From: Methylococcaceae bacterium
GTDB lineage: Bacteria; Pseudomonadota; Gammaproteobacteria; Methylococcales; Methylococcaceae
DNA: 47,377 bases
Reading direction: 5' to 3'
NCBI GenBank assembly: GCA_902812445.1
Contig: CADDZF010000006.1
Coordinates: 1 to 47,377, forward strand
Numbering within the stretch: position 1 is the stretch's first letter; each line of letters starts with the position of its first letter. Positions 1 through 47,377 of this stretch are shown here, piece by piece. The position numbers and the translations under genes are program-made. The notes below the pieces were generated by a model that did no database searches, was not told the origin of the DNA, and worked only from the letters and a program-made list of their open reading frames with translations.

Positions 1-245
1 AAGAGGAAGGGGGGCGCCATACGCCTTTTTTCAACGGCTATCGACCGCAGTTTTACTTCCGCACCACCGATGTGACCGGCTCGGTTGAACTGCCGGCCGG
101 GGTGGAGATGGTGATGCCGGGGGACAATATCAAGATCAACGTCAAGCTGATCGCGCCGATCGCCATGGAGGAAGGCCTGCGCTTCGCCGTGCGCGAGGGC
201 GGTCGCACCGTCGGGGCCGGCGTGGTCTCGAAGGTGATTGAGTAG
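1..245 (+). CDS. tuf: Elongation factor Tu, C-terminal part (partial, cut by window start)
   Basis: This is the last 80 codons of EF-Tu, the GTPase that delivers aminoacyl-tRNA to the ribosome. It reads in the frame beginning at base 3 and stops at TAG 243-245. The visible part is the C-terminal beta-barrel domain: [24 protein letters not shown] is followed by the [12 protein letters not shown] and [15 protein letters not shown] segments that are near-invariant in the family. The start lies outside the window. It sits directly upstream of tRNA-Trp and secE, the usual place of one tuf copy in proteobacteria. Identification is very secure; whether it is the tufA or the tufB copy cannot be decided from this fragment. 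Confidence 0.97.
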
Positions 246-319
246 ACGAGGGCGTCTTAAGGCATTTATCGGTTATTGTCCAGTTCCCATTTAGTGATTT
301 TAGAAATTTTAAAGAATAT

Positions 320-395
320 AGGTCAGTAGCTCAATTGGTAGAGCAGCGGTCTCCAAAACCGCAGGTTGGGGGTTCGAGCCCCTCCTGGCCTGCCA
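320..395 (+). tRNA. trpT: tRNA-Trp (anticodon CCA)
   Basis: A complete 76-nt cloverleaf. The 7-bp acceptor stem AGGTCAG/CTGGCCT contains one T-G wobble. The D arm has AGCTCAATTGGTAGAGC, the anticodon arm reads GCGGT-CTCCAAA-ACCGC with anticodon CCA, the T loop is GTTCGAG, and the 3' CCA is encoded. The tuf-tRNA-Trp-secE order is common in proteobacteria. No clear intrinsic terminator is seen between it and secE. Confidence 0.97.
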
Positions 396-454
396 CTATA
401 TACTCTCGTCTTCCGCATTATCCGGTACTGCTTCCCCCGTTATTGAGAAAATAA

Positions 455-832
455 ATGGCTATACAGGTAGAATCAACTTCAACCGTTTTAGATACAGTAA
501 AATTGATATTGGCGGTTTTGCTTATAGTCTTGGGAATTGCTGGCTTCTACTATTTTGCCAATTACGCTTTGCTCTATCGCGCGCTCAGTATGGTAGGCAT
601 TAGCGCGCTCGCATTAGCGATGGTATTAACGACCAACGTAGGGCACGAGCTGATGGGGTTCGTGAAAGAAACACGAGTTGAAGTGCGAAAAATGTACTGG
701 CCAAGCAAGCAAGAGACCATGCAGGCCACATTGGTCGTGATCGCTCTGGTTTTTATTGTCGGCATAATCCTGTGGATACTCGATACGGCTTTACTTTGGG
801 GTATCCGTAGCTTGACCGGGCAAGGCGGTTAA
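455..832 (+). CDS. secE: Preprotein translocase subunit SecE
   Basis: SecE is the small membrane subunit that clamps SecY in the SecYEG protein-conducting channel of the inner membrane. The 125-residue product has the long proteobacterial form with three membrane segments: about residues 15-33, 38-60 and 90-112. The conserved cytoplasmic amphipathic helix and hinge [20 protein letters not shown] lie just before the third helix. The start is ATG 455; the upstream GAGAA is a weak ribosome site. nusG starts six bases after the stop, so the two genes are almost certainly co-transcribed. This is the conserved secE-nusG pair. Confidence 0.97.
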
Positions 833-837
833 AAACT

Positions 838-1371
838 ATGGCACTTCGCTGGTATGTCATTCACGCATATTCGAACTACGAAAACCAAGTAAAGCGCTCT
901 TTGGAAGAAAGAATCAAGCGTGCGGGCTTGGAGCGCTATTTTGGAAAAATCTTAGTGCCGACGGAAGAGGTTATTGAGATGCGAATGGGCCAGCAGCGGA
1001 AAAGCGATCGTAAGTTTTTCCCCGGATACGTTCTCGTGCAGATGGAACTCAACGAGGAGACATGGCATTTAGTTAAGGACGTGCCCAAGGTGATGGGTTT
1101 CATCGGCGGAACTTCTGACAAGCCGGCACCGATTTCCGATAAAGAAGCGGAAGCTATATTGAGCCGAGTAGAGGAGGGAATCAATAAACCCAAGCCAAAA
1201 ATATTGTTTCAGGTCGGCGAGGTAGTACGAATAATTGATGGGCCTTTTAAAGACTTCAATGGAGTCGTGGAAGAAGTCAATTATGAAAAAAGTAAACTGA
1301 GAGTATTAGTCCTAATATTCGGCCGTTCCACGCCAGTCGAATTAGGCTTCGGACAAGTTGAAAAGGCTTGA
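838..1371 (+). CDS. nusG: Transcription termination/antitermination factor NusG
   Basis: NusG binds the clamp of RNA polymerase, suppresses pausing, and links the polymerase to Rho or to ribosomal protein S10. The 177-residue protein has the usual length. The N-terminal NGN domain opens with [23 protein letters not shown] and contains the [11 protein letters not shown] strand. A C-terminal KOW domain at about residues 125-175 contains [22 protein letters not shown]. The gene sits between secE and the L11-L1 genes in the standard order. The 112 bases before rplK contain no obvious terminator, so readthrough is likely. Confidence 0.97.
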
Positions 1372-1483
1372 GAATATTGAGACCCTAAAAGATTCAAGTT
1401 GTGTCCTTGGATGAATGGTCGAACAATGAGTTGGAAAATCTAGAAAATCTAAGCGGCAGAGCGAGAAACCAGCGGAGTAAAAG

Positions 1484-1915
1484 GTGGCAAAAAAAATACA
1501 GGCGTATATAAAACTACAAGTAAAGGCGGGCGAAGCAAACCCGAGTCCTCCGGTCGGTCCCGCACTCGGCCAGCGTGGCGTTAACATTATGGAGTTTTGT
1601 AAAACGTTTAATGCCCATACACAAAATATCGAGAAGGGCTTGCCCATACCGGTGGTAATTACGGTCTACAGCGATCGCAGCTTTACATTTGTTACCAAAA
1701 CGCCTCCTGCCACTGTGTTGATAAAAAAAGCTATCGGTCTCGCAAAAGGGAGTAGTACTCCAAATACCAATAAGGTGGGCAAAATCAGTCGGGAAGAGTT
1801 GCAAGAAATAGCCAGCGCTAAAATGCCTGATCTTACTGCAGCGAATATGGATGCCGCTGTGCGCACCATTGCCGGCAGTGCGAGGAGCATGGGCCTAGAT
1901 GTTGAAGGAGTATGA
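1484..1915 (+). CDS. rplK: 50S ribosomal protein L11
   Basis: L11 forms the GTPase-associated centre of the large subunit together with 23S rRNA and is needed for stringent-response activation of RelA. The product is 143 residues. The N-terminal domain includes [33 protein letters not shown], where the Pro-rich linker region of the family is seen. The C-terminal rRNA-binding domain includes [15 protein letters not shown] 1484 is chosen as start because GGAG lies about seven bases upstream and gives the usual MAKK start. The rplA start follows the stop by one base, so the two are translationally coupled; in known systems L1 represses this pair by binding the mRNA. Confidence 0.97.
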
Positions 1916-1916
1916 C

Positions 1917-2612
1917 GTGGCAAAGCTTGCAAAGCGAACGCGTTCAATCCGCGAAAAAATCGAGAAGGGTAAGCTTTACTCTGTGGAAGAGGCTCTCGCC
2001 TTACTAAAGGAATTATCGACCGTTAAATTTGTTGAATCGGTCGATGCGAGCATCAATCTAGGTGTTGACCCGAGGAAATCGGATCAGGCCGTCCGCGGCT
2101 CCACCATTTTACCGAATGGTACGGGAAAAGCGGTTCGTGTCGCCGTGTTTGCTCAAGGCGCTAACGCCGATGCAGCAAAGGATGCAGGAGCTGATATTGT
2201 CGGCATGGAGGATTTGGCGGCAAAAATACGGGCGGGCGAGATAAACTTTGATGTCGTGATCGCATCCCCTGATGCGATGAGAGTGGTAGGGCAGCTAGGC
2301 CAAATTCTCGGTCCGAAAGGGCTCATGCCGAACCCCAAAGTAGGCACGGTAACCCCTGATGTAGCGACGGCCGTTAGAAACGCCAAGGCCGGCCAGGTGC
2401 GCTATAGAACAGATAAAAAAGGCATAATTCATTGCACGATTGGCAAGGTGAATTTCGAGCTGGACGCACTAAGAGAAAATCTGGATACATTGTTGTCAGA
2501 TCTCAAAAAAGCCAAACCGGCAACGTCGAAAGGGATCTATATGAAGAAAATTACGATTTCTACGACGATGGGACCTGGTATGAGCATAGATCAAGCGAGT
2601 TTAGCCGGTTAA
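1917..2612 (+). CDS. rplA: 50S ribosomal protein L1
   Basis: L1 forms the mobile L1 stalk that handles exiting tRNA, and it autoregulates the L11-L1 operon. The longest frame opens at 1899, but GTG 1917 is the better start. It gives the canonical start [11 protein letters not shown] and a 231-residue product, and it sits six bases after a perfect AAGGAG at 1905-1910, inside the end of rplK. Domain I and II motifs are present: [32 protein letters not shown] and [11 protein letters not shown]. It is followed by the structured leader of rplJL. Confidence 0.96.
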
Positions 2613-2639
2613 AAAGGTAAGGGCTTTGGGTTATCGGTC

Positions 2640-2826
2640 ATCGCCGTTAACCGTCAAAGACCGCAGGCGCATCTCGATGCTTAATGAACCAGCCTGCGTA
2701 GACGGTATGCTGGAGCTAGTGGCACTAGCGAAGGGAGCCGTGAAATCGCACTTTTCGTTAAGGTGCATTGGTTAGGCTCTGAATGGTTCCCAAGCTGTTC
2801 AGATTTTATATGAGGTATTCGTTAAA
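2640..2826 (+). promoter_or_regulatory. Structured 5' leader of rplJL (L10-type autoregulatory leader)
   Basis: The 214 bases between rplA and rplJ can fold extensively. CGCAGGC 2662-2668 pairs perfectly with GCCTGCG 2692-2698 and encloses a small GCAT/ATGC hairpin. A second element, GCTAGTG 2715-2721, is mirrored around one base by CACTAGC 2723-2729. In proteobacteria this interval carries the kink-turn leader bound by the L10(L12)4 complex to repress rplJL translation. The match to that family rests on position and fold, not on an alignment. Confidence 0.65.
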
Positions 2827-3354
2827 GTGGCGCTAAATTCTGCTGACAAAAGAGCTATTGTCTCCGAGCTTGCTGCTATTGCTGCGACCGCGCATGCCGC
2901 AGTTGCGGCGGAATATCGTGGCTTAACCGTCGCTGAACTGACTGAACTTAGAAAAACTGCGCGAGAGGCCGGGGTTTATCTACGAGTGACTAAGAATACA
3001 CTCGCGCGAAAAGCCATCGAAGGCACCCATTTTAGCTGCATGCATAGCGGGCTAGTGGGGCCTTTAATATTGGCGTTTTCAGTAGAAGACCCAAGCTCAG
3101 CAGCGCGTGTTGTCCGAGATTTCAGTAAGGCACACGACAGGCTGGTCGTTAGATTGGTCACAGTTGGCGGCAAGCTTTATGGCGCATCGGAAATCGAGCG
3201 GCTATCGCAGCTTCCTGATCGACCACGGGCATTAAGCCTGCTAATGGGGGTAATGAAGGCGCCGATCGAGAAATTGGTCCGGACGTTAGCAGAACCCCAC
3301 GCGAAGCTCGTGCGCACGGTTGCAGCGGTGCGTGATCAGAAACAGGCAGCATAG
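2827..3354 (+). CDS. rplJ: 50S ribosomal protein L10
   Basis: L10 anchors the L7/L12 dimers that form the flexible ribosomal stalk and represses its own mRNA. The product is 175 residues, slightly longer than the 165 of E. coli. The N-terminal rRNA-binding part contains [32 protein letters not shown]. The C-terminal helix that carries the L12 dimers follows about residue 135. GTG 2827 is the start, with TGAGGT ten bases upstream. It lies behind the structured leader and 41 bases before rplL, in the usual pair. Confidence 0.96.
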
Positions 3355-3395
3355 TTAAGTTATTTAACTTAATAGATGATTATTGGAGTGAGTTA

Positions 3396-3773
3396 ATGGC
3401 TGTATCAAAAGAAGATATATTGGAAACTATTTCTAATATGACGGTCATGGAAGTGGTAGAGTTGATCTCGGCGATGGAGGAAAGGTTTGGTGTGACTGCG
3501 GCCGCCGCAGTGGCCGCAGCACCCGCTGCAGCGGCAGGCCCGGCGCCCGTCGTTGAGGAGCAAACGGAATTCGATGTTGTGATGACAAGCTTCGGAGCTA
3601 ATAAAGTTAATGTGATTAAAGTCGTCCGTGCCCTTACAAATCTAGGCTTGAAGGAAGCAAAGGATCTAGTCGAAGGCGTTCCATCGACCGTCAAAGAAGG
3701 CGTGAGCAAACAGGAGGCGGAAACTGTCAAGAAACAGCTGGAAGAAGCAGGAGCTTCGGTGGAAATAAAATAG
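3396..3773 (+). CDS. rplL: 50S ribosomal protein L7/L12
   Basis: L7/L12 is the multi-copy stalk protein that recruits and stimulates translational GTPases. The product is 125 residues. An N-terminal dimerisation helix pair spans about 1-32. A very Ala/Pro-rich hinge follows at about 33-52. The globular C-terminal domain contains [21 protein letters not shown] and [13 protein letters not shown], the helix surface that contacts elongation factors. A ribosome site TGGAGTGAG precedes ATG 3396. An attenuator-like hairpin follows before rpoB, as expected for differential expression of ribosomal protein and polymerase genes. Confidence 0.97.
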
Positions 3774-3814
3774 CCCATTGCGACCCGAATCGCCCAGCCG
3801 TAATGTGAATATGA

Positions 3815-3842
3815 GGCTGACAGCTTTTAGCTGTCGGCCTTT
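3815..3842 (+). terminator. rplL-rpoB intergenic attenuator hairpin
   Basis: GGCTGACAGC 3815-3824 pairs over 10 bp (one T-G) with GCTGTCGGCC 3830-3839 around the loop TTTTA and is followed by only three T. The stem is strong but the T-tract is poor. This suits a partial terminator or processing site that lowers rpoBC expression relative to rplJL, as known for this junction in enterics. Confidence 0.65.
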
Positions 3843-4013
3843 GGGCGCTTTCGAACGGCACACTAGGTTGCTTTAAGGATCGTTAATGTATCCGCTAAGG
3901 AGAGTTTCTGGATCCGGTTTATTTAATACCATTAACTGCGCTGTTTTTCAAACTTTCAGATTTATCCGCTCACCAAGACAGTCAACTCAAAGAATTTAAG
4001 GTAAGAAACCGTT

Positions 4014-8092
<4,079 letters not shown>

Positions 8093-8155
8093 GGTGTCGC
8101 TTGCTAGGTGTTATGCAGGTCTTTTTAGCCTGAACGTCGAGTTGGAGGTAAGCTT

Positions 8156-11100
8156 TTGAAAGACTTAATCAACTTTTTAAAACGCCAAGGCCATGTTGAA
8201 GAGTTTGACGCCATGCGCATCGGACTGGCGTCACCCGACATGATTCGTTCGTGGTCTTATGGGGAGGTCAAAAAGCCTGAAACGATCAACTATCGGACAT
8301 TCAAGCCGGAACGTGATGGTTTGTTTTGCGCCAAGATATTTGGGCCGGTGAGCGACTATGAGTGCTTGTGTGGAAAATATAAGCGTTTGAAGCATCGGGG
8401 CGTTATCTGCGAAAAGTGTGGCGTGGAAGTCACGCTCTCGAAAGTGCGCCGAGAGCGTATGGGTCATATTGAACTGGCAAGTCCTGTCGCGCACATCTGG
8501 TTCTTGAAATCGTTGCCGTCGCGCATCGCGTTGCTACTCGATATGACGCTGCGCGAGATAGAACGCGTGCTGTATTTTGAATCCTATGTCGTTATCGATC
8601 CAGGCATGACTTCGTTCACACGCGGACAATTGATGAGCGAAGAAGAGTTCCAAACTGCCATACAGCAATACGGGGATGAGGTTGTCGCTAAAATGGGAGC
8701 CGAAGCCATCCGCGAATTGTTGAAAACCATGGATTTAAGCGCGGAGGTCAGCCGGCTGCGAGAAGAGATGGCTGCGACGAATTCGGAAACCAAAATCAGG
8801 AAGCATACCAAACGCCTCAAAGCCATCGAATCGCTGTTGAACTCTAACAATCGCCCCGAATGGATGGTTTTAACGGTGTTGCCGGTGCTGCCGCCCGAGT
8901 TACGTCCATTGGTTCCACTAGATGGCGGCCGGTTCGCCACGTCGGACCTTAACGATCTTTATCGCCGAGTCATCAATCGCAACAACCGGCTCAAGCGACT
9001 ATTGGATCTCAGCGCCCCTGACATCATCGTCCGCAATGAAAAGCGAATGCTGCAAGAATCGGTTGATGCCTTGCTCGACAACGGCCGTCGCGGTCGGGCG
9101 ATTACAGGCTCGAACAAGAGACCCTTGAAGTCACTGGCCGACATGATAAAGGGCAAGCAAGGCCGTTTCCGGCAAAACTTGCTCGGAAAACGGGTGGATT
9201 ACTCTGGTCGCTCGGTTATCGTCGTGGGACCGACGCTGAGATTGCATCAATGCGGTTTGCCAAAAAAGATGGCGCTGGAATTGTTCAAGCCATTTATTTT
9301 CAGCAAGCTGCAATTCAGAGGGGAGGCGATGACGATCAAGGCCGCCAAGAAAACGGTCGAGCGGGAAAGTCCCGAAGTTTGGGATATCTTGGACGAAGTC
9401 ATTCGCGAACACCCCGTACTGCTGAACCGAGCGCCGACCTTGCATCGCCTGGGCATTCAAGCGTTTGAACCCATTTTGATCGAAGGCAAGGCTATCCAGC
9501 TACACCCCTTGGTTTGTACCGCCTTTAACGCCGACTTTGATGGTGATCAGATGGCGGTTCACGTGCCGCTTTCAATAGAGGCGCAGCTTGAAGCGCGCAC
9601 GCTGATGATGGCCACCAATAATATCCTTTCGCCTGCTAATGGAGAACCTATCATCAACCCCACACAGGATGTGGTGTTAGGGCTGTACTACATGAGCCGC
9701 GAAAAGATCGGCGCCATGGGAGAGGACATGATCTTCACGGATGTGGATGAACTCATCCGCGCCTATCAAAGCAGGGTGATCGATCTCCATGCAAAGGTAC
9801 AAGTGCGCATCAAAGAATGTTTGCTCGATGAAGATGGCCAAAAAACGACACGGATGCGACGCGTAAAAACCACCGTGGGTCGCGCCATCATCTGGCCCAT
9901 TATTCCGGAAGGTTTATCTTTCGATCTGATCAATCAGGATATGACCAAGAAAGTCATACTAAAACTGATTAACATCTGTTATCGGACCTTAGGAATCAAA
10001 GCAACTGTCGTATTTGCCGATCAGTTGATGTATATGGGTTTTGCTTATGCGACTCGCGCGGGTGTCTCGTTTGGCGTTGAGGACATGGCGGTGCCAGAAA
10101 AAAAAGCCAGCATCATCGCGACGGCAGAGCAAGAGGTAAAAGAAATCCAGAGCCAATATGCGTCCGGTCTGGTTACCGATGGTGAACGATACAATAAAGT
10201 CGTCGATATTTGGTCCCATGCCAACGATCAAGTGGCGAAAGTCATGATGGAACGCCTGGGAAATGAAGAGGCCATCAGCCCGAGCGGCGGTCGATTTATC
10301 CAGAAATCGTTCAATTCCATCTATATGATGGCGGATTCCGGCGCGCGCGGCTCGGCGGCCCAAATCAGGCAATTAGCCGGCATGCGCGGCCTCATGGCAA
10401 AGCCGGATGGCTCTATCATCGAAACACCCATTACAGCAAATTTCCGTGAAGGACTCGATGTTCTGCAGTATTTCATATCGACCCACGGCGCCCGCAAAGG
10501 CTTGGCGGATACCGCGCTCAAGACGGCCAATTCAGGCTATTTGACCCGGCGGCTGGTCGATGTAGCGCAGGATCTCGTCATAACCGAGCACGACTGCGGT
10601 ACGAGCGATGGCCTCTTGATGTCGCCGTTGATTGAAGGCGGCGATGTCGTTGAGCCTTTGGCAGAGCGGGTGCTGGGAAGAGTAGTGGCGGAAAATATTG
10701 CCGATCCGGCAACGGAGCAAGTCATTATTGCGGCAGGAACCCTGCTGGACGAGTACTGGGTCGGCATGCTGGAGGATATCGGCATAGATAATATCCGCGT
10801 ACGCTCTGTCATTACCTGCAAAACGCGCTATGGCGTATGCGCCTCATGTTACGGCCGCGATTTAGGCCGAGGCCATAAAGTGAATATTGGCGAGGCGATT
10901 GGTGTCATAGCCGCCCAGTCGATCGGCGAGCCGGGGACCCAGTTGACGATGCGCACGTTCCATATCGGCGGTGCGGCGTCAAGATCTGCAGCGATCAGCA
11001 ATGTTGAAGTTAAATCAACTGGCACCATTAAGTTAAACAACTTGAAGACCGTGATGAACAAGGACGGTCATTTGGTTGCAGTTTCAAGATCAGGTGAGAT

Positions 11101-12361
11101 TAGTGTCATCGATGAGCACGGCAGGGAGCGTGAACGATATAAAATTCCTTACGGCGCGGTTCTATCGCTTCAAGACGGCAGCATGGTGAGGGCCGGCCAA
11201 ATGGTCGTTAACTGGGATCCGCATACCCACCCGGTTATCACTGAAGTGAAAGGACAAGTACAGCTCGTTGATTTCATCAGCGGTATAACGGTTCGCGAGC
11301 AATCCGATGAGATAACCGGCTTAAGTTCGATGGTCATCATCGATCCGAAGCAGAGAGGGAGCTCTGGCAAAGAGCTGCGGCCTATGGTCAAGCTGTTGGA
11401 TGAGGAAGGGAACGACATCAAGATTCCCGGCACTGAAATTGCCGCGCAATATTTTCTTCCGGCCGGCGCCATAGTGAGCGTCTATGACGGTGCCAGGGTA
11501 GACGTCGGTGACGTATTGGCTAGGATTCCCCAGGAATCCACCAAGACGAGAGATATAACGGGTGGTTTGCCGCGTGTTGCCGACCTTTTCGAAGCCAGGA
11601 AAACCAAGGACCCGGCTATTCTTGCGGAGGCCACCGGAACGGTGAGCTTTGGCAAGGAAACCAAAGGTAAACGCAGGATAATCATCACCGAAGTGAGCGG
11701 TGAGCAATATGAGACGATGATTCCCAAGTGGCGCCATGTAACGGTGTTCGAGGGTGAACACGTAGAGCAAGGTGAAACCATCGCTGAGGGTGAACTTACG
11801 CCACATGACATACTGCGGCTAAGAGGCGTTGCCGAATTAGCGTCTTATCTTATCAAGGAAATACAAGACGTTTACCGCCTGCAGGGCGTGAAAATCAATG
11901 ACAAACATATTGAAGTCATTATTCGGCAAATGCTGCGCAAAGTAGAAATAACTGCGCCCGGCGACACGAGCTTCATTACGGGAGAACAGGTAGATAAGGC
12001 GCGTGTATTGGACGAGAACGAGAAGTTGGAGGCGGAGGGCAAGATTGCCGCGTGTTATGAGGCGGTGCTGCTGGGCATTACTAAGGCTTCGCTCTCGACA
12101 GAATCATTCATTTCCGCCGCGAGTTTCCAGGAAACGACGAGAGTGCTCACGGAAGCCGCGATAAGAGGAATCAATGATAAGCTCCTGGGATTGAAGGAGA
12201 ATGTCATTGTGGGTCGACTCATTCCTGCAGGAACTGGATTGGCCTACCACAAAGAGCGGAAACTGAAGCAGCGCCTGATCGAGTCAGGCGAGAAGGACGC
12301 AGCAAAAACCATAGACGCCGGCGAAGTCGAAGAAGCGTTGAAACAAGCGCTCAACATGTAG
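8156..12361 (+). CDS. rpoC: RNA polymerase beta' subunit
   Basis: RpoC carries the catalytic Mg ligands of RNA polymerase. The product is an intact 1401-residue protein. The N-terminal zinc site is [20 protein letters not shown]. The catalytic loop is NADFDGDQM at about residue 460. The second zinc site uses the Cys of EHDCGTSDG plus [11 protein letters not shown]. The trigger-loop region is [20 protein letters not shown]. The start is TTG 8156, preceded by GGAGGT at 8144-8149, and gives the family start [11 protein letters not shown]. No frame damage is seen, which makes the single break in rpoB stand out. The gene ends the conserved block; transposon remnants follow. Confidence 0.97.
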
Positions 12362-12449
12362 GATCAATCATCATGAGTCAGCGTGAGGAGTAGGGGCATT
12401 GACTGGCGTACTGGGTCAAACGGGCGCACCGGCGAGGAGTACGCGACGG

Positions 12450-12855
12450 CGGGTGACCGTCTCAGGACGTTGCCTTGGGGTGGATGTAGTAGCATCTACT
12501 CGGGGTGGGATCGCTGCCGGTAAGTTGGATGCGCAGAAGGAAACGGGCTTCGCGGCGCCGGACCTGTTGGAGTTTGCCGCGCCGCAGGCGGTAGATAAAG
12601 CCGGCGTTCTAATCATGGACCTTCACGCCGGCCAACCGCCAGCCGGACGGCGATTGGCTGCGCGCAGCGCCGATGTATATCAGCAGGTCTTCGCCGCGAG
12701 AACGGCATCGCCGAGAGCTGCTGCAGAAGTGCCCACAGCCGCTTGATCCGGCGCTGGCGCATCGCGCGTTCCTTGGCGATGCGAGCGTGACTCCGGGCAA
12801 AGACACTTGACCGAGCCTAAGACGCGCTTCAGTTTCTTGAACTCAAGATCGGATC
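12450..12855 (-). pseudogene. Decayed DDE transposase (IS4/IS1634-type) remnant
   Basis: Reading the minus strand across frames recovers pieces of one transposase in the right order. EFKKLKRVLGSVKCLCP comes first, then, after a frame change, SHARIAKERAMRQRRIKRLWALLQ. A further change gives GEDLLIYIGAARS, followed by a TAG and, in the same frame, YRLRRGKLQQVRRREARFLL-RIQLTGSDP. Before decay the last part resembles the RRREGRYLLRTNLTG.DP segment before the catalytic Glu in this group. At least two frameshifts and one stop are needed, and the catalytic end (YYIQLVEVE) is degraded. It is a dead insertion-sequence fragment just downstream of rpoC. The open frames on the plus strand here are antisense shadows. 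Confidence 0.6.
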
Positions 12856-12859
12856 GAGG

Positions 12860-13300
12860 CGATCGGCAATGAAGGGAGTAATAGAGTCCCTGGCGTTTAC
12901 AGTGGGAAAACGGACAACTATGACCCTAACAGCCAAATGCCCGACGGCAACACTCAAGCGGCCACGAAGCGGCTGGTTACTGGCGTCCCGCCACGGGATG
13001 CCGCCAGGAATTTTGCTTTGTCCGTTCACGCTATACCGCTGAATTTCAGCTTCGGTGCAGGCCGGGCACAGGCCGTTTTCCGAGAGGGCCCCCAGGCCAG
13101 TGAGAAGAGGCCGTTGGACTTGCGGTGAGTCATCACTTGCTTGCACTATGTCCGTATTCACTTGCCTGACAAGTTGAACCTGCCGCATGATTGTCTTCCC
13201 GTGGGACTGGCTTCGGTTCGAGGCAGATGGGTTGCCCGGCTCCGGCTATCCGCTCCGCCTTTGCGTGGCCCAGTGCAGTTGCCTGTTATGGATGAGGCGA
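12860..13300. other. Gene-poor spacer before the LysR gene
   Basis: Open frames of 60-119 codons exist on both strands (for example minus-strand 12829-13188), but none shows a recognisable domain, a good ribosome site or conserved motifs. Given the transposase remnant on its left, this is probably degraded DNA plus the promoter region of the regulator at 13305. Confidence 0.4.
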
Positions 13301-13304
13301 AGCC

Positions 13305-14243
13305 GTGTTTATTCGTCAACTCGACTATCTGGTAACGCTCGCCCGCGAGAAACACTTCGCCCGCGCGGCAGAGGCGTGCTGCGTGTCACAGCCCGCGCTT
13401 TCGGCGGCGATACGCCATCTGGAAGAGGAGCTGGGCATATCGATTGTCCAGCGGGGACAGCGATTCCAGGATTTCACGCCAGAGGGTGAACGCATTCTGG
13501 ATTGGGCGCGGCAAACGCTCGTTGCCTGGGAGGGCTTGCGTCAGGAGGCATCGATTGCACGCACTCACCTAACGGGTACCCTGCGACTTGGCGCCATCCC
13601 GACAGCGCTGCCCATTGTATCTCTATTAACTGGACCCTACCGCGCCGCCCATGCCGAGGTGCGCCAACGGGTACAATCCTTGAGCACGGAAGAGATCATG
13701 CGCGGACTGGACGACTTCGAGCTAGATCTTGGGCTCACCTATCTTGAAGATCAGCGCCTGGAAGGGTTTCGCATCCTGCCGCTGTATCGGGAGCGCTACG
13801 TATTGCTCGCCCGCGACGCCTCGTCCTTGCGCAATCGTAAGGCGATGAGCTGGGCGAATGCCGCCGAATTGCCGCTGTGCCTGTTAACGCCCGATATGCA
13901 AAACCGGCGCATTTTCGACGCCGCGTTTCGCAGGCTCCATGCGCAGCCGAGGGTGGCCGTGGAGACCAACTCGATCTTTGCGCTTTATTCTCACGTACGC
14001 TGCGCCGAGCTGTTCAGCATTGTGCCGCACAGCTTGCTGTGCCTGTTCGAGATGCGCGAGGAGCTGACGGTCATTCCTCTCACGCCTGAACTGAATCGCG
14101 CGATCGGCCTGATCGCGCTTGATCACGATCCGCCCTTGCACTTGGTCGCCGCCGCTTGGGAAATCATGCAGACGGTCGATTTGGAAGCGCGTTTCGACCG
14201 CCTGATAAGCGGCGATTATCAACCCATCCACGCAAACGAATAG
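13305..14243 (+). CDS. LysR-family transcriptional regulator, likely of the adjacent formate dehydrogenase gene
   Basis: The product is 312 residues, typical of LysR regulators. An N-terminal winged helix-turn-helix spans about residues 1-60 (FARAAEACCVSQPALSAAIRHLEEELG). A linker helix and a two-lobed periplasmic-binding-like effector domain span about 90-300 (GTLRLGAIPTALPIV, DDFELDLGLTYLED). GTG 13305 follows GATGAGG with suitable spacing. It lies 146 bases upstream of, and on the same strand as, an NAD-dependent formate dehydrogenase, so formate or C1-intermediate control of that gene is a reasonable inference. LysR genes are more often divergent from their targets, so autoregulated co-transcription is also possible. 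The effector cannot be read from sequence. Confidence 0.9.
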   Translation: MFIRQLDYLVTLAREKHFARAAEACCVSQPALSAAIRHLEEELGISIVQRGQRFQDFTPEGERILDWARQTLVAWEGLRQEASIARTHLTGTLRLGAIPTALPIVSLLTGPYRAAHAEVRQRVQSLSTEEIMRGLDDFELDLGLTYLEDQRLEGFRILPLYRERYVLLARDASSLRNRKAMSWANAAELPLCLLTPDMQNRRIFDAAFRRLHAQPRVAVETNSIFALYSHVRCAELFSIVPHSLLCLFEMREELTVIPLTPELNRAIGLIALDHDPPLHLVAAAWEIMQTVDLEARFDRLISGDYQPIHANE

Positions 14244-14389
14244 ACCCCCTTCACTCAACCGCCAATCTATCTCGCGCGGCGCATGGCTATCACCGTGCCC
14301 GCAGTAAGGAAGACGAGGCCAGCGCGAAACCGCCGGCCGCATCTTCCTCGACTCAACGCTATTTTATTGATCATCAATGGAGATAGACT

Positions 14390-15592
14390 ATGGCCAAAGT
14401 TTTGTGCGTGCTGTACGACGATCCCGTCACTGGTTACCCGAAGACGTACGCCCGCGACACCATTCCCAAGATCGAGCGTTATCCGGACGGACAGACCGCG
14501 CCGACCCCTCAGGCGATCGACTTCAAGCCGGGCGTGCTCTTGGGGAGTGTGCCGGGTGAGTTGGGCTTGCGCAATTTCCTCGAATCGCGCGGCCATCGCC
14601 TCATCGTCACGTCCGACAAGGACGGCCCGGATTCCGTTTTCGAGAAAGAGCTGGCCGATGCGGAGATCGTCATTTCGCAGCCATTCTGGCCGGCCTATCT
14701 GACGGCGGAGCGCATCGCCAAGGCGCCCGAGCTCAAGCTCGCCATTACCGCCGGCATCGGCTCGGATCACGTGGATTTGCAGGCGGCGATCGAGCGCAAG
14801 ATCACCGTGGCGGAAGTCACCTTCTGCAACAGCATTAGCGTGGCCGAGCACGTTGTCATGATGATCCTGGGCCTGGTGCGAAACTACATTCCTTCGTATC
14901 AATGGGTGGTGAAGGGCGGCTGGAACATCGCCGATTGCGTCGCCCGCTCGTACGATGTGGAAGGCATGGAAGTGGGCACGGTGGCGGCCGGACGCATCGG
15001 TCTAGCCGTGCTGCGCCGGCTCAGGCCTTTCGATGTAAAGCTGCACTACACGGATCGCCATCGTCTCTCGGAAAGCGTGGAGAAGGAATTGAATCTGACC
15101 TTTCACCCGAACGTGGAATCAATGGTCAAGGTCTGCGACGTTATCACCATCAACTGTCCGCTCCATCCGGAAACCGAGAACCTGTTCAATGCCTCGCTGA
15201 TCGCCAAGATGAAACGCGGCGCTTACATCATCAACACCGCGCGGGGCAAGATCTGCGACCGGGATGCGATTGTCAGCGCGCTGGAGAGCGGCCAACTGGC
15301 CGGATACGCGGGCGATGTCTGGTTCCCGCAGCCGGCGCCCAAGGGTCACCCCTGGCGCACGATGCCGCATCATGGCATGACGCCGCACATTTCGGGCAGT
15401 TCACTCTCGGCGCAGACTCGTTATGCTGCGGGCACGCGCGAAATCCTTGAGTGCTGGTTTGACGGCAAGCCGATCCGCAACGAATACCTCGTGGTCGATG
15501 GCGGCAAGCTTGCCGGCGTGGGCGCGCATTCGTATAGCCCGGGCAATGCGACTCGAGGCTCCGAGGAAGCGGTGAAGTTCAAAAAGAGCTAG
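14390..15592 (+). CDS. fdh: NAD-dependent formate dehydrogenase
   Basis: This metal-free enzyme oxidises formate to CO2 with reduction of NAD+, the last energy-yielding step of C1 oxidation. The product is 400 residues, the same length as the well-studied Pseudomonas sp. 101 enzyme, and the sequence is strikingly similar to it. Seen are the N-terminal AKVLCVLYDDPVTGYPKTYA, the active-site TAGIGSDHVDL and TFCNSISVAEHVVMMIL (catalytic-site Asn), the NAD fold GTVAAGRIGLAVLRRL with the NAD-selecting Asp in HYTDRH, the Arg of NTARGK, GDVWFPQPAPKGHPW, and the His/Ser of MTPHISGS. All key residues are present. It follows a LysR regulator. It suggests formate use or methylotrophic C1 metabolism; the flanking remnants suggest the cassette was acquired. 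Confidence 0.97.
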   Translation: MAKVLCVLYDDPVTGYPKTYARDTIPKIERYPDGQTAPTPQAIDFKPGVLLGSVPGELGLRNFLESRGHRLIVTSDKDGPDSVFEKELADAEIVISQPFWPAYLTAERIAKAPELKLAITAGIGSDHVDLQAAIERKITVAEVTFCNSISVAEHVVMMILGLVRNYIPSYQWVVKGGWNIADCVARSYDVEGMEVGTVAAGRIGLAVLRRLRPFDVKLHYTDRHRLSESVEKELNLTFHPNVESMVKVCDVITINCPLHPETENLFNASLIAKMKRGAYIINTARGKICDRDAIVSALESGQLAGYAGDVWFPQPAPKGHPWRTMPHHGMTPHISGSSLSAQTRYAAGTREILECWFDGKPIRNEYLVVDGGKLAGVGAHSYSPGNATRGSEEAVKFKKS

Positions 15593-15643
15593 CCATTCGA
15601 CGGCCGTTTGGCGTTGGCTATAAAACCAAGCTCTGACGGCCGT

Positions 15644-16059
15644 CTATCCGGAACACTCCTTCATTGCAGACGCCGAGCCCCGTTTGATTCCATTTCTCAC
15701 TAGGGCATTAACTATCCGCGGCCAAGCGGTGATGGAGCGAACCCGGGCGGAATTCTTTTCCTGCGCCCGCAAGGCTTCCTCCAAGGCCGCGAGACGGTCA
15801 AATACCCGATTGGCGAAAGCTTTTTCCCGAAGGTCATACCGAGGCTCGACGGCATTTGACTCGGGCGCCTAGGTTGGCAACGGCCAGAGACGGCGATTGG
15901 CCAGTAAGCTGAACCGCCGGCTCTTATGCCCGCCGGCGCCATCCAACACCCTAAATAAATGATCCATTTGTCCGGATAGCGGGAAGCCGCTTCCTCAAGA
16001 AACAGGTGCATACAGGCCCCGTTCACAGGGGGCAGGATTATACGGAACTGAAATAATTC
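15644..16059 (-). pseudogene. Decayed IS630-family transposase remnant
   Basis: Minus-strand pieces match the C-terminal half of IS630-type DDE transposases. RIILPPVNGACMHLFLEEAASRYPDKWI is followed, after a frame change, by VLDGAGGHKSRRFSLLANRR with the DGAG-HK catalytic block. After a stop, APESNAVEPRYDLREKAFANRVFDRLAALEEAL then runs to TAG 15644-15646. The sequence around PPYSPELNPVEH is corrupted, as are the frames. It cannot be functional. Its first frame happens to run on from the ParB-like remnant upstream, giving a misleading 232-codon open frame across 15712-16410. Confidence 0.7.
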
Positions 16060-16204
16060 CCGGACAGGCGTAAGTTTAAGATCTCTAGTTGACCGGGGAG
16101 TGATCAGGATGGGTTCGACTCGCACCGTTTCCCAGGGGCTGTCCGCCGAGCACCTGGCTGCGGCGGCACGCCGTGAACCGAACTTTCGGCTCGGCGGCGT
16201 TGCC

Positions 16205-16410
16205 ACAGGCACCTTGTGCCGGCCCAGCAACCAAACGTCCCCTGGGTGGGAGATTGGATGCTCGGCGACTTCCGGTACCGCATCCTCATTGGTCAACCCG
16301 CGGAAGCCGAACTCAGCGATGACGGATGCCATCTGTTCGACGGCATGATCGTTCTTGCGTGGGTTTCTGGCGTAGTCGATCAGACGATTAATAGGCCAAT
16401 GCGGCCTCAC
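16205..16410 (-). pseudogene. ParB-domain DNA methyltransferase remnant with internal deletion
   Basis: The minus strand encodes PINRLIDYARNPRKNDHAVEQM-ASVIAEFGFR, the start of a ParB-like nuclease domain as found in phage and plasmid ParB-methylase proteins. It is joined directly to NEDAVPEVAEHPISHPGDVW-LLGRHKV, which in those proteins lies well over 100 residues later, just before the methylase domain. The middle is missing, and the methylase part beyond GRHKV is unrecognisable. This looks like a prophage- or plasmid-derived fragment shortened by deletion. No complete reading frame remains. Confidence 0.55.
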
Positions 16411-16497
16411 TCAACTCAACCGGTCTCCGGGAAATCCGGGACCATTCAACCGCTCTCGTACGGGAAGTCCTTTTTCACCCAGCAGCCATTCACCTAA

Positions 16498-16920
16498 TTA
16501 AAAGGGCTTCACGCTGGCCAGAAGAATGATCGCAATCAGAAGTAACAATGGGATTTCGTTCATCCATCGATAATAAACGTCGGAATGGATATTTCGGTCA
16601 TGTTTGAAGTCAAGCAGCCACTTGGCGCAGAGCGCGTGATAGCCCACCAAGATAACGATCAGGAAAAGCTTGATACGCAGCCAACCGCTCGCTCGATAGA
16701 TATTCCACGCGTAGTCGGCCAGCATCCATAAGCCGAACAGCAGGGTGAGCACCATCGCCGGCGTCATGATACCGAAATATAGCTTGCGCTCCATGATCTT
16801 GAACCGCTCGATGCTGACAAGGTCTTCACTCATGGCGTGGTAAACAAACAGCCGTGGTAGGTAGAAAAGCCCGGCGAACCAAGTCACCATAAAGATAAGG
16901 TGGAATGCTTTCAGCCACAT
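16498..16920 (-). CDS. hemJ: Protoporphyrinogen IX oxidase HemJ
   Basis: HemJ is the oxygen- and heme-dependent membrane enzyme that oxidises protoporphyrinogen IX to protoporphyrin IX in heme synthesis. The product is 140 residues with four to five membrane helices, the usual size. The N-terminus WLKAFHLIFMVTWFAGLFYLPRLFVYHA carries the conserved His (His7) proposed as a heme ligand, and GWLRIKLFLI carries the conserved Lys (Lys84). The start codon overlaps the stop of the upstream thioredoxin-like gene (TAATG), so the two are translationally coupled. This links heme synthesis with a membrane-bound thiol protein. Identification is secure by motif; activity is inferred. Confidence 0.93.
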   Translation of the reverse strand: MWLKAFHLIFMVTWFAGLFYLPRLFVYHAMSEDLVSIERFKIMERKLYFGIMTPAMVLTLLFGLWMLADYAWNIYRASGWLRIKLFLIVILVGYHALCAKWLLDFKHDRNIHSDVYYRWMNEIPLLLLIAIILLASVKPF

Positions 16921-17507
16921 TACGTCTGTTTCTCATCCAACATTCGCTCGATGGTCGCTCTCATCTGCGGTCCGTCGAGCAAGCCGGACTGGTGGATGGA
17001 AAGGGTGCCGTCCGGCGCGAATAGAAAAGTGTTAGGGACCCATTGAACATCGGCAAACGCTTTTGCCAGTTCGGCAACCGGGTCTAGCGCGACGGGGTAA
17101 GGCAAATTCTTCAGGCGCGCCATAGCTAGAACGTGGTTGGGCGGATCGTAGTACATGGCTATGGCGATCACTTTCAAACCCTTGCTCGCATAGTCGTGAT
17201 AGAGATGGGTCAATAGCGGGATCTCTTCAATACAACTTCGGCAGTCGCTGGCCCAGAAGGTCACCAGCACAGGATGGCCGCGCCATTGCTGCAACGCAAG
17301 TTTTTCCCCGGTGATGGTGTTAAACGTCATATTGGGCGCTTGGCTGAATCGAGAGCCAGTCAGCTTTATCGCGCCAACGACCAAGACAGCCAGAATGGTC
17401 ATCGCGATCATCAACTGGCCGAATCTTTTCATCTCAGGATAGCGTTTCATCGCGGTGGGGTCGCAGGCGTAATGATTGCGGACTCTATGGTTGGAAAAAG
17501 CTTTCAC
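16920..17507 (-). CDS. TlpA/ResA-like membrane-anchored thioredoxin
   Basis: The product is up to 195 residues with one N-terminal membrane helix followed by a periplasmic thioredoxin fold. The active site is WASDCRSCIEE (C-x-x-C), and the cis-proline region is WVPNTFLFAPDG. Such proteins reduce periplasmic disulfides, for instance in cytochrome c maturation or thiol protection. The longest frame starts at GTG 17507. ATG 17450 (MKRYPEM) or ATG 17432 (MKRFGQL) gives a more natural signal-anchor and is preferred. The stop overlaps the hemJ start. The non-standard RS pair within the CxxC does not identify a specific partner. Confidence 0.88.
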   Translation of the reverse strand: MKAFSNHRVRNHYACDPTAMKRYPEMKRFGQLMIAMTILAVLVVGAIKLTGSRFSQAPNMTFNTITGEKLALQQWRGHPVLVTFWASDCRSCIEEIPLLTHLYHDYASKGLKVIAIAMYYDPPNHVLAMARLKNLPYPVALDPVAELAKAFADVQWVPNTFLFAPDGTLSIHQSGLLDGPQMRATIERMLDEKQT

Positions 17508-17579
17508 ATGACTTCGATGGCGCGAATGCTTGCCGTAGACTCAGCGTTCCTTGAGCGAACTAGAGCAGGATGAAGGAAT

Positions 17580-18014
17580 ATGAAGAAATATTCTCTGTTG
17601 GGGCTGGTGATTCTGTTGATCGGCCTCATTCTATTACAGAATGAGGCGATATTGCCGTTCGTAAGGCGGATTGTTGACACCGAGGTGCTCAGGGGCAATC
17701 CAGAGGAAGGCGGTCAGGCGACCGCCATTAATAGTGAGAAGACCGCCCAGGCATTCATTCACTGTAACCAATATATAAGACAACAATTCAGCGACGCTAC
17801 CTCCATCGAGTTTCCAGAACATGCCTCAAAAGCCTGGGATATCGGGTTCGAGCGCTATGTCGTCCAAGCTTATGTCGATATCGGGGATGCATCGGGAGAA
17901 CGCAGGCGGAAAACTTATGTTTGTAGGATTCACTATACCGGCGGCACCGCGCGCCCGTACGATGACTGGAGCGTAGCCGGCATCGAGTTCTCCCATGAGG
18001 ATGCCTCCCGCTGA
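17580..18014 (+). CDS. Conserved-looking hypothetical protein with N-terminal membrane anchor
   Basis: The 144-residue protein starts MKKYSLLGLVILLIGLILLQ, a clear uncleaved membrane anchor or signal peptide. A soluble domain of mixed charge follows that I do not recognise. The downstream part has alternating hydrophobic strands (RYVVQAYVDIGD, RKTYVCRIHYTGG, DWSVAGIEF), compatible with a small beta-rich extracytoplasmic domain. Its stop abuts that of the convergent Tim44-domain gene with no gap. It is divergent from the TlpA-hemJ pair, with about 130 bp between the preferred starts. ATG 17580 is preceded by GAAGGA, a good ribosome site. No function is assigned. Confidence 0.75.
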   Translation: MKKYSLLGLVILLIGLILLQNEAILPFVRRIVDTEVLRGNPEEGGQATAINSEKTAQAFIHCNQYIRQQFSDATSIEFPEHASKAWDIGFERYVVQAYVDIGDASGERRRKTYVCRIHYTGGTARPYDDWSVAGIEFSHEDASR

Positions 18015-18995
18015 TTAGTCCTCCATCTGCTGAATGCCGTCGAGAAACCAGGTCGGCTGTTTGCTGGATTTAGGGCGAACGAAATGCCAGATTTCGCGCA
18101 CTTGCGCGGGGCGTTCAGCCGCTTCTTGCCGCATAATGACATCGAACAGAACGCTGGCTTCCAATTCGGAGCCGGTTTCCTTGACCTGCAGTAACTCTGC
18201 TTCAACCTTCAACAGGTCGGTCGTGTTTTCGGCCTTTCGTTCACGCAGTTGATCTTGCAGCTCCGCGAATACCTTATCGGTGGTCAGGCCCCGAATGTCG
18301 GCGAGATCGCCTCGATCCCAGGCGGACTGAAGTAGCGCATACGCTGCCTTGGCACCTTGCAGAAAGGTCGCTTTGTCAAAGCCCGCGGGACTGGGCACGC
18401 TGCCTGTCTCCCGGCCAGTCGCAAGCTCCGGGACCGGCATCGTTTTGGCGTCCTTGTTGAATAATACGTCGGTATTGAAACCGGCCTGCTTGACCGACTG
18501 GTCAGGTTCGGCCCGGCGCGCATAAGCTGGACTGTCACCCTCGGCATCCGCGTGGCCTCCCAGCGGATCGTAACTGCCGCTTGCGGTCGTCTGTCCGCTG
18601 ATTCTTGAAGCCTTACGCGCGATGAACATTTTATACAGCATAAAGGCAATCAGCCCGAAAATAAGAATATCGAGAAAATTGATGTGCTCGAAAGCTCCGC
18701 CGAACAGCATCGCACCCAGCAGGCCGCCCAGCGCCAAACCGCCCAGCATGCCCATGAGACCGCCGCGTCTTGCCAGAGAATCGCGTACCGATTGATTTTG
18801 CTGCTGGGCGCCGCTCGGTTGGCTCGGCGGCAGCGGATTGGCATTGTTGGGACGCTTATACGGCATGCTGTAAGATGGCTTGCTGCCGAACGATTTGCCG
18901 CCACCCATACGCGCAGCCTCAGCGTCCCCGATCCCCGCGAACGAGAAGATGCATGCGAAGAATAGGGCAAATAAAAATCCGCTTGATTTTGTCAT
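18015..18995 (-). CDS. Tim44-like domain membrane protein
   Basis: The 326-residue protein has a signal peptide (about 1-27, ending DAEAA). A low-complexity Ser/Pro/Gln/Asn region follows at about 28-70. A Gly/Leu-rich membrane segment (GGLMGMLGGLALGGLLGAMLFGG) and a second helix (FLDILIFGLIAFMLYKMFIA) come next. The C-terminal Tim44-like domain, about 205-325, contains AAYALLQSAWDRGDLADIRGLTTDKVF and REIWHFVRP. Related bacterial proteins are common in proteobacteria. The fold resembles the mitochondrial import motor subunit, but the bacterial role is not established. The gene is convergent with the hypothetical gene at 17580. Confidence 0.9.
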   Translation of the reverse strand: MTKSSGFLFALFFACIFSFAGIGDAEAARMGGGKSFGSKPSYSMPYKRPNNANPLPPSQPSGAQQQNQSVRDSLARRGGLMGMLGGLALGGLLGAMLFGGAFEHINFLDILIFGLIAFMLYKMFIARKASRISGQTTASGSYDPLGGHADAEGDSPAYARRAEPDQSVKQAGFNTDVLFNKDAKTMPVPELATGRETGSVPSPAGFDKATFLQGAKAAYALLQSAWDRGDLADIRGLTTDKVFAELQDQLRERKAENTTDLLKVEAELLQVKETGSELEASVLFDVIMRQEAAERPAQVREIWHFVRPKSSKQPTWFLDGIQQMED

Positions 18996-19465
18996 AAGTT
19001 TGTCTATCTAGAAATTGAAGTGATGAATATCTGATATATGGTACCAGAAACGGGAAAATCAACTGCGGATTCCGTTGAGAGTATGGAACGCTCCGGATTT
19101 GTAGCACGTGATGGGGCATGATGCTCACGGACAAGGGTCCAACAGGTCAGATCAGCCGCCGCGTCAGTTCCTTTCGTGGCGGCCTTGCCAAGGAAAAACC
19201 GCACAACTTGTCGCCAATACGTCCCCCGGGTAGCGTAGCCGTAAGCAGATGTGGCACCGTAAAATTAGCGCGTTTAGCCTGCTGGCGACAAAATGGTCAA
19301 AGGCCCGGAAAGCCGCCTTGGCCGGATCAAGGACAGGCGCTTGGCTAAATCACCGAGCCCGTAACTCCCGTCGCATGGAAAGAACCAGCAAGCAGCCCAG
19401 ATGAAGATCGAGATTGCTCTGGCCGGCAGCCGCATGCTGCCCGCCTCGGAAAGTATCTTTGTTAG
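18996..19465. other. Intergenic region upstream of the broken cytochrome gene
   Basis: Short open frames occur on both strands, but none shows recognisable motifs. I see no tRNA, repeat array or convincing terminator. The right part presumably held the start of the cytochrome whose remnant begins at 19466. Confidence 0.35.
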
Positions 19466-19663
19466 GATCCTGGCCAGAAACTCACGCAGACCAAGAATTG
19501 CATGGGCTGTCATGCAATCGACAAGCAACTCGTCGGTCCTGCCTACGAGTTTCCGGGGGATATGCCGATGCTGGCGCGGCCGATGAGCAGCGCCGAGGTC
19601 CACCAGCGGGTCGCTCGCATTCTCGAGCGGCGAAGCAGCGGAGGAGGAACTGAATGGCCGTAG
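19466..19663 (+). pseudogene. Truncated c-type cytochrome (c551/c5-like) remnant
   Basis: The frame after TAG 19463-19465 reads KLTQTKNCMGCHAIDKQLVGPAY, the heme-binding block (CMGCH) and following helix of a small electron-transfer cytochrome c. It then jumps to PGDMPMLARPMSSAEVHQRVARILERR, which resembles the Met-ligand and C-terminal helix region with about 40 residues missing between. No start or signal peptide is present in frame. It overlaps the nirK start by a few bases. It looks like the decayed remains of a cytochrome that once preceded nirK, possibly its electron donor. Confidence 0.6.
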
Positions 19664-21237
19664 CCGTCCGCCCTTGGGCCATGCCAGCGCTCTTGCTCGC
19701 GATGTTGACTGCCTGCAACCGCCCAGAAAATGCGGTCTCGGCGAGGCAGGATAGCGCCGCGCACGCGGATCCTTACGACATGCGCCGCATGGATTTCAAG
19801 CCGCCCAAGGCGTTGGTGACCTCTGAGCGTCATGCCGGGCCGTTCGCCGCCGGCAACGCGATCAGCATGGATGCTTACGTCAAGCCGCTGTCGGCAGAGC
19901 CGGTGAAGGAGGTAAGGCTCGACACCACCCACAAGATCATCGAAATCGCGCCCGGCGTGAAGTTCAGTGCCTGGACCTTCGGCGACACGGTACCCGGCCC
20001 GGTGGTGCGCGCGAAAGCGGGAGACCGCATCAAGTTCACCATGAGCAACCGTTCGGACGAGGCGGTGCCTGGAGTGCGGATCACGGCGCCGCCGATGATG
20101 CATTCGATGGATTTCCACGCGGCCATGGTATCGCCGCAGGACAAGTACCGCTCGCTCGCGCCGGGGCAGACTATCGCGTTCGAGTTTACCGCCAACTACC
20201 CCGGCGTGTACATGTACCACTGCGGCACGCCGATGGTGCTGGAGCATATCGCTTCCGGCATGTACGGGATGATAATCGTCGAGCCCCGCGGCGGCTACCC
20301 GACCAAAGTCGATCGTGAGTATGCCATCATTCAAAGCGAGTTTTACACCAAACTCGATCCACAGAAGCGCCAGGTGGATGGCGCACCGCTGTACGTGCTC
20401 GACGGCGATCGCGTGAGGGCAAAGGCGCCGACATACACGGTGTTCAATGGGCGCCACAATGGCTTCGTTGACCAGCCGTTGCCAGCCAAGACGGGCGAGC
20501 GGGTGCGGCTGTTCGTGCTGAACGTGGGGCCGTCCAACACGTCGAGCTTCCACGTCGTTGGCACCATCTTCGACAAAGTATGGATCGAAGGCAACCCGGA
20601 CAACCCGTTCAGGGGCATGCAGACGGTGCTTCTTGGCTCGTCGAACTCTGCGATCGTGGAGTTCATGATCCCCGAAGAAGGCAATTACGTGATGGTTGAC
20701 CACCATTTCGCCAATGCCTCACAGGGCGCCATCGGCGTGATCGCGGCCGGCGCTCCTGCTGGCGGCCTCGAGCACCACAACATACCCGCGACCCAGGCGC
20801 CCACTGATCCGGTGGCCGTGAAGGGCAAGCTCGACTTCGAATCCAAGTGTCTCGCCTGCCACTCCATTGCTGGCGGCGACAGGCTTGGACCAGACCTCTA
20901 CGGAGTCACCAAACGGCGCGACGATGCCTGGCTCACTCGCTGGATGAAGACACCCGAGCAGATGCTGCAGACCGGCCCGGAGGCTGAGGCGATGCTCGAG
21001 AAATGGAAGGTGTCTATGCCCAACCAGAACCTTTCCAACGAGGAGATCCGACAGTACATCGCCTACTTCAAATGGGCCGATCAGAACCTCCGTCCGCAAG
21101 GCACGATGCAGCCCCAGCCGGCCGCACCGGGCACCGCCTTGCCCCCTTCGCAGACGAAGTCGGCCACCCCCATGCCGGCTCAGCCTGCGCCGCCGAAATC
21201 GCCGACCACCCGCGCCCGCCACGGAGGACCTTCGTGA
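19654..21237 (+). CDS. nirK: Copper nitrite reductase fused to a C-terminal cytochrome c (lipoprotein)
   Basis: NirK reduces nitrite to nitric oxide in the periplasm. The 527-residue product has a lipoprotein signal (lipobox LTAC, Cys21) and two cupredoxin domains (about 80-215 and 220-370). Type 1 copper ligands are His150, Cys190, His198 and Met203. Type 2 ligands are His155, His189 and a His of VDHH (350/351). Catalytic Asp153 (MDFH) and His300 (SSFH) are present. A cytochrome c domain follows (CLACH, residues 399-403), then a Pro/Ala/Gln-rich tail. Heme-tethered NirK is known from some betaproteobacteria such as Ralstonia pickettii; the tether supplies electrons directly. Start ATG 19654 follows GGAGGAAC. 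No nor or nos genes are in the window, so full denitrification cannot be claimed. Confidence 0.93.
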   Translation: MAVAVRPWAMPALLLAMLTACNRPENAVSARQDSAAHADPYDMRRMDFKPPKALVTSERHAGPFAAGNAISMDAYVKPLSAEPVKEVRLDTTHKIIEIAPGVKFSAWTFGDTVPGPVVRAKAGDRIKFTMSNRSDEAVPGVRITAPPMMHSMDFHAAMVSPQDKYRSLAPGQTIAFEFTANYPGVYMYHCGTPMVLEHIASGMYGMIIVEPRGGYPTKVDREYAIIQSEFYTKLDPQKRQVDGAPLYVLDGDRVRAKAPTYTVFNGRHNGFVDQPLPAKTGERVRLFVLNVGPSNTSSFHVVGTIFDKVWIEGNPDNPFRGMQTVLLGSSNSAIVEFMIPEEGNYVMVDHHFANASQGAIGVIAAGAPAGGLEHHNIPATQAPTDPVAVKGKLDFESKCLACHSIAGGDRLGPDLYGVTKRRDDAWLTRWMKTPEQMLQTGPEAEAMLEKWKVSMPNQNLSNEEIRQYIAYFKWADQNLRPQGTMQPQPAAPGTALPPSQTKSATPMPAQPAPPKSPTTRARHGGPS

Positions 21238-21600
21238 TCGCGGTAGCGCGGGCGCTCAAGTGGTATCGCTTGCCATCACGCTGAGACGCTCCTGCAGCGA
21301 CCTGCCCAACGAGTGCGCTCGCTCGATTATCTAGCGGTTAGCACCGCTCGTATCCGTTGCAGATATCGCGATTCGAGACGATGTCCATCGATCGTTCTCC
21401 ACGTCATAGTAGCCAGTGAACCCGCGGACCGTTTCGAACAAGCATCAATTCTTGTTCTGGGTGGCCATAGGTGTCCAGGCAATAAAAGGGGAACTTGGGC
21501 AGGTTTGATCCCGTTAACCGTCCGTGGGCGCGCCCGGCAGCGCCATTACCGGCGACGTGGCACGCTGTGCCCACCGTCGCTGCGACTGGGTACTAAATTA
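21238..21600. other. Intergenic region between nirK and the multicopper oxidase gene
   Basis: A 113-codon open frame (21313-21654) shows no recognisable motif, and its end crosses the Fur-type operator and promoter, so it is probably not a gene. I see no strong terminator after nirK. Confidence 0.4.
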
Positions 21601-21604
21601 AATC

Positions 21605-21633
21605 TTGTTCCAGTAAGTGATAATTATTATCAT
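21605..21633 (+). promoter_or_regulatory. Sigma-70 promoter candidate overlapping the Fur-type operator
   Basis: TTGTTC at 21605-21610 is separated by 17 bases from TATCAT at 21628-21633. It faces the multicopper oxidase gene at 21673. The -10 element is covered by the palindrome at 21618-21632, the classic geometry for repression. Confidence 0.5.
21618..21632. promoter_or_regulatory. Fur box, perfect 7-1-7 palindrome
   Basis: TGATAAT-T-ATTATCA is a perfect 7-1-7 inverted repeat, identical to the core TGATAATnATTATCA recognised by the ferric uptake regulator. It lies 41 bases before the start of a ceruloplasmin-like multicopper oxidase and over its predicted -10 box, so iron-dependent repression of that gene is expected. 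Confidence 0.75.
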
Positions 21634-21672
21634 CTTTCCATCTTGTACTCTTGAGGTGGGCGGATAAGCCTT

Positions 21673-22845
21673 ATGAATTGGGTCAGTAAACGTCAAGAAA
21701 TAAAGTTTAGGTTACTGGATTTGCTTCGAATGGTCGGTATCTGTGTCCTGGTGATCTTGCTTCCGCACGATTCGGCCATCGCGTCGATGACAAGGGTTTA
21801 TTACATCGCCGCCGAGGACGTGCTTTGGGACTACGCGCCTTCTTATCCTGTCGATATGATGACGGGCAAGGAACTCAATGAGAGGCAGAAAGTATTCGTC
21901 GAAGGCAATGGGGTCGATCGCATTGGTCGCAAATACTATAAGGCCCACTTCGTCGAATACACCGATGACACGTTTACCCAAATCAGGCCGCGCCCGGCCG
22001 AATGGGAGCATTTGGGGATACTCGGGCCAGTTGTCCGGGCTAACGTAGGCGATACTCTAAAGATCGTTTTTAAAAACAAGATGGCCGATAACGACGCCTC
22101 GATGCATCCACACGGGGTATTTTATCGCAAAAATAGTGAAGGAACCTTGTATGAGGACAGCACAAGCGGAGAAGATAAGGCCGATGATACGGTCAGGCCC
22201 GGCGCGATCCACACTTATATCTGGGAAGTGCCCGCCCGCGCGGGACCCGGACCCAATGATCCGAGTTCTATCGTCTGGCTTTATCATTCTCACGTTGATG
22301 AGCCTAGGGACGCCAATACCGGGCTGGTGGGCCCGATCATTATTTCTCGGCGGGGATTGTTACAAGAGAATGCCAAGCTAAAGAACATCGATCGCGAATT
22401 TGTCGTTCTATTTACCGTGTTTGACGAGAACAACAGTTTGTACTTCAATAAAAACGTGGCGGCTTTCGCGCCACAGGCGGATGTAGAGGATGAAGATTTT
22501 CAAGAAAGCAACCTAATGCACAGCATGAACGGTTACCTCTATTCCAACCTACCCGGCCTGGAAATGAATGAAGGCGAGAAGGTGCGCTGGTATCAGCTTG
22601 CATTGGGTACTGAAGTCGATCTCCACACGCCGCACTGGCACGGCAACACGCTGACGTCGAACGGATCGCGGGTTGATGTGCTTAATCTGCTCCCAGCGAC
22701 CCAGCTCACGGCGGATATGAGGCCCGACAATCCGGGCCGGTGGATGTATCATTGCCACGTTAACGATCATATTGACGCTGGCATGATGGCGCACTATACG
22801 GTAGAGCCCAGAGGGAACAATCGCGACCGCCTTGCAAGGCATTGA
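21673..22845 (+). CDS. Two-domain multicopper oxidase, ceruloplasmin/hephaestin-like
   Basis: The 390-residue protein has an N-terminal signal or anchor helix (about 16-32) and two cupredoxin domains. All four HxH copper motifs of laccase-type enzymes are present: HPHG (145-148), HSH (205-207), HTPHWHG and YHCHVNDHIDAGM. The last carries the type 1 Cys, His and Met. The opening YYIAAEDVLWDYAPS resembles ceruloplasmin and hephaestin. Such enzymes oxidise Fe(II) or Cu(I) with reduction of O2 to water. The perfect Fur operator over the promoter supports a ferroxidase role in high-affinity iron uptake or iron protection. No permease gene is adjacent. Two-domain forms usually act as trimers (family knowledge). 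Confidence 0.9.
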   Translation: MNWVSKRQEIKFRLLDLLRMVGICVLVILLPHDSAIASMTRVYYIAAEDVLWDYAPSYPVDMMTGKELNERQKVFVEGNGVDRIGRKYYKAHFVEYTDDTFTQIRPRPAEWEHLGILGPVVRANVGDTLKIVFKNKMADNDASMHPHGVFYRKNSEGTLYEDSTSGEDKADDTVRPGAIHTYIWEVPARAGPGPNDPSSIVWLYHSHVDEPRDANTGLVGPIIISRRGLLQENAKLKNIDREFVVLFTVFDENNSLYFNKNVAAFAPQADVEDEDFQESNLMHSMNGYLYSNLPGLEMNEGEKVRWYQLALGTEVDLHTPHWHGNTLTSNGSRVDVLNLLPATQLTADMRPDNPGRWMYHCHVNDHIDAGMMAHYTVEPRGNNRDRLARH

Positions 22846-23251
22846 CATCATCAGCCTTACGTGCCGTTGAAAACCATCCGATCTCGATCCGAGAAACTCG
22901 CGAGGGCAGTGCCTCATTTACGATTTGGAGAAAAGGTCTGCAGGGGGGTTTTCCGGCCAGGTTCATTCGGGCGGTGCACGGTTGTAAGCTGCCGACGTAA
23001 TGTGGAAGCAAATGGTGGAACGACGCCCTGGGTTTTTCCCTGCATGTCTCTCCGCCATCCGTCGCTCGTGCTTTTCGGCTTCTTATCTCACGTACAGTTT
23101 ACCGCTACAAAATTGAAGGCGGTACCGGCCAAGAGCCGGCGTCTTCATCGTATCTTTGTGCATAGCAAACGCCGAAGGCATGCCTTTCCGAATTGGCTTG
23201 CGGCTTTGGTGTGGGCATAATTCTCGATAAACCGGTCAAGAGGAAAGTAGG
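22846..23251. other. Intergenic region, no recognised gene
   Basis: A 119-codon open frame at 22861-23220 has no recognisable motif and a composition unlike the neighbouring genes, so it is not called. The last bases (AGAGGAAAGTAGG) hold the ribosome site of the gene at 23252. Confidence 0.4.
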
Positions 23252-23716
23252 ATGCAAAATCGTAGTTTTGAGCAAGTAAAAGACGTGCTCGATTACAGCA
23301 AGCAACTGCATGCGCAGATCAGGCAGTATTACGATGCCCTAAGTGAACAATCCGTGCAGAGGCGCGTCAAAATGCTGCTCGATTATTTGAGTCGGCACGA
23401 GAAAAACATGGAACAGAGTCTGGACGTCTATGAACAAGAGGCGAAGGGAAGTGTGCTCGATGTCTGGCTCCAATATGCGCCGAGTACGGATATCGAGGGA
23501 GTGCTGAAACGTTGTGTCATCAAACCGAGTATGTCAGTCGATGAAGTGATTAAAATCGCATTGGAATTTGATGATGCGCTGGTTGAGCTTTATAAGGAAG
23601 TCGTGCGTGAAGTCGATGATGACAGGGTGAAAGCCGCTTTCAAAAACTTGATAGAAATGGAAAATCAAGAAAAATTCACCTTGGTTCGGAGCGCTATCCA
23701 GCTGGATGACATGTAG
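23252..23716 (+). CDS. Ferritin-like/helical-bundle hypothetical protein
   Basis: The 154-residue, almost entirely helical and acidic protein has no signal peptide. Four predicted helices are separated near residues 35, 75 and 100. Helix segments LDYLSRHEKNMEQSLDVYEQEA and KNLIEMENQEKFTLVRSA contain spaced Glu/His pairs (ExxH-like) reminiscent of rubrerythrin- and ferritin-like diiron proteins, but a complete pair of ExxH motifs is not clear. ATG 23252 is preceded by AGAGGAAAG. It follows the Fur-boxed multicopper oxidase, making an iron-related role attractive, though it is 400 bases away and probably separately transcribed. Family assignment is tentative. Confidence 0.7.
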   Translation: MQNRSFEQVKDVLDYSKQLHAQIRQYYDALSEQSVQRRVKMLLDYLSRHEKNMEQSLDVYEQEAKGSVLDVWLQYAPSTDIEGVLKRCVIKPSMSVDEVIKIALEFDDALVELYKEVVREVDDDRVKAAFKNLIEMENQEKFTLVRSAIQLDDM

Positions 23717-24121
23717 GCCAAAATCGCTAGCTCTAGGCACCTCTTGAAATGCCGTTGCGGCAAGCACCGAGCGTCTCTGACTGCCACGGCTACGAACAGT
23801 TAAGTTGAATTTCAATGTGGTGGCATTAGGGTTCTCTCTCTACCGATCAGGTGAGCCGCTCCATCGAGCGCGTATCCCGAGTGGGTGGATAATTGATAAT
23901 GTGTGGGAGCCAAGGCAGCATTTTGCAAAGTGCCCCGAAAGATTTGGCAGATTGTAGAACATCTCAAGCAAGGCCAATGTGAACGAAGAATGATCGCGGT
24001 GCCATGATCAAAGTCGCAATGATGAAACGATGCGAATAACGCTATCACGCGATGGAAACATGCTGGCAGTAGAATCGCTGGCTCGAAATATCGATGTCTC
24101 GCCGGCGCGGACGACAATGAG
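23717..24121. other. Intergenic region, no recognised gene
   Basis: The long minus-strand open frame that covers this stretch and continues through 24660 is antisense to the protease gene and has no domain signature. No RNA gene or clear hairpin-plus-T-run was recognised here. Confidence 0.4.
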
Positions 24122-24904
24122 ATGCTCATCCGAATATTACTGATGGCTCTTGGGCAGATCGCCGGCCTTCTCATACCCTTGTTCGTGTCGGCTGCGGAAG
24201 ATAATCTTCCCGCCATTATCGAGAAGGTCAAGCCCAGCATCGTCGGTGTGGGGACCTTTGTAAAGACCCGTTCGCCTCCCGCCTTGTTGCGTGGTACAGG
24301 ATTTGTCGTCGGCAGTGGGACGCTGGTGCTGACCAATGCCCATGTACTACCCGAGATTGTGGCTGGCGAAAGATTTGAGCAGCTGGTGGTTGCTTCGCGT
24401 AGCTCCAATAAGGAGACATTGCGGGGCGCGGTAAAGGTAGCTGTCGATGAAGAGCATGATATCGCCCTGTTGAAAATCAGCGGCGACGCCCTACAGGCCC
24501 TGCAATTGGGAAATTCCGACCAGGTTCGCGAAGGTGAGTTGTACGCATTTACCGGCTTTCCAATCGGCATTGTGCTCGGTTCATATCCGGTGACACACCG
24601 AGGCGTTATTTCTGCCATTAGTCCGATCGTGCTTCCGGCGCTCACTCCGCGCCAGCTCAATCCTGTGATGCTACACAGGCTGAATAATCCTTATGATGTC
24701 TTCCAGCTTGACGCGACTGCTTATCCGGGCAATAGTGGCAGCCCTTTATACGACACCCGGATCGGCCAAGTGATCGGTATCATCAACAGCGTTTATATCA
24801 AAGAAACCAAGGAGAACGTGCTCGAGAAACCCAGTGGCATAAGCTACGCGATCCCGATCAAATACGCGGTAGAGCTGCTAAAGCAGCGCGGCCTTAAGCC
24901 GTAA
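24122..24904 (+). CDS. DegP/HtrA-type serine protease without PDZ domain
   Basis: The 260-residue exported protease has a signal peptide at about 1-25 (ending VSAA). A trypsin-fold domain with a complete triad follows: His74 in TNAHV, Asp113 in EEHDIALLKI and Ser205 in GNSGSP. The chain stops right after the protease domain (AIPIKYAVELLKQRG), where HtrA proteins would continue into PDZ repeats. It could therefore lack the regulated oligomeric behaviour of DegP. A substrate cannot be deduced. It stands alone between two intergenic regions, upstream of the HPr-rel-A type operon. The ATG sits after GACAATGAG with a weak ribosome site. Confidence 0.9.
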   Translation: MLIRILLMALGQIAGLLIPLFVSAAEDNLPAIIEKVKPSIVGVGTFVKTRSPPALLRGTGFVVGSGTLVLTNAHVLPEIVAGERFEQLVVASRSSNKETLRGAVKVAVDEEHDIALLKISGDALQALQLGNSDQVREGELYAFTGFPIGIVLGSYPVTHRGVISAISPIVLPALTPRQLNPVMLHRLNNPYDVFQLDATAYPGNSGSPLYDTRIGQVIGIINSVYIKETKENVLEKPSGISYAIPIKYAVELLKQRGLKP

Positions 24905-25073
24905 CGAGGCGCGTGCTGGCTGAAATTGTCGCGCTTGAGCCATGTTTTCGATTGAAAACTACGATGTATGCCGCGCCGGTACACGTTCGACATCGTAGGG
25001 GTAGTTAACCGTCGATCTTGCTTTGTCAATTTTTTTTACAGTTAACGTCGAATTTCGCATAGTCTCGATCCAT
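24905..25073. other. Intergenic region (left part of a 308-bp gap)
   Basis: AT-rich DNA with a run of eight T near 25031. No gene is recognised. The right part of the gap (25074-25212) carries a promoter and leader for the operon beginning at 25213. Confidence 0.4.
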
Positions 25074-25102
25074 TTGGTCAGTAGAAGATTGAATCTTATA
25101 AT
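25074..25102 (+). promoter_or_regulatory. Sigma-70 promoter for the HPr-rel-A type operon
   Basis: TTGGTC at 25074-25079, a 17-base spacer and a perfect TATAAT at 25097-25102 face the gene at 25213. The leader would be about 100 nt. A ribosome site GGAAGGA is at about 25199-25205. Confidence 0.55.
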
Positions 25103-25212
25103 AAAGTGATGAAGGGTACTAAACTTGCTTTCTTTAGATTAGAAGAAGCGATTGATGGCCCAATGGTCTTAACTGCTGGCTTATACCGATCGGCATAGGG
25201 AAGGAAGCGATT

Positions 25213-25971
25213 ATGAATATTGACGAAAAAAAACACGACGAGAGTCCTTTACAGGCTAGCAAATTCAGGGAGAGCTACTTCGGGAATACTTCAAGGGTCA
25301 GGCGTTCTCTAGTAAAAGCTGCCGCGATTTCTCCAGTAATCCTGACCCTGCGGAGTGGAGCCGCTGCGGCAATGACTAGTGCGGAGTCGTGTATTGTCAA
25401 GGACCAGCAAGCCGCACAACAGGCGGCCGAGATGGATCCTGTCCTGCAAACGGCGGATCCATCGTCCCCAGAGCCGGAGGAGTCTTTGGCGCTCACCTCA
25501 CATCAGGATGGCTGGCTAAGATCGCCTGTAGTAGTTAGAAATATACGAAGAGTCCGCAAGAAAAAAGGCAAATGGATTTACAAGGGCAAGAGTCCCTATG
25601 TTAAGGTCTATACTCATCAGCCGAAAGGAAGGTTCTCCTGGTGGAGCTATAGGAACAAACGGCGGAAGAAGTCGTGGAATTATCGGGATTCCGGACAGCT
25701 GATCGATATATATGATCCAACGGGGAAATTTGTATTGTTAACCGGCGGCATCTTGATGTTCCGAGGCCCTACCAAAAAAATCCGTTATGTAGGAATACCC
25801 GAACAAGACATTGAACAATACGGACTCGTGGCGCTGGATGAAAGCGGAGCTATTCTCCAAGATGAAGAGGGAATGCCAGCTATCGGGATGGCGCTCGAGG
25901 GCGGCGCTCTGCAGAGCAACCACATTACAGCTTCTTGTTGGCTCTCGCTAAATCCGAATATAGTGACCTAA
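25213..25971 (+). CDS. Hypothetical exported protein with Tat-like leader, candidate client of the HPr-rel-A system
   Basis: This 252-residue protein has no domain I recognise. Near the N-terminus Arg30-Arg31 begin RRSLVKAAAISPVILTLRSG-AAAA, a twin-arginine-like leader with the PV.LTLRSG.A.A pattern that I associate with small proteins encoded beside PqqD/HprK-related genes. Cys60 follows the likely cleavage area. The middle (about 105-150) is extremely Lys/Arg/Trp-rich with KKKGKWIYKGK and NKRRKKSWNYR. A beta-rich section follows, and the C-terminus is TASCWLSLNP with Cys242. The two Cys could form a disulfide after export. The PqqD-like frame overlaps its end. It is the first gene after a good promoter, as expected for the substrate of the operon. 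Function is unknown; the client role is inference. Confidence 0.8.
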   Translation: MNIDEKKHDESPLQASKFRESYFGNTSRVRRSLVKAAAISPVILTLRSGAAAAMTSAESCIVKDQQAAQQAAEMDPVLQTADPSSPEPEESLALTSHQDGWLRSPVVVRNIRRVRKKKGKWIYKGKSPYVKVYTHQPKGRFSWWSYRNKRRKKSWNYRDSGQLIDIYDPTGKFVLLTGGILMFRGPTKKIRYVGIPEQDIEQYGLVALDESGAILQDEEGMPAIGMALEGGALQSNHITASCWLSLNPNIVT

Positions 25972-26288
25972 AGCTCTGGCGAGCAGAGCCCAAAGTGATC
26001 GAAATCAGTAGGCAAACATGGAAGGCGTGTGCTTCGGGAACGCTGCTCTGGGAACAATGGAATGGCGATTACATCGTTTATAACTCGCATTCCGGAGAGA
26101 CTCATTTTCTGAACGAGCTGGCCGCTATGGCCTTGAAAAGCCTTGAAGAGGTTCCGTGCAATGCGGAACAACTGGCTAAAACAATGGCCATGCGAGATTC
26201 AATCGCGGCGGACCTCGATACACCCGATATGCAGCGTCTCATCGAAGAATTTGACTCATTAGGACTGATAGAGCCCCACCCATCGTGA
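25935..26288 (+). CDS. PqqD-like protein of the HPr-rel-A system
   Basis: PqqD-type domains bind leader peptides and present them to modifying enzymes. The recognisable core LLWEQWNGDYIVYNSHSGETHFLNELAAMALKSLEE is typical of the PqqD-like branch associated with HprK-related kinase A. The longest frame starts at TTG 25935 and overlaps the upstream gene by 37 bases. GTG 25996 would give about 97 residues, closer to the family size; neither has a good ribosome site, so the start is open. The stop overlaps the GTG start of the kinase gene (GTGA), showing tight coupling. By analogy it could bind the leader of the exported protein encoded just upstream, which is untested. Confidence 0.82.
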   Translation: MLALAKSEYSDLKLWRAEPKVIEISRQTWKACASGTLLWEQWNGDYIVYNSHSGETHFLNELAAMALKSLEEVPCNAEQLAKTMAMRDSIAADLDTPDMQRLIEEFDSLGLIEPHPS

Positions 26289-27223
26289 GAATTGCCGAGT
26301 TTAGTAGCGATGCTCTTAAGACACGTCTTCACACGAGCGGACTTTATACCCAAACCGGCCCTTTCAAAATACGAATAAAAAGTAATTCCCGCCCTTTCAT
26401 CGAATCTCTACGATTCCTGTATGCCGATTACGCCGTACTGGATCGACAATTGGCAGATTTCCACGTTGCCCTCGAGCTGCAAACTAATTATCGGCGCTGG
26501 TTCCATCCGCAAGTCTTGTTCAAGATTGATGGAAAAAGTCCCTTTCAGCCTTTCCCGAACGAGTTAAGCCCTCCGTTATTTGAATGGGGTTTAAACTGGT
26601 GTATCGGGACGCGCGCTCACCACTATTTGATGCTTCACTCCGCTGTTCTGGAGAAAAACGGCAAGGCGCTTATTCTTCCCGCTCATCCGGGTTCCGGCAA
26701 GAGCACGCTTTGCGCCGCGCTTGCTTTGAGCGGGTGGCGCTTGTTGTCGGATGAATTCGGCCTGATCGATACAAAAAGTACCTGCCTGGTCCCGATCCCT
26801 CGCCCCATCGCTTTGAAAAATGAATCCATCAATGTGATCCGAAAGTTGTTTCCGCAAGCCGCCATCGGCCCTTCCTTTCCTAAAACGAGAAAGGGCACCG
26901 TCGCGCACGTTCGACCTTCCATCATGAGTGTCGATCAAATGGACCAGCCAGCACAGGCGGCCTGGATCATCTTTCTGAAATATAAAGCAAGCTCGCCCGT
27001 GGTTTTAGAACCTTTTGACAAAGCCCAATCCCTCTTGCGACTTGCCAACAATGCATTCAACTATGAAGTTTTGGGAAAGCAGGGTTTTCAGCTGGTGAGC
27101 GCCTTGGTGCGGAGTTGCCAATGCCTTTGGCTTAGCTATGGAAATTTGGAGGAAGTCATTGAAAGACTTGATGCGCTCGATGTAACCGGCTATGCCAGCA
27201 CAATTGACGTACACTCGGCCTAG
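26285..27223 (+). CDS. HprK-related kinase A (HPr-rel-A system)
   Basis: The 312-residue protein has a P-loop of the HPr kinase/PEP-carboxykinase type. HPGSGKST (Lys139) is preceded by LHSAVLEKNGKALILPA and followed by LSGWRLLSDEFGLID, whose acidic pair matches the second metal-binding strand of HprK. The HprK capsule-like N-terminal domain is absent and replaced by about 110 residues of unknown fold. Start GTG 26285 overlaps the PqqD stop by four bases. In known HPr kinase the target is Ser46 of HPr; here no HPr is nearby and the substrate is unknown. Residues of the C-terminal half overlap the next gene by 32 bases, so all three enzymes are probably made together. Confidence 0.88.
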   Translation: MRIAEFSSDALKTRLHTSGLYTQTGPFKIRIKSNSRPFIESLRFLYADYAVLDRQLADFHVALELQTNYRRWFHPQVLFKIDGKSPFQPFPNELSPPLFEWGLNWCIGTRAHHYLMLHSAVLEKNGKALILPAHPGSGKSTLCAALALSGWRLLSDEFGLIDTKSTCLVPIPRPIALKNESINVIRKLFPQAAIGPSFPKTRKGTVAHVRPSIMSVDQMDQPAQAAWIIFLKYKASSPVVLEPFDKAQSLLRLANNAFNYEVLGKQGFQLVSALVRSCQCLWLSYGNLEEVIERLDALDVTGYASTIDVHSA

Positions 27224-28298
27224 AGAGCTGTTACTAAGTTGCTTGGCGCATCCCAGTTTAGTCATCAATTTGAGCGAGATCGAATGGGATATGCTGCTAC
27301 CGCTCACCCGGCATTCCAAGCTAATGGGGCGCCTGGCGGAACGCCTCATACAACTAGGTATTTTTAATCGGCTTCCTGCACGAGTTCAAGACCATTTGAT
27401 CGGCTCCATGCGTTTGACGGAGCATCGCCAGCGCATGGTGCTATGGGAGATAAATCGCCTGGAAAGGGCCCTAAAAACCTCGGGAACAACTGTACTGGTC
27501 TTGAAAGGAGGGGCCTATATTCTAGCGCGCTTATCGGCAGGCAGCGGCCGGTTACTCGCCGACGTGGACATTCTGGTAGCCCACAACGATCTCGATACGA
27601 TTGAGAAACTTCTTTTGTCCCAAGGCTGGGAAGCGGTTCAACTGGATGATTACGATGAGCATTATTACCGGGCATGGATGCATGAAATTCCGCCGCTACG
27701 ACACCGCGATCGGTGCATTGAGGTCGACGTGCACCACACGGTTCTGCCCGTCAGCAGCCGCTATAAGCCGAATCCGGAGCTCTTGCTAACCGAAGCGAGG
27801 CCCGTTGAAGGTTGTCAGTTCAAGGTACTCGCTCCGTGCGACATGATTCTCCACAGCGCGGCACATCTGTTCCTGGATGGTGAATTCGTCAATGGCTTAC
27901 GAGACTTGTCTGATATCGATCTGTTGCTGCGTGAATTCAGTCAAAAAGACAGCCGTTTTTGGACTCGATTATTGCACCGTGCTGCCGAGATGAAACTTAC
28001 GCGGCCGCTTTTTTACGCGCTACGTTATACACGACGGATGCTCAAGACCCCGGTTCCCAGACGTGCCGTGGTGGCTGCCGAATTTTATTCGCCGGGTCGA
28101 CGTATGGCTCGGATCATGGACGCCCTGTTTGAACGCGCGCTGATGCCCGACATCCCCGACGTCAACGATCGCTGGACCCCGCTTGCCCGTCGCTTGCTCT
28201 TGATGCGCTCGCATTGGTTGAAAATGCCGCCCGCATTATTGGCCTATCATACGTTTCGCAAAAGCGTAAAGCGCTGGCGTCCTAGCGCCCCCAAGTGA
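27192..28298 (+). CDS. Nucleotidyltransferase-fold protein of the HPr-rel-A system
   Basis: The 368-residue protein belongs to the NTP_transf_5-like group of the DNA polymerase beta superfamily. Its signature is VLKGGAYILARLSAGSGRLLADVDILV, with the G[ST]...D.D metal-binding block. Further support is EVDVHHTVLPV, which supplies the third acidic residue, and a helical region RDLSDIDLLLREF. It overlaps the kinase gene by 32 bases. These proteins recur beside HprK-like kinases and PqqD proteins and have been linked to exosortase-type exopolysaccharide clusters, but their reaction is undetermined. It ends the operon; a convergent RimK-like gene ends 37 bases on. Confidence 0.85.
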   Translation: MPAQLTYTRPRELLLSCLAHPSLVINLSEIEWDMLLPLTRHSKLMGRLAERLIQLGIFNRLPARVQDHLIGSMRLTEHRQRMVLWEINRLERALKTSGTTVLVLKGGAYILARLSAGSGRLLADVDILVAHNDLDTIEKLLLSQGWEAVQLDDYDEHYYRAWMHEIPPLRHRDRCIEVDVHHTVLPVSSRYKPNPELLLTEARPVEGCQFKVLAPCDMILHSAAHLFLDGEFVNGLRDLSDIDLLLREFSQKDSRFWTRLLHRAAEMKLTRPLFYALRYTRRMLKTPVPRRAVVAAEFYSPGRRMARIMDALFERALMPDIPDVNDRWTPLARRLLLMRSHWLKMPPALLAYHTFRKSVKRWRPSAPK

Positions 28299-28335
28299 TA
28301 CGCCCGGAATACCCGATGGAGTGCCTCATCAAGCC

Positions 28336-29805
28336 TCAAGCCGACCGGCGGGTTTCAATTCTGCGCACAAGCTCGCTGATAATCCGTGCATATAGCTCAT
28401 CACCGAGCAGCTGATCCTCTATGCCGGCATCGATACTGGGATTATCATTGATTTCGATCACGAATACGCCTGTATCGGTTTGTTTCAAATCGACACCGTA
28501 AAGCCCGTCCCCGATCAACCTCGCCAGCGCGATGGCGGTATTGACGACTTCGCTTGGTGTATCCGTCACGCGCCAGGTTTTGGAACCACCTTCTACCGCA
28601 CGACCCGATGATTCATGCTTCACCACTTGCCAGTGCGCGCGCGACATAAAGTACTGGCAGGCATACAGGGGCTCGTGATTGAAGATGCCGATTCGCCAGT
28701 CGAATTGCGTATAAAGAAATTCCTGGGCCAGAATGAGATCAGACTCCTTGAACAGTCTTTCCGTAATGTCCTTGTATTCCCGCGCGTTGTTCGCCTTGAA
28801 TACGCCTCTTGAAAAGGAGCCGTCGGGAATTTTCAGCACGATCGGATAATCGATCTCGTCCTGCACCGATTCCACATTGGCTTTTTGCAGGACCTTGGTT
28901 TTCGGGCGGTTGATATGATGCGTCGTCAATAGCTCATCCAGGTAAACCTTATTAGTGCATTTGACGATGGAGTCAGGATCATCCACGACGGTCATTCCTT
29001 CAATCTGCGCTTTTTTGGCGAACCGATACGTGTAATGGTCAATAGCAGTCGTTTCGCGGATGAACAGCGCGTCGTATTCAGCCAGTCGCCCGTAATCCTT
29101 GCGCTCGATTAACTCCACGTCGACCCCTTGCTTTTTGCCCGCCTTGACAAACTTTTGCAAAGCCGCGGAATTGGATGGCGGCATTTTCTCGCGCCGGTTA
29201 TGCAGTATCGCGAGATCATAGCGAGCCGTATTTTTCGTTCTGGGCGTGCGCCAGGGCTTGCTGAGATAGCTGTTCAGCGCCTCGATAAAAAGGCGTTTCT
29301 GGAACTCGTCCAGCGTGCCCAAATAAGTGGGCTTGACCGTTGAGATATGCCATTTCCCCTGAAAGCGAAATTCCACCTTCAGTAACGGGCAGCGGAACAT
29401 ATCGAAGATCTGGCGGGCCAGGTCCTGCATATCCGGGTCTTCACAGCGGCCGAAGAAAATGGCCAGCTCAAAATTCTGTTCGGGTCCTCGCTGTTGCTTT
29501 TTAAAGCTTTTCTGAACCAGCGCGTCGAGGTCCTCCACATTGAGGCTGTAGATGGCCTTGCTGCTGAGATTGGTAATCGTCTTGACCGACGGGATGACCT
29601 TGTAGCGGCGGGGCTCGGCCAATAGCGAACAGTAGTAGCCGGTACTGAGATAACGATAGCTGCGGCACAGGTTGATGACGCATGTTTCTCTGGATTTGAG
29701 ACAGTCCTGACTGGAGAGGTACGCCTTCGCGGTAATGACCTGGACGCAAGGAAAATCGGGCCGCCAGTCCTTGAGGTTCTCGACCAATACGACGTGATTA
29801 GGCAT
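28336..29805 (-). CDS. RimK-family ATP-grasp ligase
   Basis: The 489-residue protein has a C-terminal ATP-grasp domain at about 290-485. Motifs are KCTNKVYLDELLTTHHINRPKT, YPIVLKIPDGSFSRGV, LILAQEFLYTQFDWRIGIFN and GVDLKQTDTGVFVIEINDNPSI, the last carrying the Mg-binding Glu/Asn. The N-terminal 280 residues contain a RimK-like preATP-grasp region and an extension specific to this subfamily. RimK-type enzymes ligate amino acids such as glutamate to peptide ends; the substrate of this branch is unknown. Its start overlaps the end of the upstream GNAT-C39 gene by eight bases, so the two are co-translated and likely act together. The pair occurs in many gammaproteobacteria. Confidence 0.92.
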   Translation of the reverse strand: MPNHVVLVENLKDWRPDFPCVQVITAKAYLSSQDCLKSRETCVINLCRSYRYLSTGYYCSLLAEPRRYKVIPSVKTITNLSSKAIYSLNVEDLDALVQKSFKKQQRGPEQNFELAIFFGRCEDPDMQDLARQIFDMFRCPLLKVEFRFQGKWHISTVKPTYLGTLDEFQKRLFIEALNSYLSKPWRTPRTKNTARYDLAILHNRREKMPPSNSAALQKFVKAGKKQGVDVELIERKDYGRLAEYDALFIRETTAIDHYTYRFAKKAQIEGMTVVDDPDSIVKCTNKVYLDELLTTHHINRPKTKVLQKANVESVQDEIDYPIVLKIPDGSFSRGVFKANNAREYKDITERLFKESDLILAQEFLYTQFDWRIGIFNHEPLYACQYFMSRAHWQVVKHESSGRAVEGGSKTWRVTDTPSEVVNTAIALARLIGDGLYGVDLKQTDTGVFVIEINDNPSIDAGIEDQLLGDELYARIISELVRRIETRRSA

Positions 29806-30922
29806 GCTGAGCTTTTGGGTGTTCGGTTTTCGCGTTGTTCTTCAATATCAAGGCTGCTTTCTGGCCCGATTTGCCATAACGGGCCATGCGCTGAAAATCC
29901 TTTTTCAGGATGGGCATATTGATGCAATCGGTTGATGTTTTGCCGGATTCATAGTCGATATAAGGATCATGAACATAGATATAACGCGCGTCGAAGCCTG
30001 TCACGACCACCCAGTGTGGAAATTTTTCGCGATAGATACGGTATGAGCTGATCAAGACCAGCGGTATGCCGCCTTGTTCAATTTTTTCCTGTATTTCATT
30101 GACGCTCAAGGCTCCGTAGATGATCTTGACCGGCAGCTCACTCAATTCGTCGAGAAAATCCTCCTGGACCAATTCCATGACTTCGCGTTTTTCCGGATCG
30201 CGCACGGAGGTGATAAATAGAGCGCCTTCATCATTGACGAAAACCTCTACGTCAAAACCACGATGACAAGCTGATACGGCCAAGCCATAGGGCCCGCAAC
30301 CACCATGTCCTGAAGTCATGAAGACCGTCGTGGATTCGCGCCAGATACGCAGCTCGAGCTTGCGGTGCAGTTGAATTTCCGGCGCCAATGTCTTCATCGC
30401 CATCATCAAAGTTGCAGGTCCGCAGGTAAAATCGAGCGTCTGCTGATAATACGGCACGCGCACCACGCCCGGCTGCAAGTGCGGCGCCAGCAGCTTTTCG
30501 AAGCGGAGGGCCTCCGTATGGTCTTCATAGTAATCCGGGACCGATTCCAGATAACGGTAGCCGTTTTTTTTGAAAAGATTGATGGAAGCGATATTGTCCG
30601 TGCGGATTTCCAGCCGCAACGTCACGCAATCGTTTTCCTGCGCCAGTTTCTCGGCGGCCTGCACCAGCCGGCTGCCGATTCTCTTGTTCCTGTAAGCGGG
30701 ATCGACGGCGTACGAATAAAGCCGCGCCAACGACGTGCCGGTATTGAATAACAGCATGGCATAACCGCGCACGACGCCGTTTTTTTCTTCCACCAGCGTG
30801 GCGGCATTTGCCTTGGTGAGCAGATAGCGGAAGCTGCGGCGGGAAAATCGGTCACTGTCGAAAGAGCAGTTTTCTATACGTTCCAGTGCATTCAGGTCTT
30901 TAAGCGCTGCCGGGCGTATCAT
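29798..30922 (-). CDS. GNAT acetyltransferase fused to a C39-like peptidase domain
   Basis: The 374-residue fusion has residues 1-150 as a GNAT N-acetyltransferase, with acetyl-CoA loop VDPAYRNKRIGSRLVQAAE and LRLEIRTDNIASINLFKKNGY, resembling RimI. Residues about 155-365 form a papain-like C39 peptidase: Cys of LDFTCGPATLMMAMKTL, His of FPHWVVVTGFD and Asp of YVHDPYID form a plausible triad. C39 domains usually cleave double-glycine leaders of exported peptides, but no transporter or peptide gene is attached here. The fusion with acetyltransferase and the downstream RimK-like ligase suggests a peptide or protein-terminus modification pathway; this is inferred from association only. Confidence 0.92.
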   Translation of the reverse strand: MIRPAALKDLNALERIENCSFDSDRFSRRSFRYLLTKANAATLVEEKNGVVRGYAMLLFNTGTSLARLYSYAVDPAYRNKRIGSRLVQAAEKLAQENDCVTLRLEIRTDNIASINLFKKNGYRYLESVPDYYEDHTEALRFEKLLAPHLQPGVVRVPYYQQTLDFTCGPATLMMAMKTLAPEIQLHRKLELRIWRESTTVFMTSGHGGCGPYGLAVSACHRGFDVEVFVNDEGALFITSVRDPEKREVMELVQEDFLDELSELPVKIIYGALSVNEIQEKIEQGGIPLVLISSYRIYREKFPHWVVVTGFDARYIYVHDPYIDYESGKTSTDCINMPILKKDFQRMARYGKSGQKAALILKNNAKTEHPKAQHA

Positions 30923-31021
30923 CGATTAAGGAAGCATAAGATAAAATTGTTAAAGCCAAGATCATGTTAGCGCATTGCCGCGAGCGTTTTCATGTTTTAA
31001 TTCCCACGAGCTTTTCGCCGA

Positions 31022-32782
31022 ATGGCGGTGGCGCGCTTAACCGTTTTAGTCACTTTGGTTAATTGCATGGAGTTGGTTCCTATGACGCCACTTCGATTCG
31101 ACCGTTACTACGATCACCAACGACTGACTCTTGGTTTACAACACTATGCCGAGGAGTATCCCGGGCTGCTGCACCTGCAGAGTATCGGCGCCAGCTATGA
31201 GGGCCGTGCGATTTGGTTAGTCACGGCGACCAATTTTGCGACCGGCCCCGCCGCTGAGAAGCCGGCGTTCTGGATCGACGGCAATATTCACGCGGTCGAG
31301 CTGGCTGGCTCTAGCGCTGCCCTGTATCTGATCCATCGACTGGTAAACGAGTATGGCAAAGATGCGGATATCACTCGCTGTCTCGACACCCGCGCATTCT
31401 ATATTTGTCCCCGAGCCAATCCGGACGGCGCGGAATGGGCGCTAGCCGAGCGCCCGAAGCTCATCCGTTCAAGCGTGCGGCCTTATCCTTACGATGAAGA
31501 ACCAGTAGACGGGCTTTCGCTCGAAGATGTCGATGGCGACGGCCGCATGTTAACCATGCGCGTTCCCGACCCGCATGGACATTGGAAGGTTTGTCCCGAA
31601 AAGCCGCGCTTACTCGTGCCCCGCGCACCGACAGAGGTTGGTGGCTGCTATTATCGTCTGCTGCCGGAAGGGCGTGTCCGTAATTACGATGGCATATCCA
31701 TCAGTGTGCCGCCGGCTAAGCAAGCCCTGGATCTCAATCGTAATTTCCCCGTCGAGTGGGAGGGCGAGTATAAGCAGATGGGCGCCGGTTCCTACCCCAC
31801 TTCGGAGCCTGAGGTGCGCGCACTCGTCGACTTCATCGCCCGCCATCCGAACATTTGCGGCGGCGTTTCTTTCCATACCTACAGCGGTGTCTTGCTCAGG
31901 CCCTATTCCTACCAGGCGGATTCGAAACTGCCGGCGGAAGATTTATGGACGTACCAGACGATCGGCGCCAAAGGCGCGCAATTGACCGGCTATCCGGCCG
32001 TCTCTGCCTTTCACGATTTCCAGTATCATCCAAAAACCGTCACCACCGGTGTGTTCGACGACTGGCTGTACGAAGAGCGCGGTGCGTTTGCCTGGACGGT
32101 GGAGTTGTGGAGTCCGCACCGGCAAGCGGGGATAAAGGAATATAAATTCATCGATTGGTACCGGCAGCATCCACTGGAAGACGATTACAAACTGTTGCAA
32201 TGGAGCGATGAAGCGCTGGACGGCGAGGGCTATATCGACTGGTATCCGTTTGAGCACCCGGAACTGGGCCGTATTGAGCTGGGCGGTTGGAACCCGCTGT
32301 ATACCTTATGGAACCCGCCGCCGGACAAGCTGGAAAATGAACTGCTGCCATTTCCGCGCTGGCTGGTCTGGCACAATCTGATTTCGCCCAAGCTTGACCT
32401 GTATAAGGCGGAGGCAACCATGCTGGGGGACGGCCTTTATCGTGTCCGCCTGGCGGTCGAGAACAGTGGCTGGCTACCGACGTATGTCACGAAAAAAGCG
32501 CAGGATAAGAAAATAACGCGTGGCGTGATCGGCGAAATCGACCTGCCGAAGTGTGCGCTACTGATCAGCGGCAAACAGAGGCAGGAGTGCGGCCAGCTTG
32601 AGGGGCGGGCATACAAGCCGTGTTCGACATTTTTGTGGCTCGGTCAGTCGGGCGATCCGACTAGCAATCGCTCATTCTTCGAATGGATCGTGCGAGCCGA
32701 AGAAAATAGCCGTATCAGGCTGAAAGCCAGCCACGAGCGGGCCGGTGTGGTGAGGGCAGAGGTAATCACGCGCCGAGCCTGA
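31022..32782 (+). CDS. M14-family zinc carboxypeptidase
   Basis: The frame encodes 586 residues. The true start is probably ATG 31085 (MTPLRFDRYYDHQ) or ATG 31067, because the first 15-20 residues look spurious and no signal peptide is obvious. The M14 zinc motif HxxE is in DGNIHAVELAGSSA. The substrate-binding Asn-Arg is in DLNRNFPVEW, the zinc His in GGVSFHTYSGV, and the general-base Glu in FAWTVELWSP. A C-terminal domain of about 150 residues follows the catalytic domain and may be a beta sandwich. It is probably a cytoplasmic metallocarboxypeptidase of unknown specificity. It is divergent from the GNAT-C39/RimK pair, another peptide-active module, which may or may not be meaningful. Confidence 0.9.
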   Translation: MAVARLTVLVTLVNCMELVPMTPLRFDRYYDHQRLTLGLQHYAEEYPGLLHLQSIGASYEGRAIWLVTATNFATGPAAEKPAFWIDGNIHAVELAGSSAALYLIHRLVNEYGKDADITRCLDTRAFYICPRANPDGAEWALAERPKLIRSSVRPYPYDEEPVDGLSLEDVDGDGRMLTMRVPDPHGHWKVCPEKPRLLVPRAPTEVGGCYYRLLPEGRVRNYDGISISVPPAKQALDLNRNFPVEWEGEYKQMGAGSYPTSEPEVRALVDFIARHPNICGGVSFHTYSGVLLRPYSYQADSKLPAEDLWTYQTIGAKGAQLTGYPAVSAFHDFQYHPKTVTTGVFDDWLYEERGAFAWTVELWSPHRQAGIKEYKFIDWYRQHPLEDDYKLLQWSDEALDGEGYIDWYPFEHPELGRIELGGWNPLYTLWNPPPDKLENELLPFPRWLVWHNLISPKLDLYKAEATMLGDGLYRVRLAVENSGWLPTYVTKKAQDKKITRGVIGEIDLPKCALLISGKQRQECGQLEGRAYKPCSTFLWLGQSGDPTSNRSFFEWIVRAEENSRIRLKASHERAGVVRAEVITRRA

Positions 32783-32884
32783 GCTGAACCATCCTACCCG
32801 CTAGACCGTTGACTCTAGTCATTCGGTAACTTCCCCGAGGCTTCACAGCTATACTAACCGACATCGCAATTTACTGGAGTTACT

Positions 32885-33709
32885 GTGGACCTCATTCTCT
32901 TGTTCAAGGCCGTGATCCTGGGCATCGTTGAAGGATTGACCGAATTTTTGCCAGTGTCGAGCACCGGCCATCTTATTCTGGTCGGCGATCTGCTTCACTT
33001 CAACGATGAGAAAGGCAAGTTGTTTGAAGTCGTCATCCAGGTCGGTGCGATTCTCGCCGTCTGCTGGGAATACCGGGTAAAAATCGCCGCGGTTATCGGT
33101 GGTCTGCCGGCGCAACCCGAGGCGAGGCGCTTCGCCACCAATCTCATCATTGCGTTTCTTCCGCTCGCGGTGCTCGGACTTTTGTTCGGCAACGTTATTA
33201 AGGCGACGCTGTTCAAGCCGGTACCGGTGGCACTGGCTTTCATTATCGGCGCTTTTGTCATCATTTGGGCGGAACGCCGCAAGCATCGCATCCGTATCCT
33301 CGAGGTCGACGATGTCTTGCCGCTCGATGCCTTGAAGCTCGGTTTTGCTCAGGCATTCGCTCTGATACCCGGCACCTCGCGCTCCGGCGCGACGATCATC
33401 GGCGGTCTCTTGTTTGGCCTGTCGCGCAAGGCAGCAACGGAGTTTTCGTTTTTCCTCGCCATTCCAACGCTGATCGTCGCGAGTGTATACGATCTCTATA
33501 AACACCGCGATTTACTCGACAACGCCGATCTGCCGATGTTCGGCGCGGGATTTATCGCAGCTTTTATCAGCGCCTTCATCGCCGTGCGCGCCTTGTTGCG
33601 CTATATCAGCCGCCACGATTTTATCGCGTTCGCCGGATACCGCATTGTGTTCGGCCTTGTCGTGCTGGTCACCGCTTACGCCGGCATGGTGCAGTGGACA
33701 AATGCCTGA
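32885..33709 (+). CDS. uppP: Undecaprenyl-diphosphatase UppP (BacA)
   Basis: UppP is an inner-membrane enzyme that dephosphorylates undecaprenyl pyrophosphate, recycling the lipid carrier for peptidoglycan and other wall polymers; overproduction gives bacitracin resistance in known hosts. The 274-residue protein has about eight membrane helices. Signature motifs are [17 protein letters not shown] near the N-terminus and [14 protein letters not shown] in the middle. The start is GTG 32885, with CTGGAG seven bases upstream. It is probably monocistronic. The sequence is of usual length with no oddities. Confidence 0.96.
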
Positions 33710-33917
33710 GCTAGCGTGGAAATGCTACGCCTCGCACAGGCACGTTGGGACGGTATCACCCGCAAAGAGTCGAATCGTCTACACCAGCTCCAGCGCGATC
33801 GTCATGCGCTCATAAAATGAGCCGCGTAGACTAAGGTGGCCCATATTCGCTCATGTAACGAGGGAAAACAAACCGCCAAGTACGGCCAATGAGAATCGAC
33901 CCCGAAGGGAGAAAGTA

Positions 33918-34487
33918 ATGCTGCTCCGCGCCGAAATGCCCAAGCCCGCCACTTACCGGGATCTCATCGATGCCCCGGCGGGCTTCAACGCCGAACTGAT
34001 CGCCGGAACGCTCTACCTCCACCCGCGACCACGCGGGCATCATATCGGCGCCGCCTCCGCTCTGGGCGCTTACCTGGTGCCGCCGTTTCAGTTTGGCGAA
34101 GGCGGACCTGGCGGTTGGTGGATTCTGGATGAGCCAGAGGTACACTTCGAATTGAACAAGGAAGTCGCCGTCCCGGATCTCGCGGGCTGGCGCTGCGAGC
34201 GGTTGCCGGAATTGCCCGCCGACCACCGCTTCCGGATCATCCCGGATTGGGTCTGCGAAATCGTCTCCACTTCCACGGATCGCCACGATCGAACGACCAA
34301 GCGACCGCTCTACGCGCGCTACGGCGTTGGCTATCTTTGGTTGGTCGATCCAGACGCCCGTACCTTGGAGACATATGTGCGTGACTGGGATGCATTTGAG
34401 TTGGTTAGCACCTTCCAGGGCGACGAGGTGGTAGCGGCCGAGCCCTTCGCCGCCTGTCCGTTCTGCCTCGCTCGCCTGTGGAGTTGA
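33918..34487 (+). CDS. Uma2-family (DUF820) putative endonuclease
   Basis: The 189-residue protein has the PD-(D/E)xK-like Uma2 fold. Motifs are the N-terminal AELIAGTLYLHPRPRGHHIGAAS, the central VPDLAGWRCERLPELP and DWVCEIVSTSTDRHDRTTKRPLYARYGV with the acidic-x-Lys-like catalytic elements, and the closing YLWLVDPDARTLETYV. Such genes are numerous in cyanobacteria and scattered in proteobacteria, often near mobile DNA; their biological role is unknown. ATG 33918 is preceded by GGGAGAAAG, a good ribosome site. It stands alone beside the broken DoxX gene in a less conserved stretch, suggesting acquisition. Confidence 0.9.
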   Translation: MLLRAEMPKPATYRDLIDAPAGFNAELIAGTLYLHPRPRGHHIGAASALGAYLVPPFQFGEGGPGGWWILDEPEVHFELNKEVAVPDLAGWRCERLPELPADHRFRIIPDWVCEIVSTSTDRHDRTTKRPLYARYGVGYLWLVDPDARTLETYVRDWDAFELVSTFQGDEVVAAEPFAACPFCLARLWS

Positions 34488-34780
34488 GCAGGGGTGTCCT
34501 GCATTGATCATGAGCATTCCCGTTGGCTTGTGAATATCACGGCCCAATAAACGGCATCGTGACGGGTGAGGCATTCTACCGAAAGTAGTTCCCGACGATC
34601 GCGTTCGAGAAGTATGGCATAAGGGGGCCATAGCTTATCACCAACAGACTAGAGAAATTGGCGACCTCGATGGCGGTTTATGCAGGCAATTTCACCGCCC
34701 ACACTGAAAAGGAATTATCATTTTTTCCCAAAGCGTGTGGCTCTCTTCGATTATTAAGGCAGGCCAGGCAGGCCGTCTGG

Positions 34781-35197
34781 TCAGATACGCCTTTCCTGTT
34801 CCCGCTTTGTTCGGGTGTCGCGGCCTGTCAGCCAGGGGTCAACGTCCAGCTCGCCTGCGCCTTGAAGCGCCAATGACAGTAGACCGCCTGCGATCGCGAA
34901 GTTTTTCATGAACATAATGGCCTGCATCTTGGCTCCAGAGTGAGCGTGCAACAGGAGCGCCGCCACGATGCTAAAGCCGGCCAGGGCCGAGGCAGCTCAA
35001 GGGGTTTTCCAGCCCACCAGCAACGCCAGTCCGCCGCTGGCTTCTAGCAGAATCACAAAAGGGAGCAGGAAGCCTGGAACCCCCGCGCTTTCCATATGGG
35101 CCTGCGTACTGACGTAATCCAATAGCTTGGTAAAGCCTGAAAGAACAAAGAGGTGGGCCAGTAAAACGCGGGCCACCAGTTGCTGTATCGGAGTCAT
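34781..35197 (-). pseudogene. DoxX-family membrane protein with in-frame TGA
   Basis: The minus strand encodes a DoxX-type four-helix membrane protein: LVARVLLAHLFVLSGFTKLLDY, then LPFVILLEASGGLALLVGWKTP. It is stopped by TGA at 34997-34999. The same frame continues without shift into AALALAG-like sequence, IVAALLLHAHSGAKMQAIMFMKNFAIAGGLLSLALQGAGEL. Removing the stop restores a full 138-residue DoxX. Relatives carry an ordinary residue here (often Arg or Trp, to my recollection), so a C-to-T or G-to-A mutation, or a sequencing error, is the simplest cause. DoxX proteins have been linked to thiosulfate oxidation and oxidative stress but most are uncharacterised. Confidence 0.8.
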
Positions 35198-35239
35198 GGG
35201 CAGGTCTCCGAGCGGCCAAGCTGATAGGTTGATCCGAGC

Positions 35240-36217
35240 TCAAACCATTATTTTATAAGGTGCGCCGGCCTGTTCACGCACCAGTCGAGGCACCAGATAA
35301 CCGGGTAGTCTTTCGCGCAAGGCCCGGTGCAGCAAAGCAGCCTCTTGCAGGGGCACATCAAAATGCGCGGTGCCGCTCGCCTTGTCCAATAAATGCAGAT
35401 AATACGGCAAGACGCCTGCTTGAAGTAGCGCTTCGCTGAGCTCCATCAATGTTTGTGTCCGGTCATTGACGCCCTTCAGCAGCACCGATTGATTGAGCAA
35501 AGTGGCACCTGCCCGGCGCAGTTCGGCAAGCCCAGCGCGGACTTTGTCATCGAATTCATTGGCGTGATTGGCATGAATCACCATGACGATCTGCAGTTGC
35601 GTGCGCGTTAGGCACTGGGTGAATTTGGCCGTTATCCGCGACGGCAGCACGATGGGGAGACGAGTATGGATGCGCACACGTGCGACATGGGGAATGGCGG
35701 CGATTTTTTGCAGTAACACGTTCAGCCGCTCATCGCGCAGCACCAGTGGGTCGCCGCCGCTGAGAATGACCTCCCGGATGGTCGAATCGTTGGCGATATA
35801 GGCAAGCCCCTCGTTTTCGCGTTGCTTCGTAAGCTGGCTTTGATGATAAGGAAATTCACGGCGGAAACAGAATCGGCAATTGATGGCGCAACTGCCCGTG
35901 GTGATCAGCAGGGCGCGCCCGCGGTATTTATAGAGCACGCCGGGTGCTGCGATCGCTTCGCGGTCTCCGACCGGATCGGCCAGGTAATCGGGATGATACG
36001 TCATCTCCTCGGTTAGAGGCAGCACTTGCCGCAGCAGAGGATCCTCGATATTGCCTTGTTCCATTCGACTCGCGTAACTGCGGGTAACGCGGAACGGGAA
36101 ACGCTCGCTCGCCTCGTACCTGGCAAGGCCATCGCTCGGCAGGGCGAGATAATCCAGCAAATCTTCCGGCTGAGTAAAGGAATCGAGCAGCTCATTTTGC
36201 CAGGGTAATGTCTGCAT
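35240..36217 (-). CDS. epmB: EF-P beta-lysylation protein EpmB (lysine 2,3-aminomutase type)
   Basis: EpmB is a radical-SAM, PLP-dependent lysine 2,3-aminomutase that makes the (R)-beta-lysine attached to elongation factor P. The 325-residue product has the cluster motif CAINCRFC (Cys110, Cys114, Cys117), then RREFPYHQ. ILSGGDPLVL is the SAM-binding strand, and RIHTRLPIVLPSRIT and QSVLLKGVNDRTQTLMELSEALLQAGVLPYYLHLLD carry the PLP-side residues. It is shorter than clostridial KamA, as expected for EpmB. It is divergent from efp-epmA across a 244-bp hairpin-rich region, so all required genes of the pathway except the non-essential hydroxylase EpmC are here. Confidence 0.95.
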   Translation of the reverse strand: MQTLPWQNELLDSFTQPEDLLDYLALPSDGLARYEASERFPFRVTRSYASRMEQGNIEDPLLRQVLPLTEEMTYHPDYLADPVGDREAIAAPGVLYKYRGRALLITTGSCAINCRFCFRREFPYHQSQLTKQRENEGLAYIANDSTIREVILSGGDPLVLRDERLNVLLQKIAAIPHVARVRIHTRLPIVLPSRITAKFTQCLTRTQLQIVMVIHANHANEFDDKVRAGLAELRRAGATLLNQSVLLKGVNDRTQTLMELSEALLQAGVLPYYLHLLDKASGTAHFDVPLQEAALLHRALRERLPGYLVPRLVREQAGAPYKIMV

Positions 36218-36262
36218 AAAGGGGGATAGGTTTAAGTTTCCATGACGGGGAGTGCTTTCAAT

Positions 36263-36268
36263 TATAAT
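36263..36268 (+). promoter_or_regulatory. Possible -10 element of an efp promoter
   Basis: A perfect TATAAT faces efp, but no good -35 hexamer lies 16-18 bases upstream. If used, the transcript would start near 36275 and carry all five stem-loops described at 36295-36425 as its leader. Confidence 0.35.
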
Positions 36269-36294
36269 GCAGCTTATTTTTCCGTTGAATTATT

Positions 36295-36425
36295 AACCCG
36301 GCCCTTAATAGGCCGGGTTAATCCGGGTCAGGGATGCCCGGCGCGGCGCCAAGCCGCGTGAGCCAAGGCCGGGCGTGTACCGGCCTTGGCGATGGCCCGA
36401 AATACCAGGAGGCGATTTTCGGGCC
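36295..36425 (+). ncRNA. Tandem stem-loop array in the efp leader (candidate structured RNA or repeat element)
   Basis: Five perfect hairpins follow one another. AACCCGGCC 36295-36303 pairs with GGCCGGGTT 36311-36319. CCGGG 36323-36327 pairs with CCCGG 36337-36341. CGCGGC 36342-36347 pairs with GCCGCG 36353-36358. CCAAGGCCGG 36363-36372 pairs with CCGGCCTTGG 36380-36389. GGCCCGAAA 36394-36402 pairs with TTTCGGGCC 36417-36425. None is followed by a T-run. The efp ATG is 36 bases further on. It may be an efp regulatory leader, or a REP/BIME-like repeat cluster; I do not recognise a named family. Confidence 0.55.
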
Positions 36426-36461
36426 GGAATAATAAGTTGTTGAACCGAACAAGAGGACCCA

Positions 36462-37031
36462 ATGGCAGCTTTCAGCACCAATGAATTCAAGGGCGGCTTA
36501 AAAGTCATGCTCGATGGCGATCCATGCGCCATCATCGAGAACGAATTTGTCAAGCCGGGTAAGGGACAGGCTTTCAACCGCGTAAAGATCCGCAATCTCA
36601 GGACGGGTCGGGTGATCGAGCGCACCTTCAAATCGGGCGACACGCTGGAAGGTGCGGATGTCGTTGACGTCGAGATGCAATATCTCTACAACGACGGCGA
36701 GCACTGGCATTTCATGGTGCCGGATACTTTTGAACAGTACTCCGCCGATGCGACCGCCGTGAACGATGCGGCGAAATGGCTGAAGGAGCAGGACATCTGC
36801 ACGGTGACCCTGTGGAATGATGTGCCGCTTGCGGTTACGCCGCCCAACTTCGTGGTGCTGAAAATTGTCGAAACCGATCCTGGCGTGCGTGGCGACACTT
36901 CAGGCGGCGGTGGCAAACCGGCCACGCTTGAAACCGGCGCGGTGGTTCGCGTGCCGCTATTCGTTCAGAAGGATGAGTTGGTTAAAGTTGATACCCGCAC
37001 CGGCGAATATCTCTCGCGTGTCAAGGAATGA
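36462..37031 (+). CDS. efp: Elongation factor P
   Basis: EF-P relieves ribosome stalling at polyproline stretches. The 189-residue product has the three beta-barrel domains of the family. The modification loop [13 protein letters not shown] places Lys34 exactly at the site that EpmA lysylates in E. coli, and it is flanked by Pro-Gly and Gly. The closing segment [17 protein letters not shown] is the domain III signature. ATG 36462 follows AGAGGA. The epmA frame overlaps its end by 14 bases. With epmB divergent, the modified form is expected. Expression may depend on the hairpin-rich leader upstream. Confidence 0.97.
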
Positions 37032-38013
37032 AGCCGACTGGATACCGGTCTGTACGCTCGAGGCACTACGCCAAAGAGCCGCGATGCTTGCAGCGATACG
37101 CCGCTTTTTCGCCGAACGCGGCGTGCTGGAGGTGGAAACACCGTTGCTCTGCCGAGCGTCCGGGACGGATCCGAATCTGGGCGTCTTCTCAACCCGGTTT
37201 CACTCTCCAGGCCGAGCCGAAGGGCTCGATCTCTATCTCCAGACTTCGCCCGAGTTCGCCATGAAGCGTTTGCTGGCGGCGGGCAGCGGGCCGATCTATC
37301 AAATCTGTAAGGCATTCCGCAATGAAGAATGTGGCCGTTACCATAACCCGGAATTTAGCCTCCTGGAGTGGTACCGAGTCGGGTTCAGCCTGACACAACT
37401 CATGGATGAAGTCAGGTGCTTGTTGAGCGATCTATGCCGAAACCTGGCCGCCATCGAACAGTTCGAGCACATCAGTTACCGCCAGGCGTTCGAGCGCCAT
37501 ACCGGTGTGGACCCACTGACGGCTTCGATGGCTGATTTTATCGATTGCGCCCGGCGCTACGGCTTTCCCGAAGCGGTAGCCGTTTGCGGTAACGAAGTCC
37601 CTGTCTGGTTGGATTTTTTGTTCAGCCATCTGGTTCAACAACATCTGGGACGCGCCGGCACGACTTGTGTCTTTCATTACCCGGCTTGCCAACCATCATT
37701 AGCCAAAATCAACGCGCAAGATCCGCGAACGGTCGAACGCGCTGAAGTGTTTCTGGAAGGCATCGAACTCGCTAACGGCTTTTGCGAGCTGACCGATGCG
37801 GCCGAGCAAGCGCAACGGTTTGATCGGGACATCGCCTCGCGCCAACGAAGAGGTCTGCCTGCGATCGAAAAAGACCGGCGTTTCCTGGCAGCGCTCGAAG
37901 CGGGATTGCCCGATTGTTCGGGTGTGGCGGTTGGTTTGGACCGAGTGCTTATGTTGTCGATGGGAGCGAGCGCCATCGATGGCGTATTAGCGTTTCCGCT
38001 GGGCCGGGCGTGA
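37018..38013 (+). CDS. epmA: EF-P lysine--lysine ligase EpmA (PoxA/GenX)
   Basis: EpmA is a class II lysyl-tRNA synthetase paralogue that lacks the tRNA-binding domain and transfers beta-lysine to Lys34 of EF-P. The open frame extends upstream to 36865, deep inside efp, but GTG 37018 gives 331 residues, close to the 325 of E. coli, with a start overlapping efp by 14 bases. Motif 2 is [26 protein letters not shown] and the lysine-recognition [14 protein letters not shown] are present, and motif 3 is [12 protein letters not shown]. The mature start could also be the Met at 37084, but that would cut the N-terminal helix. It is the third gene of the EF-P lysylation set. Confidence 0.95.
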
Positions 38014-38386
38014 TGGGGGCCCGGGCCAGACGGTTATTTTCCTATCAGGCTCTTGGGAACACGGTCACGGTGTAGTTGCCTGTCCCCGAGCGCTCACGAT
38101 GTGCCCCTATTGTTAACCCGCGGCGTTTTTTCTAGGTAATGGCGATGGTTGTGGGTATACTTTACATATAGTGAGCGGTCGTGAGCCACCTTAATGTCTC
38201 TAATCTTGAGATCCGGGGGATCGCTCTTTGAAGTCCATCGTGCCCGCTGTTATCAATCAAATAAACCTGCCCGCTGACCGCTGCGTCACTTTGGCCGATA
38301 TTTTGCCGCCAGAAAAGTCGCGACCCCATGATCCGGAATTTATCGTGTTCCACCTGCTGAGTGCGCCGCTTTACCGGCGCCGAGGC
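38014..38386 (+). other. Intergenic region upstream of glrK, possible small RNA gene
   Basis: No protein gene is recognised; the 64-codon frame at 38228-38422 runs into the terminator stem and has no known motif. A 6-bp perfect hairpin GCGCCG/CGGCGC at 38363-38380 sits just before the terminator. TATACT and TATAGT boxes near 38156-38172 lack clear -35 partners. In enterics the sRNA gene glmY occupies this position upstream of glrK; sequence similarity to glmY was not recognised by eye. Confidence 0.35.
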
Positions 38387-38432
38387 GGGGCGGCGGATGA
38401 TCTTTTGATCCGCCTCCCCTGATCATTTTTTT
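38387..38432 (+). terminator. Intrinsic terminator before glrK
   Basis: GGGG-C-GGCGGAT 38387-38398 pairs with ATCCGCC-T-CCCC 38408-38419 (11 pairs plus one C-T mismatch, loop GATCTTTTG). Six bases later there is a run of seven T (38426-38432). It ends a transcript coming from the left, ten bases before the kinase start. Confidence 0.65.
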
Positions 38433-38441
38433 ATCTCGTCT

Positions 38442-39899
38442 ATGTCGCGATTAGCCAGCAGTTTGCAGCCCGGTTCACTCTTCAAGCTGGTCATCTTCGG
38501 GTTTATTCTGGCGATCGTGCCGCTATTTGCAACCGCCTTGTTTGCTTTTTTTGCGGTCGACGATCTCGCCGAGATGAGCAAGAAAACCGTGAACGAGCTA
38601 GTGCTGGAAACGCAAAAAAGTCGCATGCTGATCGAAAAGCTTGCGGTCATGGAGCGCAAGGCGAGGCACTATTTGGTGTTGGATGATGCGAGTTTTCAGC
38701 TGGACTTCGAAAAAGGCCATGCCGAGCTCAGGGTGTTGCTCGATGAACTGGCGGCGCTCACCGAGCGGCCGCGGTTAGACAAGACGCTGGATGAGTTGGC
38801 GGACCAGGAGCAGGAGATTTATCTAAAAGTGATGGATCCCCTCATCGACAAAGCGGAGAAGGAAAAGGCTGCAGAGGCGTTTGGGCCCGTGAGCGAAAAA
38901 GCTTATGAGCTATGGCGCCGTTATTCCGGACTGGTTAACGATGAGGTGATCAACCTGGAAAAGCGTTCACAAGACGTGCAGCAGGGAATCTTGTTGCAGT
39001 CGTCCGTCCTGTTGCCGATCTCCATCGTGCTGATCTCGCTATTCATTTATCTGATCGTGCGCCCGGTGCGGCAGATCGAATCGGCGATCAAGGGGCTTGG
39101 CAGCGGAGATTATGATCGGCCGATCCAGGTCTCGGGAGTCAAGGACTTGGCAAAGCTCGGGGAACGCCTAGACTGGCTGCGTATACGGCTCAGATCGCTG
39201 GAGGAGGAAAAGCAGCGCTTTTTGCGCAATGTATCGCACGAGTTGAAAACTCCCCTGGCGACCATTTGTGAAGGCGCAGAACTGTTGGCCGATCAGTTAG
39301 TCGGCGAATTGAATACGGAACAGAAAGATATCGCTGATATTTTGATCAATAGCAGTCACAAGCTCGATAAGCTGATCGAGCAATTCGTCAATTATAACCA
39401 GATAACCGACCCCTCCAGTGACGCGGCTCAGGAATTGGTCGATATGCGCGATGTGGTACAGTCAGTGATTGAGGACTATCAGATCCGATTACGCAGCAAA
39501 GGCATTTCCGTCAATGAGCTGCTGTGGCCCGTCGAAGTCGTCGGCAAACCGGATCAACTGCGCACGATCGTTGATAATCTATTGTCGAATGCCGTTAAAT
39601 ATTCGCCTGCAGGGGGAGAGATAAGGGTTACCTTGCGTCAAGTCGGCAAGCATATGCAGATGGAAGTGGAAGACGAGGGGCCTGGCATCGATCCCGAGGA
39701 GCGCTTTCAGGTTTTTCAGCCGTTTTACAAAGTGCGCGCCTCGCAGGAAGCGGGTGTACCGGGTACTGGTCTCGGACTGGCTATCGTCTGCGAATGTGTC
39801 GTCGCTCATCATGGCCATGTCGAAGCCATGGAGCCCCGTCCCAATAGGCAGGGCGCTCGCATTAAGGTGTTAATACCGCTCGGCTCGGGCGCCTTATGA
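38442..39899 (+). CDS. glrK: GlrK/QseE-type sensor histidine kinase
   Basis: The 485-residue membrane kinase has two membrane helices (about 15-38 and 185-207) flanking a helical periplasmic domain, then a HAMP segment. The H-box is FLRNVSHELKTPLATICEGAELLADQL. The ATP-binding boxes are DNLLSNAVKYSP, VEDEGPGIDPEE, FQPFYKVRAS and GTGLGLAIV. The overall plan and the ELLADQ.VG.L sequence match GlrK of enterics. It overlaps the lipoprotein gene by ATGA, and a NtrC-type regulator follows, which reproduces the glrK-qseG-glrR operon. The signal is unknown; envelope stress is the known theme. The start is ATG 38442; the terminator just upstream implies it has its own promoter or readthrough. Confidence 0.92.
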   Translation: MSRLASSLQPGSLFKLVIFGFILAIVPLFATALFAFFAVDDLAEMSKKTVNELVLETQKSRMLIEKLAVMERKARHYLVLDDASFQLDFEKGHAELRVLLDELAALTERPRLDKTLDELADQEQEIYLKVMDPLIDKAEKEKAAEAFGPVSEKAYELWRRYSGLVNDEVINLEKRSQDVQQGILLQSSVLLPISIVLISLFIYLIVRPVRQIESAIKGLGSGDYDRPIQVSGVKDLAKLGERLDWLRIRLRSLEEEKQRFLRNVSHELKTPLATICEGAELLADQLVGELNTEQKDIADILINSSHKLDKLIEQFVNYNQITDPSSDAAQELVDMRDVVQSVIEDYQIRLRSKGISVNELLWPVEVVGKPDQLRTIVDNLLSNAVKYSPAGGEIRVTLRQVGKHMQMEVEDEGPGIDPEERFQVFQPFYKVRASQEAGVPGTGLGLAIVCECVVAHHGHVEAMEPRPNRQGARIKVLIPLGSGAL

Positions 39900-40540
39900 A
39901 ACCACGAAGTCGCTTCTGGATTGTCGTCGTGACGCTCGTCGTGCTGGCAGGCTGCGAGCGAGCGTTCCAGCAACCGGCAGTTGATCTGTCGCCTCCGGCG
40001 CGGGCACAACGTTACACGAGCCTTGAACTGAATGACGTAATAAAGTTTGCCGGGGATTTTGCGGTACACTCGGAGACGGATCGCCTTGCCGAATGCCGTA
40101 AAATCCTGCAACTTTATCAAGCAAAACAGGAACTGGGTGCGCGTATTTATCTCGTACTTGCTCAGGTTATCACGCCGGCCTGCGGAGATAGCCGGGAAAC
40201 TTTAGCTCTACTCGAAGCGTCTCGGGCCCAGATAAAAGATAAAGCCCTGGCGCAATACTTGGCCTATCAAGAAGTCGTTTTGCAGCGCCTGTACGCGGAG
40301 AAGAATCAAGCCGCTGGCCTCAAGCGTAAGCTTCTCCAGACCAATTATAAACAGCAGAAGCTCAATCGTTTGTTGAAGTCCCATCAGGCGGAATTGAGAG
40401 CCTTGCAGGACGTGCAGGTCGAAATGGCGGACAAACAGGCGGAAATAGAGAACAAGCAAGCCCAAGTGAAGGCGCTGCAGGAAAAATTGGATGCCTTGAA
40501 AATGATTGAACAAAATCTGGCTGAGCCCAAGGGGAATTGA
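39896..40540 (+). CDS. qseG: QseG/YfhG-like lipoprotein of the GlrKR operon
   Basis: The 214-residue protein has a lipoprotein signal (VVLAGC, lipobox Cys at about residue 19). The first half is a helical repeat-like domain (LNDVIKFAGDFAVHSETDRLAECRKIL, with a Cys pair). The C-terminal half, about 120-210, is a long coiled coil rich in Gln, Lys and Glu (KQAEIENKQAQVKALQEKLD). Position between the kinase and regulator, size and lipoprotein nature match QseG, an outer-membrane lipoprotein that modulates the kinase in E. coli. Sequence identity is presumably low, so the name is assigned by context. ATG 39896 overlaps the glrK stop (ATGA). Confidence 0.82.
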   Translation: MKPRSRFWIVVVTLVVLAGCERAFQQPAVDLSPPARAQRYTSLELNDVIKFAGDFAVHSETDRLAECRKILQLYQAKQELGARIYLVLAQVITPACGDSRETLALLEASRAQIKDKALAQYLAYQEVVLQRLYAEKNQAAGLKRKLLQTNYKQQKLNRLLKSHQAELRALQDVQVEMADKQAEIENKQAQVKALQEKLDALKMIEQNLAEPKGN

Positions 40541-40544
40541 TGTT

Positions 40545-41897
40545 ATGAGCGAACTTGGCAGACGTGTACTTTTGGTCGATGACGATGCGGATCTCTTGCG
40601 CCTGCTGACGTTGCGCTTGATTGCTGCCGGTTTCGAGCTGGAAACGGCTACGAACGGCATGTCGGCGCTAGCCCGCGTGCTTTTTTTCCGCCCCAGCGTA
40701 GTGGTGACTGATCTGCGCATGCACGGAATGGACGGCCTGTCGTTTTACGACGTGGTGCATCGGAATTATCCCACTTTGCCGGTCATTATCATGACGGCTC
40801 ATGGAACGATCAATGATGCTGTCGAGGCGACCAAACGAGGGGTATTTGCGTTCTTGACCAAGCCGATCGATAAAAAGGAACTGCTCAATCAGATCAATGC
40901 AGCGCTCAGCCTGTTCACCGATAATAGCGTCGGTCTGATCGATCGAGAGGAGTGGCGCAAGAAGATAGTGACCCAGAGCTCCATCATGGAGGACTTGTTG
41001 AATCAGGCGCTGATGATCGCTCAAGGCAAAGCCAGCGTGCTGATACAGGGAGAAAGCGGGACCGGTAAAGAATTATTGGCGAAAGCGATTCATGACGCCA
41101 GCCCGCGTAAGGACCAGCCCTTTATCGCCGTCAACTGCAGTGCGATACCAGAGAATCTTTTTGAATCCGAGTTTTTCGGCCACCGCAAAGGCGCCTTCAC
41201 CGGCGCGACCCGCGATCACCAGGGTTTGTTTCGCGCGGCTAACGGCGGCACGCTTTTCCTCGATGAGATTGGCGATATGCCTAAGGCCTTTCAAGCCAAG
41301 GTCTTGCGTGTGTTGCAAGAGTTGAAGGTGCGCGCAGTCGGTGCAACTGAAGACGAGCCGATCGATGTCAGAGTCATTTCGGCCAGCAATATCGATCTTG
41401 AAGCGGCCATGGCGGAAGGGCTGTTTCGGGAAGACCTTTATTATCGCTTGAATGTCGTCACACTGAGGATTCCGCCGTTGTCCAAGAGGCGTGAAGACAT
41501 TCCCTTGCTGGCGTCTCATTTTCTGAATGATCTGACGCCCTATTATGGCGATCGGGTGAAGGGCTTTTCCTCGGACGCCATCGAGTGTCTGGTTAATTCT
41601 GAATGGCCCGGCAACGTTAGGCAATTGCACAATGTTGTCGAGCAGTGCATCGCCTTGTCCACCACTCCACTTATTACAGTCACGCTGGTGCAGCGTTCGT
41701 TGAGCGAAGAACCGGCGAGTTGTTTCCTGTCGCTACAGGAAGCACGCAGTCAGTTCGAGCGGAACTATCTGGTACGGTTGTTGCAAATGACCGGCGGCAA
41801 TGTGACGCAGGCAGCCAAACTGGCCAAGCGCAACCGCACCGAGTTTTACCGTCTGTTAAACCGGCACGGAATGAGCTCGACCTTGTTCAAGGCTTAG
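40545..41897 (+). CDS. glrR: GlrR/QseF-type sigma-54 dependent response regulator
   Basis: The 450-residue NtrC-family activator begins at ATG 40545 (MSELGRRVLLVDDD), four bases after the lipoprotein stop; the longer upstream extension is rejected. The receiver domain, 1-120, has the phospho-acceptor Asp in VVTDLRMHGMDG. The AAA+ domain, about 140-370, has Walker A GESGTGKELLAKAIH, the sigma-54 loop GAFTGATRDHQGLF, and Walker B TLFLDEIGDMP. A Fis-type helix-turn-helix follows (GNVTQAAKLAKRNRTEFYRLLNRHG). The intact GAFTGA predicts activation of sigma-54 promoters; a candidate lies downstream at 42066. In enterics GlrR activates glmY and rpoE. Confidence 0.94.
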   Translation: MSELGRRVLLVDDDADLLRLLTLRLIAAGFELETATNGMSALARVLFFRPSVVVTDLRMHGMDGLSFYDVVHRNYPTLPVIIMTAHGTINDAVEATKRGVFAFLTKPIDKKELLNQINAALSLFTDNSVGLIDREEWRKKIVTQSSIMEDLLNQALMIAQGKASVLIQGESGTGKELLAKAIHDASPRKDQPFIAVNCSAIPENLFESEFFGHRKGAFTGATRDHQGLFRAANGGTLFLDEIGDMPKAFQAKVLRVLQELKVRAVGATEDEPIDVRVISASNIDLEAAMAEGLFREDLYYRLNVVTLRIPPLSKRREDIPLLASHFLNDLTPYYGDRVKGFSSDAIECLVNSEWPGNVRQLHNVVEQCIALSTTPLITVTLVQRSLSEEPASCFLSLQEARSQFERNYLVRLLQMTGGNVTQAAKLAKRNRTEFYRLLNRHGMSSTLFKA

Positions 41898-42065
41898 GAA
41901 AGGCCTGTCGCCGATTTGAGCCATCTAGCCTTCTCAGACTTTTCAACCACTTACGCCATTTCGCTGCATATGCTGTCGTCAGAGGGCGACAGTATGGGCA
42001 GTCCTTTGCTGCACTCTCGCCCACTTCTCCGATTAAGGGCTTGTTAGGTAACACATAATTTTAAC
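41898..42065. other. Intergenic region after glrR
   Basis: A 6-bp hairpin, CTGTCG 41973-41978 with CGACAG 41987-41992, has no T-run and is a weak terminator candidate at most. No gene is recognised. Confidence 0.35.
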
Positions 42066-42081
42066 TGGCATGGATGTTGTT
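42066..42081 (+). promoter_or_regulatory. Sigma-54 (-24/-12) promoter candidate
   Basis: TGGCATG at 42066-42072, four bases, then TTGTT at 42077-42081 matches the RpoN consensus TGGCACG-N4-TTGCW at all but two positions. It faces the acyltransferase gene at 42367, giving a leader of about 275 nt, and lies directly after a sigma-54 activator gene. The second half of the gap shows nothing further that I recognise. Confidence 0.45.
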
Positions 42082-42366
42082 ACATCATCGACGATGATTA
42101 GGCGCAATACCTATCATCCAACTGGCGATCAGGTAGACTCGACCGACCCTGTAGACGCCGTTTCAAATCCTTAATCGATGTAACCGAATACTTCGGATCA
42201 TCGATCACGAAGTGCTGTTGTTGACCTAGCAGATAAGGACAAGTGCTTATCGGTTTTGGATCGCTAAGCTCGATCGAAACCTCAACCGTTTTCAGATGGA
42301 CTCTAAAGTTTGGTTGCGCCATCCAAAAGCTTTTTTGTCCATTAAGCTGAAGGAGTAAAACCTACA

Positions 42367-43083
42367 ATGTTTGATCATCGTTATCTGACTGTTCTGGCCG
42401 ACACCGAAGAAAGCAAGCAGATTCACTATCAATTAAGGTACCAAGTCTACTGTCTAGAGAAAGGGTTTGAAGATACTGCAAAGTTTGAAGACGGAATGGA
42501 AATCGACCCGTACGATGAAAACGCTGTTCACTTCCTGGTGAAAGACTGTATAACGGATACCTGGCTGGCAACTGCCCGTTTGGTGATTGCCGATGCCGAT
42601 GCACTTCCCATGCGCACGGTCACTGATTTTGATCTGGATACCATCGAGCAAAACGAGCAGGTCGCCGAGTTTACTAGGCTTTCGGTCTTGCCGACTTTTC
42701 GCCACAAGACCGTAGAGGCTACCAACCCCCCGGTGAGCGGAGAGCCGGAGATCTTGCTCGGCCTTTTCCGGGCTGTCAGGAGTTACTGCAGCGAGGTAGG
42801 CATTCGATCGGTGCTGTTCCTGTGCCGGCGCTCCATCTGGCGAGTCTTGGGCCGATTGGGCGTAGAAATGCATCAAATCGGACCAGGTTGCGAACACCGA
42901 GGGATGCGCTTTCCTTATTTAATCGGCGTAGAATCGTTCTACAATCAAATCACTGCCTATTCCACTAAGACGCAACGCATGTTCAGTAAGCGGCAAGGCT
43001 ATCTAAGACACTCGGAACTTACCTTCAACGGTGAGGGGAGTCTACGGCGTGATGGCGGATGCGTGCAGGTATTAGCGGCTTAG
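42367..43083 (+). CDS. PEP-CTERM/exosortase system-associated acyltransferase
   Basis: The 238-residue protein resembles acyl-homoserine-lactone synthases of the GNAT fold. Key segments are YQLRYQVYCLEKGFED, DPYDENAVHFLVKD, ATARLVIAD, EFTRLSVLPTFR, RSVLFLCRRSIWRVLGRLGVEMHQIGP and FPYLIGVE. This matches the acyltransferase family repeatedly encoded with exosortase/PEP-CTERM protein-sorting systems. Its product is unknown, perhaps an N-acyl amino acid or a signal molecule. No exosortase, PEP-CTERM protein or polysaccharide genes are in this window, so it would be a satellite of a system elsewhere in the genome. A good ribosome site (AAGGAG) precedes ATG 42367. The sigma-54 promoter candidate upstream suggests control by a regulator such as GlrR. 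Confidence 0.9.
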   Translation: MFDHRYLTVLADTEESKQIHYQLRYQVYCLEKGFEDTAKFEDGMEIDPYDENAVHFLVKDCITDTWLATARLVIADADALPMRTVTDFDLDTIEQNEQVAEFTRLSVLPTFRHKTVEATNPPVSGEPEILLGLFRAVRSYCSEVGIRSVLFLCRRSIWRVLGRLGVEMHQIGPGCEHRGMRFPYLIGVESFYNQITAYSTKTQRMFSKRQGYLRHSELTFNGEGSLRRDGGCVQVLAA

Positions 43084-43126
43084 AAGGAATAGGCGGAGTT
43101 AGAATTGAAGAGAATAACGCCATTTG

Positions 43127-43885
43127 ATGAATGGACTCGATTATAAAAAACTCAACGATCCTGCTTTTGGCGTTTATTGTCTGGTGAGAGGTTTGAGGCT
43201 GGTCACCCAGCCGGGACTCCGCCAATTCGTCTGGATACCTTTGCTCATTAACTTCACCCTGTATGGCCTCGCCTTTTGGCTAGCGGGACATTATTTCTCC
43301 GACTCGATGAACGGGCTATTGAGCCTGTTGCCATCTTGGCTGGATTTCATCCGCTGGCTGCTATGGCCTTTTTTCGCTTTCGGCTTCCTGCTGTTTACCT
43401 TCTTTAGCTTCACCCTGGTGGCCAACTTGGTCGGTTCTCCCTTTTACGGCAAGCTTTCGGAAAAAACGGGCGAATTGATCACAGGCGGACATTTTACCCT
43501 GACGCTCGCGGAGGCCTCCGCTAGCTCGCCGCTCGCAGGCTTGCTGTCAGAAGCCAAGCGCGTTCTTTATTTTTTGCTGCGCGCCGCCCCCTTGCTGGTT
43601 TTGTTCCTCATTCCCGGTTTGAACGTCATCGCGCCGTTCGTTTGGCTGGCGTTCAACGCCTGGTTTCTGGCGCTGGAATATACTTCGTATCCGCTGGAGG
43701 CCCAAGGTATCCTGTTCGGCGAGCAGCGCGCGATGCTGAAGAACATGCGCCTCGGCGCTCTCGCTTTTGGCGGCCTGACGATGTTGGGTCTGGCCGTGCC
43801 TCTACTCAATATCCTGATCCCCCCAGCCGCCGTAGTCGGCGCGACGATTTATCTTATCGAAGGCCGCAGCCGGGTGGCAGCTTAG
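43127..43885 (+). CDS. cysZ: CysZ/EI24-family membrane protein (sulfate transport)
   Basis: CysZ is a multi-helix inner-membrane protein that supports sulfate uptake for cysteine synthesis in E. coli. The product is 252 residues from ATG 43127 (the preceding TTG is a possible alternative). Four or more hydrophobic segments are seen. Family features are the N-terminal LVRGLRLVTQPGLRQFVWIPLLINF, LVANLVGSPFYGKLSEKTGE, FLIPGLNVIAPFVWLAFNAWFLALEYTSYPLEA and FGGLTMLGLAVPLLNILIPPAAVVGATIY. It tail-overlaps the convergent mtaB gene by 32 bases. It is 41 bases downstream of the acyltransferase gene and may be co-transcribed with it. Confidence 0.93.
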   Translation: MNGLDYKKLNDPAFGVYCLVRGLRLVTQPGLRQFVWIPLLINFTLYGLAFWLAGHYFSDSMNGLLSLLPSWLDFIRWLLWPFFAFGFLLFTFFSFTLVANLVGSPFYGKLSEKTGELITGGHFTLTLAEASASSPLAGLLSEAKRVLYFLLRAAPLLVLFLIPGLNVIAPFVWLAFNAWFLALEYTSYPLEAQGILFGEQRAMLKNMRLGALAFGGLTMLGLAVPLLNILIPPAAVVGATIYLIEGRSRVAA

Positions 43886-45164
43886 CCAGGGCGTAAGCTC
43901 CCGAAGCCGCCAAGCTGCACAGCCGCGCGGTTTTGATATGGTAGCACAGGTCATGTTCGGGCGGAACGAAAGCGGCCACGCGCAGAAAATTGGGCGTATA
44001 ACCGTATTGTTGCAGCAGCCCGCTTTCCTCGTCCTTCTTGCCTTCCTCCCAGAGGATGGGAAATTCCTGACCCAAAAAGCGCTTGAACGTCTCCCGTTTC
44101 AGTCGCTCCGCCATACGGTGCAACACTCGACTGCGTTGTTTTTTGGTCTGCGCCGGGACTTGATCCGGCATACCCGCCGCCTTGGTCCCTTCGCGCCTCG
44201 AGTAAGAAAAAATATGCATATGGCCAAACTGCATTTTCTCGATGAAAGCCAGGCTTTCCACCCACTCGTCCTCGGTTTCCCCAGGAAAGCCGACGATGAC
44301 GTCCGTGGTGATATTGATCTCCGGCACCTTCGCGCGCGCCCGCGCCACGAGATCTGCAAACTCGGCGGTTTTGCAGCGCCTGGCCATGCGGCGCAGCACG
44401 CTATCCGAGCCGCTTTGCAGCGGCAAGTGCAGATGCGGCATGAAGCGCGGATTTTGAAACAGGCCGAAAAACGCCTCGGGCAATTCCCAAGGCTCCAGTG
44501 AACCCAGGCGCAGCCGTGGAATAGCCGTGTGTTCCAGAACCGATTGGATCAGCCGATCCAGACTGAGATTCGAATCGCCGCCATAGCCGCCCAGATGAAC
44601 ACCGGTCAATACCACCTCCTGAACGCCTTGCTGATGCAGTCGATTGATCTGCGAGACGATGTCATCGACCGGGAGGCTGCTTTCCTCGCCTCGGGCAACA
44701 GTAACGATACAGTAAGCACAGCGATAACGGCAGCCGTCCTGAACCTTGACGAAGGCGCGCTGGCGGCCACGGCTGAACAGGGGCGTTTCCCCCGGCGAGC
44801 TGCTCATGGTGGGTATGGATTCCAGGGCCAATTCCCGTTGCGTGATGTCGACCAGCCTGCTCTTATCCACATTTCTCACCACCAGGTCTACGCCCAGCGA
44901 GGCGGCGACTTCCCGTGTATCGAGAGTCGCGTAGCAGCCGCTGACCACGAGCTTGGCGTGCGGATTATCGCGATGGACGCGACGAATTAGCTGACGCGAC
45001 TTGCGCTCCGCATCCTCCGTAACGGCACAGGAGTTGAAGACGATCAAGTCGGCCTCCTGCCAGTCGGGAACGATTTGATGCCCGCTCGCCTGAAACGCCT
45101 GCGCCCAGCTTTCCAGTTCCGCTTCGTTAAGACGACAGCCCAGTGTTTTTAGGCTAACGCGCAT
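43854..45164 (-). CDS. mtaB: tRNA t6A37 methylthiotransferase MtaB
   Basis: MtaB is a radical-SAM enzyme that converts N6-threonylcarbamoyladenosine at tRNA position 37 to its 2-methylthio form. The longest frame starts at 45299, inside the upstream gene, but ATG 45164 (MRVSLKTLGCRLNEAE) is the family start and gives 436 residues. The N-terminal cluster Cys residues are Cys10, Cys46 and Cys77. The SAM motif is VQDGCRYRCAYC (C-x3-C-x2-C). EVVLTGVHLGGYG and LHLPLQSGSDSVLRRM are typical. A TRAM-like C-terminal domain follows about residue 360. The LGCRLNEAE form separates it from MiaB and RimO. It starts seven bases after the SpmAB gene stop and overlaps the cysZ end by 32 bases tail-to-tail. 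Confidence 0.93.
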   Translation of the reverse strand: MRVSLKTLGCRLNEAELESWAQAFQASGHQIVPDWQEADLIVFNSCAVTEDAERKSRQLIRRVHRDNPHAKLVVSGCYATLDTREVAASLGVDLVVRNVDKSRLVDITQRELALESIPTMSSSPGETPLFSRGRQRAFVKVQDGCRYRCAYCIVTVARGEESSLPVDDIVSQINRLHQQGVQEVVLTGVHLGGYGGDSNLSLDRLIQSVLEHTAIPRLRLGSLEPWELPEAFFGLFQNPRFMPHLHLPLQSGSDSVLRRMARRCKTAEFADLVARARAKVPEINITTDVIVGFPGETEDEWVESLAFIEKMQFGHMHIFSYSRREGTKAAGMPDQVPAQTKKQRSRVLHRMAERLKRETFKRFLGQEFPILWEEGKKDEESGLLQQYGYTPNFLRVAAFVPPEHDLCYHIKTARLCSLAASGAYALAKLPPGCGLR

Positions 45165-45171
45165 GCTTCGA

Positions 45172-46401
45172 TTACCCGAAAAACCGATAAGTGATGCCGA
45201 TTGCGGCCATGGCACCGGCGGCATCGGCCAACAGCGCGCAGGAAACCGCATGGCGTATATTTTTGATACCGACGGCGCCAAAGTAAACCGCAAGGACATA
45301 AAAAGTCGTCTCCGTGCTACCCTGGATGACGCACGACAGCCGGCCGGCGAACGAGTCCGCGCCGAAAGTCCTCATCGTGTCCAGCATCATGGCGCGCGCA
45401 CCGCTGCCGCTGAAAGGCTTGATCAATGCGGTCGGCAGGGCATCGACGAAACGCGTGTCAAAGTTCAGAATGCTGGCCGTTTGGCGTATGGCCTCAATCA
45501 ATGCCTCCAGCACGCCGCTGGCGCGAAACACACCGATCGCGACCAGCATGGCCACCAGATAGGGAATGATGGCGACCGCAGTTTGAAAACCCTCCCGGGC
45601 GCCTTCGATAAAGGTTGCAAAAGCATTGCGATGCTTGAACGCCGCGCCGAGCAGAAAGGCCATGATCAACGCCACGAGAACGCCATTGCTCAGCAGCGCC
45701 GATTTTTCCCGCATCACCGCTTGATCCATGTTAAGAAAATAAAACAGCAATCCCGCCACCGTTAGCGTAACGCCCCCTAGATAAGCCAGCACTCGCCGAT
45801 CGAGGAGATTGATTTTCTGCATCAGGGCGACGCTGAGGAAGCCGGTCAGAGTAGAGCCGAAGGTCGCGATCAGGACGGGAATGAACACGTCAGTAGGATT
45901 GGCGGCGCCCATTTGAGCGCGATAGGTGAAAATGGTGACGGGAAGCAGCGTCACCGAAGAGGCGTTGACGACAAAAAACAGAATCTGCGCGTCGCTGGCG
46001 GTTTCCTTTTCCGGGTTAAGCCTCTGCAGTTCGTGCATCGCCTTGAGACCGAAAGGCGTCGCTGCATTATCCAGGCCCAGCATATTGGCCGCCAGATTCA
46101 TCACGATCGCGCCCAGCGCCGGATGGTCTTTCGGCACGTCCGGCAGCAAGCGGCGAAACAAAGGATCCAATCCACGGGTCAGCCACTGGATGGCTCCGCC
46201 GCTCTCGCCCACCCGCAGCATGCCGAGCCAGAAAGCGAGCGTACCGGTAAGGCCGAGAGCGATGTCGAAAGCCGTTTTAGAGCTTAGGAAAACCGCCTGA
46301 ATTAGACGGTTGAAGACATCCGCATCGCCCAGCCAGGCAAACCGGATAAAGCCGCTCACGAAGGAGATGAGGAAAAGGGCGATCCAGAGAATGTTGAGCA
46401 C
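45172..46401 (-). CDS. Fused SpmA-SpmB-like nucleoside recognition domain membrane protein
   Basis: The 409-residue polytopic membrane protein contains two Gate/nucleoside-recognition domains. The N-terminal one resembles SpmA (IALGLTGTLAFWLGMLRVGE, MNLAANMLGLDNAATPFGLKAMHEL, LFFVVNASSVTLLPVTI). The C-terminal one resembles SpmB (GFQTAVAIIPYLVAMLVAIGVFRASG, LIKPFSGSGARAMMLDTMRTFGADSFAGRLSCVIQGSTETTFYVLAVYFG). In sporeformers these are two genes for spore core dehydration; non-sporulating proteobacteria often carry this single fused gene, function unknown, perhaps transport. It is followed closely by mtaB and preceded by the P-type ATPase gene on the same strand. Confidence 0.9.
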   Translation of the reverse strand: MLNILWIALFLISFVSGFIRFAWLGDADVFNRLIQAVFLSSKTAFDIALGLTGTLAFWLGMLRVGESGGAIQWLTRGLDPLFRRLLPDVPKDHPALGAIVMNLAANMLGLDNAATPFGLKAMHELQRLNPEKETASDAQILFFVVNASSVTLLPVTIFTYRAQMGAANPTDVFIPVLIATFGSTLTGFLSVALMQKINLLDRRVLAYLGGVTLTVAGLLFYFLNMDQAVMREKSALLSNGVLVALIMAFLLGAAFKHRNAFATFIEGAREGFQTAVAIIPYLVAMLVAIGVFRASGVLEALIEAIRQTASILNFDTRFVDALPTALIKPFSGSGARAMMLDTMRTFGADSFAGRLSCVIQGSTETTFYVLAVYFGAVGIKNIRHAVSCALLADAAGAMAAIGITYRFFG

Positions 46402-46419
46402 GGATTTTTCGCCAACGCC

Positions 46420-47377
46420 TCACGATTTACTCCGTCGCCTTCCGGCGGCGCTGCGATAGAATCCGAATTTGACGATCTCCGCCGACACGATGTAAAGCGC
46501 TATGATGCCGGCCAGCCAGAGCAGCAGATCGGTCGGCAACCGGGTGAATCCCAAGACGGCCGTAAACGGCGCATAGGCGAGCCCGATAACGAGCGCAATC
46601 GCCGCCAAAGTCGCCGCAAACAAAGGCCAGGCTGGCCGGCTTTTGACAAGCGGCAGGCGCGTGCGAATGACCAGTACGATCAGGGTGGCGGAAATCACCG
46701 ACTCGAGAAACCAGCCGGTACGGAATGCGTCCACCGCAGCGCCCCGCCATAACAGGACGCCAAATGTCAGATAATCAAACAGCGAACTCAGCAGGCCGAA
46801 AGTAATCATGAATCGGCGGATGAATCCAATATCCCAGCGCTCGGGTTGCTCCACCATCGCGCTATCTACTCGGTCCGAGGCGATAGCCATTTCGGGTATG
46901 TCGGTCAGGAGATTGGTCAGCAATACTTGCTTAGGCAACAGCGGCAAGAAAGGCAGGAACAGCGAGGCACCCGCCATGCTGAACATGTTGCCGAAATTGG
47001 CGCTGGTGGCCATGAATACGTATTTCAGCGTGTTGGCGAAAGTTCTGCGGCCTTCCCGCACGCCCTCGATAAGGACGTTCAAGTCCTGTTTCAGCAATAC
47101 GAAATGTGCCGCCTCTTTGGCGACGTCCACGGCGCTCCCGACCGAAATCCCCACGTCGGCGGCGTGCAGGGCCGATGCGTCGTTGATGCCGTCGCCGAGA
47201 TAGCCAACCACGTGGTTTGCCTTGCGGAAAGCCAGAATGATCCGCTCTTTCTGGTTTGGCTCGACTTCCGCGAAGATGTCCACGCTTTCGATTTTTACCC
47301 GCAAGGCTTCATCGCTGATCTGATATAGCTCAGGACCAGTCAAAACCATCGCGGATTTGAGCCCGATGCGCTCACCC
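46420..47377 (-). CDS. MgtA-like P-type ATPase, C-terminal part (partial, cut by window end)
   Basis: Only the last 318 codons are in the window; the frame is open to base 47377, so the N-terminus lies beyond. Seen are the end of the P domain, with LTGPELYQISDEALR, AEVEPNQKERIILAFRK and GYLGDGINDASALHAADVGISV (hinge GDGxNDA), followed by the C-terminal membrane domain of six helices. RRTFANTLKYVFMATSANFGNMFSMAGASLFLPFLPLLPKQVLLTNLLTDIPEMAIASDRVD is characteristic of the magnesium-type (P3B) ATPases. Mg uptake is the likely role, but ion specificity cannot be proved from this fragment. The Asp phosphorylation motif DKTGT would be outside. Confidence 0.88.
   Translation of the reverse strand, partial: GERIGLKSAMVLTGPELYQISDEALRVKIESVDIFAEVEPNQKERIILAFRKANHVVGYLGDGINDASALHAADVGISVGSAVDVAKEAAHFVLLKQDLNVLIEGVREGRRTFANTLKYVFMATSANFGNMFSMAGASLFLPFLPLLPKQVLLTNLLTDIPEMAIASDRVDSAMVEQPERWDIGFIRRFMITFGLLSSLFDYLTFGVLLWRGAAVDAFRTGWFLESVISATLIVLVIRTRLPLVKSRPAWPLFAATLAAIALVIGLAYAPFTAVLGFTRLPTDLLLWLAGIIALYIVSAEIVKFGFYRSAAGRRRSKS

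Follow-up and report, generated by a model that had tools for sequence, protein, structure and literature searches.

The HPr-rel-A operon of a Methylococcaceae bacterium and the predicted exported protein that is probably its dedicated substrate

Our analysis of a 47,377-nucleotide stretch of a Methylococcaceae genome (contig CADDZF010000006.1; hereafter the window) revealed four genes on the forward strand that encode a client protein, a PqqD-like protein, an HprK-related kinase and a nucleotidyltransferase-fold protein (Table 1). All four reading frames of the initial annotation were found at the positions and on the strand given there, and family models confirmed the three modifier genes. 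Kinase and PqqD-like protein both score above their curated NCBIfam cut-offs, and by these models the operon is a member of the HPr-rel-A cassettes; the general Pfam PqqD model reaches 19.2 bits on the window protein, under its cut-off of 23.4. HprK_rel_A is single-copy in the genome. A scan of the client against Pfam and NCBIfam returned no family match, and neither the client nor the serine motifs described below belong to any curated family. With respect to gene spacing, the overlaps of 4 and 32 bases stand, whereas the 37-base overlap between client and PqqD hinges on a TTG start at 25935. The alternative GTG start at 25995 leaves a short gap and brings the PqqD N-terminus closer to its homologues. 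The strong promoter proposed earlier was dropped, since the best site (TGGTCA-16-TATAAT at 25075) belongs to a count of 3 sites versus 2.9 expected in shuffled sequence, which is no excess.

Table 1. Window coordinates of the operon genes, of two client elements and of the protease gene upstream.
Feature	Position	Strand	Basis
Secreted trypsin-like serine protease, probable accessory component	24122..24904	+	PF13365
Client, predicted exported protein of type 2	25213..25971	+	252 aa; adjacent homologues compared
Client leader R30-A53, RRSLVKAAAISPVILTLRSGAAAA	25300..25371	+	twin-arginine signal and conserved P-x-x-x-T-L-x-S-G
C-terminal motif S241-C-W-L-S245-L	25933..25950	+	conservation across type-2 clients
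PqqD_rel_X peptide chaperone / RiPP recognition element (RRE)	25935..26288	+	TIGR04353, 44.7 bits (cut-off 35)
HprK-related kinase A, HprK_rel_A	26285..27223	+	TIGR04352, 380 bits (cut-off 200)
NTP_transf_5 nucleotidyltransferase-fold protein	27192..28298	+	PF14907, 194 bits (cut-off 31)

Immediately 3′ of the operon, on the reverse strand (28336-30922), lie genes for an RLAN/RimK-like ATP-grasp protein and for a GNAT domain fused to a C39-like peptidase domain (DUF3335), which overlap by 8 bases and form a ligase-plus-acetyltransferase/peptidase set without obvious named function. Elsewhere in the window, positions 19654-22845 of the forward strand encode a protein that joins a cupredoxin domain to a C-terminal CxxCH cytochrome-like part, nitrite-reductase-like by eye, and is followed by a 390-aa multicopper oxidase. 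An ordinary EF-P modification set occupies positions 35240-38013 and consists of a KamA/EpmB-like protein, elongation factor P and a lysyl-tRNA-synthetase-like EpmA (by eye).

HprK_rel_A matches above the cut-off were present in 41 of 369 genomes of the class, 10 of 30 further genomes of the window's family and 99 of 301 genomes of its order. In the class, 140 genomes gave weaker HprK-like matches under this cut-off, which represent further HprK-related families. Together with 80 named GTDB loci, the fetched loci amounted to 122 distinct kinase loci, for which the upstream genes were classified automatically and by manual reading (the automatic client calls at L144 and L200 were false and were excluded). 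A leader-bearing client, on whose presence beside orthologous kinases the initial annotation had staked its proposal, is encoded immediately upstream of PqqD at 109 of the 122 loci. Four loci are contig edges, so that the client is adjacent at 109 of 118 assessable loci and missing from this position at nine. Two kinases without adjacent client (L095 and L101, in genomes G369 and G376) share their genomes with unlinked clients of the window's class (L036 and L037), both of which terminate in SCWASL. Gene order, leader and C-terminal serine motif are conserved far above chance.

We distinguish two classes of clients, type 1 (n = 74 in the tree set) and type 2 (n = 37 including L036 and L037), which were assigned from sequence motifs partly by eye and whose bodies are otherwise unlike. 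The window client is of type 2. Twin arginines occur in nearly all clients and the genome encodes TatC (237.6 bits), which makes the client a predicted Tat substrate. Across the 37 type-2 clients the conserved leader columns are R30 (95%), R31 (100%), P41 (100%), T45 (100%) and L46 (97%), and outside the leader conservation is confined to S245 (97%) and one glycine column that we regard as an alignment effect. In a set of 18 type-2 sequences, M1, R30, R31, P41, T45 and S245 are the only invariant columns; S56, close to the N-terminus of the mature protein, is likewise conserved at more than 90%, and the client has several further serines. Type-2 bodies are mutually dissimilar and have in common the leader and S245. 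The extreme case is the 74-aa client of L064, which contains nothing besides the leader and the 12 residues GSACISCNASLI; that of L149 has 85 aa. The basic, Trp-rich core emphasized by the initial annotation does exist in the window client, but its conservation is confined to L036/L037-like clients and it was dropped as a functional core.

In the window client S245 (codon 25945-25947) stands in the context TASCWLSL, and it is the predicted modified serine. The strict motif SC[WLYN]xS[LIFV] extends from Methylococcaceae to Magnetococcales and lies 1-15 residues before the C-terminus. A looser C-terminal serine motif was found in 32 of 34 type-2 C-termini (9.8 by shuffling) and in 8 of 77 type-1 C-termini (6.5 by shuffling), but was defined after the sequences had been read, so that these counts are descriptive and more weight attaches to the alignment columns. 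It is also conceivable that the conserved Ser and Cys take part in a different chemistry. An AlphaFold model of the client (mean pLDDT 63) is rich in beta structure at its centre, and pLDDT falls below 50 in the C-terminal tail; such a seemingly disordered tail would suit a kinase substrate. A Foldseek search with this model yielded nothing usable (best E 0.27).

Type-1 clients are characterized by the motif CxxSGxxSGNxS directly after the leader and by a C-x-G-x-[ST]-P-G-Y-W-K ... LNA domain. The motif serines S58 and S62 (numbered on L058) are conserved at 99% and 100%, and one serine of this motif would be the type-1 counterpart of S245. The leader proline was dropped as a universal feature, being conserved at 97% in type 2 versus 46% in type 1. 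The type-1 body is a conserved folded domain that also occurs in large extracellular proteins. Other proteins (L228-L233) carry this domain (C/G-x-G-x-TPGYWK ... LNA) without leader or serine motif, several of them large and with repeated SLGD-W-D---G-QD (SdrD/Cna-B-like) units. At one locus (L236, genome G515) two different type-1 clients are encoded in tandem upstream of a single kinase.

Within the window's family, client and kinase show obligate co-occurrence. A leader profile of 40 residues (A4), run on 38 genomes of this family, gave hits in 10 genomes, with a single protein per genome and the kinase present in every case; in the remaining kinase genome, the eleventh (G373), the client is of type 1. 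A client of either type is accordingly present in 11 of 11 kinase genomes and in 0 of 27 kinase-less ones (p 8e-10); genomes of one family are not independent, and the genus-level test agrees (7/7 versus 0/8, p 1.6e-4). The leader protein is therefore not absent beside orthologous kinases, an outcome that would have refuted the proposal of the initial annotation. At the order level, a type-1 client match was obtained in 79 genomes, of which 75 carry the kinase (p 4e-44). In two of the four exceptions (G374, G655) the match covers no more than the body domain, within long ORFs, and the other two (G426, G645) concern short contigs. Free-standing type-1 body domains that were examined possess neither leader nor CxxSGxxSGNxS, which indicates that, in the cases read, the serine motif is client-specific.

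Client class also follows kinase phylogeny. On the kinase tree it changes once among 109 labels, compared to a shuffled mean of 29.8 (SH-aLRT 99). Of the 40 rows in the type-2 kinase clade, 35 are type-2 loci, none is of type 1 and five carry no label (L095, L101, L130, L148 and L165). Among the latter, the unlinked clients of L095 and L101 are of type 2, matching the tree prediction, and L130 is truncated by a contig end, with a remaining ORF that bears the type-2 motif GTCLCSISPN. In this ORF (L130, positions 1-670) a type-2-like client C-terminus continues into PqqD without a change of frame, which may reflect a fused client-PqqD gene or a frameshift at the contig end. Since both classes occur inside one family (G373 with type 1, the ten others with type 2), the pairing cannot be put down to taxonomy alone. 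On the nucleotidyltransferase tree client class needs two changes, and on the PqqD tree, which has too few columns to decide, eight. The co-segregation of kinase subfamily and client class fits the client as kinase substrate.

The kinase has the features of an HprK-type serine kinase, namely fold, P-loop and catalytic His/Asp. H118, the P-loop G136-x-G-K139-S, D156 and E157 were identified in the window protein, and H118, G136xGK139, D156 and E157 are 100% conserved in the 122 loci. Its structure model (pLDDT 92) has a PEPCK/HprK fold, with Foldseek matches to PEPCK and HprK/P; a PDB sequence search gave weak HprK matches only. The corresponding search with the nucleotidyltransferase gave no match. 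The D124-x-D126 motif of this NTP_transf_5 protein is 99% conserved at both aspartates across 119 loci.

The trypsin-like protease is a probable accessory component. At 19 of 109 loci a relative is encoded in the 3.2 kb preceding the kinase and in the same orientation. In the family the protease occurs in 10 of 11 kinase genomes versus 3 of 27 others (p 6e-6), often unlinked, and at the genus level in 6/7 versus 0/8 (p 0.0014). Sugar-dehydrogenase or XrtA/PEP-CTERM exopolysaccharide genes adjoin 27 of the 122 loci. Across the order, 93 of 99 kinase genomes have an exosortase-type match as opposed to 83 of 202 others (p 8e-21, kinship ignored), which suggests a common surface or exopolysaccharide role.

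We consider it probable that the operon combines a dedicated substrate with its modifiers, and that PqqD-guided phosphorylation of a serine and subsequent capping precede Tat export. Adjacency at 109/118 loci, presence in 11/11 versus 0/27 genomes of the family and class co-segregation all support modification of the exported protein by the other operon products, as the initial annotation had suggested. By analogy with the lasso peptide systems and those of linear polyphosphorylated peptides (LPP) we propose the following order of steps. In the cytoplasm the PqqD-like protein would bind the client leader at P-x-[IV]-[LM]-T-L-x-S-G and deliver the client to the kinase. The leader proline and hydrophobic residues are consistent with RRE binding; the RRE-binding motif is partly matched, as client leaders have no aromatic residue three positions before the proline, unlike lasso and LPP leaders. 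The kinase would then phosphorylate one serine, S245 of SCWLSL in type 2 and a CxxSGxxSGNxS serine in type 1, and the NTP_transf_5 protein might cap the phosphoserine with a sugar or nucleotide. Capping is the weakest step, because LppN of the LPP clusters had no detectable effect in the heterologous host used (PMC13381572). The client leader would also direct the modified protein to Tat export, after which, in many species, a trypsin-like protease of the periplasm may act on it, possibly by trimming. The end product would probably be an extracellular or matrix-associated protein.

A further-reaching version of this scheme is tentative. It holds that one serine of the Tat client is phosphorylated and then glycosylated or nucleotidylated via the phosphate, that two ancient kinase-substrate lineages thereby produce exosortase-type matrix phosphoglycoproteins, and that this is widespread in proteobacteria; the role in the exopolysaccharide matrix is its most speculative part. 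The minimal clients of L064 and L149, in which the body appears dispensable, and the linkage and co-occurrence of the protease would also fit a true RiPP, as has been proposed for LPPs (PMC13381572). The client body would then be a carrier, from which the protease frees a short phospho- or phosphoglycopeptide as active product, C-terminal in type 2 and N-terminal in type 1. However, most bodies measure 100-200 aa, the type-1 body is conserved, folded and shared with large extracellular proteins, and many loci have no linked protease, and we regard such a peptide product as rather unlikely.

The kinase belongs to the superfamily of the bifunctional HprK/P and might act as a reversible HPr-type switch in signalling, on the client or another protein, instead of as a biosynthetic modifier. 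This seems very improbable: exported protein, leader-binding protein and nucleotidyltransferase pair one to one with the kinase, client class co-segregates with it, and the Pfam/NCBIfam scan detected no HPr homologue among the operon genes. Still less credible is that the client is an ordinary Tat protein which merely neighbors the cassette. The nine assessable loci without adjacent client would be explained in this way, but the family-wide co-occurrence includes unlinked clients and client class changes a single time on the kinase tree, so that mere adjacency is strongly disfavoured.

A literature search on HPr-rel-A and near terms returned LPP and lasso peptide papers only, and no function, substrate or paper for HPr-rel-A itself. 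HPr-rel-A kinase and chaperone are annotated by NCBI under this name in many proteobacterial genomes, and the missing substrate class would now be supplied, along with a leader signature, one predicted serine region per lineage, a likely accessory protease and an exosortase/exopolysaccharide genome setting. The initial annotation contained neither the serine motif at the client C-terminus nor the second class of clients, and it did not mention the linked protease or the association with exosortase and exopolysaccharide genes.

Several known systems resemble the operon in part. As in HprK/P, the kinase has a PEPCK/HprK-type fold with H118, the P-loop K139 and D156 retained, but it possesses extra N- and C-terminal parts and its operon has no HPr partner. 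As in PQQ biosynthesis (PqqD/PqqA), a PqqD-fold protein would present a leader to a modifying enzyme, but the HPr-rel-A operon has no radical SAM enzyme, and substrate and chemistry are unrelated. Closer parallels exist to lasso peptides of the paeninodin type (PadeK/ThcoK; pseudomycoidin PsmK/PsmN), in which an HprK-like kinase acts on a conserved C-terminal precursor serine, a nucleotidyltransferase homologue caps the phosphoserine with hexose and B1 is PqqD-like. PadeK has been described to phosphorylate the C-terminal serine of the lasso precursor, and the addition of hexose to the phosphoserine depends on the homologous nucleotidyltransferase PsmN (PMC9266682). The lasso kinases share a His-Lys-Asp-Asp set (PMC9266682), with E157 of the window kinase at the reported position of the second Asp. 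Unlike these clusters, the window operon has no B2 peptidase, macrolactam cyclase or lasso core, and a lasso peptide cluster was dropped as an explanation because B2 peptidase and AsnB-like cyclase are absent among the scanned window genes; an AsnB-like neighbor at locus L041 is the XrtA amidotransferase TIGR03108.

The LPP systems of Bacillota likewise combine a discrete RRE, an HprK-like kinase and an NTP transferase with a linear precursor, of which LppK phosphorylates a single core serine (PMC13381572). Their precursors have a conserved N-terminal and a variable C-terminal part, and some LPP loci lie within polysaccharide loci. In contrast, HPr-rel-A clients carry a twin-arginine signal as leader and mostly measure 130-250 aa, the HPr-rel-A species are Pseudomonadota, Magnetococcales and a few others, and a trypsin-like protease is often linked. 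From the LPP leader motif YxxPxVLxHQxIxFETxxS the clients match P-x-[IV]-[LM] alone, with no Y at -3 and no HQ. An LPP-type SpI-like leader peptidase and an MsbA-like exporter were absent among the scanned operon genes and neighbors and the annotated recurrent neighbor clusters. The operon would work like the LPP and paeninodin-type systems yet is a member of neither, with leader motif, peptidase, exporter and cyclase either deviating or missing. The RRE/HprK/NTase logic, to date demonstrated on small peptides of RiPP clusters, would be extended to whole exported proteins.
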